The position numbers were made by a program, and so were the translations under genes. A model generated the notes under the pieces. That model was not told the origin of the DNA. It was given only the letters and a program-made list of their open reading frames with translations, and searched no databases. Positions 1-41,357 of a stretch of 41,357 nt of DNA are shown here, piece by piece; position 1 is the stretch's first letter, and each line of letters begins with the position of its first letter. This DNA comes from Candidatus Aegiribacteria sp. (GTDB lineage: Bacteria; Fermentibacterota; Fermentibacteria; Fermentibacterales; JCC-6): positions 1-41,357 of the forward strand of contig JAIORS010000117.1 in the NCBI GenBank assembly GCA_021108005.1, read 5' to 3'.

Positions 1-198
1 ATTGATGTCGGTAGGAACGGGGTCATATTCTGATGCTTCCTCAGAAGATGAAGAGATTGCAGCATCTGTATTCTGTTGTTCGGTATCTGTGCTTGAGATG
101 TCTTCACTGGAATCGCTCGATTCCCCGTTACTACCACAGCCGCCAGCAGCAAAGAGAGACATTGCAGCTAACAATATTAATATTTTTGTGAATTTCAC
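1..198 (-). CDS. Lipoprotein, 5' part only (runs off left edge)
   Basis: Reading the minus strand from a GTG at 198 gives an open frame of 66 codons to the window edge. It begins MKFTKILILLAAMSLFAAGG and continues with Cys21, a type II signal peptide with lipobox A-G-G-C. After the Cys the chain is Ser/Glu/Asp-rich, a typical flexible linker of an anchored lipoprotein. The start is supported by an AGGAGGG Shine-Dalgarno about 6 nt upstream (RC of 201-207). The mature domain lies outside the window, so the function cannot be named. The plus-strand open frame over the same bases is a shadow. Confidence 0.8.
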   Translation of the reverse strand, partial: MKFTKILILLAAMSLFAAGGCGSNGESSDSSEDISSTDTEQQNTDAAISSSSEEASEYDPVPTDIN

Positions 199-583
199 AC
201 TAACCCTCCTCTAGTACTTTAAATGATTTGTTACACTGACTTTACAAACACCGGAAAACGTACTGGTTCAATGTTACAGCCATGATTCATTCCTGGCTGC
301 ATTCATACTGTTTCATATTGGCTGAGTCAATCCAAATCCGTGGTTTCCGACGCCACCTCCGGAACTTTTATGCGAGCAATTACATCCGCGAATATCGGTT
401 CCATGGAAGGACTATATTCCTGAAATAGAGGTTGGGTAATAATTCAAGGATCCGGTTTCACTTGGGACGTACATCTTGATACCGAGTCTCCGGTGCATAT
501 TTGCAAGTGTGCCCCCGCCGAGGCAGGGGCACTTAAATTTACAAACAGAGAGTCCTCAACCGTTATGGTTGATAAATAAGGAG
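199..583. other. Gene-free stretch upstream of the lipoprotein
   Basis: No credible coding frame was found. It should contain the lipoprotein promoter (minus strand) and the 3' end of the membrane-protein transcript. The only clear structure is a GC-rich hairpin at 509-532. The rest looks like unstructured intergenic DNA. Confidence 0.5.
509..532. terminator. GC-rich hairpin downstream of the membrane-protein gene
   Basis: GTGCCCC at 509-515 pairs with GGGGCAC at 526-532. A further inner GCC/GGC pairing leaves a tiny loop. The hairpin sits about 50 nt past the stop codon of the minus-strand gene at 584-1126. On the minus strand it is not followed by a T tract; on the plus strand it is followed by the short T-rich TTAAATTT. 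It is therefore only a possible terminator and could be an RNA-stability or REP-type structure. Confidence 0.4.
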
Positions 584-1126
584 TTACTCCTTATCTTCTT
601 TTTCCTCTGCGGGTGGAGCCTTTGGAGCGGCCTGGGGAGCAGGTTCGACTGGAGCTGCAGGTGCCGCTGGCGCTGCAGGGGTTGCAGGGGCTGCTTCCGG
701 TTTTCCAACGGACGGAATATTGGCTGCTGCCTTAACGTCAGCTACCGATTTGGGCAGATCCCAGCCGCCTTCACCCTTGAAGAATAATGCTACAAATACC
801 TGCGCGAGACCGGCAAGAAATACGAGCCAGAGGCCTATGCCGTTGTTCACACCTGCAGGTCTGCTTCTTAAAATCTTAAGCAGAGCAATCACGGCTGCTA
901 TTACGGCAGGTATCCATACTGCGGTCATTATCTTCTTCTGGAGTGCTTCCGTCTTCTCTCCGTTGAAGAAGGCAATTGCACCGCCTATCGCAAACAGGGC
1001 AAGAGTGAGCCATCCTCCGTCTTCAGTACCGCTTAAAGTAAACCCAAAAGCGCTGGCCCAGGGAAGGAATGTGCCTATCATTCCCACTACCGCGATGATG
1101 AGTATGAATTTGCGTTTCTTTTCCAT
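584..1126 (-). CDS. Membrane protein with Pro/Ala-rich cytoplasmic or periplasmic tail
   Basis: A 180-residue protein of unrecognised family. Residues 7-27, about 38-54, 68-86 and 95-116 are hydrophobic and fit four membrane helices. The last 50 residues are a low-complexity tail of Pro, Ala and Glu ending in a charged EEKEDKE. The start ATG is preceded by AAAGGGG (RBS) with good spacing. A possible promoter (TTGACA at 1178-1183, minus strand) lies between this gene and the ATPase gene upstream, so it may have its own transcript. Pro/Ala tails of this kind often act as spacers or protein-interaction arms. No enzymatic motif is visible. Confidence 0.75.
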   Translation of the reverse strand: MEKKRKFILIIAVVGMIGTFLPWASAFGFTLSGTEDGGWLTLALFAIGGAIAFFNGEKTEALQKKIMTAVWIPAVIAAVIALLKILRSRPAGVNNGIGLWLVFLAGLAQVFVALFFKGEGGWDLPKSVADVKAAANIPSVGKPEAAPATPAAPAAPAAPVEPAPQAAPKAPPAEEKEDKE

Positions 1127-1154
1127 TAGAATCCCCTTTCAAATAAGTTAAGTA

Positions 1155-1183
1155 AAGATGGGTAACCATACGAGTCTTGTCAA
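1155..1183 (-). promoter_or_regulatory. Candidate promoter of the membrane-protein gene
   Basis: On the minus strand TTGACA (1183-1178) is a perfect -35 hexamer. A 17-nt spacer leads to CATCTT (1160-1155), a poor -10. It starts 4 nt past the stop codon of the ATPase gene and lies about 30 nt before the membrane-protein start. Only the -35 is convincing. Confidence 0.35.
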
Positions 1184-1186
1184 TCA

Positions 1187-4039
1187 TCAACCTGCGTTTT
1201 TCACCAGTTCATCAAGAAGTCTCTGGAGAACCGGATGGGGACGGGAACCGGTTGATTCTGTAAGCAGATGAACAGCTTTCCCGGCGGATTTACTGTTCCC
1301 GGTAAGTTTCCAGTGGCAATAGTAAGCTTCTCCCTTAAGTTCAGCATCGGGAGCCTTGTTCACCATCTCCAGTATCTCATCGGAAAGACCCGGATGTGTT
1401 TCAACTTTGATTGCCTTTAGATATAACCTGCAGCGAAAAACCCGTTTTCCCCGCCCCTCCCTTCCCTCTGTGAGAGAAAGCGCTTTCTCCAGGTATCCCT
1501 CCGCTTCCTTCTTACTGCCGCTCATGAAGAGAATTCTGCCCCTGTAAGCCAGCTGGCTTGAGTATAGAAGCATGTCGTCGGCTTTCAGTGAATACTTCAT
1601 CGCCCTTTCAATACTTGCGATAGAGTCCGGTATTTCATTCAGCTTGAACTGAATATCGGCAATTGCTTCCCAGCCGTCGGAGAGATTCCGGATATCCCGC
1701 AGTGATTCTGCATGTTCGATCTGAGTTTGCATACAATCAAGAGCAGATTCATAATCCCCGCGGAGGGAAAAAATGTACCCCATTCTTGCATAACCGGACA
1801 TGAGCCCGCTCTTGAAACCTATTGCGGACGCTGTATCGATGAGTTCCGTTGAGTATTTCAGGGCTGCTCCGAAGTCTTCCACCTCAATTGATGCATGAGC
1901 GAGATTCCCGAGGGCAGCGCATTTCGCTCTGAGATTGCCCGTTTTTTCCGAAAGGCTTACACACTTTCTGAAGCATTCCGTAGCGATTTTCCATTTGCCT
2001 GTGCGAAGGTGAATAATTCCCAGCTTGCTGGTGGCCGTACTGAGAGCAGCCCAGTTCGCGGTTTTCTCCGCCAAACCTATAAGCTTATCGTATGCCTTCT
2101 CAGCGGCATCATAATCTCTATTGTAAATATGTATCCGCATAAGGTTATCGTATCCACCAATGATGCTCTTGATGATACCGGTTTTTTCCGCAATTCTCAC
2201 CTGCTCCTCGGTACATTTTTTCATCTTCTTGTAATCACCTATCTGCCTGTATGTTATAGCGGACCAGTAAAGAGACGCGCATATGAGCATGGGATTGCCC
2301 GATTCCCTGGCTACTTCAATCGATCTCTCAACAAGATGTACAGATTCAGCGATTCTTCCCGAAGAACGCACAGTCGAACCCAGCTGCCGTATAACAATAG
2401 CCTGGTTCTCAATATCGTTATACTCTTCGAAAACCTTCAGGCAGTCCCGGAGCATCTCCTCTGCCATTTTCAGCTTCCCGGATGAGCCCAGATACGCTCC
2501 AAGCCTGAGTTTTATCAACGCTTCGAGATGAGTGTCGATGGATTGAAGGTCGCGTATCCGCTCAAGAGTGCCGGATAACAGTTCTATTCCCTCGTTGAGA
2601 AGCCCTTCGTTTTTGTACACATCGGACAGCTGCAGCTCCGCACGGGTTTTTTCCGGTTCATCAAGCATCGGTATCAATTTCCTGTACAGCCTTGAAGCAG
2701 CCCTATTTTCGAAATTGACCGTGTACGCGGCTGCCGATTGTTCAATGAAAAAAGCGGCTTTCTTATTCTCCCCTCCGAACAGGTAGTGGTCGGATATTTT
2801 CTCCATTCTGGAAGGCGAAGGATACAAATCGGATTCCTTCTCAAGAATGCGGGCGGCTCTCAGGTGAAGCTCCCTGAGTTCTTCAATTGGTGACAACTCG
2901 CTTATCCAGTCACGGAAAAGAATATGCGAGAAGGAGCAGGAGTATCCATCAAGAATAAAAATGCGCTTCTCTGCGCCTGTCATCAAATCGGAATCCACAG
3001 ATTCTGTCTCAAGCATTGCAGCTATATCGGACTTTCTGAAACTGCTTCCAAGAACTGATGCAGCTATTGCCGCTTTTCTTACCGAGTCAGGCATGAAAAG
3101 CATGCGGGAGATGAACATATCCCTGATTGAAACAGGTGTTTCCGCGACGGGAATCTTTAGAAGTAATTCACTGCCATTGATTTCAATCGAACCAGTTTCG
3201 CTTAGATAATCAATCGCCTGCTCGAGGAAGAGAGGAACTCCGCCGGCCCTGTCCCAGAGAAATTCAACCAGTTGTTTTTCCGGTGACCCGGCTCCGAGTT
3301 CCTCAACGAAGGATTCTATGCTGCGCTCAGGCAGTCCATCAAGAAAAATCGTATCAGTTTTAACGTAAGAAGCTATATCCGGAAAGTCAGGCTTTGCTCC
3401 GTCTTCATCAGGTCTTCCGGTTACGATAAACGCTCTGGGGAAGCCGGGAGTTCTTTCAATAATCCTTTTGCATGTGAGTATATCCTCCATGGAAAACCAT
3501 TGCACGTTTTCCAGCACTAAAACTATAGGATCAAGTATAGCAAGAGCGTCGAAAAAGGTCACCAGAGCGAGGCTGATTTTCTCAGCTCTCTGGGAGGGTT
3601 CCAATCTGAACGCAATCGAATCATCATCCAGGCTAAGTCCCAGAAGGTATTCGAAGTATGGTCTGGATTCTTCCAGCTCCATCCGTATATCCTTCAGCGA
3701 TCTCATTTCCAGATTCATCAGGAGCCCTTCCCAGATTCTGCTGAATGCATCAAGATTGTCTTCCGGCAGAACTACCGGATTAAGGTTGAACCAGTTTTCG
3801 AGAAAATCCGGAAAGGGGGCGGAGCCAGCGTCAGAATCACCCTCTATTAAAACAAACTCCCGCTGAGGGATTGCTTTTTTTACTTCAGTAACAAGCCTGG
3901 TCTTGCCAATACCCGGCGGAGCCCAGAAAAACAGAATCCCGTTGCAATTTTCAATCTCCAGGCTGGAGATAAAACTAACTGCCCGGGACAGCTGATGTTC
4001 CCGGCCTACCATTGCTCCGCGAAGGGGTATCGATGACAT
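1187..4039 (-). CDS. Large AAA-type (AAA_16) ATPase with C-terminal TPR array
   Basis: A 950-residue protein. The N-terminal NTPase has VGRE at 11-14 (start of the AAA_16 fold), Walker A PPGIGKT at 41-47, and a Walker-B-like strand LVLENVQW at about 174-181 where the usual Asp-Asp is Glu-Asn. Residues about 430-900 are a string of TPR-like helix pairs spaced 35-40 residues apart (e.g. regions rich in A-x-x-Y and G-x-x-x-x-A). This is the architecture of MalT/AfsR/guanylate-cyclase-associated STAND ATPases, but no LuxR, SARP, cyclase or kinase output domain is present. It probably works as a scaffold or switch with a separate partner. The RBS is weak (AGGATAG). Family-level call is firm; the ligand is unknown. 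Confidence 0.85.
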   Translation of the reverse strand: MSSIPLRGAMVGREHQLSRAVSFISSLEIENCNGILFFWAPPGIGKTRLVTEVKKAIPQREFVLIEGDSDAGSAPFPDFLENWFNLNPVVLPEDNLDAFSRIWEGLLMNLEMRSLKDIRMELEESRPYFEYLLGLSLDDDSIAFRLEPSQRAEKISLALVTFFDALAILDPIVLVLENVQWFSMEDILTCKRIIERTPGFPRAFIVTGRPDEDGAKPDFPDIASYVKTDTIFLDGLPERSIESFVEELGAGSPEKQLVEFLWDRAGGVPLFLEQAIDYLSETGSIEINGSELLLKIPVAETPVSIRDMFISRMLFMPDSVRKAAIAASVLGSSFRKSDIAAMLETESVDSDLMTGAEKRIFILDGYSCSFSHILFRDWISELSPIEELRELHLRAARILEKESDLYPSPSRMEKISDHYLFGGENKKAAFFIEQSAAAYTVNFENRAASRLYRKLIPMLDEPEKTRAELQLSDVYKNEGLLNEGIELLSGTLERIRDLQSIDTHLEALIKLRLGAYLGSSGKLKMAEEMLRDCLKVFEEYNDIENQAIVIRQLGSTVRSSGRIAESVHLVERSIEVARESGNPMLICASLYWSAITYRQIGDYKKMKKCTEEQVRIAEKTGIIKSIIGGYDNLMRIHIYNRDYDAAEKAYDKLIGLAEKTANWAALSTATSKLGIIHLRTGKWKIATECFRKCVSLSEKTGNLRAKCAALGNLAHASIEVEDFGAALKYSTELIDTASAIGFKSGLMSGYARMGYIFSLRGDYESALDCMQTQIEHAESLRDIRNLSDGWEAIADIQFKLNEIPDSIASIERAMKYSLKADDMLLYSSQLAYRGRILFMSGSKKEAEGYLEKALSLTEGREGRGKRVFRCRLYLKAIKVETHPGLSDEILEMVNKAPDAELKGEAYYCHWKLTGNSKSAGKAVHLLTESTGSRPHPVLQRLLDELVKNAG

Positions 4040-4414
4040 GAACGCTATCCTATAAACCGGTTGGTGATGCTTGAGAATAATCCGGTGATGGCGCGTGTAT
4101 CTCCGAATATGATAGTATTACGAAGTACCGGCGTTGACTCAGAAGTAACAGATGATAGAGAAATAGTACTCGTTAACGGTAAAACGATAATTATCATTGA
4201 TATTCTCATTGAATGTTCAATACAAATTCTTCCGATTTCAATACCTGTCTTTTTCTCGAACAGTACTTCTTAATCATACAATACAGGATTTTAAACAGTG
4301 ATGGCAAACTTCGGAGGAATCTTCACTCTTTGAAACCGACGCGCAGATACTCAGGGTGGATAATATACCTGAGATTGATTACCTTCAGGAACAGTTCAAC
4401 CAGGGAGTTTTTTC
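4040..4414. other. Divergent intergenic region, regulatory
   Basis: Between the divergent ATPase and asparagine-synthetase genes. No credible gene was found; a short plus-strand open frame at 4061-4273 has no homology-like features and no RBS. The region is AT-rich and contains two dyads, GATAATTATC at 4186-4195 and ATTGAA-TG-TTCAAT at 4208-4221. A possible plus promoter is TTGACT at 4134-4139 with TAGAGA at 4156-4161. Confidence 0.5.
4197..4225 (-). promoter_or_regulatory. Candidate promoter of the ATPase gene with embedded dyad
   Basis: On the minus strand TTGTAT (4225-4220), a 17-nt spacer and TATCAA (4202-4197) form a plausible sigma-70-type promoter. The inverted repeat ATTGAA-TG-TTCAAT at 4208-4221 lies largely in the spacer, a usual operator position. 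The leader would be about 150 nt. Confidence 0.35.
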
Positions 4415-6334
4415 ATGTGTGGAATCGCCGGAATAATCTGTCTGAATTCAAGACTGACTGAAACCGATATTGAATCAGGCAAAAAAATGACCTCCATTCT
4501 CCGCCATCGCGGGCCGGACGATCAGGGGTTTATCCATGACGAGAATTGTTTCCTGGGAAACACAAGATTAAGCATTATTGACCTGTCTCCACAGGCAAAT
4601 CTTCCAATGCGTAACGAATCCGGCAGTGTCTGGCTTGCATACAACGGTGAGATCACTAATTTCAGATTGCTTCGCGAGCAGTTCCGGTTGGATGAGAAGT
4701 ACATTTTCAGAACCTCTTCTGATACAGAAGTGCTGCTGCATCTTTACGAAGAACTTGGAATAGAGTGTCTTGACCACCTTTCAGGAATGTTTGCGTTCAC
4801 CTTGTACGACAGAATCAGAAAAAAAGCCTTCATAGTCAGGGATTTTTATGGAACACGGCCGTTGTTCTGGCTAACAATGAACAACAGGCTATACTTCTCA
4901 TCCGAGATCAAATCATTCATGCAGATCCCTGAATTCCAACCACGCGTGAATGAGGAGGCAATTTTCCATTACTTCTCTCTGGCCTACATTCCGGGAACAC
5001 TGACAGCCTTCCAGGGAGTAAATGAGCTTGACGGATCACATCTTATTGAACTTGACCTTGATAATCCGTCTGATCCATCCCCCAGAGAGTACTACACTAT
5101 AGGATTCAACCCGGACTACGAAATGACAATGGAAGAAGCGGAAGAGGGATTCTATCGGGCAATACTGGGAGCAGTCGACAGGAATCTTATCTCCGATGCG
5201 CCTGTAGGAACCACTCTTTCGGGAGGGCTGGACAGCAGTTCCATCCTTGGTCTTTCCCGCGAATTGGGCAAGGGTAACGAACTTCATTCCTTCTCTCTTA
5301 AAATAAACGAGAAGAGTTTTGATGAGTCTTCCTATCAAAGGGCTATGGCGAAGTATGCCGGCACTATTCACCACGAAATACCGGTTAATCCCGATGATGT
5401 GAAGAAGAACCTTGTTCGGCAGATGGCATACATGGATGAGCCAATCGGTGACGGTTCCGCAATACCTTTCCTGCTTCTATCCGCGGAAGCCCGGAAATAT
5501 GTGAAGGTGCTTCTCTCCGGTGAGGGCGGTGATGAGATTTCAAACGCGTACGAAACACATATGGCCAATCACATCTCGCGTTTGTACAGAAAATTTGTTC
5601 CATCGTTCATACGTACGGTAAATCTGAAACTGGCGGGTATGCTGCCTGTATCGTTCAACAAACTGAGTCTTGAATTTCTCGCGAAACGGTTCACAAGAGG
5701 AGCCGAGCTTCCAGCCCCGGAAGCTCATCTTTACTACAGACATGTTCTTGACAGATCAGAGAAGCTTGATCTGATGAACTCGGCAGAGAACTTTCCTCAC
5801 ACTGACACGTTCTTCTCGGAACTGTTCAACTCACTTGATTATAGAGATGAGCTGGACAGACTATCGCAGATCGACATGAAATATTTCTTCATAGGAGACC
5901 TTATGCAGAAGAACGACAGGATGTTTATGGCCAATTCGGTGGAAGCAAGATTTCCATTCATGGACAGAAAAGCAGTTGAATTCTTCACCACGATTCCCTC
6001 GAAGTACAAGATCAGAGGACTGACAAGACGATACATTGAGAAAAGGGCTATGAAAAGAGTGCTGCCGCCGGTAATCCATCGAAGGCAGAACTTCGGCATA
6101 GAACTTCCTTATTCTATCTGGTTCGAAGATTCATTAGCTCAGCTCGGGCGTGATTATTTCACGCGGGAAAGAATTGAGCGAACAGAAATATTGAATTGCG
6201 AACATGTACGAGGTTTATGGACGGATCATCTTGCCAGAAAGCGTGATAACGGCAGAACTCTCTGGTGCATACTGAACTTCATGATCTGGTTTGAGATGTT
6301 CATATACAATTCTGATTTCAGGGACTACATGTAA
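4415..6334 (+). CDS. asnB: Glutamine-dependent asparagine synthetase-like amidotransferase (copy 1)
   Basis: A 639-residue class II amidotransferase. The N-terminal glutaminase has the catalytic Cys2 right after Met, which fixes the start, then Arg51 in RLSIID, the oxyanion N77-G78-E79 and D103 in SDTEVLL. The C-terminal synthetase domain has the PP-loop SGGLDSS at 269-275 and a later SGEGGDE. It hydrolyses glutamine and uses the ammonia to amidate an adenylated carboxylate. Around residue 148 the usual G-x-K-P-L is GTRPLFW, a Lys-to-Arg change. It is a paralogue of the gene at 9899 and stands in a glycan-type cluster, so the substrate may be a sugar acid or glycan-linked carboxylate instead of free aspartate. 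RBS is CAGGGAG. It converges on the GT-C-like gene with a 19-nt gap. Confidence 0.9.
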   Translation: MCGIAGIICLNSRLTETDIESGKKMTSILRHRGPDDQGFIHDENCFLGNTRLSIIDLSPQANLPMRNESGSVWLAYNGEITNFRLLREQFRLDEKYIFRTSSDTEVLLHLYEELGIECLDHLSGMFAFTLYDRIRKKAFIVRDFYGTRPLFWLTMNNRLYFSSEIKSFMQIPEFQPRVNEEAIFHYFSLAYIPGTLTAFQGVNELDGSHLIELDLDNPSDPSPREYYTIGFNPDYEMTMEEAEEGFYRAILGAVDRNLISDAPVGTTLSGGLDSSSILGLSRELGKGNELHSFSLKINEKSFDESSYQRAMAKYAGTIHHEIPVNPDDVKKNLVRQMAYMDEPIGDGSAIPFLLLSAEARKYVKVLLSGEGGDEISNAYETHMANHISRLYRKFVPSFIRTVNLKLAGMLPVSFNKLSLEFLAKRFTRGAELPAPEAHLYYRHVLDRSEKLDLMNSAENFPHTDTFFSELFNSLDYRDELDRLSQIDMKYFFIGDLMQKNDRMFMANSVEARFPFMDRKAVEFFTTIPSKYKIRGLTRRYIEKRAMKRVLPPVIHRRQNFGIELPYSIWFEDSLAQLGRDYFTRERIERTEILNCEHVRGLWTDHLARKRDNGRTLWCILNFMIWFEMFIYNSDFRDYM

Positions 6335-6353
6335 TTCAGAAATGTAACCGTCT

Positions 6354-7715
6354 TTACCAATTTTCCCTGATGAATGGGGAATTCATCGTTGAAGCAAAAA
6401 TTCCGGTTTCCACACGAATCATATGAACTATGTATAAGCTGAACTTCATGCGTTCCTCGACGGGACCATGATTCATCCGATGTGCCCATCCCGGAAACCG
6501 GGAAAAGATGTTTTCTTCGGAGTAAACGGGACCCTCTTCGGAGGACACCGCATACATCGCTATTTCATGCATTTCTATCATCGGTGCTGAGATCCGCCTG
6601 GTCACTCTGATCGACCAGACCGCCGAAATAGAAAGAACGATAATAAGAACGCTGAATGTTAACAGCTTGAATACTATATTCCGATTCTTTACGTACTTAT
6701 CAAATAGGTAAACTGCGCTTCCGGCCATAGCGAGTGAGATCCACAACCAGAAACCCCATAGAAATGAGTCCTGAATCCAGAAAAAAGGAAACGGAAAAAT
6801 GAAAATACTGAATGAGAACGCTCCAAATCTTATTGCCCCTGGACATTTTCTGGAGAAAACGGCTGTAATGACTGCAAGAGCAGTAATTGCACAAACCGCG
6901 AACGGATTGAGATTCCAGACTGGCGGCAGAGGGAAACCCATCTGGATCAGTATGGACTGAAGTCGGAAATAATTCAATCCTAAATTGAGCCCGTCAGAGT
7001 CTATGGCAATACTGAAGTCAGCAATGCTCCGCAACACGACAAACATAACAATCAGGAAGAGAAGACCTGACCATAGCATACGATCGGATTTGACTGTTTC
7101 CTTTATTGAGCGTTTTTTTACCAGGATACTCCAGGCAGGAAGAAGCAGACAGTAAAAGATACCCGTGTCTTTTGAGAGTGTAGACAGAATTACAAAAAGC
7201 AGGGTAAGTGTGAAAAGAAGTTTCCGGTGTTCATTTTTTATGAAAGACATATCGTAAGTGAAGAGCGCCGCAATGGTAAACAGTGTAACCAGGCGATCGT
7301 TTCTTCCATATATCTTTAACAGAGACATGCATTGCGAAGGATGAACTGTCCAAAGGCAGACAGCGATGGCGGCGGTGAGAAAGCCGAATTGTCGTTTCAG
7401 CAGGAAAAATGCCAGGCAATAGCACACCCATGAAAGGAGGAGGTCTGTCACATGATACATTCGCGCGTCAGTATCCCAGAGTACATAATCAGACAGGATG
7501 GAAAGGCAGTAGATCGGTCTGAATATATCCCACTGTACCGATTCGGTAACTGCCCATGGAATGTTGTCATTCCCTTGAAACTGGAACGGAATAATGAAAC
7601 GACCGATGGTTTCCGTATCGAAAGGGGTCCTGAGAACGTCAGGTATAATAGTAGTTACAAAGAGCGGATAAAACATGAGAACGAGTAATATTAAAAATAT
7701 ATGGCGCTTAATCAC
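6354..7715 (-). CDS. Multi-pass membrane protein, GT-C glycosyltransferase-like (TMTC/PMT type)
   Basis: A 453-residue polytopic protein with about 9-10 hydrophobic segments. A first helix at residues 5-25 is followed by a long outside loop. HPSQ followed by GRNDRL near residues 127-142 resembles the HPxxxExxxxxxGRADLL segment of TMTC/DUF1736 proteins, and LSKDTG near 185 matches their later KExG motif. These families transfer sugars from polyprenyl-phosphate donors outside the membrane. The start is GTG with an upstream AGGGA. The gene overlaps the end of the flippase-like gene by 8 nt (7708-7715), so the two are translationally coupled and probably act together. Exact donor and acceptor are unknown. 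Confidence 0.7.
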   Translation of the reverse strand: MIKRHIFLILLVLMFYPLFVTTIIPDVLRTPFDTETIGRFIIPFQFQGNDNIPWAVTESVQWDIFRPIYCLSILSDYVLWDTDARMYHVTDLLLSWVCYCLAFFLLKRQFGFLTAAIAVCLWTVHPSQCMSLLKIYGRNDRLVTLFTIAALFTYDMSFIKNEHRKLLFTLTLLFVILSTLSKDTGIFYCLLLPAWSILVKKRSIKETVKSDRMLWSGLLFLIVMFVVLRSIADFSIAIDSDGLNLGLNYFRLQSILIQMGFPLPPVWNLNPFAVCAITALAVITAVFSRKCPGAIRFGAFSFSIFIFPFPFFWIQDSFLWGFWLWISLAMAGSAVYLFDKYVKNRNIVFKLLTFSVLIIVLSISAVWSIRVTRRISAPMIEMHEIAMYAVSSEEGPVYSEENIFSRFPGWAHRMNHGPVEERMKFSLYIVHMIRVETGIFASTMNSPFIRENW

Positions 7716-8721
7716 TTAATTCCCTGTTTCGGTTCTGCTTCGTGTCAAGCAGCTCTTTTGTGCTCCTGAAACCCAGCCCCAGGTAATGAAGGGCCATCAC
7801 CGACAGCAGGAGTGAATACACATTCATAAAGCCATGGTCAAGTACGGCTATAGTAAATGCGGTGCTTTCCGAGACACCGAATCCGGTGAGAAGCATAACC
7901 ATCATCCCTTCGTAGATTCCCAGACCATTTGGTGTTAATGGAAGGATCTTCGTTACAGTTGATAGCAGCATAACGAACGAAGTCCCGGCGAAGGAGAGCT
8001 TTACCCCGAAAACAAGAAGGAAGATGAAGAGGGTGAGAATATCAAATATCCAGACCAGCATCGATACGAGCAGAACCGTGAAGAGTCGTTCCGGGTTTTT
8101 CCTCATCTGCTCGGCAAGCTCGGTGACGGAGCTCCTTAGTTTTTTCAGCGGTCCTATCAGCATTTTCCGGAAGATGGAAGGATGGAAAACAAACAGCCAG
8201 CCGGTAAGAGCGAGAAGAAGCATCAGGACTGACATCGTAACGATATAGGAGAGATAGTTCGCTGCGATTGATCCGGAGACAAAAATAACACTGAACAGAG
8301 TCAGGAGTATCACGGCCGCAAGATCCATGGCTCTTACCAGGAAAGCCGCGAAGGTTCCTGAAGTGTAGTTCAGCATTTTCTTTTTGTGCAAGTAAATGAC
8401 TTTTATAGAATCTCCGAGTTTTGCGGGAATAATCATATTCGCCATATCAGCCACCAGCTCAATTCCAAGAGCTTCGAATAAACCTGTTTTAACTTTCAGC
8501 AGGGAGAGTATCATTCTGAAACGGATGCCGCGAAGCAGCCATGATATTGAATAAACTATGACGAGAGGAATAAGCACTATCGGCTTGACTTCCTGAAGGT
8601 TCTGCACGAAATGCTCAAATCCCGTTTTTGAGGCAATGAGGATAAGAATTGCCATTCCTGCAAGGGCAGAAAAGACATGCATTACGATTTTTCTTCTGCT
8701 GCTGTTCGAGTTTGAATGCAT
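7708..8721 (-). CDS. UPF0104 / lysylphosphatidylglycerol synthase-type transmembrane protein
   Basis: A 337-residue membrane protein with about 8 helices. The segment SWLLRGIRFRMIL near residue 60 and the pairing of PAKLGDSIKVIYL (about 97-110) with PLTPNGLGIYEGMM (about 258-271) are typical of the UPF0104/LPG_synthase_TM (AglD, MprF flippase-like) family. Members are proposed to move lipid-linked intermediates across the membrane or to form part of glycolipid synthesis. It is first in a two-gene unit with the GT-C-like gene and diverges from the family 2 glycosyltransferase. No aminoacyl-transferase (MprF catalytic) domain is attached. No clear Shine-Dalgarno precedes the ATG. Confidence 0.8.
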   Translation of the reverse strand: MHSNSNSSRRKIVMHVFSALAGMAILILIASKTGFEHFVQNLQEVKPIVLIPLVIVYSISWLLRGIRFRMILSLLKVKTGLFEALGIELVADMANMIIPAKLGDSIKVIYLHKKKMLNYTSGTFAAFLVRAMDLAAVILLTLFSVIFVSGSIAANYLSYIVTMSVLMLLLALTGWLFVFHPSIFRKMLIGPLKKLRSSVTELAEQMRKNPERLFTVLLVSMLVWIFDILTLFIFLLVFGVKLSFAGTSFVMLLSTVTKILPLTPNGLGIYEGMMVMLLTGFGVSESTAFTIAVLDHGFMNVYSLLLSVMALHYLGLGFRSTKELLDTKQNRNRELSD

Positions 8722-8965
8722 ACTATCTATTCAGCGGGTGTTTGTTCACGTATATTTCTATGATCTCATTTGTATTTTTTGTCAATACGGTCATCATCTC
8801 AATTCAATTGAGTAATATAAATAAACCAAAAAGCAATCACTCAAAAGAGAGATGATGATTGCCAGGGGTAAATTGACACAATCCGGTGGCAATGTCCAGA
8901 GGGCTGTTATGAATCCTTACGGGTGATTATGTTTTTGTACTGTAAATCAAACAGTCTGGAGAAGG
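8722..8965. promoter_or_regulatory. Divergent regulatory region of the glycan cluster
   Basis: This 244-nt AT-rich stretch separates two divergent units. A minus-strand promoter is plausible: TTGACA at 8785-8780, a 19-nt spacer and TAGAAA at 8760-8755. Two dyads lie here: CTCAATT-C-AATTGAG at 8798-8812 (perfect) and GCAATCA/TGATTGC arms at 8833-8839 and 8856-8862 with a 16-nt gap. A plus-strand TTGACA at 8873-8878 lacks a -10 at normal spacing. Confidence 0.45.
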
Positions 8966-9895
8966 ATGTTAAAAATCAGTGTAATCGTTCCCGCCTTTAA
9001 CGAGGCTCAATCTGTAAAACAGACGATTCTCGGTATTCAGCGAATACTCGGCAGTTCGGATTTATCAGGAGAGATACTCCTGATCGATGACGGTTCCACC
9101 GATGAAACAGCCGAACTGGCGGGAAAGACCGGCGCGAAGGTTCTTAGGCATCAGAACAATCTGGGATATGGTGCTTCGCTTAAAACGGGTATCAGGAACG
9201 CCAGCTACGATACCATTGTAATAACCGATGCTGACAGTACATACCCGATTGATATGATACCCGAACTTCTGAATCGCATGGAGAAAACCGATGCGGATAT
9301 GGTTGTCGGCGCGAGAACCGGTGATAAGGTAAATGTGCCGCTTACCCGAAAACCATTCAAGTGGGTTGTTCGCCGTCTGGCCCAGTACATCGTCAAAAGA
9401 CCTATCCCGGACTTGAACTCCGGGCTGAGGGTGTTTCGAAAAGATCTGGCTCTCCGCTATTACAACATATACCCGAACGGCTTCTCATTCACTTCGACAA
9501 TTACAGTTGCTTCAATGTGTGATAATTTCATAGTGGAGTATGTACCGATCAATTATCATCAACGTGAAGGCAAATCCAAGATCGTCCCGGCAGATTTTTT
9601 TTCGTTCGTTATGCTTGTTCTGCGCTTATCAGTTCTTTTCAGACCTCTCAGAGTGTTTATTCCAGTATCGATTTTCTGTTTTTCAGTTGGCTTCCTGAAG
9701 CTTATTCATGATGTTATTATGACTATCGGCATTTCCCGCGATACAGGGGCGAGCCTGCTGGTTCTCCCGGTTGTCTCATCCACAGCAGTAACTTTCCTTC
9801 TCGCGTCTCTGCAGATCCTGCTTGTTGGAATGGTTGCTGAAGCTCTTTCAAAGCGCAGCTTCAGAGCTGAATTCATTCACGAAAAAAAAGACTGA
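8966..9895 (+). CDS. Family 2 glycosyltransferase, dolichol/undecaprenyl-phosphate sugar type
   Basis: A 309-residue GT-A enzyme. The nucleotide-binding ISVIVPAFNEA is at residues 4-14, LLIDDGSTDET is near 40-50, and the metal-binding DAD in TDADSTYPID is near 90. NSGLRVFR near 153 is the acceptor-loop signature of DPM1/GtrB-like transferases. Two helices fill the C-terminus (about 220-245 and 265-290), as in membrane-anchored polyprenyl-phosphate glycosyltransferases. It likely loads a sugar from a nucleotide donor onto a polyprenyl-phosphate carrier, which the GT-C-like protein at 6354 could use. GGAGAAGG directly precedes the ATG. It is the first gene of a three-gene unit with the second amidotransferase and the FAD enzyme. 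Confidence 0.88.
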   Translation: MLKISVIVPAFNEAQSVKQTILGIQRILGSSDLSGEILLIDDGSTDETAELAGKTGAKVLRHQNNLGYGASLKTGIRNASYDTIVITDADSTYPIDMIPELLNRMEKTDADMVVGARTGDKVNVPLTRKPFKWVVRRLAQYIVKRPIPDLNSGLRVFRKDLALRYYNIYPNGFSFTSTITVASMCDNFIVEYVPINYHQREGKSKIVPADFFSFVMLVLRLSVLFRPLRVFIPVSIFCFSVGFLKLIHDVIMTIGISRDTGASLLVLPVVSSTAVTFLLASLQILLVGMVAEALSKRSFRAEFIHEKKD

Positions 9896-9898
9896 TAT

Positions 9899-11848
9899 AT
9901 GTGTGGCTTTGCAGGGGGATTGCTCTTCAATTCCCAGATGTTCCATAATGCTGAGCTCCTTTCAAGAATGGGAACCGTTCTGGCTCACAGGGGACCGGAT
10001 GACAAAGGACAGATGATTCAAGGTCCCTGCGGACTCGTTCATCGAAGGTTGAGCATCATAGATCTGAGCAGATCAGGTCATCAGCCCATGAGCAATGAGG
10101 ATGAAAGCATCTGGATTGTCTATAACGGCGAGGTATACAACTTCCTGGAACTCCGAAAACAATACAATCTCGACGCTGAAGGGCACATTTTCCGATCCAG
10201 AACTGATACAGAGGTTCTTATACACCTTTACGAAACAATGGGAGATTGTTTTCTTGATGTTCTGAATGGCATGTATTCAATTGCCCTGTGGGACGGAAGG
10301 AAGAGGAAACTCCTTCTTGCCAGGGATCCCTTCGGAATAAAACCCCTGTTTTACACCACAACAAAAGAAGGTTTCTGGTTCGCTTCCGAGATAAAGGCGC
10401 TTCTTGAAGTAAACGGAGTGGAAAGGGAGCCTTCTCTGCAGGCCCTGCATCATTTCCTTTCCTTCGATTATGTGCCCGGTTCTCTAACTCCGTTCGAGAA
10501 CATTTACGAACTGCTGCCCGGTAGAGCCATGTGGATTGACTGGGAAACGAAAGTAAGGTCCGAGTGGCGGTTTTTCGACTTTAATTACACAGAGGACGAA
10601 TCGATATCCTCCGAATTTGCCTGCGCCCACAGCAGAGAACTGCTTCAGAAGGCTGTAGAGCGTACCCTTATCTCAGATGTTCCGGTAGGTGTGATGCTTT
10701 CGGGAGGAATGGATTCCAGCGCCCTTACAGCCCTGATGGCCCGTGCAAAGGGAAGCAGTGACTTTCATACTTTCTCCCTGGGCTTTGAAGACAGCAGCTT
10801 TGATGAATCGGATTATGCGGAGATCGTGGCGAAAGTTGTTGGTACAAAACATCACAGAATAGAAGTAACACCCGAAAAAGTTGCTGATCTCCTTCCCCGG
10901 TACCTTGCCCACATAGACGAACCTTACGGAGACGGTTCAGCTATCCCCACATGGCTTCTGGCGGAAAAAGCTTCGGACCTTGTCACGGTGCTTCTGTCCG
11001 GTGAGGGAGGCGACGAGGTATATTCAGGTTACGATACCCATGCTGCCTGCAAAGCCAGGAAACTCTATAGAAAAACCGTGCCGCGTTTCATAAGGCAGAA
11101 AGTTATCAGATATCTGGCTGAAAGACTTCCCGTATCCCACAGGAAACTGAGTTTTGAATTCAAGGCGAAAAGATTCACAGAGGGTACCGAACTGGATACT
11201 CCAGGCTCACACTATTTCTGGCGGGTTGTTCTATCGGCTGATGCCAAGCGGAAAGTGCTGAGCAATCCTGATCGTTTCGATGAATTCCCGGACTCTTCAC
11301 AGTTCTTCAGGGATATATATACTGGTTGTAATGCTGAATCCGACCTGAACAGACTGCTTTGTATCGATGCTTCCTGTCACCTTCCCCATGATCTTATGGT
11401 AAAGAACGACAGAATGACAATGGCCCACTCCATAGAGGCAAGAGTTCCCTTCACCGATGTGGAACTGTTCCGTTTTCTCTCCAGCGTACCTGTCAAGTAC
11501 AAGTTTCCTGGAATGAACAGGAAATATCTGCTGAGAAATTCCATGAAGGATCTTCTTCCCGCCTCCATCATCAAAAAGAAAAAAGTCGGCCTGGAGATGC
11601 CCTATTCCAGGTGGCTGCGGAAAGAACTGAAAGATATAGCTCTGGACTATCTCTGTCCTTCCAGACTTTCCTCTACCGGGCTTTTCAATGCAATGGGAGT
11701 TGAGAAACTCTGGCAACAGCACGACAGGGGGGAAATGGACCATGGCAGAGCCCTCTGGGGGATACTGAATTACATGATGTGGCATGAAATGTACATCTCC
11801 ACCACGAATTACAAATCCTACATCAATCCGGGAGTTGCACGCCTGTGA
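9899..11848 (+). CDS. asnB: Glutamine-dependent asparagine synthetase-like amidotransferase (copy 2)
   Basis: A 649-residue class II amidotransferase. Catalytic Cys2 (MCGFAGG), R50 in RRLSIID, oxyanion N76-G77-E78 and D103 in RTDTEVL are present, then the PP-loop SGGMDSS at 268-274 and SGEGGDE. The KPLFY segment is canonical (RDPFGIKPLFY), unlike copy 1. The start is fixed by the need for Met-Cys even though no good RBS is seen 3 nt after the preceding stop, so translation is probably coupled. The stop overlaps the GTG of the FAD gene (GTGA). Its operon with a glycosyltransferase suggests amidation of a glycan component, but ordinary asparagine synthesis cannot be excluded. Confidence 0.9.
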   Translation: MCGFAGGLLFNSQMFHNAELLSRMGTVLAHRGPDDKGQMIQGPCGLVHRRLSIIDLSRSGHQPMSNEDESIWIVYNGEVYNFLELRKQYNLDAEGHIFRSRTDTEVLIHLYETMGDCFLDVLNGMYSIALWDGRKRKLLLARDPFGIKPLFYTTTKEGFWFASEIKALLEVNGVEREPSLQALHHFLSFDYVPGSLTPFENIYELLPGRAMWIDWETKVRSEWRFFDFNYTEDESISSEFACAHSRELLQKAVERTLISDVPVGVMLSGGMDSSALTALMARAKGSSDFHTFSLGFEDSSFDESDYAEIVAKVVGTKHHRIEVTPEKVADLLPRYLAHIDEPYGDGSAIPTWLLAEKASDLVTVLLSGEGGDEVYSGYDTHAACKARKLYRKTVPRFIRQKVIRYLAERLPVSHRKLSFEFKAKRFTEGTELDTPGSHYFWRVVLSADAKRKVLSNPDRFDEFPDSSQFFRDIYTGCNAESDLNRLLCIDASCHLPHDLMVKNDRMTMAHSIEARVPFTDVELFRFLSSVPVKYKFPGMNRKYLLRNSMKDLLPASIIKKKKVGLEMPYSRWLRKELKDIALDYLCPSRLSSTGLFNAMGVEKLWQQHDRGEMDHGRALWGILNYMMWHEMYISTTNYKSYINPGVARL

Positions 11849-13251
11849 AATATAAAATTGCTGTTCTCGGAGCAGGCCCGGCGGGATTGTGGACAGCTCT
11901 TTCGCTTCTGGAGAAATTCAATGATCTTGAGATAACGGTTATCGAGAAAGAAAACTGCCCCGGGGGGATCACGGCGAGTTTTCAGTACAAAGGAATGATC
12001 TTTGACTACGGAAGTCACAGACTCCATCCCGCAGCTGATCCCCGGCTGTTGAATAAAATTCGCAAGATGCTCGGGAGCGATCTTCTAGAAAGACCCCGCA
12101 ACGGGAGAATATGGCTCGAAGGAAGGTTCATCGCCTTTCCATTGAATCCCGTCAATCTCCTGTTCAATCTTCCCTTTTCTTTTTCATCCGGTGTAATGCT
12201 CGATTCTCTGGTATCCTCTTTCAGGCGTAAAAAAGAAGGTATTTCATTTGAAGATACCCTCCTCTCCGGGCTTGGGAAAACCATCAGCAGCAGATTCTAT
12301 TTCCCCTATGCAAGAAAACTCTGGGGGCTTCCCCCCTCAAAACTTTCTCCCGTACAGGCCAGAAAGCGGATCGCGTCCGGAAGTATCGGAAAGATGATTG
12401 GAAAAGCGCTCTCTTCCATCTCGGGATCTTCGCGAAAGACAGGCATCTTCTACTATCCCAGGCAGGGTTTCGGTCAGATAGCTCAGGTAACGGCCGCGAC
12501 CGTAGAGAAACTTGGAGCAAATATCATATTCAACGCAGAAGTTGTCTCAATTATTCCCCCTGCAGAAGAACAGATGGGGACTGTTGTTATTTCCGATGGT
12601 AGAAAGATAAACACGGATTTTATCTTCTCAACCATTCCCGTTACCGAATTTGCGGGACTGCTTGATCCTGCGGTACCCCGCCTGGTTTCCGACGCAGCGA
12701 AAAAACTGTCCTTCAGATCCATGATCTTCTGCATACTGCAACTGCCCATTTCGCAATACACACCGTTTGACGCGCACTACTTCCCAGGTCCTGAAACATG
12801 TTTTTCAAGGCTTTCCGAACCAAAGAACTACAGCCTGGCGAATACTCCCTCTGATCGCACCGGCCTATGTTTTGAGATACCCTGCGGCGATGAAGATGAA
12901 TTATGGGAACTGAGCAATGAAGAAATTCTCAGGATGGTCCTTGATGACCTGAAGAAAACAGATCTTCCCGTACCGGAAGTGAAGGATTTTACCGTTCGCA
13001 GGAAGAAGAATGTATACCCGGTTTATGACCAAAGCTTTTCAAGTCATCTCGACATCATCGAACGGCATCTGAGAACCTTCAGCCGAATGGTATCTCTTGG
13101 AAGACAGGGACTGTTCGTGCATGACAATACCCATCATACAATCGATATGGGAATTGCCGCCGTGGACTGCCTCTCCCCGGCTCTGAAATGGGACGCCGAC
13201 AGATGGGCTCTTCACAGAGAAAAATTCAACAGTCATATTGTTGTTGACTGA
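11845..13251 (+). CDS. FAD-dependent amine-oxidase/protoporphyrinogen-oxidase-like enzyme of a glycan cluster
   Basis: A 468-residue flavoprotein. The dinucleotide-binding motif GAGPAGLWTALSLLE starts at residue 9, followed by VIEKENCPGG. DYGSHRLHP near residue 53 matches the GGHRF segment of the UDP-galactopyranose-mutase/amine-oxidase-like group found in polysaccharide loci. NTHHTIDMGIAAVD near the C-terminus is the closing FAD contact. It may oxidise or isomerise a nucleotide or lipid-linked sugar, but the reaction is not known. The GTG start overlaps the preceding stop by 4 nt. Heme synthesis (HemY) is less likely because there are no heme genes nearby. Confidence 0.78.
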   Translation: MKYKIAVLGAGPAGLWTALSLLEKFNDLEITVIEKENCPGGITASFQYKGMIFDYGSHRLHPAADPRLLNKIRKMLGSDLLERPRNGRIWLEGRFIAFPLNPVNLLFNLPFSFSSGVMLDSLVSSFRRKKEGISFEDTLLSGLGKTISSRFYFPYARKLWGLPPSKLSPVQARKRIASGSIGKMIGKALSSISGSSRKTGIFYYPRQGFGQIAQVTAATVEKLGANIIFNAEVVSIIPPAEEQMGTVVISDGRKINTDFIFSTIPVTEFAGLLDPAVPRLVSDAAKKLSFRSMIFCILQLPISQYTPFDAHYFPGPETCFSRLSEPKNYSLANTPSDRTGLCFEIPCGDEDELWELSNEEILRMVLDDLKKTDLPVPEVKDFTVRRKKNVYPVYDQSFSSHLDIIERHLRTFSRMVSLGRQGLFVHDNTHHTIDMGIAAVDCLSPALKWDADRWALHREKFNSHIVVD

Positions 13252-13619
13252 TTTGTACCCGGCATCATAGACCTACTCCCGCGCCCGGGTAGTAGATACT
13301 GATCAACGTCAAGCCATATTGTCTGCCGTATTACCTCACTGAATAATACTATCACCGACAGTTAAAATTCCCTGATTTCTGAAATTGAATTAGGCTATCC
13401 GGACTTCTATAGAAAGGAGGTGAAGGACTAGGAATAAATGTTGACCGGTAATAGTTCCGGTGGTATTTTTGTTCAAATGAAAAACTGAGAAAACGGGAAC
13501 TGAGAAGTCATATTTGGCGCTGATTCTGATATTACGAGAAATCCAGTTTCCTTATGTTTTACTATCGGATATAAAAAGTGTTTTAAGGCTTGAAGTTAAA
13601 AATAGAAAAGGGGAATATA
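13252..13619. other. Gene-free stretch before the beta-helix gene
   Basis: No credible gene. It holds a short GC-rich hairpin (CTACTCCCG/CGGGTAGTAG, 13273-13295) about 20 nt after the FAD gene, with no T tract. An isolated AGAAAGGAGGTGA lies at 13411-13423. A 16-codon frame from ATG 13438 begins 15 nt after that site, too far for normal initiation. The 3' half becomes AT-rich, matching the following gene. Confidence 0.5.
13411..13423 (+). other. Orphan perfect anti-Shine-Dalgarno complement
   Basis: AGAAAGGAGGTGA is an exact complement of the conserved 3' tail of bacterial 16S rRNA. No start codon lies at usable spacing: the only one, the GTG within the site, opens a frame of three codons. 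It could be a ribosome-standby site, a leader element or chance. Confidence 0.45.
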
Positions 13620-15305
13620 ATGAAGATTACTGCTTTTGTATTAGTTATACTAAATATCAGTATATTATTTGCATCAACCTACTACGTTTCAACGACTGGC
13701 AATAATTCAAATGATGGCTCAATTAATTATCCATGGGCTACACCTGGATACGGTTCAAAGCATATCTCAGGAGGAGACAGTTTAATAGTATTGTCTGGTG
13801 ATTACATTATGAATTTGTTTTACGTAGATATGATCACCCCTCCCTCCGGATCAAGTGGATCTCCAACAGTCATAATAGGGCAAGGTGTAACTAAACCTAA
13901 AATGCTTGGAGCAGGATCATTGTTTTCATGTATCCAATTAGAGGATTCCACATCGTTTGTAGAGATAATAAATCTGGAATTGACGAGTTTAATAGATACT
14001 CCATATACAGGAGGTTCCAGAGGAGGTTTTCAAGGCAATTCCTTTATCAATAATATACTATTGGAAGACTTGGAAATTCACAGAACTGAAATGATGGGGA
14101 TTGATCTGGGTGGTGATGCGGAAAACATAATTATTAACAGATGCAATATTCATCATACAGCTTATACATGTATCGGCGGGCCAGCAGCTATTGGTGATGG
14201 CTGGGTAAATGTTCAGATTGACAGTTGCTATCTGGGTTATGCCGGTCATTTTTACCAGGGAGAAGATACTCTTTCTATATGGGATAGACCTGATGGTGTT
14301 GGCTTTGAAGAATCTGAAGGACCGATTGAAATAAGATATACATTTGTTGAACATACTAATGGTGATGGATTGGATTCTAAATCGAGAAGAACTCATATTC
14401 ATCATTGCATTGTTTCAAATTGTTATGCCGATGGAATTAAACTATGGGGAGACAGTAGTATTGTTGAAAATACTCTGGTTTATGGGATAGGTGATAATAA
14501 CAATCTTTCTACTCCCTGGTGTGCTTTGGTTATCGATACATATGATGTTAATGCCTACTTTAAAGTTACTAACTGTACTTTCTGGGATTCGCCTGAAAGA
14601 CCTTCCCATTATTTAGCAACCATTCAATATGATTGTCCTACTACACCAATTACATTGACTATGAGGAATAATATATTTTGTGGTAATAAGAGAGTTTATT
14701 GCCAGCCAATAGCTAATATTATCGCAAACAATAATATATTCTATGTAATTGATGAAAGTATTCAGATTACAGCGAATGGACAGGATTATGATAGTTTGAA
14801 TATTGGGAACCTTGGATCAGATAATACGTATGGGGATCCTGAATTTGTTTTCATACCACCATGGGGACAAGATGGCGATTTTCACTTAGATCAATATTCA
14901 TCGGGTGTTGATACAGGTATTGATACGGGTTTATTGGATGATCTTGATTATTTCGCGAGACCATACAATGGCGTATATGATATCGGCTGTTATGAATGGC
15001 ATCCATCTACAGGTGTTAGTGAAAGAAATGGAAATTCTTCAACTGCTGCGGAAAAGACGATGTACATTTCTCCTAATCCAGCCGGAGCTACAGTCAGAAT
15101 AGAGATGAACGGCGACTCTGTTCCATCTGAAATCGCCATCTATGATATTCTGGGAAGGCTTATACTAAAAATTGCATCGCAGAATCAGCAATTAAACTCT
15201 TTTCTGTGGAACACGGATGGCTGTAATCCCGGAGTCTACTTCGCAGTGGCCAATAACAACGAATCAGTTATTTCATCAGGAAGGATAGTTCTTCTGGAGC
15301 GGTAA
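13620..15305 (+). CDS. Secreted right-handed beta-helix protein with Por/T9SS-type sorting domain
   Basis: A 561-residue protein when started at the ATG at 13620, which has AAAAGGGGA upstream. An ATG 30 nt earlier would spoil the signal peptide. Residues 1-19 are a signal peptide ending ILFAS. YYVSTTGNNSNDGS directly after it is the entry motif of pectate-lyase-like parallel beta-helix proteins, and the middle has regular rungs with Asn and His ladders. DLDYFARPYNGVYDIGCYEW near 450 is the usual end-cap of such proteins. The last 80 residues, from SPNPAG through YDILGR to GVYF, match the type IX-like C-terminal sorting domain (TIGR04183). The body is clearly AT-richer than its neighbours, a sign of transfer. 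It is probably an exported adhesin or polysaccharide-acting enzyme; no catalytic site can be named. Confidence 0.82.
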   Translation: MKITAFVLVILNISILFASTYYVSTTGNNSNDGSINYPWATPGYGSKHISGGDSLIVLSGDYIMNLFYVDMITPPSGSSGSPTVIIGQGVTKPKMLGAGSLFSCIQLEDSTSFVEIINLELTSLIDTPYTGGSRGGFQGNSFINNILLEDLEIHRTEMMGIDLGGDAENIIINRCNIHHTAYTCIGGPAAIGDGWVNVQIDSCYLGYAGHFYQGEDTLSIWDRPDGVGFEESEGPIEIRYTFVEHTNGDGLDSKSRRTHIHHCIVSNCYADGIKLWGDSSIVENTLVYGIGDNNNLSTPWCALVIDTYDVNAYFKVTNCTFWDSPERPSHYLATIQYDCPTTPITLTMRNNIFCGNKRVYCQPIANIIANNNIFYVIDESIQITANGQDYDSLNIGNLGSDNTYGDPEFVFIPPWGQDGDFHLDQYSSGVDTGIDTGLLDDLDYFARPYNGVYDIGCYEWHPSTGVSERNGNSSTAAEKTMYISPNPAGATVRIEMNGDSVPSEIAIYDILGRLILKIASQNQQLNSFLWNTDGCNPGVYFAVANNNESVISSGRIVLLER

Positions 15306-15350
15306 CTTCTTCAAAAATGCTGCTGCCTCTACCAGGATGAGAACCGCAGC

Positions 15351-15376
15351 AATGGGGTCAAATCTTTCCTCTTGAC
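15351..15376 (-). repeat. REP-like terminal repeat, left
   Basis: AATGGGGTCAAATC followed by TTTCCTCTTGAC. It is inverted relative to the right-hand copies, with one substitution and one deleted base. The transposase stop codon (TCA at 15358-15360, RC TGA) lies inside it, so the repeat encodes the last residues M-S-R-G-K-I of the transposase. Confidence 0.75.
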
Positions 15377-16371
15377 ATTTGAATCAACTGATCACTTAAT
15401 TTTTCAAATCTTTTTTTCAATTGTGGTTCATTCTCCAGCTTGATATGCAATCTCTTCCTGGCCTGACTAACTGAACTATAGTCAATCCCTCCCAGCAGCC
15501 TCCCGATTTCAGGTTGGGTTATCCGACAGAAACGGTACAGCAATTCCATCAGCATCGATCTTTCCAAAGATCTTTTCCCACGCTGGCATATATCATCCCT
15601 GCTCTTATTGATCAGTTTTGTAAAACGATTGATCAACTCTTCTGGCTTGAGTTCTTTTCTTAATTCCTTCAGGGCGGGTTGCTCCCTTTCGGATGCTTTC
15701 ATATTCAGAAATCTTTCTTTAATCGATTGAACGAAGTCAGCTCCTCCAACAATCCCAATCCCTTTACCTGATTCCAGTGGATTTTCTGTATCCTGATCAA
15801 TACCCGATTCTACGAATTTTTGGTACTCCTGCCTGCCCTTGCGGTTATCTCCACCAATATAGTCCAGAACATTGCTGTAATTTACAAAATCCCTTCTTTT
15901 CAGCACCGATAAATATCCCGAGAAACTACTGGCTTCGTAATTGAGGAGTATTCCACGTTTTTCATCGATTGATTTTTCAGCATAAGCTTTAATCCGAATC
16001 GGATTCAAATGAATGTATCGGGATACAGATAGAAGATAATTATCAGAATCGATCAGAAAAGCCTTGTATCTTCCCTGATAAAGATGCCCCACCCGGTCAT
16101 GTCTTCTATTGAAAGAAGAGGTATAGGAAATATTAAAATGACGCATAAATTCAGACAGGTTTCCATCCGGAGTGGTTACCAGTAAATGGAAATGGTTCGG
16201 CATACATACATATGTCAGAAGAGATACATTATAGATCTCCAGGGAGAGCGAAAGTTTTTCAAGAAGAGCCTTTTGATCCTGTGCATCTGCAAATATCAGC
16301 TTTCTTTCGTTCCCACGGCAGGTGACATGATAATAGGCACCCGGATACTGGATTCTTAAAGATCTAACCAT
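15358..16371 (-). CDS. REP-associated tyrosine transposase (Y1_Tnp/IS200-like) with DnaA-type C-terminal domain
   Basis: A 337-residue single-strand transposase. GAYYHVTCRGNER at about 11-23, the metal-binding MPNHFHLLV (HUH, His-Phe-His) at about 57-65, and GRYKAFLID with YLLSVSRYIHLNPIR further on are the Y1 signatures; the tyrosine nucleophile lies in the YLLSVSRYIH segment. The last 100 residues include CRITQPEIGRLLGGIDYSSV, a DnaA domain IV-like helix-turn-helix often fused to long RAYTs. RAYTs move REP sequences and are often domesticated. The gene is intact and ends inside the left repeat. Confidence 0.88.
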   Translation of the reverse strand: MVRSLRIQYPGAYYHVTCRGNERKLIFADAQDQKALLEKLSLSLEIYNVSLLTYVCMPNHFHLLVTTPDGNLSEFMRHFNISYTSSFNRRHDRVGHLYQGRYKAFLIDSDNYLLSVSRYIHLNPIRIKAYAEKSIDEKRGILLNYEASSFSGYLSVLKRRDFVNYSNVLDYIGGDNRKGRQEYQKFVESGIDQDTENPLESGKGIGIVGGADFVQSIKERFLNMKASEREQPALKELRKELKPEELINRFTKLINKSRDDICQRGKRSLERSMLMELLYRFCRITQPEIGRLLGGIDYSSVSQARKRLHIKLENEPQLKKRFEKLSDQLIQMSRGKI

Positions 16372-16400
16372 GTTTCAATATTCGTAAAATGGTACTATTT

Positions 16401-16470
16401 GTCAAGAGTAAAGATTTGACCCCTATTGTCATTGACCCCTATTGTCAAGAGTAAAGATTTGACCCCTATT
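16401..16470 (+). repeat. REP-like repeat cluster, right (two full copies and one deleted copy)
   Basis: Identical 27-nt copies lie at 16401-16427 and 16444-16470. Between them 16428-16443 is a shortened copy (GTCATTGACCCCTATT) missing the middle. Each full copy contains the inverted pair GTCAA/TTGAC around 10 nt, so it can fold, as REP substrates of RAYTs do. Confidence 0.8.
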
Positions 16471-16476
16471 CTTCTG

Positions 16477-16653
16477 TCATTCCTTTTCGAAGGGTTTTGC
16501 TTCGTCCACCAGCATTATGGGAATATCATCCCTGACCTCGTAGGCGAGATTGCAGGAATGGCAGATGAGCACCTCCTCCGGCTCGGTTCTGTATTCCAGA
16601 TCTCCCTTACATTTCGGACAGGCGAGAATATCCAGCAGTTTTTTATCAAGCAT
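16477..16653 (-). CDS. Trm112-like zinc-ribbon protein (UPF0434/YcaR)
   Basis: A 58-residue protein beginning [20 protein letters not shown]. Two CxxC knuckles, C12-P-K-C15 and C31-H-S-C34, and the ending IPIMLVDEA are diagnostic of the Trm112/UPF0434 family, whose members are small activators of methyltransferases or orphan zinc-ribbon proteins. The RBS is AGGAG 6 nt before the ATG. It lies 9 nt after the M29 aminopeptidase stop codon and ends the long minus-strand run. The longer plus-strand open frame over it is a shadow. Confidence 0.88.
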
Positions 16654-16662
16654 AGTACACTC

Positions 16663-17892
16663 CTAAATTACAAAAACACCCTTGTCAATTATCTTCTCCT
16701 CGGAACCGTCTTCTCCGATACCGAAAACCGAAACTTCTTCCGAACCGATCATGAAATCCGTATGAACAAGTGATGAATTGCACCTGGTCGCTGAAAGCTC
16801 ATCATCGGTCATTTCAGTGCCTTTTACGATACAGTCGGCATAGCCGTTTCCAAGCGCTATATGGCATGCGGCGTTCTCATCGAAGAGAATGCTGTAGAAT
16901 ATCTTTCCACTCCTGTATATTGGCGAATTGGTATCCACCAGAGCAACCTCTCCAAGAGCGGAGGCGCCATCGTCAAAATTCAGGTACTGCTCCAGTATTC
17001 CCTTGTTGGTATCGGCACCGAATTCCACAACACGTCCACCACTGAACCTGAACCAGGCCCCGCTGACCTGAGTTCCAAATACTTCCACGGGACGGGTAGC
17101 CTTCACGGTACCTTCGGTTCTTGTATGATCGGGTGTACTGAATATTTCTTCTGTGGGGATGTTAGGGAAGAAGACCACACCATTTTTATTTACGCATCTG
17201 CCTCCAGTGAAAACCCTGTTCGGGGCCATTCCTACGTAAAGGTCAGTATCCGGTCCTGTGAAATGAATTTTATCGTACCCGGCCCTGTTCATATATGCGC
17301 TTCTTCGCTTGAGTTCAGCGTCATGCTCAAGCCAGGCTTCAGCCGGATCATCACTGTTCATCCGTAGAATCGGAATAAGCACTTCCCATATTCTTTCTTC
17401 CCAGTTCTCACTACTCCCCAGCACCTTGGTAGCCCAGGCTTCGGTAGGATAAAGACAAACGTTCCAGGCGATCCTGTTAGCTGAAATACCCTGCAGGAAC
17501 TTGCGCCTGGCCTTTGAAATCGCCTTGTTGACTATTCCTACTCTTGCAGAATCCGCTCCCTCCATAATATCCGGGAATTCCGGTCCCCTGAGAGATATGC
17601 TGCTCCAGCCTTCGTTAAGGTAACAGTCGTACATATTCTCAAGGTAGGACGGTAAGAAATCAAGATAATCATCCTCAAGTGCCTTATCAATTCTGAGCCT
17701 GCCAAGCTCCGTATCGGAGAATTCTACGGATACGAGAGAAGCTCCCCTTTTATATGCAGCTTCCGAAAGAGCCTTCGCAAACTGTCGCTGCCCGACTTCG
17801 GTTCTTATAAGAAGGGGTTTTCCCTCCTTAAGATTGATCGCGGTGTTAACAATAATACCAGCATATTTCTTTCTTAGCTTATCAAAATCCAT
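16663..17892 (-). CDS. M29 family aminopeptidase (AmpS/AmpT-like)
   Basis: A 409-residue metallopeptidase. The family's metal and catalytic residues are recognisable in order: Glu in VVEFGADTNKG, Glu in LGEVALVDTNSP, His and Tyr in CHIALGNGY, and His-x-Asp in LVHTDFMIG. The length equals that of family members (about 400-410). It removes N-terminal amino acids from peptides in the cytoplasm using two metal ions. The start is supported by GGAG 6 nt upstream. It sits 32 nt after the outer-membrane-like gene and 9 nt before the Trm112-like gene, so co-transcription is likely. Confidence 0.92.
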   Translation of the reverse strand: MDFDKLRKKYAGIIVNTAINLKEGKPLLIRTEVGQRQFAKALSEAAYKRGASLVSVEFSDTELGRLRIDKALEDDYLDFLPSYLENMYDCYLNEGWSSISLRGPEFPDIMEGADSARVGIVNKAISKARRKFLQGISANRIAWNVCLYPTEAWATKVLGSSENWEERIWEVLIPILRMNSDDPAEAWLEHDAELKRRSAYMNRAGYDKIHFTGPDTDLYVGMAPNRVFTGGRCVNKNGVVFFPNIPTEEIFSTPDHTRTEGTVKATRPVEVFGTQVSGAWFRFSGGRVVEFGADTNKGILEQYLNFDDGASALGEVALVDTNSPIYRSGKIFYSILFDENAACHIALGNGYADCIVKGTEMTDDELSATRCNSSLVHTDFMIGSEEVSVFGIGEDGSEEKIIDKGVFVI

Positions 17893-17924
17893 TTCAGTCT
17901 CCGTTCAAATTAAGTCAGGAAGGT

Positions 17925-18647
17925 TTAAAGAAGTCCAAGGAAATCAATCCCGAGAGCCCTGTAACTTTCTCCGCCTGTTTCAAATATATCAACGAACTGC
18001 AGTGATATTCTTACCTGACCGAAACTTTCCCAGTATATCTCACCGCTCATAAAACCGCCGTTGTTATCAAAACGGACAGAGTCAGCTTCGTCCGTAGCAA
18101 AATCGTACTCCAGGGCCAGTCCGAATCCCCCCGGAAGAGCTTTGTCAATACCGGTCCACATGCCGGCATGAACAAGTCTTCTTACATTTGCGCTCATACC
18201 GAAATGAAATGCCATATCTCCGCCGAATGATAGAAAATTCTTGCTGAAAACCAGATACAGATATCTTGCTTTTCTTCTGTAGGTGCCACCGGAGCGGACT
18301 GCCTCCGGTTCGTTGTCGAACCCGAGTACTGTACCTGGAAAAGATTCACTTTCATCGATAAGACGGAATCTTGCCTTAATGTAAACATGATCGAACCACG
18401 ACGGACTGTTAAGCCCGGTAATATTCCATCCTCCGTAACCCAGTCCAGCGGCAAATCTTGAAAACAGGCCAGTAGTAAAAGAGAATCTCAGACCGTCATC
18501 GGGAAAAGTGTTCATGGAGAAATGGTATGTCCTGGGAGCGACAATTCCAGCTGTGGGCTCCCTTACCAGCCTCATCAACTCTCCCGAAACGGCTTCACCT
18601 GATGAAATCAGGAGAAAGCAGACAATTAGAATAACTCTTACAATCAT
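17925..18647 (-). CDS. Putative outer-membrane beta-barrel protein (YjbH-like)
   Basis: A 240-residue exported protein. Residues 1-22 form a signal peptide (MIVRVILIVCFLLISSGEAV). The rest alternates hydrophobic and polar residues with aromatic girdle residues, e.g. RFSFTTGLFSRFAAGLGYGG and GLALEYDFAT, as barrel strands do. The start PTAGIVAPRTYHFSMNTFPDDGLRFSFTTG resembles YjbH/DUF940 proteins involved in polysaccharide export or lipid-linked traffic. That assignment is weak. The ATG overlaps the DnaE stop by 4 nt (ATGA), so it is translated after dnaE. Confidence 0.6.
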   Translation of the reverse strand: MIVRVILIVCFLLISSGEAVSGELMRLVREPTAGIVAPRTYHFSMNTFPDDGLRFSFTTGLFSRFAAGLGYGGWNITGLNSPSWFDHVYIKARFRLIDESESFPGTVLGFDNEPEAVRSGGTYRRKARYLYLVFSKNFLSFGGDMAFHFGMSANVRRLVHAGMWTGIDKALPGGFGLALEYDFATDEADSVRFDNNGGFMSGEIYWESFGQVRISLQFVDIFETGGESYRALGIDFLGLL

Positions 18648-21600
18648 ATTCGCGGTCCCTTCCCCCTCGATAGAATTACCGATTCTCTTCCGAGAAGTTC
18701 CCTCAGCTTATCCATGAGTGCATTGTCAGGATATACTTTGATGGACCTGGAAAGTCCCTTTACTCTCCATCCGGATCTGTGTTTTATATCCACAGATACT
18801 TCGCCGTTCCCGCTACTTTCCTTCATATATCCTACTGCCTTTTGCAGCAGTTTCATTCTGGGATTATTCCCATCGACACGTATGGTTATACCCGCCCTGA
18901 GCTTCGTCCGGACATCATCCATCTGAAATACTGCTCTTACGCTTAATCGACTGTCCCCTCTTCTTCGCGAGACTTCTCCATCCATCAGAACAAGTCTTCC
19001 GGGTTCGAGAAGATCACTGTACTTCTGAAGAGCATCGTTGAACACAACCACTTCTCCTGTTCCAGTTCTTCCCTCTACAAGAATAAAAGCCATGTCTCCT
19101 CGTTTTGTAGGGATTATCTTTCTCTGCATAATCATTCCAGCTGTTGTAACGATACTTCTTTTACTCTCATTTGCTCTCTCTACCGAATCAGTCGCGAAAC
19201 TATCTATTTCATCGGAATATTTCTCAAGTGGATGTCCTGTCATATAGAATCCCAGCAGTGATTTTTCAAGCGAACAGCGTTCCTCAAACTGAAGCTCCGG
19301 CTTTTCATTTATAACAGGTTCACCTTCGAAATGACTGCTTTTCTCTTCTGCTCCACCCTGGAACAGTGACATCTGCCCTGCTTCTGCATGCTTTCTTTCA
19401 GCAGCGCCATAATTAAGCGCATGCTCAACCGAATCAAGAAGTGTAGCTCTGTTTACTCCAAAACAATCCATTGCGCCAGCACCAATTAGCGATTCCAGTG
19501 TTTTCTTGTTTACAGCTCCATTCCCAAGCCTGGTACAAAAATCAAAAATGTTCTTGAACTCTCCGCTTTCCTTCCTCTCTTCCACTATTGCCGAGGAGGG
19601 GCCTTCACCGACATTTTTAATCGCTGCCAATGCGTAGATGATCTTACCTTTTTCGTCAACATCAAACGAAACGGAACTCGCGTTAACTGACGGAGAGTTA
19701 ACAATAACACCTATTCTGTTGCATTCATCAATTGTCCGGGTTATTTTTTCTATCTTTCCTATCTCGCTTGTAAGACACGCCGCGAGGAATTCGGAAGGAT
19801 GGTGAACCTTCAGCCAGGCGGTCCAGTAGGCAAGGGCTGCGTAACAGACGGCATGGGACTTATTGAAACCGTAACCTGCGAATTTTTCAATGAGGTCAAA
19901 TATTTTTTTTGCGGTTTTCTTGTTTACTCCTCTGTTAACAGCGCCTGAAGTGAATTTCTCCCTCATCTGTGCCATAACTTCCGGATCTTTTCTTGACATT
20001 GCCCGTCTGAGAATATCAGCTTCTGCCATAGACATACCGGCCAGAAGGTTCGCGATTCGCATAACCTGTTCCTGATAGATGATTACACCGTAGGTCGGAG
20101 AGAGAACTTCCTCCAGGTCCGGGTGAGGATAAGTAATAGTGAAATCGGAGGCTCTCGATTTTATACCTTTTTTATTATCTGCGTAAAGATCTATCATGTC
20201 CATAGAACCGGGACGGAAGATGGCAACCGCAGCCACAACATCGTCGAAACTGTTGACATCAATTTTTCTCAAGGCTTCACGCATACCAGAACTTTCCAGC
20301 TGGAAAACCCCTGCGGTTTCCCCCCTTCCGATGAGTTCCAGTGTTTCCGGGTCATTGAATGGAAGTTCCTTCACTTCCAGACCGGATTCTTTCCTGCGGA
20401 TCATTTTCTGCGCTCTGTGTATAATGGTAACGTTTCGAAGACCAAGAAGGTCAAGTTTCAGAAGTCCTACTTTCTCGGCGCTCTTCTTTTCGTACTGGGT
20501 TGTGATGCCTTCTTTGGCTGAATACAGCGGAACGAATTCCCGAAGATTACCGGGAGCTATGATCACTCCCGCGGCGTGTACGCCGGAATGCCTTGCAAGA
20601 TTTTCAAGTGTGTAACCGTAATCGAATAGTTTTTCGATTTTCTTTTCTTCTTTAACCATCCGGGAAAGTTCCGGCACGCTGCTAACCAGCTCCGGCAGAG
20701 GTGCGTCCGGATTCGGAGCCGAGGCGACCAGCTTCGCCAGGGCATCCCCCTCCGCGACACTCATGCCCATGACCCTTGCCATATCGCGTACTACAGATCT
20801 GTTTCTTATCCTGCTGAATGTAATCAGCTGGCAGACATTCTCCCTGCCGTACAATTCTATGATGTGATCTATGATCTCTCCCCTGCGTTCGCAGCATACA
20901 TCAAGATCAATATCGGGCATTTCCTTTCTAGCGGGATTGAGGAAACGCTCGAAACTCAGGTCGTAATCAAGGGGATTTATATCGGTAATATCAACGGCAT
21001 ACGAAACAAGACTTCCGGCTGTGGAACCTCTTCCAGGCCCTACGGGAATATTGTTGGATCTCGCCCATCGCATTAACTCCGACACGACAAGGAAGTAGCC
21101 CGGAAAGCCCATATCCCTGATTATTCCCAGTTCGTAATCGAGCCTCTCCAGTTCATGAGTTTCAGGTTTCCGCTCGAGACGATTAGCAAGGCCTTCATAG
21201 GATAGCTTCTTCAGATATCCCTGCATGTCGTGCTTCCCATCGGGAAGTGGAAATTCCGGATGTAGAAAGTCTCCCTGAGTCAGTTCGAAATCGCACTTTT
21301 CAGCAAGATTCACTGTATTCGTAACAGCCTCGGGAATCCATCCGAAAAGCTTCTGCATTTCAAGGGGCGTTTTTACGTAAAACTCCGCTGTATCAAATCT
21401 CATATGGCTGGGATCATCGAGAGTTTTGCCAGTTTGCAGACACAGCAGCGCTTCATGAGCTTCATGATCGGATTTCCTCAGATAATGGGCATCGTTGGTG
21501 GCTGCCACAGGAGCCTCCATCTCCTTTGCCAGTTCGGCAAGCAGAGGCAGCACTATCTTCTCGTCGTTGAGGCCGTGGTCCATGAGCTCGATAAAGAAAT

Positions 21601-22111
21601 TTTCTCTGCCCACGATTTCCTGGTAGAAACGAATCGTTTCGATGGCTTTTTCCCTGCGGCCTGAAAGAAGATGCTGAGCAACTTCTCCCTGAAGACACGC
21701 GGAGCCTATCAGCAGGCCTTCGCTGTAATCAGCAAGAAGCTCTCTGTCTATTCTTGGCTTGTAGTAGAAACCATCAATGTAACCCGCTGATGAAAGCTTG
21801 GATAGGTTGTGGTATCCCGTTTCATTTCTGGCGATAATTGTAAGGTGATACCTTTTACTGTTCCTGCTTCTCTCTGTCATGGATGGATATGCAAGATAGG
21901 CTTCCATCCCGAGAATTGCATGAATACTCTTCTCTGTCATTTTTTCAAAGAACTGAACCGCGCCAAAAAGACTGCCGTGATCAGTTACCGCGACCGAATT
22001 CATTCCGTTCTCGGTGAGATACGACGCGAGACGGTCGAATCTGATGGCACCATCAAGAAGACTGTATTCCGAATGCAGATGCAGATGAACAAAATCGATA
22101 TTAGCAGTCAT
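18644..22111 (-). CDS. dnaE: DNA polymerase III alpha subunit
   Basis: An 1155-residue replicative polymerase. The N-terminal PHP domain keeps its metal residues (H9-L-H11-L-H13, TDHGSLFG near 43, NDAHYL near 200), so proofreading by this domain is possible. GPGRGSTAGSLV near 358, the catalytic MPDIDLDVCCERR near 396-408 and LDLLGLRN near 553 form the polymerase site. A helix-hairpin-helix region and a C-terminal OB-like segment (about 990-1060) follow. The length is that of standard DnaE. No strong RBS precedes the ATG. The gene lies 26 nt after the membrane-protein gene in the minus-strand run. Confidence 0.97.
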   Translation of the reverse strand: MTANIDFVHLHLHSEYSLLDGAIRFDRLASYLTENGMNSVAVTDHGSLFGAVQFFEKMTEKSIHAILGMEAYLAYPSMTERSRNSKRYHLTIIARNETGYHNLSKLSSAGYIDGFYYKPRIDRELLADYSEGLLIGSACLQGEVAQHLLSGRREKAIETIRFYQEIVGRENFFIELMDHGLNDEKIVLPLLAELAKEMEAPVAATNDAHYLRKSDHEAHEALLCLQTGKTLDDPSHMRFDTAEFYVKTPLEMQKLFGWIPEAVTNTVNLAEKCDFELTQGDFLHPEFPLPDGKHDMQGYLKKLSYEGLANRLERKPETHELERLDYELGIIRDMGFPGYFLVVSELMRWARSNNIPVGPGRGSTAGSLVSYAVDITDINPLDYDLSFERFLNPARKEMPDIDLDVCCERRGEIIDHIIELYGRENVCQLITFSRIRNRSVVRDMARVMGMSVAEGDALAKLVASAPNPDAPLPELVSSVPELSRMVKEEKKIEKLFDYGYTLENLARHSGVHAAGVIIAPGNLREFVPLYSAKEGITTQYEKKSAEKVGLLKLDLLGLRNVTIIHRAQKMIRRKESGLEVKELPFNDPETLELIGRGETAGVFQLESSGMREALRKIDVNSFDDVVAAVAIFRPGSMDMIDLYADNKKGIKSRASDFTITYPHPDLEEVLSPTYGVIIYQEQVMRIANLLAGMSMAEADILRRAMSRKDPEVMAQMREKFTSGAVNRGVNKKTAKKIFDLIEKFAGYGFNKSHAVCYAALAYWTAWLKVHHPSEFLAACLTSEIGKIEKITRTIDECNRIGVIVNSPSVNASSVSFDVDEKGKIIYALAAIKNVGEGPSSAIVEERKESGEFKNIFDFCTRLGNGAVNKKTLESLIGAGAMDCFGVNRATLLDSVEHALNYGAAERKHAEAGQMSLFQGGAEEKSSHFEGEPVINEKPELQFEERCSLEKSLLGFYMTGHPLEKYSDEIDSFATDSVERANESKRSIVTTAGMIMQRKIIPTKRGDMAFILVEGRTGTGEVVVFNDALQKYSDLLEPGRLVLMDGEVSRRRGDSRLSVRAVFQMDDVRTKLRAGITIRVDGNNPRMKLLQKAVGYMKESSGNGEVSVDIKHRSGWRVKGLSRSIKVYPDNALMDKLRELLGRESVILSRGKGPRI

Positions 22112-22137
22112 TCAGGACAGACCCGTTACCCTATGTG

Positions 22138-23250
22138 TCATTGCGCCTCGGAATCTTTTCCAGCGTCTCCATACAGGCGGTCAAACTCCCGCCGTTCTTC
22201 TCTGTCAGCCCTGTCCATCAGGTCTTCTCCATCTTTTCTGTATCTGAGAACGATGTAAATTATGGTCCATGCTGAAGAATAACTGGATAAAAAGAAAGAT
22301 ACGACAATCAGAAAAATGGCAATTCCGGAGATGCCGGCCAGGGTTCCAGCAACACCGGATAAAACCTGAACATCTCCCTGCTGCCCCAAGGTAATAAGCC
22401 CGGAAAAAAATGGAAGCGCCTCCGGAGCCAGCAACTGCGGGCCTGATGCAAGTGCAGCGGCCAATCCGCCGTTTCCGGCACCCGACGAAACCGAAATGGA
22501 GAGAAAGCTGATGGCAATGGATGAGAGGAACAGGAAGAGTGCCCCTCCGATTACGATAACCAGTATTGAGACGAGCAGGTATAGAAACAATCGCCAGGAC
22601 TGAGATGTGAGTATTGAGAAAAGTTCGAAGACCGACTCAAAGGAATCGCCCCTCGTACATGCGATAATTGCGGGCAAAAGCTCAATTGAAAGAACCAGTG
22701 CTATCGCAGTCAGCACTCCGAGCAACATGACTCCCCAGAGAGGTATAGAAAACAGCGAGGCAATAACAGGGCCAATGGCGGGAATCCTTGAAACAAGCCC
22801 TGTCAAAGCGCCTGTGCCGTATACAAGAAGCAGTGTAATGGCAAGCAGAACGGGAATCGAAATCAGGGGAGTGGCATGCCCTCTTGCGAAGACAGCGGCA
22901 TCGGTAGTTGAAAAGAAATCATCTCCCCGGATCTGCTGGAATGTCATCTTTGAAACCATCAGCGAGGCTCGCATAAATATGTAGATAATCAGCGCAACAC
23001 CGATTCCCAGAAGAATAACGGGTACAGGATCTGTCCAGAACAGGGATCCTGGAAGAGGAAGAAGACGGCTCTGGCCCCACCTTGCCGCAAGATCATGACC
23101 GGCGGCAAAGAAACCGAGGTAAACAAAAAAGTCCCAGATGATCAGGGAAAGAACAAGTGTTTTAAAGAAAACCCACATTTTCCGCGCGCTGAAACCATAC
23201 CTCGTGCACATGGGGATATCTTTCACATTGAACGTCAGTTCTTCGGCCAC
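22138..23250 (-). CDS. Polytopic membrane protein of unknown function
   Basis: A 370-residue protein with about six hydrophobic segments (approximately 27-48, 75-95, 130-150, 155-185, 215-250, 305-335) and a charged C-terminal tail rich in Arg, Asp and Glu. A Gly/Ala/Ser-rich loop lies near 245-300. I recognise no family. The GTG start has an AGGAGG 8 nt upstream. It sits between comF and dnaE, with a perfect dyad at 23274-23293 just before its RBS. Confidence 0.75.
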   Translation of the reverse strand: MAEELTFNVKDIPMCTRYGFSARKMWVFFKTLVLSLIIWDFFVYLGFFAAGHDLAARWGQSRLLPLPGSLFWTDPVPVILLGIGVALIIYIFMRASLMVSKMTFQQIRGDDFFSTTDAAVFARGHATPLISIPVLLAITLLLVYGTGALTGLVSRIPAIGPVIASLFSIPLWGVMLLGVLTAIALVLSIELLPAIIACTRGDSFESVFELFSILTSQSWRLFLYLLVSILVIVIGGALFLFLSSIAISFLSISVSSGAGNGGLAAALASGPQLLAPEALPFFSGLITLGQQGDVQVLSGVAGTLAGISGIAIFLIVVSFFLSSYSSAWTIIYIVLRYRKDGEDLMDRADREERREFDRLYGDAGKDSEAQ

Positions 23251-23273
23251 GTCAGCTCCCTCCTGCTTATCTG

Positions 23274-23293
23274 ATTATTCATTGATGAATAAT
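23274..23293. promoter_or_regulatory. Perfect 20-bp dyad before the membrane-protein RBS
   Basis: ATTATTCAT-TG-ATGAATAAT is a 9-bp perfect inverted repeat with a 2-nt centre. It spans the ComF stop codon and lies 18 nt upstream of the AGGAGG of the next gene. It may be an operator or an RNA hairpin that uncouples comF from the following gene. No T tract follows, so it is not a standard terminator. Confidence 0.5.
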
Positions 23294-24004
23294 ACTATCA
23301 GTCATCCTTTTTCGGTAGGTCAGAGTGAGCCCCATGACAGAGCGGGCTCCCGAATCCAGCAGCACTTGAGCAGCGCTGTCGATGGTGCTGCAGGTTGTAG
23401 CAACATCGTCCACAATCCAGATGTCCGCTCCCGATAGTGCCCGGTTCCGGCTTTTCATATGAAAGATACCTTCTACGTTCTTTCTTCTGCGTGAAAAAGA
23501 CAGACCAACCTGCGAAGGGCTTTCATCTTTGGTCAGAACATCAAGACTTCTGCTGCCTGACATGTACGCAAGCCGCCCGGCTATCAAAGCGGCCTGGTTG
23601 TACCCCCGTTCCCTCTTCCTTCTTTTACTCGCGGGAATTGGAACGAGAATGTCATTCGAACCGGGAAGCTTCATCGAATACCGCATCATCATCTTTGCTG
23701 CTGTTGTGGCCAGGTGTTTCTCGCCGTTGAATTTAAGCCTTACAACAATTTCTCCGGGAAGCCCGTGATACATAACGGCCGAATACACAGGCACCCCTTT
23801 CATTGGACAATCCCGGCGGGAAGATACGGAAGGATCTCCGACAGGCGTTCCCGTACTACTCCAATGGATCTCACTGCAGCGATCTATCCTCAACAGGCAC
23901 CAGGGACAGAGCGGTTCTTCCCCGGGAAGAACGCCTCCACATGCAGGGCATGTGTTCTTCAGGAAGAGACTGAGTAGGTTCTTCGATAACGAAGATATAG
24001 CCAT
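23279..24004 (-). CDS. comF: ComF family phosphoribosyltransferase-like protein
   Basis: A 241-residue protein. An N-terminal zinc ribbon has CPACGG and CPWC (about 19-36). The phosphoribosyltransferase fold follows, with VPIPASKRRKRERGYNQA (about 122-139) and the PRPP-loop-like IWIVDDVATTCSTI (about 202-215). ComF acts with ComEC/ComFA in DNA uptake in competent bacteria; elsewhere its role is unclear. The start overlaps the lgt gene by 46 nt. It sits between lgt and an unknown membrane protein. Confidence 0.9.
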   Translation of the reverse strand: MAISSLSKNLLSLFLKNTCPACGGVLPGEEPLCPWCLLRIDRCSEIHWSSTGTPVGDPSVSSRRDCPMKGVPVYSAVMYHGLPGEIVVRLKFNGEKHLATTAAKMMMRYSMKLPGSNDILVPIPASKRRKRERGYNQAALIAGRLAYMSGSRSLDVLTKDESPSQVGLSFSRRRKNVEGIFHMKSRNRALSGADIWIVDDVATTCSTIDSAAQVLLDSGARSVMGLTLTYRKRMTDSIIHQ

Positions 24005-24789
24005 AGACCAAGCAGAAGAGCGGCGGCGAGCATTATCAGGCTTATCAGCTGATTGTCTGTTATTCCCGGCCTTCCGGCAATTGAACTGAAACCGAAAAGC
24101 ATATTAGGCTCATGATCGAAGTACCTGTACTCCTCTATCCCGAACCTTGTGACCCCATACAGGCCTGTGAAAAGGACGAAGATAAAACCCGGGTAATGTT
24201 TGCGGTGACCGGCCCAGAGCAGTATTATGAGGATGAACAGCCCCGATAAACAACTGTACAATTGAGTGGGATGAATATGTGTACCTGGTATCATACCGGT
24301 ATTACTGTAGGGCATCGCCGAATCAGGAAAAACAACTCCAAGGGAACATGATGTCTCGGAACCGAAACAGCACCCATTCAGGAAACATCCTATCCTTGTT
24401 ACGAATATTCCCAACGCAAAGGATGGAATAACGGCATCGGAAAGTTCCCATACCGGGAGTTTCCTCTTCCAGACGGTATAGAACCCGACGGCAACCGCGA
24501 GAATAACTCCGCCGAGCATGCTCAGGCCGTACAGCCCCTTCCATAGTGCGATTACGTCAAGCCAGTGTCCCTGAAACTCGGAGACGTGAGTTACAACGTA
24601 GAAAAGGCGTGACCCAATTATGGCTGCAACCATCAATCGCACTCCAAGGTCGTACACATCGTTTTTTTTAACTCCAACAGCTTCGCCCCTCCGGGAGGCA
24701 AGCCAGAGCCCGAGAATGAACGATATGGCCAGCATCAAACCATAGGTATTGATGGGCAGAGAACCGATTCTGAAAAGAACAGGATGCAT
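23959..24789 (-). CDS. lgt: Prolipoprotein diacylglyceryl transferase
   Basis: A 276-residue inner-membrane enzyme that adds diacylglycerol from phosphatidylglycerol to the lipobox Cys of prolipoproteins. Seven helices can be drawn. The signature region reads RIGCFLNGCCFG near 131-142, then HPTQLYS near 172-178 as in Lgt. It opens MHPVLFRIGSLPINTYGLM as the family does. The RBS is GGAGG 9 nt before the ATG. It follows rodA after 86 nt and overlaps comF by 46 nt. It would serve the lipoproteins at 1 and 30281. Confidence 0.95.
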   Translation of the reverse strand: MHPVLFRIGSLPINTYGLMLAISFILGLWLASRRGEAVGVKKNDVYDLGVRLMVAAIIGSRLFYVVTHVSEFQGHWLDVIALWKGLYGLSMLGGVILAVAVGFYTVWKRKLPVWELSDAVIPSFALGIFVTRIGCFLNGCCFGSETSCSLGVVFPDSAMPYSNTGMIPGTHIHPTQLYSCLSGLFILIILLWAGHRKHYPGFIFVLFTGLYGVTRFGIEEYRYFDHEPNMLFGFSSIAGRPGITDNQLISLIMLAAALLLGLWLYLRYRRTYSVSS

Positions 24790-24875
24790 TACAGGGAACC
24801 TCCGTATCGGTTGAACTATTGAGATAATCTAAACTCTTGATTTGAAGCTGTCACTTCCCCTCGGTGACTCTGCCC
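24790..24875 (-). promoter_or_regulatory. rodA-lgt intergenic gap
   Basis: This 86-nt gap is longer than others in the run. On the minus strand a short hairpin (GTCAC/GTGAC) follows rodA and the rest is AT-rich before the lgt RBS. It may hold an internal promoter or a weak terminator; no clear hexamers were found. Confidence 0.3.
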
Positions 24876-26084
24876 CTAAACCTCTCTCCAGTACATTCCG
24901 GCGTTAAGCACAAGTCCCAGAAGAAACAGCACAACCACCAGCTGACTGCCACCATAACTAATAAATGGAAGAGGGAGGCCAGTTACGGGCATAATCCCCA
25001 GTGTCATCCCGATGTTTACGAATACATGTATCCCTATATATGCCCCAACACCTGCTGTTACGAGGGAGTTGAACGGATTGACGGACTTTCTGGCGGCTAT
25101 GATTATTCTCCAGAACAGAATGAGAAAAGCGGTGAGCAGTATTACGCATCCGATAAAACCGGTTTCCTCCGCCCAGACAGAAAATACGAAATCCGTATGT
25201 CTCGCTGGAAGGAAGGCAAGTTCCTTCTGGGCTCCCTGAAGGAACCCCTGGCCCGACAATCCTCCTGATCCCACAGCAACTTCAGATTGAATGATATTCC
25301 ATCCTGAACCATGAGGATCGTTCGCGGGATTCAGAAAAGTTATCAGTCTGGACTGCTGGTATGGCTCAAGCATATTCCACGCAGTGGGGGTAAGCGCCGC
25401 AACGATGGAATTACCTCCAATGAATGCGATCCATATGGGAACCGGATACCTGCGCCTGTAAAGTATTACGGAGAGTATCAATACAAAACCCACCCAGAAA
25501 AGTATATCCATTGAGGAAACGGCAGCCAGAACAGGGCTGACAAGAAGTATAATCCATCCCAGCCCGTAACCTGCCCATACGAACATCGCAAGTACTATCA
25601 ACAGCATTGAAACCGCAGTGCCGAGATCAGGCTGAACTGCCGTCAGCATAATCGCGGGAATTATGGTTATGAAAACAAGTGCTTCACCAAATTTTCTGGG
25701 TCTGACTTTCAGTGACGAAAGCCACCAGGCTGTAACGAGTATCAAACCTGCCTTGGCCGCTTCCGATGGCTGCAAGTGAATTGGTCCGATAATTATCCAC
25801 CTGTCCGCCGGTCCCTTTCCTATAAATAGCGTGGCCAGAAGAAGTATAGATATAAAAACGTATGCCACAGGTGAGATTTCTTCAAGCCTCCTGAATGAAA
25901 CCATGCTTCCCACAAGAAATGCGGCAAGACCGAATACGGACCATATCAACTGTTTTCCGAACAGGCCGCTTTCGGAAATAACAGTTGAAGCGGAGTAGAT
26001 GGTTGCCATGCCTATTGCGAAAAGCACCAGCAGCGATGAAAGCAGAACAAAATCGGGCCTGTCTCTGCCTATCAGATCAATCAC
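24876..26084 (-). CDS. rodA: Rod-shape SEDS peptidoglycan polymerase RodA
   Basis: A 402-residue SEDS protein with about ten helices. RHTDFVFSVWAEETGFIG (about 290-307) carries the catalytic Asp of SEDS glycosyltransferases, and PFISYGGSQLVVV near the C-terminus is the family signature. It polymerises lipid II glycan strands together with PBP2. The GTG start overlaps the end of mrdA by 8 nt, with GAGGGGA as RBS. It is the fifth gene of the mreB-mreC-mreD-mrdA-rodA order. Confidence 0.96.
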   Translation of the reverse strand: MIDLIGRDRPDFVLLSSLLVLFAIGMATIYSASTVISESGLFGKQLIWSVFGLAAFLVGSMVSFRRLEEISPVAYVFISILLLATLFIGKGPADRWIIIGPIHLQPSEAAKAGLILVTAWWLSSLKVRPRKFGEALVFITIIPAIMLTAVQPDLGTAVSMLLIVLAMFVWAGYGLGWIILLVSPVLAAVSSMDILFWVGFVLILSVILYRRRYPVPIWIAFIGGNSIVAALTPTAWNMLEPYQQSRLITFLNPANDPHGSGWNIIQSEVAVGSGGLSGQGFLQGAQKELAFLPARHTDFVFSVWAEETGFIGCVILLTAFLILFWRIIIAARKSVNPFNSLVTAGVGAYIGIHVFVNIGMTLGIMPVTGLPLPFISYGGSQLVVVLFLLGLVLNAGMYWREV

Positions 26085-27786
26085 TCCCCTCGAAGTAGCT
26101 CAGAAGTATATCTCTGGCAAGGGGGCCCGCAATAGACCCTCCGTGTCCTCCGTGTTCAATAATAACGCATATGACAACCGGTTCGGGCTCACGAGTAAAC
26201 CCCACAACAATAGCGTGATTTTCACCGGAACACTCGGCGGTTCCGGTTTTTCCCCAGAAATCCCATGGATAATCCAAAAATACCCTGTTAAGGGTTCCCT
26301 TTCTGGAAACAACCGTCTGAAGCATACCCTCAATTACAATATCGAATGCGAAATCATCGATTGCTCCAACCGGGAAAAGGGGGTCTCTTTCTTCCTCATG
26401 CAATAGTATCCGAGGCAGTGGCATCCGGCCACTGGATGCGATCACTCCCGTCATGGCAGCCATCTGCAGTGGAGTGGTCAGAAGCTCACCCTGACCAATT
26501 GAAACATTAAGAAGATTTCCCAATCCCCATCCGTCAGGACCGTAGGTGCTGTTCAGATAGTCCGAATCGGGAACAAGACCGTTTCTTTCATCCGTAAGAA
26601 CTTCAGTTAGCCGTGATCCAAGGCCAAAGAATCCTGCGTATTCAGCAAGCTCGTTCAGTGATCCCAGCTGTGATGTTCTGTAAAAGAAAACATCGCAGGA
26701 CTGCGCCAGAGCCTGGATGACGTTCATCCTTCCATGTGCCCTCCAGCATCCGAATTCAGTGTCCCCAAGAGTAAGTGAACCGTAACATGGAGCAGGCATG
26801 GTTTTCTCATCGATCAGATCCTCAGCGATAAGCCAGTAAGCGGTAATTATCTTGAAGGTGGAAGCAGGCGGATAGGAGGCTGCCCAGGCTCTGCAATACA
26901 GGGGATTCTCTGGATTCTGAAGAAGAGCATTCCACTCGTCCTGTGTTATTCCCCTGGAAAACATATTAGTATCGAAAGAAGGAGAAGATGCGGCGCAAAG
27001 AATATCTCCGTTCCTGTAATTCATGATAACTACGGCACCGGGCAGCCCGGTTTTCCCTATGTTCTCGAAGGCTGTTCTCTGTAGTTCCGCATCTAAGGTA
27101 AGTACCACATTCTTCCCGGGGACAGGCTCTTCGGATTCCGTTCCCCTGTATTCCTCAACAATCCTGCCCATGGCATCCACAACTTCCCTGTGCAGCCCGG
27201 GGTTTCCCTGTAAAGTACCATTCAGGCTGAGTTCAATTCCGGTTCTTCCGGTTATTTCCCCCCTGAAGGATTCTGGATCGTCAGCCAGTCCTACGTATCC
27301 GATGACATGGCAGAAATCTTCGGCTCTGTGATATCTCCTAAGTGGCGCAACGTCGATTAGAACGCCTGGGATCCTGTATATGTTTTCTGCAATCGAACTT
27401 ACTTCTTCCACGCTCATACTCTCCCTCAGAACGACAGGTCTATGGGGTACCGATGAAGCCTCACTCAAAATTTCAGATAAAGCATCCACCTGCATATTCA
27501 GAAGAAACGCAACCTGAACGATGTTCAAACTATCGAATTCCGAAGGCACAGCAGTTACAATGAAGGAAGGCCTGCTATCCGCAAGAACTACTCCGTTTCT
27601 GTCACTTATCAGTCCGCGTGGTGCCGGCCTGGTGATTATCCTGATATGATTCTGGCTGGAAAGACTTCTATAGTAGTCCCCCCTGACTATCTGCAGGTAA
27701 AAAAGCCTCACGCCAAGTACAAGGAAAAGAACGAGTACCGTTAATAGATACGCCACAAAGGACCATTGCTTCTTATCCCTGAACAT
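26077..27786 (-). CDS. mrdA: Penicillin-binding protein 2 (transpeptidase)
   Basis: A 569-residue class B PBP. An N-terminal membrane anchor (about 10-32) is followed by a pedestal domain beginning RPAPRGLISDRNG (53-65). The transpeptidase motifs are S309-T-F-K312 (SxxK), S363-C-D365 (SxN position, Asn replaced by Asp as in many PBP2s) and K513-T-G-T516. It crosslinks peptidoglycan during elongation with RodA. It overlaps mreD by 14 nt and rodA by 8 nt. Confidence 0.96.
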   Translation of the reverse strand: MFRDKKQWSFVAYLLTVLVLFLVLGVRLFYLQIVRGDYYRSLSSQNHIRIITRPAPRGLISDRNGVVLADSRPSFIVTAVPSEFDSLNIVQVAFLLNMQVDALSEILSEASSVPHRPVVLRESMSVEEVSSIAENIYRIPGVLIDVAPLRRYHRAEDFCHVIGYVGLADDPESFRGEITGRTGIELSLNGTLQGNPGLHREVVDAMGRIVEEYRGTESEEPVPGKNVVLTLDAELQRTAFENIGKTGLPGAVVIMNYRNGDILCAASSPSFDTNMFSRGITQDEWNALLQNPENPLYCRAWAASYPPASTFKIITAYWLIAEDLIDEKTMPAPCYGSLTLGDTEFGCWRAHGRMNVIQALAQSCDVFFYRTSQLGSLNELAEYAGFFGLGSRLTEVLTDERNGLVPDSDYLNSTYGPDGWGLGNLLNVSIGQGELLTTPLQMAAMTGVIASSGRMPLPRILLHEEERDPLFPVGAIDDFAFDIVIEGMLQTVVSRKGTLNRVFLDYPWDFWGKTGTAECSGENHAIVVGFTREPEPVVICVIIEHGGHGGSIAGPLARDILLSYFEGSD

Positions 27787-28276
27787 GCAGCCTGCCGGTT
27801 ACTCTCCTGGATCTTATTTCAGTGACCCAGGTGGTTATAGATAGGATCAATGCGCCTATAATAACCGTAATGACCGCTCTTGGAACGACAAGAAGAAGCA
27901 CGGGACTGAAACCTGAACCGATAGGCTTTGATGCAACAAGTATGAAAACCGTATCGGAAACCAGTACCGAAATGGCCATCATACTGAGAAGATAGCTTCT
28001 ACCCTCTCCGGATGACAGTCTACTGAAAATTTTTGCCGCAAAAAGCCCAGTAAGGAGGGCAAGAGAAGATGAACCCGGAGGCTGGTGCAGAAGGAGGTCA
28101 AGAACGATTCCTGACCAGAAAGCTCCGTCAACCGCCCAAATTTTCCCGTAATTCTCCGAAAGGTAAACAAGTAGTAAAGGTATAAGAGACGGCGCAACGA
28201 ATATTCTGCCGATTGTCACTTCCAGCAGAAACTGGATAATTACTGTGAAAGCGAGAAAGAATACCCTAAACTGCAA
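27773..28276 (-). CDS. mreD: Rod shape-determining membrane protein MreD
   Basis: A 167-residue hydrophobic protein with about five helices (e.g. residues 4-35, 42-58, 70-84, 98-115, 130-150), the usual size for MreD. The identity rests on position between mreC and mrdA plus topology. The start is TTG with AGGTGA just upstream (position 28274-28276). It is the membrane member of the elongasome. Confidence 0.85.
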   Translation of the reverse strand: MQFRVFFLAFTVIIQFLLEVTIGRIFVAPSLIPLLLVYLSENYGKIWAVDGAFWSGIVLDLLLHQPPGSSSLALLTGLFAAKIFSRLSSGEGRSYLLSMMAISVLVSDTVFILVASKPIGSGFSPVLLLVVPRAVITVIIGALILSITTWVTEIRSRRVTGRLHVQG

Positions 28277-28314
28277 ATTTCACCTGAAATCCATCCCGGG
28301 CGATCACATGCCAA

Positions 28315-29106
28315 CTACTGAGTATCGGATTCATTGAAATCCTCCGGAGGAAGTATGAGAACCTCTCCGGTATTCTGAAAATCAACATCAGGGATTACAC
28401 TGAGTTTCAACGCAAGTCCCTGCTCGCCTGATGAGATACCCGACACTCTTCCTACAAGAAGTCCATCTGGATAAATACCACCATATCTTGAAGTGATTAC
28501 CTGGTCGCCTGTCTCCACTTCGCTTGTAAGATCAACATGAACAAGGCTCAGTGAACCATCTGATGTTGACTGGAGTATTCCGTACGCTCCCGATGGCCAT
28601 GTGACACAGCTTACGTTAACAGAAGGGTTAATAATGGGAAGGATCTCGCTTGTCGCTTCACCCACCGAACATACAATGCCCACAAGACCTTCAGAAGAGA
28701 TACATGCCGAATTCTCGATTATACCGTCGCTGCTCCCCTGATCTATAACAATCGTGCCTGTAACCAACCCTTCCGAACGGTATAGAACATTCGCAGGAAT
28801 AGCTTCTCCGTTATCCGTCCGGGTGATACCAAGCAGTGTTCTGTATCGTTCTGCTTTAACAGCCTCCTCCCGGAGAATCGAATTCTCAAGCATAAGCTGC
28901 ACGATATCACTTCTGAGTTTTTCTTCTGTTGGTGTATCCGTCCCCCTTAAAATAACTTCTGAGAACCTGGCTCCCAGCCAGCTGCCCATTCCGCTCAAAA
29001 GAAATGGACCAAATATAAGAAGGAGAAATGATATGGAAATAAAAAATAAGAATCTGCTGTGCTTTCCGCTCCTGCGGTCTCTGGTCCGTCTTCCTGAACT
29101 ATCCAT
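28315..29106 (-). CDS. mreC: Rod shape-determining protein MreC
   Basis: A 263-residue protein. One N-terminal helix (about 19-42) is followed by a coiled-coil-like stretch (KLRSDIVQLMLENSILREE, about 64-82) and a beta-rich periplasmic domain. VIDQGSSDGI near 138 and DLLVGRVSGI-type segments match MreC. It links MreB to the periplasmic synthetic enzymes. It starts 7 nt after the mreB stop. Confidence 0.93.
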   Translation of the reverse strand: MDSSGRRTRDRRSGKHSRFLFFISISFLLLIFGPFLLSGMGSWLGARFSEVILRGTDTPTEEKLRSDIVQLMLENSILREEAVKAERYRTLLGITRTDNGEAIPANVLYRSEGLVTGTIVIDQGSSDGIIENSACISSEGLVGIVCSVGEATSEILPIINPSVNVSCVTWPSGAYGILQSTSDGSLSLVHVDLTSEVETGDQVITSRYGGIYPDGLLVGRVSGISSGEQGLALKLSVIPDVDFQNTGEVLILPPEDFNESDTQ

Positions 29107-29113
29107 TATACAG

Positions 29114-30151
29114 CTACAGAAGAAGGTTACGGTACCGGTATATATCTTCCAGGATCAGACCGGCACCCAGCACTGTACAGGACAGCGGGTTGTCTGCTAC
29201 TCTTATAGGCAGCCCGGTTTCACTCATTAAAAGTCTGTCCAATCCTTTTAGAAGGGCTCCGCCCCCCGTCAGTATTACTCCGCGGTCAACAATGTCGCTT
29301 GCAAGCTCCGGAGGTGTTTTCTCAAGGCCATGTCTTACGGCTTCAATAATCGTTCCGATAACTTCCTTCAGAGCGTTTCTGACATCTTCAGAATTAATAA
29401 TGTAGGTTTCTGGAATTCCGTTCACAAAATCGAGACCGCTGACCTCGTATTCTTCATCGTCAGCCTCCAGCACTGTTCCCATTCTAATTTTAACTGTTTC
29501 AGCTGTTCTTTCGCCTATCAGAAGGCTGTACTGCTTTTTCAGATATGTCGATATCGCGTTGTCAATCTCATCTCCACCTATTCTTATGGAATTATTGGCC
29601 GCAATAGTGGAGAGACATATCACTGCAACTTCAGTTGTTCCGCCACCGATATCAACAACCATATTACCTGCAGCTCCTTCCACTGGAATTCCCACACCAA
29701 TAGCAGAAGCAAGAGGTTCAGAGACCAGAAGAACCTCCCTTGCGCCAGCTCTTTCCAGTGCTGTCCGCACTGCTGACACTTCAACCTCGGTTATACCACT
29801 TGGTACACATACAAGAACTCTTGGTCTCATCGATATCCTGCGAGTTTTTGCCATACTGAAAAATTCTCTGAGCATTGCCATCGTAGCGGTGGCGTTGGTT
29901 ATAACACCATCTTTCAGAGGTTTCAAAGCTTGCAGTGTAGTTCCGGTACGCCCAAGCATTGCCTTGGCGTCGTGTCCTACCGCTACTAGTTCGTTCGTTT
30001 CTCGATCAAGAGCCACAACACTTGGCTGTTCAAGTACAATGCCCCTGCCCTGAAGGTATACGAGTGTATTCGCGGTTCCTAGATCAATGGCCATTGAATT
30101 TGAAAGCAGTGTTCCGGGTTTTCTGCCGAAAACACTGTTTAATATACGCAT
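29114..30151 (-). CDS. mreB: Actin-like cell-shape protein MreB
   Basis: A 345-residue actin homologue. Phosphate-1 loop AIDLGTANTLVYL is at 22-34, phosphate-2 loop DIGGGTTEVAVI at about 167-178 and adenosine loop LTGGGALLKGLDRL at about 294-307. It polymerises along the inner membrane and organises side-wall growth. The RBS CAGGAGG before the ATG is strong. A candidate promoter lies at 30183-30211, and the following four genes depend on the same transcript. Confidence 0.98.
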   Translation of the reverse strand: MRILNSVFGRKPGTLLSNSMAIDLGTANTLVYLQGRGIVLEQPSVVALDRETNELVAVGHDAKAMLGRTGTTLQALKPLKDGVITNATATMAMLREFFSMAKTRRISMRPRVLVCVPSGITEVEVSAVRTALERAGAREVLLVSEPLASAIGVGIPVEGAAGNMVVDIGGGTTEVAVICLSTIAANNSIRIGGDEIDNAISTYLKKQYSLLIGERTAETVKIRMGTVLEADDEEYEVSGLDFVNGIPETYIINSEDVRNALKEVIGTIIEAVRHGLEKTPPELASDIVDRGVILTGGGALLKGLDRLLMSETGLPIRVADNPLSCTVLGAGLILEDIYRYRNLLL

Positions 30152-30182
30152 TTACCCTCCTGTATACTGAACGATAGCTGGT

Positions 30183-30211
30183 TGAATAGTAAACAAACTG
30201 GCTTGCGTCAA
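30183..30211 (-). promoter_or_regulatory. Candidate mreB operon promoter
   Basis: On the minus strand TTGACG (30211-30206), a 17-nt spacer and TATTCA (30188-30183) give a sigma-70-type promoter about 30 nt before the mreB ATG. Upstream, 30270-30283 is a perfect 14-bp palindrome. Confidence 0.5.
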
Positions 30212-30269
30212 CTCCCGGTTCAAACAGTTTGATAATATACAAGAATAATCATGGTTAACAAGTTGAGTA

Positions 30270-30283
30270 TAGTGTTAACACTA
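30270..30283. promoter_or_regulatory. 14-bp perfect palindrome upstream of mreB
   Basis: TAGTGTTAACACTA is fully symmetric. It covers the stop codon of the lipoprotein gene and lies about 60 nt upstream of the candidate mreB -35. It may be an operator, but only one copy is seen. Confidence 0.4.
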
Positions 30284-31060
30284 CCTCTGATCAGACTTAA
30301 TCGATGATTGCCATAAAGGAACGTAAACAACTGTATCTACAGGGATTGGCACGTTCATTTCCCATATACCCTCCCAGGGTACAGCTGTTGTGTTTATCTC
30401 TGTTAACTCAAGGTCTACCGCATTATCGCTAATTCTTGTGCTCCAGCTCCAGGGCCAGGCGTTATATTCATCGTGCGGTGAAGATCCGTTGATCGAAAAT
30501 TCTCCCGACCCCCATTTACATTCAGACGGGAAAAGATCTCCGTTTTCCATTGTAAGAACCATTCGATACGTTGTATCCGAACCGCGGAAGGTCCACTGGA
30601 TATTCTCATCTATCACGGCTGCGCTACCGGTTATCTCCCATGCTTCCATTGTAAGAGGATAGCCTGTTCTAAGAAGATGAATAAGATCGGCTGACGGAAT
30701 GGTTCCTCCGCCAGCCTGAAGACCTCCCGGAGTGAAAGTTGCGTATTCATCCTGGGGCATATAGATCAGTATGCCGGTTGAATCACCCTTGATGGAAACC
30801 ACGGGCTTACCGTCGGGTCCATAGAAATCACCTCTGAGAAGCCCACCATCAGCATCACCCCAGAGCACAAAGGGACCCCTGGCAACAAGATTACTTCCCT
30901 GCAGCCTTGCGTTGCCCCTGAGTTGAAAACAACCCAGATTCTCCCAGCCGAAAGCTATCCTGCTTGCGTATAGTTCGCTCTGCCTGTGTAAGGATTCAAC
31001 TGTTACCGTACCGCAGGAAAGGAGAATACTCATCAGGAATACTGCAGATCGAACCTTCAT
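30281..31060 (-). CDS. Lipoprotein of unknown function
   Basis: A 259-residue protein with a type II signal peptide: MKVRSAVFLMSILLSC, lipobox L-L-S-C16. The mature part is mainly beta (Gly- and Trp-rich, e.g. GRNARL-like and GFYGPDGKP stretches). Its layout loosely recalls LolB/DUF4292-type lipoproteins, but I cannot assign it. Its start codon shares one base (TAATG) with the stop of the upstream 69-residue gene. It precedes mreB by 129 nt. It is a likely substrate of the window's Lgt. Confidence 0.7.
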   Translation of the reverse strand: MKVRSAVFLMSILLSCGTVTVESLHRQSELYASRIAFGWENLGCFQLRGNARLQGSNLVARGPFVLWGDADGGLLRGDFYGPDGKPVVSIKGDSTGILIYMPQDEYATFTPGGLQAGGGTIPSADLIHLLRTGYPLTMEAWEITGSAAVIDENIQWTFRGSDTTYRMVLTMENGDLFPSECKWGSGEFSINGSSPHDEYNAWPWSWSTRISDNAVDLELTEINTTAVPWEGIWEMNVPIPVDTVVYVPLWQSSIKSDQR

Positions 31061-31269
31061 TATCCTGGCGCTATATCGTACTTCTTCTCGAGGGCAATTA
31101 TCCTCTGTTCGTATTCGTACTCTTTATTGAACTTCGCCTTGCGTGTGAGAAGCTGCTTGTTATCCGGTACTTTTTCAAGAAGCTTGTCAAGCATCAAGAG
31201 TGCCTTTTTCCGGTTACCCTCTTTGGCCTCATTATCTATCTTGCTTACCAGTTCGCTAAGTTTTGCCAC
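31060..31269 (-). CDS. Small TPR-like helical protein
   Basis: A 69-residue, strongly helical, charged protein (MAKLSELVSKIDNEAKEGNR...). Residues 15-45 resemble one TPR unit (A-x-x-x-L-D-K-L-L-E-x-V-P-D). It starts 3 nt after the PHP gene stop and overlaps the lipoprotein start by one base, so it is in the same transcript. No function can be assigned. Confidence 0.65.
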   Translation of the reverse strand: MAKLSELVSKIDNEAKEGNRKKALLMLDKLLEKVPDNKQLLTRKAKFNKEYEYEQRIIALEKKYDIAPG

Positions 31270-31272
31270 TTG

Positions 31273-32157
31273 TTACCTCCTGCTATGATATCCGCATAGT
31301 TTTATAAAATCTTTTACATCTTCAATATCAACATGAAACCCATTTTCTGTTCCCCCAAGGGGAGCGGCTTCATTATTCCTTCCATGATAGTCGGTTCCGC
31401 CCGTAACAACAAGCTGGAATTCCAGAGCATAAGACTTGAGTCTTTCCACCATTGAAGATGTATGTGTAGGGTAGTAGATTTCTATTCCCGCCAATCCATA
31501 CTCTTTCATTGTTCTAAAGAAATTCTTCAGCGTTTCATGGTCCATCTCAATATATCCGGGATGGGCCATTACAGGCAATCCGCCGGATTCCGTAATAATC
31601 TCTATTGCATTCAGCACAGGCAATCTGTCCCGCTCTACGTATGCGGGTTTTCCCTTTGCGAGGAACCTGTCGAAAGCTTCCCTCATGCTGCTTATATACC
31701 CGGCATTAAGCATTGCTTCGGCTATATGAGGTCTTCCCACAACGTCACCTCCAGCGATTACCTCCACTTCATCCATTTCAATGAATATACCGCTGTTGGC
31801 CAGTTTCTCAAGTATTACCGGGTTTCTTCGGGAACGACCTCCCTGGACAAAAGATATTGCCTCTCCGAGAGTGGTTGAACCGTTTACAAGGTCAGAAATA
31901 TCAATTCCCGGAAAGTATCCCAGCAGGTGAGCTGTAAGCCCGTCTTCCTCAAGATCCACGCTCAGCTCAATTCCAGGAAGAAAATTCATCCCCAGCTTCG
32001 TTGCTGCTGAAGCACCTTCAGGAATCCCATCAAATGTATCGTGATCTGTAATGGAAAACAGAGAAAGCGACTTCTCGAACGCCATTGACACAAGTTCAAC
32101 GGGGGAACTAACACCATCTGAGGCGGTACTGTGGGAATGTAGATCAACTCTGTTCAT
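31273..32157 (-). CDS. PHP-domain phosphoesterase (RNase AM/YciV-like)
   Basis: A 294-residue metal-dependent phosphoesterase. The four PHP motifs are visible: VDLHSHSTASDG (4-15), ITDHDTFDG (36-44), LPGIELS near 60 and VMAHPGY near 195, with TGGTDYHG near 256. This set fits the YciV/Rnm group, a 5'-3' exonuclease that trims RNA and removes pAp-type monophosphates. The RBS GGAGG lies 8-9 nt before the ATG. It opens the long minus-strand run ending at 16477. Confidence 0.88.
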   Translation of the reverse strand: MNRVDLHSHSTASDGVSSPVELVSMAFEKSLSLFSITDHDTFDGIPEGASAATKLGMNFLPGIELSVDLEEDGLTAHLLGYFPGIDISDLVNGSTTLGEAISFVQGGRSRRNPVILEKLANSGIFIEMDEVEVIAGGDVVGRPHIAEAMLNAGYISSMREAFDRFLAKGKPAYVERDRLPVLNAIEIITESGGLPVMAHPGYIEMDHETLKNFFRTMKEYGLAGIEIYYPTHTSSMVERLKSYALEFQLVVTGGTDYHGRNNEAAPLGGTENGFHVDIEDVKDFIKLCGYHSRR

Positions 32158-32199
32158 ATGCAGTTTCCTCCAGAAAGAAGAATATTACTAACGGTGATG

Positions 32200-32224
32200 T
32201 ACTATGCAATACCACCTTTGTTTA
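32200..32224 (+). repeat. 25-bp direct repeat, copy 1
   Basis: TACTATGCAATACCACC followed by TTTGTTTA, identical to 33476-33500. It lies just outside the PHP gene and marks the left end of the HEPN/MNT island. On the minus strand it can be read as codons for N-K-G-G-I-A followed by a stop in both copies. Confidence 0.85.
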
Positions 32225-32263
32225 TTAAAGGACGCTCGTCGATTGAGGTCTTGTTTGGAATGA

Positions 32264-32633
32264 TCCCCCGTCGATTTCTACTGCCAGTACGACGATGGTG
32301 CCGCCGTCTGGTTTACCTGGACGGGAGTACACCGCGGCGTATGGTTTCATGTTACCGACTTCGATCCAGGATCGTACGCCCTGGGACTGGACTACTCGGA
32401 ATTCTGGTTTTACTTACCATTCATCTGCCTACCCATGGGATACAAGCGACTTCTACGCAGAAGTCTGGGACCCGGTAGGATATCCGGATACCGGGATGTA
32501 CCCCTACGAGCTTCTTGACAGACAGGTGGTATCTGCAGAGCATCTCACGGCTGTCTTCAACTATTACGATCCGCCACTTACGGCAGGCGAGACATCAGTG
32601 GATATTATGGCGAGTGATACCAGTGGCAGGTAA
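32264..32633 (+). pseudogene. Frameshifted remnant of a secreted protein (YDDG-type beta domain)
   Basis: One frame reads QYDDGAAVWFTWTG to LDYSEFWFY; another continues HSSAYPWDTSDFYAEVWDP to a TAA at 32631-32633. The join is at a duplicated TTAC (32410-32417): removing one copy gives a continuous chain, WFYHSSAYPWD. YDDG...EFWFY...PWD is the pattern of extracellular beta-sandwich modules of large secreted proteins in this type of genome. No start codon or signal peptide remains, and an in-frame TGA lies at 32261-32263. It is a decayed fragment. Confidence 0.7.
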
Positions 32634-32639
32634 TAGGGA

Positions 32640-32978
32640 TTAGCCTGCATCCAATAATCTTTCGATTTCCTTTTTAAGCTTAGGCAGATGATTTAATACT
32701 ATTCCCCATATTACAACATCATCAACCTTGTCGTATCCATGTATAACCCAATTCCTTGCATCAACTATTCTCCGTGAGTTCTCAATCTTGATTGACTCAT
32801 CCAGCTTAAGGATCCTACTCATTGCTTCACCAATGATTTCTATCTCTCTTTCAACAGCACGTCGCAGAAGTTTGTTTTCCTGATAATCAATAAAACTCTA
32901 TCTCTCCCCCATAAATTCTTCTATAGAGTCAATCGAGACTTTGATGTCATAAAGGTGTTTCTTGATCTCACGCTTCAT
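32640..32978 (-). pseudogene. HEPN (DUF86/HepT-like) toxin gene with internal amber stop
   Basis: From ATG at 32978, overlapping the MNT gene by 11 nt, the frame reads MKREIKKHLYDIKVSIDSIE and reaches TAG at codon 27 (32900-32898). It then continues in the same frame for 85 codons to TAA at 32640-32642. The part after the stop includes NKLLRRAVEREIEIIGEAM and the HEPN ribonuclease motif R-N-W-V-I-H (Rx4-6H), followed by GYDKV. All of this matches DUF86 length (about 110). An AAGGA RBS lies 8 nt before the start. A reinitiating product from ATG at 32822 would be 60 residues and keep the motif. The simplest reading is inactivation of the toxin by a point mutation. Confidence 0.8.
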
Positions 32979-33276
32979 AGATCAATTCCTTGGTCTCATC
33001 TATACTCTCTATAAAATATGGGTTCGACAAAGTTCTTTCTGTTACGATATCTATCTCTCTATCAAAGAGCTCTCTCAACTTATGCTGCAGCGAAAAATAG
33101 TTATCGGTATACTCCTGTATCGATAGGTTCTCAGACAGCGTTAAAAGAAAATCAATATCACTGTCATCTCTGAAATTACCAGAAACTGCTGAGCCAAACA
33201 CATAGAGCTTTCTTACTCCAAATGCCAGACACAGGTTCTTAAGGTCAAGCATGTTTCTTTCAAGAATCTTCTGCAT
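32968..33276 (-). CDS. Minimal nucleotidyltransferase antitoxin (MNT/MntA-like)
   Basis: A 102-residue protein. GSAVSGNFRDDSDIDF (about 28-43) is the GSx10DxD motif of minimal nucleotidyltransferases, with a third acidic position in REIDIVTE near 73-80. These antitoxins block their HEPN partner by adding AMP to it. The gene is upstream of and overlaps the HEPN gene by 11 nt, the usual arrangement. The antitoxin looks intact, unlike its partner. Confidence 0.9.
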   Translation of the reverse strand: MQKILERNMLDLKNLCLAFGVRKLYVFGSAVSGNFRDDSDIDFLLTLSENLSIQEYTDNYFSLQHKLRELFDREIDIVTERTLSNPYFIESIDETKELIYEA

Positions 33277-33610
33277 TGCTCTTCTCTTTTAACATTAGCT
33301 GTAACTGAGCCGTTTCAGGAACTTACTCTGAAGATGTTTTCCTCAACCACATATGAATATATCTCCGGTCTCTGTCTCGTACAAGAACACAACAAGAATC
33401 GGAGGGTTATCGGGACGAATTAGGTTACTTTGCAAGCAAATCAAGAGATTGTGGAAAATCCACTTTCCTACTATTTACTATGCAATACCACCTTTGTTTA
33501 CTTTCGCAAGAAAATTCGCTAAATATATTCATGCTGCTCCCAAAATCAGTTTCGCAGCCAGCATTAAAATAAGTTGAACCGAATATCAGATTCATCAGTA
33601 CATAGACCGG
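33277..33610. other. Gene-free stretch upstream of the MNT gene
   Basis: It holds the MNT promoter region (minus), the second 25-bp repeat (33476-33500) and AT-rich DNA before the HD-domain gene. Short open frames here have no homology-like content. Confidence 0.5.
33476..33500 (+). repeat. 25-bp direct repeat, copy 2
   Basis: Identical over 25 nt to 32200-32224. It marks the right end of the island, and flanking bases differ between copies. Confidence 0.85.
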
Positions 33611-34969
33611 ATGGAGATACAGGCAGAAATGAAAAATCAGGAAAATCACAAGATAATGTACATTCGAGATCCTGTACATGGAAATATCCGTCTTTCGGGG
33701 CTCCAGGAAGAACTGATCCAAACCGTGGAGGTTCAAAGGCTCAGTTTTATACACCAGTTAGGTACTACATTTCAGTGCTACCCGGGCGCACACGGAATGC
33801 GTCTTTCACATGCACTGGGTGTCTCTTACCTTGCCGACACCATCGGAAAGCACGTTCTTGAGGATATGCAGGGTATGCCGGATATGGAAAAAACTGGTAT
33901 CCGTAAGCTCCTGCAGGCTGCGGGTATGCTTCATGACATCGGGCATACACCATGGTCACATACGCTGGAACCACTTTACATAGAAATGAACGGCGTTGAC
34001 CACATGGGCCTTGTAGCGGATCTGGTAAGGGGTGACTCAACTTTCAATATAAAAGGAGCAGGGAGAATTCCCGAAATACTGAGGTCATACGATATTGACC
34101 CGTCGGACGTAGCAGACCTTATCTGCAGCACTTTTAAAGGACCGCGTTACCTGCAGCAAATGATATTCGGTGAGGTAGATGCCGATATGCTGGATTATCT
34201 CCAGAGAGATTTCTATTTCACAGGGGTCGCTTTCGGTCATATAGAGATGGACAGGATAATTTCAACCATGAAGATTGAGAACGATAACATCGTTTTCCTC
34301 AGCAAGGGACACGAAGCCATACGTGATTTCCTCTTCGCACGGATGCAGATGTATTCAAGTGTCTACCTTCACAAGAAAACAAGGATAGTGGATATGATGC
34401 TTCTCGCAGCTTCCAGAAGAAGTATCGTTGAGCTGAAAGAAATAGATGATTTCCACATACTGACCGATGATGAGATACTGAGTTTTCTCGTGCAGAAATC
34501 AAAGGATCCATGGGTGAGGGATATGGCCTGGAGGGTTAAATACAGACAGAAGCTGTTCTCTCAGGTATTCAGAATAGATGCAGCAACACTTGACGAAAGT
34601 GATATCTCCTTCCTGAACACAATCGGCAGTTCACATGAAACTCCATCCCAAAAAGCCGGTAGTCTTGCATTAAAACTGTCTGAAACAGCCGGAGTGGATC
34701 CAGGGTACATACTTGTGGACATGCCCCTGGAAGCAGTAAAGATATCTGAGGAAAGGTTTACGAAGCTGGACATCAAGTACATAGACAAATCAGGGAATAT
34801 TCTGCCTCTTGAGAAGATCGATCCGCCATTCGCCGAATACCTTTCAAGGGCACAACCTAACAGGAATTATCTTACCGTATGCTGCAGCCCGGAAATAAAG
34901 AATAAAGTCAGGAAAGCATGTGAGAACCTGTTCCGTATGGCAGCAATGCCGCTTTTTCCAAAGAGCTAA
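33611..34969 (+). CDS. HD-domain phosphohydrolase (dNTPase-like)
   Basis: A 452-residue protein. RDPVHGNIRLS (about 19-29) and RLSFIHQLGTTFQCYPGAHGMRLSHALGV (two halves of about 15, residues 43-71) are the N-terminal signature of dGTPase-related HD proteins. The metal site is His in RLSHALG, His-Asp in MLHDIGHTPWSH near 108, and Asp in DADMLDYLQRD near 195. The rest is helical. It probably cleaves dNTPs or a related nucleotide. The start is uncertain: ATGs at 33611, 33629 and 33656 are all possible, and family homology begins at MYIRDPVHG (33656). It converges on mgtC with a 4-nt gap. Confidence 0.88.
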   Translation: MEIQAEMKNQENHKIMYIRDPVHGNIRLSGLQEELIQTVEVQRLSFIHQLGTTFQCYPGAHGMRLSHALGVSYLADTIGKHVLEDMQGMPDMEKTGIRKLLQAAGMLHDIGHTPWSHTLEPLYIEMNGVDHMGLVADLVRGDSTFNIKGAGRIPEILRSYDIDPSDVADLICSTFKGPRYLQQMIFGEVDADMLDYLQRDFYFTGVAFGHIEMDRIISTMKIENDNIVFLSKGHEAIRDFLFARMQMYSSVYLHKKTRIVDMMLLAASRRSIVELKEIDDFHILTDDEILSFLVQKSKDPWVRDMAWRVKYRQKLFSQVFRIDAATLDESDISFLNTIGSSHETPSQKAGSLALKLSETAGVDPGYILVDMPLEAVKISEERFTKLDIKYIDKSGNILPLEKIDPPFAEYLSRAQPNRNYLTVCCSPEIKNKVRKACENLFRMAAMPLFPKS

Positions 34970-34973
34970 CCGG

Positions 34974-35666
34974 CTAAATCTTCGCGGAAGCTCTCTGCCA
35001 TTGAACGTTGATGACTCCCTGTACTTCTGAAAGAGTATTCATAAGTTGCAGTTTGTTCTCAAGTTTTCTAATCCTGAGATGGTAGAGAAGAGTGATGGAG
35101 CTTTCTTCTTTATCAATTCCAATATCAACATCATGGATCCCGAGGCCATTGTTTTTTAAGACAGTGGTGCAATTTTCAATCATTGTTTCCGGATCGCTGT
35201 TCTCTCCATGGATTATTACATCTCTGTATTGCAGAGCCGCAAGACGACCCTCTAACAATGGAAGAAGAATAAGAATAAGTAGTGCAATACCTGTTGAAGA
35301 AGCTGCAAGAACATATTGATCAATGCCTATTACGATTCCGATAGCGGCAATGAACCAGATACAGGCTGCTGTAGTTATGCCGCGAATCATATCTTTCGTT
35401 CTCATAATCGCACCTGCTCCCAGAAACCCTATTCCCGTCATTATGCCAGCTATTACTCTGCTGATCTCTGCACCGGGAGGAGAATTACTGCCCGAGAATG
35501 TTTCCGCTACGGCAATGCCGCTTAAAGTAAGTATTGTAGTTCCCATGCAGACCAGAATATGTGTTCGGAGACCTGCAGGTCGACCATGGAATTCCCGCTC
35601 AAGTCCTATCAGGGATCCCAGGAAAACAGAAAGAGCCAGTTTCACAATCCAATTTTCAATAGTCAT
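34974..35666 (-). CDS. MgtC/SapB family membrane protein
   Basis: A 230-residue protein. Started at ATG 35666 because GGGAGGA lies just upstream; a longer frame would start within the kinase gene. LGSLIGLEREFHGRPAGLRTHILVCMG and ITGIGFLGAGAIMR type segments (near 15-40 and 85-100) are the MgtC signatures. Four or five helices are followed by a C-terminal ACT-like soluble domain. MgtC proteins help with growth in low Mg2+ and interact with ATP synthase or other partners. The gene overlaps the 3' end of the histidine kinase by 11 nt and would be translated with it. Confidence 0.9.
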   Translation of the reverse strand: MTIENWIVKLALSVFLGSLIGLEREFHGRPAGLRTHILVCMGTTILTLSGIAVAETFSGSNSPPGAEISRVIAGIMTGIGFLGAGAIMRTKDMIRGITTAACIWFIAAIGIVIGIDQYVLAASSTGIALLILILLPLLEGRLAALQYRDVIIHGENSDPETMIENCTTVLKNNGLGIHDVDIGIDKEESSITLLYHLRIRKLENKLQLMNTLSEVQGVINVQWQRASAKI

Positions 35667-37845
35667 CGGTTCCTCCCGTTTCCAGTTCATTCTCAGTATT
35701 CAATTCAGTGGAAACAGACATTTCAATAATATTCAGCAACTCATCAACTGAATAGGGTTTTATAAGAATTCTGCCGTTCCACCCCAGTAATTCGTATAGA
35801 GAACTGCCGGCTTCAGATGAACCTGTAGTCAGGATTATCTCAATATCGGGAAACTCTATACTTACATTCGAAAGCATTTCTTCCATTGATTCCCCTGAAG
35901 CGGAGTAATCCAGTACTAAGAAATCCACCTGGGATTCAGTCAGCCAATCTCTCATTCTTTCCAGATCGGCTTCACTTCTTACATCAATTCCATACATAGT
36001 TAAAATGTCGGATACGCTTTCCCTCACAGCCCTCGATGCGTCACAGATCGCCAGTTTTATACTGCTCAGGTTTTCTCTGTGGAGAGATTCAGTGTGAGAT
36101 ACATCAAACAGATAATCTTCTCTTGTACGGAACAGGATATTGAGTGCAGTGCCGGTGGGTCTTTCCGTAAATACGGGATGACAGTCATGTCTTGAAAGCA
36201 CAGCTGCAACCGATGAGATATGTGAACCGTAATCCCTCTGAATTCCGGACAGATCGGTTTCGGGATCCAGCAGGGCTTCCTTCAGTACCACAGGCATTCT
36301 GGTTCCATCCGTATAACTTAAAGACACCGATCTTGAAACTGTTCTATCACAGTTCGCTGAGAATACTGAATCAGATACCGGTGAAGGTACATCCCTGGCA
36401 CCCAGTTTTATCCTTACAGGACCGTTTGTGGATTCAAGTGAATAGAAAGCCAGGTTCTTGACTATCTGTGTAAAATCTTCTCTGGAGCATTCAACCTGCG
36501 GCAGAAAACCCGGAACATCAAACTCTATTGAAGCCCTTTGCGGAAGCACATCGTTCAGGGCTTCCGTAATTGCATCCAGCTCCGAGAAGATCTCAATAGT
36601 GTCAGCCTTTTCCTTGTTGTTCATTCCGTTGTCACTTTCTATATTGGAAAGAACATCGGATATGATTCCGAGATCATTAAGACAGGCAGGATTTTCCGAG
36701 GATCTAATCCTGCAATCCTCTATAATCTTCCTGATGTACTTAATATCATTATGAGAGAGGCTCCCCTGGGGTTCTTCATGCTCCTTCGAATCAGTTCCGG
36801 ATTTAGCTGTTTCCATCACTTTTCCGTCTTCATATCTTTCATCTCTAACAGCGATCGTATATTCCCTGAAATTGCTCAGCAGTTCAATCCTGAAAGTGGA
36901 TTTCCTTGAACTGCCTGAACTATCCATAATACCGAGAATCATTTCAACAGGTTTTTCATTCTCCGGGTAGACTATCAAATTTCTGTCTTCTTCGGAAAAA
37001 CAGGGCAGCTCGTGGAATTTAATACCTACGATATTGTTCTTCGAGATGTCGATAAGCTTTTCAGCGGTATTATTCATGAAAAATACCGTTCCGCTGCTGT
37101 CCAGCCGAAACAACGCAGGGAACTCAAAATTATTCAGTATCGATGAAGGACAGATATCGGAGTTAGTGATTTTCAAATCATTTTCAGTTTTAATTTCTGT
37201 ATCGCCGTTATAGAAATCTTTCTTTTCTATCTTCCTTCTGAAACCTGCAAGCCTGAGAAACAAACAAGGTATGAGAATCAGCATAACAGCTGCTACTGAC
37301 ATTATAAAAATATTGTACCTGCTGCTGTTAACAGAATCTGTTCCAAGAACGTTTTCAAAAACCATCCTTGCAATCGCTCTGTTCCCGAATGAATCAATCA
37401 GGGGATAGAACAGAAGAAGTCTGGTCTGATTCCCGCTTTCTATATATTGCATGGTTGGCGAACCGCTGCTTATAGCGCTCTCTGCAAGAGAATTCTCGTT
37501 GAATGGGATAACTTCTTGTGTTTCTCCGATAGTCGGACACACCATTAAAAAAGCGCTCAGATTGAAGAGTTCCAAAAATTCGGGCTTCAGTTCAATATGT
37601 ACAGACCCGTTACTCCGGCTGCTGTTGAACATGACAATGGACATCTCCTCATTCATGGAGTTCCCGGTAATACTCCTGGCGATCCGGATGGCCTGTTCCT
37701 GTTCAATCTGGACCACCTGGGAACACACACCATCAGTAAAATGAATATATCCCGCAATGACAGTAAGTATCACGATTACACTGAAAATGTAGGGCAGCAA
37801 CACCCGCAATATTACCTTTGACGATACGCCAGGGAAAAGGATCAT
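35656..37845 (-). CDS. Hybrid histidine-kinase-like protein with degenerate kinase domain and REC domain
   Basis: A 729-residue protein from ATG 37845 (GGAGAGAA upstream); a longer frame to 38046 lacks an RBS. A first helix at about 11-35 and a second near 180-200 enclose an extracytoplasmic sensor. A PAS-like domain follows (about 245-370). The dimerisation/ATPase region (about 385-590) lacks a clear H-box, and the N-box reads QIVKNLAFYSLES, lacking the usual second Asn. GTALNILF near 590 is the only G-box-like trace. The last 130 residues are a response-regulator REC domain: Asp in AICDAS, acceptor Asp in LVLDYSAS, Lys in LIKPYS. Kinase activity is doubtful; REC could take phosphate from another kinase. 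It overlaps mgtC by 11 nt. Confidence 0.82.
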   Translation of the reverse strand: MILFPGVSSKVILRVLLPYIFSVIVILTVIAGYIHFTDGVCSQVVQIEQEQAIRIARSITGNSMNEEMSIVMFNSSRSNGSVHIELKPEFLELFNLSAFLMVCPTIGETQEVIPFNENSLAESAISSGSPTMQYIESGNQTRLLLFYPLIDSFGNRAIARMVFENVLGTDSVNSSRYNIFIMSVAAVMLILIPCLFLRLAGFRRKIEKKDFYNGDTEIKTENDLKITNSDICPSSILNNFEFPALFRLDSSGTVFFMNNTAEKLIDISKNNIVGIKFHELPCFSEEDRNLIVYPENEKPVEMILGIMDSSGSSRKSTFRIELLSNFREYTIAVRDERYEDGKVMETAKSGTDSKEHEEPQGSLSHNDIKYIRKIIEDCRIRSSENPACLNDLGIISDVLSNIESDNGMNNKEKADTIEIFSELDAITEALNDVLPQRASIEFDVPGFLPQVECSREDFTQIVKNLAFYSLESTNGPVRIKLGARDVPSPVSDSVFSANCDRTVSRSVSLSYTDGTRMPVVLKEALLDPETDLSGIQRDYGSHISSVAAVLSRHDCHPVFTERPTGTALNILFRTREDYLFDVSHTESLHRENLSSIKLAICDASRAVRESVSDILTMYGIDVRSEADLERMRDWLTESQVDFLVLDYSASGESMEEMLSNVSIEFPDIEIILTTGSSEAGSSLYELLGWNGRILIKPYSVDELLNIIEMSVSTELNTENELETGGTDDY

Positions 37846-38143
37846 TTCTCTCCGTTTCAAAAGTATCAACTTAATAGTTTCGGTTAATGGAATGAATATG
37901 TCAAGGGTTATAATCAAAACCCACCCGGAAAACACAAATCCTCTCGATATTCTGTTTTCTAAAGGTGTATATGAATACATTACATATCTCATCGATACAA
38001 ATTTAGTCAGTTTTACTTCACTAATCTTTACTAAGTGGCTTGACACAATTAATTTCTTTAATAGATTAATTTATGCATAGAGGGGGTTTCGTATTTTTAT
38101 TTCACTTGTTTCATTATAACACTAATCCGAAAGGGGTATGGAA
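37846..38143. other. Divergent region between kinase and recombinase
   Basis: Nearly 300 nt, AT-rich, no gene. On the minus strand a TTGACA (RC at about 37903-37908) lies 22 nt from TATTAA, too far for a standard promoter. On the plus strand TATAAC at 38115-38120 could be a -10 for the recombinase. Confidence 0.4.
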
Positions 38144-38989
38144 ATGACGGATTATGTTGAACAGACGAGAAAGGTACTGAGAACAGCCGGGCGAAGTCCT
38201 AAAACGGCTAACAGCTATCTATCTCATATCCGACGGCTTGAGAACACATACGGAAATGTGACTGAAAGCCTCGATGAGGACACTCTGAGAAAATACCTTG
38301 AGGATCTTGTTGATGAAGGAAAATCACTTTCCTACATTAACCAGGCCCAAAGTGCTATCAGGTTCATGTACAAGCATGTGCTTTCCAAGGATAACCCTCT
38401 TCCCGGTCCAGGTCTCATTTCGAAGAAGATTCCTCTCCATGGCATCTTCAGCAGAGATGAGATCAAACAGATATTCGCCAATGTACATGAGCTGAAATAC
38501 AGGCTTGCCCTTATGCTTATCTACTCTTCAGGACTGAGGGTGGGTGAAGCAACACATCTTCTCAGGAACGCTGTCGATTTTGATAGCATGGTAATTCATG
38601 TTAACGACCAGGACAAGGAATTCATCAGAGATACTATACTGGCAAATTCGATAGCCGATATTCTCAAGTACTACATTGAAACGAGAACAGACGATTCTCC
38701 ATGGATGTTCCCCGGCAGAGGCAAAACCAACTGCATCTCCCCCAGAACAATCCAGAGAGCCTTCGCCGAGGCGATGCTGGCCGTTGGTATCGAGAAACGG
38801 GCAACACTGGGATGGCTCAGGCACAGCTTCGCTGTTCATATGCTTGAGGACGGTATAGATAGAAAGCTGGTGCGAAGCCTTCTGGGAATTACCACTCCTT
38901 CAATGATATCTCCCTACATGAAGCTTGCCGAAAAAAGAAGTGCACTCAGGGTTAACAGCCCCGCGGACAGGTTCCTCTTAAAGAAGTAA
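38144..38989 (+). CDS. Tyrosine recombinase (XerC/D-like), both catalytic histidines replaced
   Basis: A 281-residue protein with SAM-like N-domain (about 3-85) and catalytic domain. The start at 38144 is preferred over 38138 because AAGGGG lies 7 nt before it. Catalytic Arg-I is in YSSGLRVGE, and a candidate Lys is in DQDKEFIR. The second box reads GWLRHSFAVH where HxLRHSFATH is normal, so the His two residues before Leu is Gly. The later LLGHxS is LLGITTP, replacing His/Trp by Ile. Arg-II and the nucleophile Tyr (SPYMK) remain. It is full-length and not frameshifted. It could be an inactive or conditionally active relative. Confidence 0.85.
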   Translation: MTDYVEQTRKVLRTAGRSPKTANSYLSHIRRLENTYGNVTESLDEDTLRKYLEDLVDEGKSLSYINQAQSAIRFMYKHVLSKDNPLPGPGLISKKIPLHGIFSRDEIKQIFANVHELKYRLALMLIYSSGLRVGEATHLLRNAVDFDSMVIHVNDQDKEFIRDTILANSIADILKYYIETRTDDSPWMFPGRGKTNCISPRTIQRAFAEAMLAVGIEKRATLGWLRHSFAVHMLEDGIDRKLVRSLLGITTPSMISPYMKLAEKRSALRVNSPADRFLLKK

Positions 38990-38999
38990 CCGGCACTTT

Positions 39000-39125
39000 T
39001 CAGTATACGGTACGGAAAGGGGCGGCAGTTAAATTGTCGCCCTCTTCCTTAACCATTTCAAGCTCTTCAGCACCGCCTGAAGCTGTGAGAACTTCAAAAC
39101 CGCTGGCTTCAAGGATAATGCAGAG
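39000..39125 (-). pseudogene. Start-less coding-like fragment after ahcY
   Basis: In the ahcY frame, after its TGA and a TAA, the DNA stays open for about 41 codons (LCIILEASGFEVLTASGGAE... to FRTVY, stop TGA at 39000-39002). The content looks like protein, but there is no start codon or family. It may be a remnant or chance, and the terminator-like hairpin lies within it. Confidence 0.35.
39020..39042. terminator. Terminator-like hairpin between convergent recombinase and ahcY
   Basis: GGGCGGCA (39020-39027) pairs with TGTCGCCC (39035-39042) with one mismatch and a 7-nt loop, followed on the plus strand by TCTTCCTT. It could end the recombinase transcript. Confidence 0.5.
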
Positions 39126-39128
39126 TTA

Positions 39129-40538
39129 TCAGTACCTGTAATGCTCCGGCTTGTAAGGACCTTCCAGTTCAACACCGATGTACTTCGCCTGCAGCGGAGT
39201 CAGCTTCGTCAGCTTAACTCCCAGTTTATCGAGATGCAGCCTTGCCACTTCCTCATCAAGAAGTTTCGGCAGCATGTAAACACCAATTCCAGGCCTTTCC
39301 TCAGCTAAAGCTATCTGAGCAAGACACTGGTTTGTGAAGGAGCTGGACATCACGAAACTTGGATGGCCTGTCGCGCATCCGAGGTTGACCAGCCTTCCCT
39401 CCGCAAGAAGAAAAATGGAATGACCATCGGAAAAACGGAATCTGTGAACCTGGGGCTTGATCTCCTCTTTTTCAATACCCGGCAGGGCTTCAAGACCCGC
39501 AACATCGATTTCGTTATCAAAATGACCGATATTGCATACAATGGCCTGATCCTTCATTCTGCTCATATGATCTGCCGTTAATACATTGTAGTTACCGGTA
39601 GCGGTTACGATTATGGTCGCTTCCGATAAAGCATCCTCAACCGTAGTAACTTCAAAACCCTCCATGGCCGCCTGCAGAGCGCATATTGGATCGATTTCTG
39701 TTACCAGTACCCTGGCACCAAAGCCTTTCATGCTCTGGGCACACCCCTTGCCTACATCTCCATATCCGCAGATGAGGACGGTCTTTCCGGCAACCATCAC
39801 ATCGGTTGCCCGTTTTATCCCGTCAGCAAGTGACTCCCTGCAGCCGTAAAGATTATCGAATTTACTCTTCGTAACGGAGTCGTTGACATTGTACGCGGGA
39901 AACAGCAGATCCCCGGTCTTCATCATGTTGTAGAGTCTGTGAACACCGGTTGTTGTCTCCTCGGAAACTCCCGCTATTTCAGGTACAACGGAGGTCCAGT
40001 ACTCAGGATTTTCACGAATGCCATCGCACAAATTTCTAACAAGAGCAACTTCATCTTCCGGCCCTTCAATATCCTCCGGAAGTATGCCTGTTTCAGCATA
40101 GCCCTGTTCCAGCTCGTATCCCCTGTGCACCATAAGAGTCGCGTCACCGCCATCATCGACTATCAGATTTGGTCCCTTCCCTCCGGGGAAACTCAGAGCG
40201 TTCCTGGTACACCACCAGTAGTCTTTAAGACTCTCACCCTTCCATGCAAAAACAGGAATACCGGTTTTAGCAATTGTGGCAGCGGCATGATCCTGGGTTG
40301 AAAAAATATTGCAGCTTGCCCACCTTACATCCGCTCCAAGCTCAACGAGAGTTTCAATAAGCACAGCGGTCTGAATGGTCATGTGAAGCGAACCTGTTAC
40401 CCTCATCCCATCCAGGGGCCTGGTTTTTCCGTACTTCTCCCGCACAGCCATCAGGCCGGGCATCTCTTTTTCAGCTATTTCTATCTCCCGCCGACCGTAA
40501 TCAGCCAGCGACATATCAGCAACCTTGTAATCAGCCAT
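39129..40538 (-). CDS. ahcY: S-adenosylhomocysteinase
   Basis: A 469-residue NAD-dependent enzyme that splits SAH into adenosine and homocysteine, removing the inhibitory product of methylation. [19 protein letters not shown] (about 51-69), [15 protein letters not shown] (about 75-89), [13 protein letters not shown] (about 215-227) with the catalytic Lys and Asp, and [13 protein letters not shown] (NAD site, about 256-268) are all present, and the C-terminus ends PYKPEHYRY as in the family. The ATG shares one base with the preceding stop (TAATG), with AGGAGA as RBS inside the upstream gene. It is coupled to an ArsR-methyltransferase fusion, which fits SahR control. Confidence 0.98.
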
Positions 40539-41357
40539 TAAACTCTCCTCTCATTCAGTACACCTGAAATAATGAATACTCTCTCATCGTCCGTACCAAT
40601 CTCCTCTATCCCGATAAATCCCGCCAATAACATCCATTCCCTCACTTCATTCCGGTCAAGGCCCGGCCAAAGATCTCCCTGCATCCGCTTAAGATTGAAA
40701 TCCTCATGTGGTGTAAGCTCGATAACAATGCACTTTCCGTTACCCTTGCAAACTCTTGAAGCCTCCTTGAAAAACTCGGAAGGTTCACTGAGATGATGAA
40801 GAAGCATATGGGCAATGATCCCATCAACTGAGGAATCGGCAATAGGAAGGTGTTCAGCACTACCAAGACGGAGTTCAACGTTACAGACGCTACAGTCAGC
40901 TGCAATTTTTTTTCTCGCTTTTGAAAGCATCTCCCGGGACTGGTCAACACCTATTACCGACATGCCTTTCCGGTCAAGCTTCATAACCAGTTCTCCGTTA
41001 CCGCACCCGGCATCAAGAATTGTACTTCCCGCGGGATACATATCAATAACATCTTCCAAGTAAGCTTCCGGATCAGGCATCAGGTAAGACACATCATCCA
41101 GTTCTGAGGCAACACGGTCAAAGAATTCCCTGGCCTCCGACCTTCTTTTATCGTAGCAGAGCCTGAGTTCGGACATATCGTTCTCATAATTCTCAATTTC
41201 CTTCATACCTGAGGAAATACCATCAAGAATCATCCCATTAACAGGATCCTGCCTGTTCAATCTGTAGTAAACCCAGATACCTCTGCCCTTCCGAACAACA
41301 ATCCCGGCATCGAGAAGCTTTCGAAGGCTATGACTTACGTTTGATTGACTCAGCCCA
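40538..41357 (-). CDS. ArsR-family regulator fused to SAM-dependent methyltransferase (SahR-like), 5' end outside the window
   Basis: The coding frame is open to the right edge. Upstream of the TTG at 41260, which is not the true start, 32 codons read [20 protein letters not shown] then [12 protein letters not shown], the recognition helix and wing of an ArsR winged helix. The rest is a class I methyltransferase: motif [12 protein letters not shown] (near residue 79 from the TTG), motif II with Asp in IGVDQS, and a later HMLLHHL. This fusion is known as SahR, a repressor that senses SAH and controls methionine-cycle genes. It is coupled to ahcY by TAATG. Confidence 0.85.

What the first reader, a model, noticed from the sequence alone, without database searches (positions are those of the whole stretch)
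4415..13251. Two paralogous asparagine-synthetase-like genes in a glycan cluster
Both copies have intact glutaminase and PP-loop residues, and they flank a flippase-like protein, a GT-C-like enzyme, a polyprenyl-phosphate-type GT2 and an FAD enzyme. Copy 2 is in an operon with the GT2. This suggests amidation of glycan carboxylates (uronic-acid amides) by two enzymes with different substrates.
Basis: partly seen in the sequence, partly recalled or inferred. Interest (0 to 1): 0.55.

Follow-up and report, generated by a model that had tools for sequence, protein, structure and literature searches.

The report
Glycan cluster with two amidotransferase-like enzymes
A conserved bacterial gene cluster appears to build an unusual cell-surface sugar that carries an amide group, and one of its two sister amide-forming enzymes has lost a lysine that the other relatives examined all keep, so it may do something different.

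Summary
Two AsnB-like proteins (ASN1 4415-6334, ASN2 9899-11848; 42% identical) lie among a flippase-like protein, a GT-C, a polyprenyl-phosphate-type GT2 and a flavoenzyme, which lies downstream of ASN2, outside the flanked stretch. In the 42 genomes held of this small phylum (own included), ASN2 and the flavoenzyme orthologue occur in the same 14, with GT2 beside ASN2 in 13. The flavoenzyme is UDP-galactopyranose-mutase-like (best structural match T. cruzi UGM, Z 35; 7 of 10 active-site residues kept). ASN1 (11 of 42 genomes) is next to the flippase gene or one gene from it wherever the contig reaches (9 of 9), and was not found in five ASN2 genomes. ASN1 and ASN2 are sister clades, far from E. 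coli AsnB, but do not group with the uronamide enzyme WbqG. ASN2 looks canonical. ASN1 departs at 9 of 57 columns conserved elsewhere; at AsnB K449 it has Asn in 9 of 9 rows, against Lys in 139 of 139 other rows, under purifying selection. Best reading: ASN2 amidates a uronic-acid-type sugar on the way to a polyprenyl-phosphate donor; ASN1 is a neofunctionalised paralogue. 'Two amidases with two substrates' is partly supported. No substrate is shown.

The parts
4415..6334 (+). ASN1 (copy 1), 639 aa AsnB-like; glutaminase and PP-loop residues intact, synthetase lysine (AsnB K449) is Asn559
6354..7715 (-). GT-C-fold membrane protein, 453 aa, no Pfam or NCBIfam hit; probable polyprenyl-phosphate-sugar-dependent glycosyltransferase
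   Evidence: no family hit; AlphaFold model pLDDT 85.5; VIA Z about 19 to STT3/PMT and 18.5 to ArnT
7708..8721 (-). flippase-like LPG_synthase_TM protein, 337 aa (PF03706, TIGR00374); overlaps the GT-C gene by 8 bases
8966..9895 (+). polyprenyl-phosphate-type GT2, 309 aa (AglJ/PpgS/DPM-synthase-like), first gene of the triad
9899..11848 (+). ASN2 (copy 2), 649 aa AsnB-like, canonical residues
11845..13251 (+). UDP-galactopyranose-mutase-like flavoenzyme, 468 aa; overlaps ASN2 by 4 bases

Best explanation
The block is a glycan-building module, probably exchanged between genera. Its core is a run of three genes: a GT2 that loads a sugar onto polyprenyl phosphate, a glutamine-dependent amidotransferase (ASN2) and a UDP-galactopyranose-mutase-like flavoenzyme. 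ASN2 most likely turns the carboxylate of a uronic-acid-type sugar (as nucleotide sugar or lipid-linked) into an amide through an acyl-adenylate, and the flavoenzyme most likely interconverts pyranose and furanose forms of a nucleotide sugar, so that the GT2 makes a polyprenyl-phosphate donor of an amidated, perhaps furanose, sugar. The flippase-like protein, found with ASN1, and the GT-C would move that donor across the membrane and transfer the sugar. ASN1 is an ancient sister of ASN2 that has kept the glutaminase and ATP-loop residues, lost the synthetase lysine and is under purifying selection, so it has a different, unknown role, probably in the same pathway. Shown: gene order, conservation, families, predicted folds, residues, tree. 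Inferred: every chemical step and every substrate.
For: ASN2 and the UGM-like orthologue occur in the same 14 of 42 genomes, adjacent in the 12 with an unbroken contig. GT2 lies beside ASN2 in 13 of 14; in G014 the contig starts inside ASN2. A relative of this GT2 also lies within 100 bases of an AsnB-like gene in 4 of 80 loci named in other phyla (L076, L104, L120, L139). Flavoenzyme: match to T. cruzi UGM over nearly the whole length (phmmer 1.3e-17; profile 1.5e-32), model Z 35.0 to UGM against 29.4 for the best protoporphyrinogen oxidase row, and H58, R175, Y312, R322, Y391, R420, N428, invariant in the 13-row alignment, match UGM residues named in PMC4192007 (passages). GT2: dolichol-phosphate mannose synthase and ArnC-type enzymes are the best PDB hits. 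GT-C fold. ASN2 and ASN1 both score higher on TIGR03108 than on TIGR01536, as does WbqG; WbqG is stated to be required for uronamide formation (PMC7468200, passages). Nucleotide-sugar dehydrogenase genes are in the genome. ASN1.
Against: ASN1/ASN2 do not form a clade with WbqG. TIGR03108 bits (412.8, 496) are below its cut-off of 816.9, though WbqG's 528.5 is too; for ASN1 the margin over TIGR01536 is only 6 bits. No uronate-making gene lies among the six; the nucleotide-sugar dehydrogenase pair is on another contig and such genes are in 40 of 42 genomes, so they are not tied to the block. Three of the ten UGM residues in the table seen are not kept (Val63, Asn201; Tyr429 is His426). Only 1 of 80 named loci showed a flavoenzyme relative (28% over 274 aa) and none a flippase or GT-C relative, so the whole block is not seen outside the phylum. 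ASN1 was found without ASN2 in G043 and G051, on contigs of about 3.1 kb each. No genome of 42 passes the GatB cut-off and 4 of 42 have AsnA, so a role of one copy in making free asparagine cannot be excluded in some genomes.
Confidence: 0.5

Rival explanations
1. Two amidotransferases with different sugar substrates: ASN1 and ASN2 each amidate a different uronic acid of the same glycan.
For: Both window copies keep the glutaminase residues and PP-loop; both are conserved as separate clades and under purifying selection.
Against: ASN1 has Asn in place of the lysine matching AsnB K449 in 9 of 9 rows that cover it and departs at 9 of 57 columns conserved elsewhere, ASN2 at 1. In AsnB and beta-lactam synthetase this lysine is catalytic (recalled; searches gave no paper seen to say so).
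Confidence: 0.22
2. One of the copies is the cell's asparagine synthetase and its place in the block is incidental.
For: Both pass the broad NCBIfam model asn_synth_AEB. AsnRS is over its cut-off in 35 of 42 genomes and AsnA in 4 of 42, and the own genome has GatDE genes while no genome passes the GatB cut-off, so asparagine probably has to come as a free amino acid.
Against: Both lack the TTIRAS segment of AsnB and stand outside the AsnB clade. 6 of 24 good genomes have no AsnB-like match at 1e-30 and no AsnA, yet have AsnRS, so asparagine need does not predict the block. The own genome has a third full AsnB-like gene on C38.
Confidence: 0.12
3. The copies amidate peptidoglycan or its precursors (LtsA / B. 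subtilis AsnB type diaminopimelate amidation).
For: The window also holds MreB, MreC, PBP2 and RodA-like genes; AsnB-like enzymes with this role exist (recalled).
Against: The cell-shape genes are over 11 kb away and no relative of them turned up in the neighbourhoods compared; peptidoglycan is widespread while the block is in 14 of 42 genomes. No reference sequence of this type was in the tree.
Confidence: 0.05
4. ASN1 belongs to a second pathway with the radical SAM protein beside it (peptide- or sugar-modifying), and only ASN2 belongs to the UGM/GT2 pathway.
For: A GT2 plus radical SAM pair (c5-c4) lies next to ASN1 in G003, G010, G041 and G042, and a c5 end in G043; in an Elusimicrobiota contig a radical SAM frame ends 4 bases before the ASN1 relative, and a GT2 lies further downstream.
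Against: c4-c5 is absent beside ASN1 in the window and in G026, G028 and G029, where ASN1 still lies beside flippase, GT2 and ASN2. The Elusimicrobiota radical SAM does not match c4 at 1e-6.
Confidence: 0.11

Closest known systems
WbpS / WbqG uronamide-forming amidotransferases (P. gingivalis PGN_1234, P. aeruginosa WbpS, E. coli O121 WbqG)
   Same: WbqG is AsnB-like, 630 aa, with glutaminase and PP-loop residues, TIGR03108 scored above TIGR01536, no TTIRAS segment, in a glycan cluster; PGN_1234 and WbpS from PMC7468200 passages
   Different: Separate clade; the block has a polyprenyl-phosphate-type GT2 and a UGM-like enzyme where the O121 cluster has sugar-dehydrogenase, Wzx and Wzy genes; ASN1 lacks the lysine that WbqG keeps
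Eukaryotic-type UDP-galactopyranose mutase (Trypanosoma cruzi, Aspergillus fumigatus)
   Same: Fold over nearly the whole length (Z 35.0, 435 aligned, 21% identity), 7 of 10 active-site residues
   Different: Tyr429 is His426, Val63 and Asn201 are not kept; substrate unknown; in a run with an amidotransferase gene
Polyprenyl-phosphate sugar / GT-C pathways (ArnC-ArnT, dolichol-phosphate mannose synthase-PMT, mycobacterial arabinan; pathway roles recalled)
   Same: GT2 of the DPM-synthase/ArnC type plus a GT-C and a flippase-like protein
   Different: Amidotransferase and UGM-like enzyme in the same block; GT-C in no Pfam or NCBIfam family
T. forsythia O-glycan cluster asnB beside wecC and wecB (PMC6120980, passages)
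   Same: AsnB-like gene in a glycan cluster of a T9SS bacterium
   Different: Uronate-making genes beside it; no UGM-like enzyme named in the passages seen
E. coli asparagine synthetase B
   Same: Domain order, glutaminase residues, PP-loop, E348 and D351 equivalents
   Different: No TTIRAS segment in the copies; separated in the tree by a long, fully supported branch

Membership tests
WbpS/WbqG-type uronamide amidotransferase | glutaminase Cys1 and Gln-binding residues plus PP-loop | tested here: met
   both window copies
WbpS/WbqG-type uronamide amidotransferase | groups with WbqG in a tree | tested here: not met
   WbqG in a separate supported clade; WbpS and PGN_1234 themselves were not in the tree
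WbpS/WbqG-type uronamide amidotransferase | TIGR03108 over its curated cut-off (816.9 bits) | tested here: not met
   ASN1 412.8, ASN2 496.0; WbqG itself 528.5, so the cut-off is stricter than the function
WbpS/WbqG-type uronamide amidotransferase | uronate-making genes in the same cluster | tested here: not met
   none among the six genes; dehydrogenase pair on contig C169
WbpS/WbqG-type uronamide amidotransferase | amidation of a sugar carboxylate | not testable with these tools
   needs enzyme assay
Asparagine synthetase (AsnB) | TTIRAS segment (aspartate binding, recalled) | tested here: not met
   EPxGDGSAIP in both window copies
Asparagine synthetase (AsnB) | groups with E. coli AsnB | tested here: not met
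Asparagine synthetase (AsnB) | over cut-off of NCBIfam TIGR01536 | tested here: met
   406.8 and 471 bits against 267.1; WbqG passes too, so the model is broad
Asparagine synthetase superfamily | synthetase lysine at AsnB K449 | tested here: not met
   not met by ASN1: Asn in 9 of 9 rows with the region; ASN2 meets it: Lys in 12 of 12
UDP-galactopyranose mutase | fold and active-site residues | tested here: inconclusive
   fold met: Z 35.0 to 4dsh; 7 of 10 residues kept, 3 not
UDP-galactopyranose mutase | NCBIfam TIGR00031 over cut-off | tested here: not met
   22.7 bits against 303.75; the closer relation is to the eukaryotic type
UDP-galactopyranose mutase | pyranose-furanose mutase activity | not testable with these tools
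   needs enzyme assay
GT-C glycosyltransferase | GT-C fold | tested here: met
   the best-ranked rows are STT3/PMT/ArnT/ALG12 at Z 18-19; Foldseek alone gave E 3e-3 at best
LtsA-type diaminopimelate amidotransferase | groups with LtsA | not tested
   no reference sequence obtained
T9SS linking-sugar (Wbp/Vim) pathway | VimA and VimE homologues | not tested
   VimA/VimE not searched; T9SS sortase-like matches in 42 of 42 genomes, block in 14 of 42

The most novel reading that the evidence does not exclude
ASN1 is a neofunctionalised asparagine-synthetase-fold enzyme that has traded the otherwise conserved synthetase lysine for asparagine and uses glutamine-derived ammonia and ATP for a chemistry other than plain amidation (for example a different nucleophile or acceptor, or as an obligate partner of ASN2), inside a pathway that makes an amidated furanose-type sugar on polyprenyl phosphate.
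Probability: 0.3. Interest if true: 0.68.

Novelty: new variant of a known kind. Interest (0 to 1): 0.5.

Why it matters
Amidated uronic acids occur in O-antigens and in the sugar that anchors T9SS cargo in P. gingivalis (PMC7468200). A gene run that pairs an amidotransferase with a UGM-like flavoenzyme and a polyprenyl-phosphate GT2 was not seen in the listings and passages of the paper searches made (listings, plus passages of a few papers). If right, it points to a sugar donor not yet described, and ASN1 offers a natural test of what the conserved lysine of the asparagine-synthetase fold is for.

Tried and rejected
Simple paralogue redundancy was rejected: ASN1 and ASN2 are separate fully supported clades. 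Both clades hold members of two families of the order, and an Elusimicrobiota row joins ASN1, so the split is old unless transfer explains this. Pseudogene status of ASN1 was rejected: dN/dS about 0.05, the lowest of the eight gene pairs compared (synonymous sites near saturation, so rough). The FAD gene as protoporphyrinogen oxidase or carotenoid desaturase was rejected as the first choice: structure and residues favour UGM, but a PPO Z of 29 is not far off. The block as a requirement of the T9SS was rejected: every one of 42 genomes has a sortase-like match of E 8.4e-49 or better (over the curated cut-off in 10 of 42; at the loose threshold of 0.001 two control genomes also match below the cut-off), the block is in 14 of 42. 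N-acetylglutaminylglutamine amidotransferase and lasso cyclase models scored lower. Paper searches on the lysine and 85 on aspartate-binding residues gave no paper seen to settle the point; searches returned no paper. The named genome scan (capped at the best 80) showed no close orthologue of the block: of the 80 loci, many short, 11 had a GT2 hit at 1e-5, 1 a flavoenzyme hit and none a flippase or GT-C hit. The Fisher value used 43 genomes by mistake; one search repeats it with 42.

Rows dropped: of 147 candidate AsnB-like frames plus the two window proteins, 93 rows entered the first tree (7 frames of other or partial enzymes left out, the rest of the omissions hand-picked among the named loci); the second tree left out 36 more, long branches and near-copies (57 rows). 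One search left out 8 rows (the 7 frames and the truncated G043 ASN1). ASN1 of G050 and G051, the N-terminal piece of G029 ASN1, and ASN2 of G029 and G040 did not enter the trees, being too short or broken.
Full report
What is there. The stretch 4415-13251 holds six intact genes. ASN1 (639 aa) and ASN2 (649 aa) each carry GATase and Asn_synthase domains and are 42% identical. Between them lie, on the minus strand, a GT-C-fold protein and a flippase-like LPG_synthase_TM protein that overlap by 8 bases, and, on the plus strand, a GT2 that ends 3 bases before ASN2 starts. The flavoenzyme begins inside the last 4 bases of ASN2. So there are two likely transcription units: flippase to GT-C, and GT2-ASN2-flavoenzyme. 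ASN1 is convergent with the GT-C gene.

Conservation. The window lies in a 3.2 Mb, 231-contig genome. Of its phylum 42 genomes are held, the own one included. ASN2 is full-strength (983 bits or more) in 12 of 42 genomes, in frame-shifted pieces in G040 and at a contig edge in G029, 14 of 42 in all. The flavoenzyme orthologue (330 bits or more; next best 220) is in 13, plus a fragment in G029: the same 14. It is adjacent to ASN2 in the 12 genomes with an unbroken contig; in G010 another contig starts with the ASN2 tail followed by the flavoenzyme. A Fisher test on 14/0/0/28 gives 1.9e-11, but the genomes are related and the genes linked, so this overstates the independence. GT2 is beside ASN2 in 13 of 14.

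ASN1 is found in 11 of 42: eight in one block with ASN2, G050 on a separate contig, and G043 and G051, where ASN2 was not found. Where the contig reaches, ASN1 is next to the flippase gene (5) or separated from it by the GT-C gene (4), 9 of 9. In five ASN2 genomes ASN1 was not found (G013, G014, G020, G021, G040); three of these are 61 to 73% complete. A GT-C orthologue (150 bits or more) is in 12 of 42, in or within a few genes of the block in ten, on short contigs without block genes in G010 and G047. In G003, G010, G041 and G042 a further GT2 and a radical SAM protein, and in G010 and G042 also a PMT-like GT-C and a sulfatase-like protein, lie on the other side of ASN1. The block is thus modular: triad, then ASN1 plus flippase, then further genes.

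Outside the phylum. In 80 loci named in other lineages (a capped list) a relative of the GT2 lies within 100 bases of the AsnB-like gene in four: L076 (Acidobacteria), L104 (Planctomycetes), L120 (Alphaproteobacteria) and L139 (Curvivirga). One locus has a flavoenzyme relative; none has a flippase or GT-C relative. The whole block was not seen there.

Tree. With 93 rows and, without long branches, 57 rows, ASN1 and ASN2 are each one clade and are sisters with full or nearly full support. An Elusimicrobiota MAG protein (L067, 50% identical to ASN1) joins ASN1. E. coli AsnB and its Alishewanella relative stand apart on a long branch. WbqG, the O121 enzyme, groups with other rows. In both clades the own genome and G010 group with G041/G042 of another genus to the exclusion of G003 of the own genus, which suggests transfer of the block between genera.

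Residues. Glutaminase residues C1, R49, N74, E76, D98 and the PP-loop are kept in both window copies. The TTIRAS segment of E. coli AsnB is replaced by EPxGDGSAIP in both, similar to WbqG's EPFADSSQLP. At AsnB K449 139 of 150 aligned rows have Lys, 2 do not reach the column and 9 have Asn: the 8 ASN1 rows that cover it and L067. Of 57 columns conserved at 93% or more in 121 other rows, ASN1 departs at 9 and ASN2 at 1. dN/dS against G010 is 0.05 for ASN1 and 0.06 for ASN2 (rough because synonymous sites are near saturation). ASN1 is therefore not decaying; it has changed and then been held. That the lysine is catalytic in AsnB and beta-lactam synthetase is recalled; searches gave no paper seen to say so.

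Flavoenzyme. The best solved relative is UDP-galactopyranose mutase of T. cruzi, by sequence and by model (Foldseek 2.2e-31; VIA Z 35.0, rmsd 3.1, 435 aligned); protoporphyrinogen oxidases follow at Z 29. From the printed alignment (read by hand) and the invariant columns of the 13-row alignment, the T. cruzi residues H62, R176, Y317, R327, Y395, R423 and N433 match H58, R175, Y312, R322, Y391, R420 and N428. Of the ten residues in the table of PMC4192007 (passages only) three are not kept: Val63, Asn201 and Tyr429 (His426 here, invariant). The mutase reading is favoured; the sugar is not known.

GT-C and GT2. P0003 has no family hit, but its model (pLDDT 85.5) has as its best structural matches STT3, PMT, ArnT and ALG proteins (VIA Z 18-19; Foldseek E values are weak, 3e-3 at best). 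The GT2 is closest to dolichol-phosphate mannose synthase and ArnC-type enzymes in the PDB.

Interpretation. ASN2 in a run with a UGM-like enzyme and a lipid-phosphate GT2 fits amidation of a sugar acid on the way to a polyprenyl-phosphate donor. The precedent is WbpS: deletion of P. gingivalis PGN_1234 left the T9SS linking sugar as the uronic acid instead of the uronamide, and WbpS and WbqG are called TIGR03108 members (PMC7468200, abstract and passages). ASN1, ASN2 and WbqG all score TIGR03108 above TIGR01536, while the third AsnB-like protein of the genome (C38) does the reverse; for ASN1 the margin is only 6 bits. The organism has T9SS sortase-like genes and a T9SS-tailed protein right after the block, so a link to the T9SS anchor is possible; but sortase-like matches are in 42 of 42 genomes and the block in 14, so it is not required.

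Asparagine supply. GatB over the cut-off is in 0 of 42 genomes and AsnRS over the cut-off in 35 of 42, AsnA in 4 of 42. Six of 24 good genomes have neither AsnA nor an AsnB-like match at 1e-30. So free asparagine is probably needed and its source differs; a share of asparagine synthesis by these copies is not excluded.

Limits. The genomes of the phylum are unnamed and many are fragmented; absence in a genome can be a gap. No activity has been measured. The interest score reflects a conserved, unusual gene set and a sharply defined residue loss in ASN1, set against an unproven substrate.

Noticed in passing
own genome contig C154, locus L193 1152-4484 (minus): GatD (498 bits, cut-off 310) and GatE (523 bits, cut-off 456) side by side in a bacterium; weak GatB-model hits are in 35 of 42 genomes of the phylum and none passes the GatB cut-off; only the own genome's hit was checked to be GatE. 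GatDE is held to be archaeal (recalled), so this deserves its own look.
   Followed up: partly
42 genomes of the phylum: Six of 24 good genomes have AsnRS but neither AsnA nor an AsnB-like match at 1e-30: possible asparagine auxotrophs.
   Followed up: partly
window 13590-15305: T9SS-tailed beta-helix protein right after the block, in a stretch where G+C falls to about 0.38-0.39 against 0.42-0.50 elsewhere in the window.
   Followed up: no
window 15358-16371: REP-associated tyrosine-transposase-like protein (75.6 bits, cut-off 80) with a weak DnaA C-terminal match at its own C-terminus.
   Followed up: no
window 38138-38989: Tyrosine recombinase of the phage-integrase family.
   Followed up: no
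own genome C38, locus L066 8614-10551: Third AsnB-like gene, next to a DUF354-like gene and a gene with weak GH88/GH127-like matches.
   Followed up: partly
loci L018-L024, L027, L160-L163, L171, L172, L186: Another AsnB-like group in 15 relatives has Gln (14) or Arg (1) instead of Glu at AsnB E76 in the glutaminase site.
   Followed up: no
42 genomes of the phylum: Several genomes have two or more near-full-length T9SS sortase-like genes, some in tandem.
   Followed up: no
L067 1-6716 (Elusimicrobiota MAG): ASN1 relative (50%) 4 bases after a radical SAM frame, with a TPR protein and a GT2 downstream.
   Followed up: partly
L178 8102-10038 (G040): ASN2 in four pieces of different frame, GT2 in two; sortase hits of this genome are broken too, so sequencing errors are likely.
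   Followed up: partly
L076, L104, L120, L139: AsnB-like gene within 100 bases of a relative of the window's GT2 in other lineages: the amidotransferase-GT2 pair may be a wider theme.
   Followed up: partly
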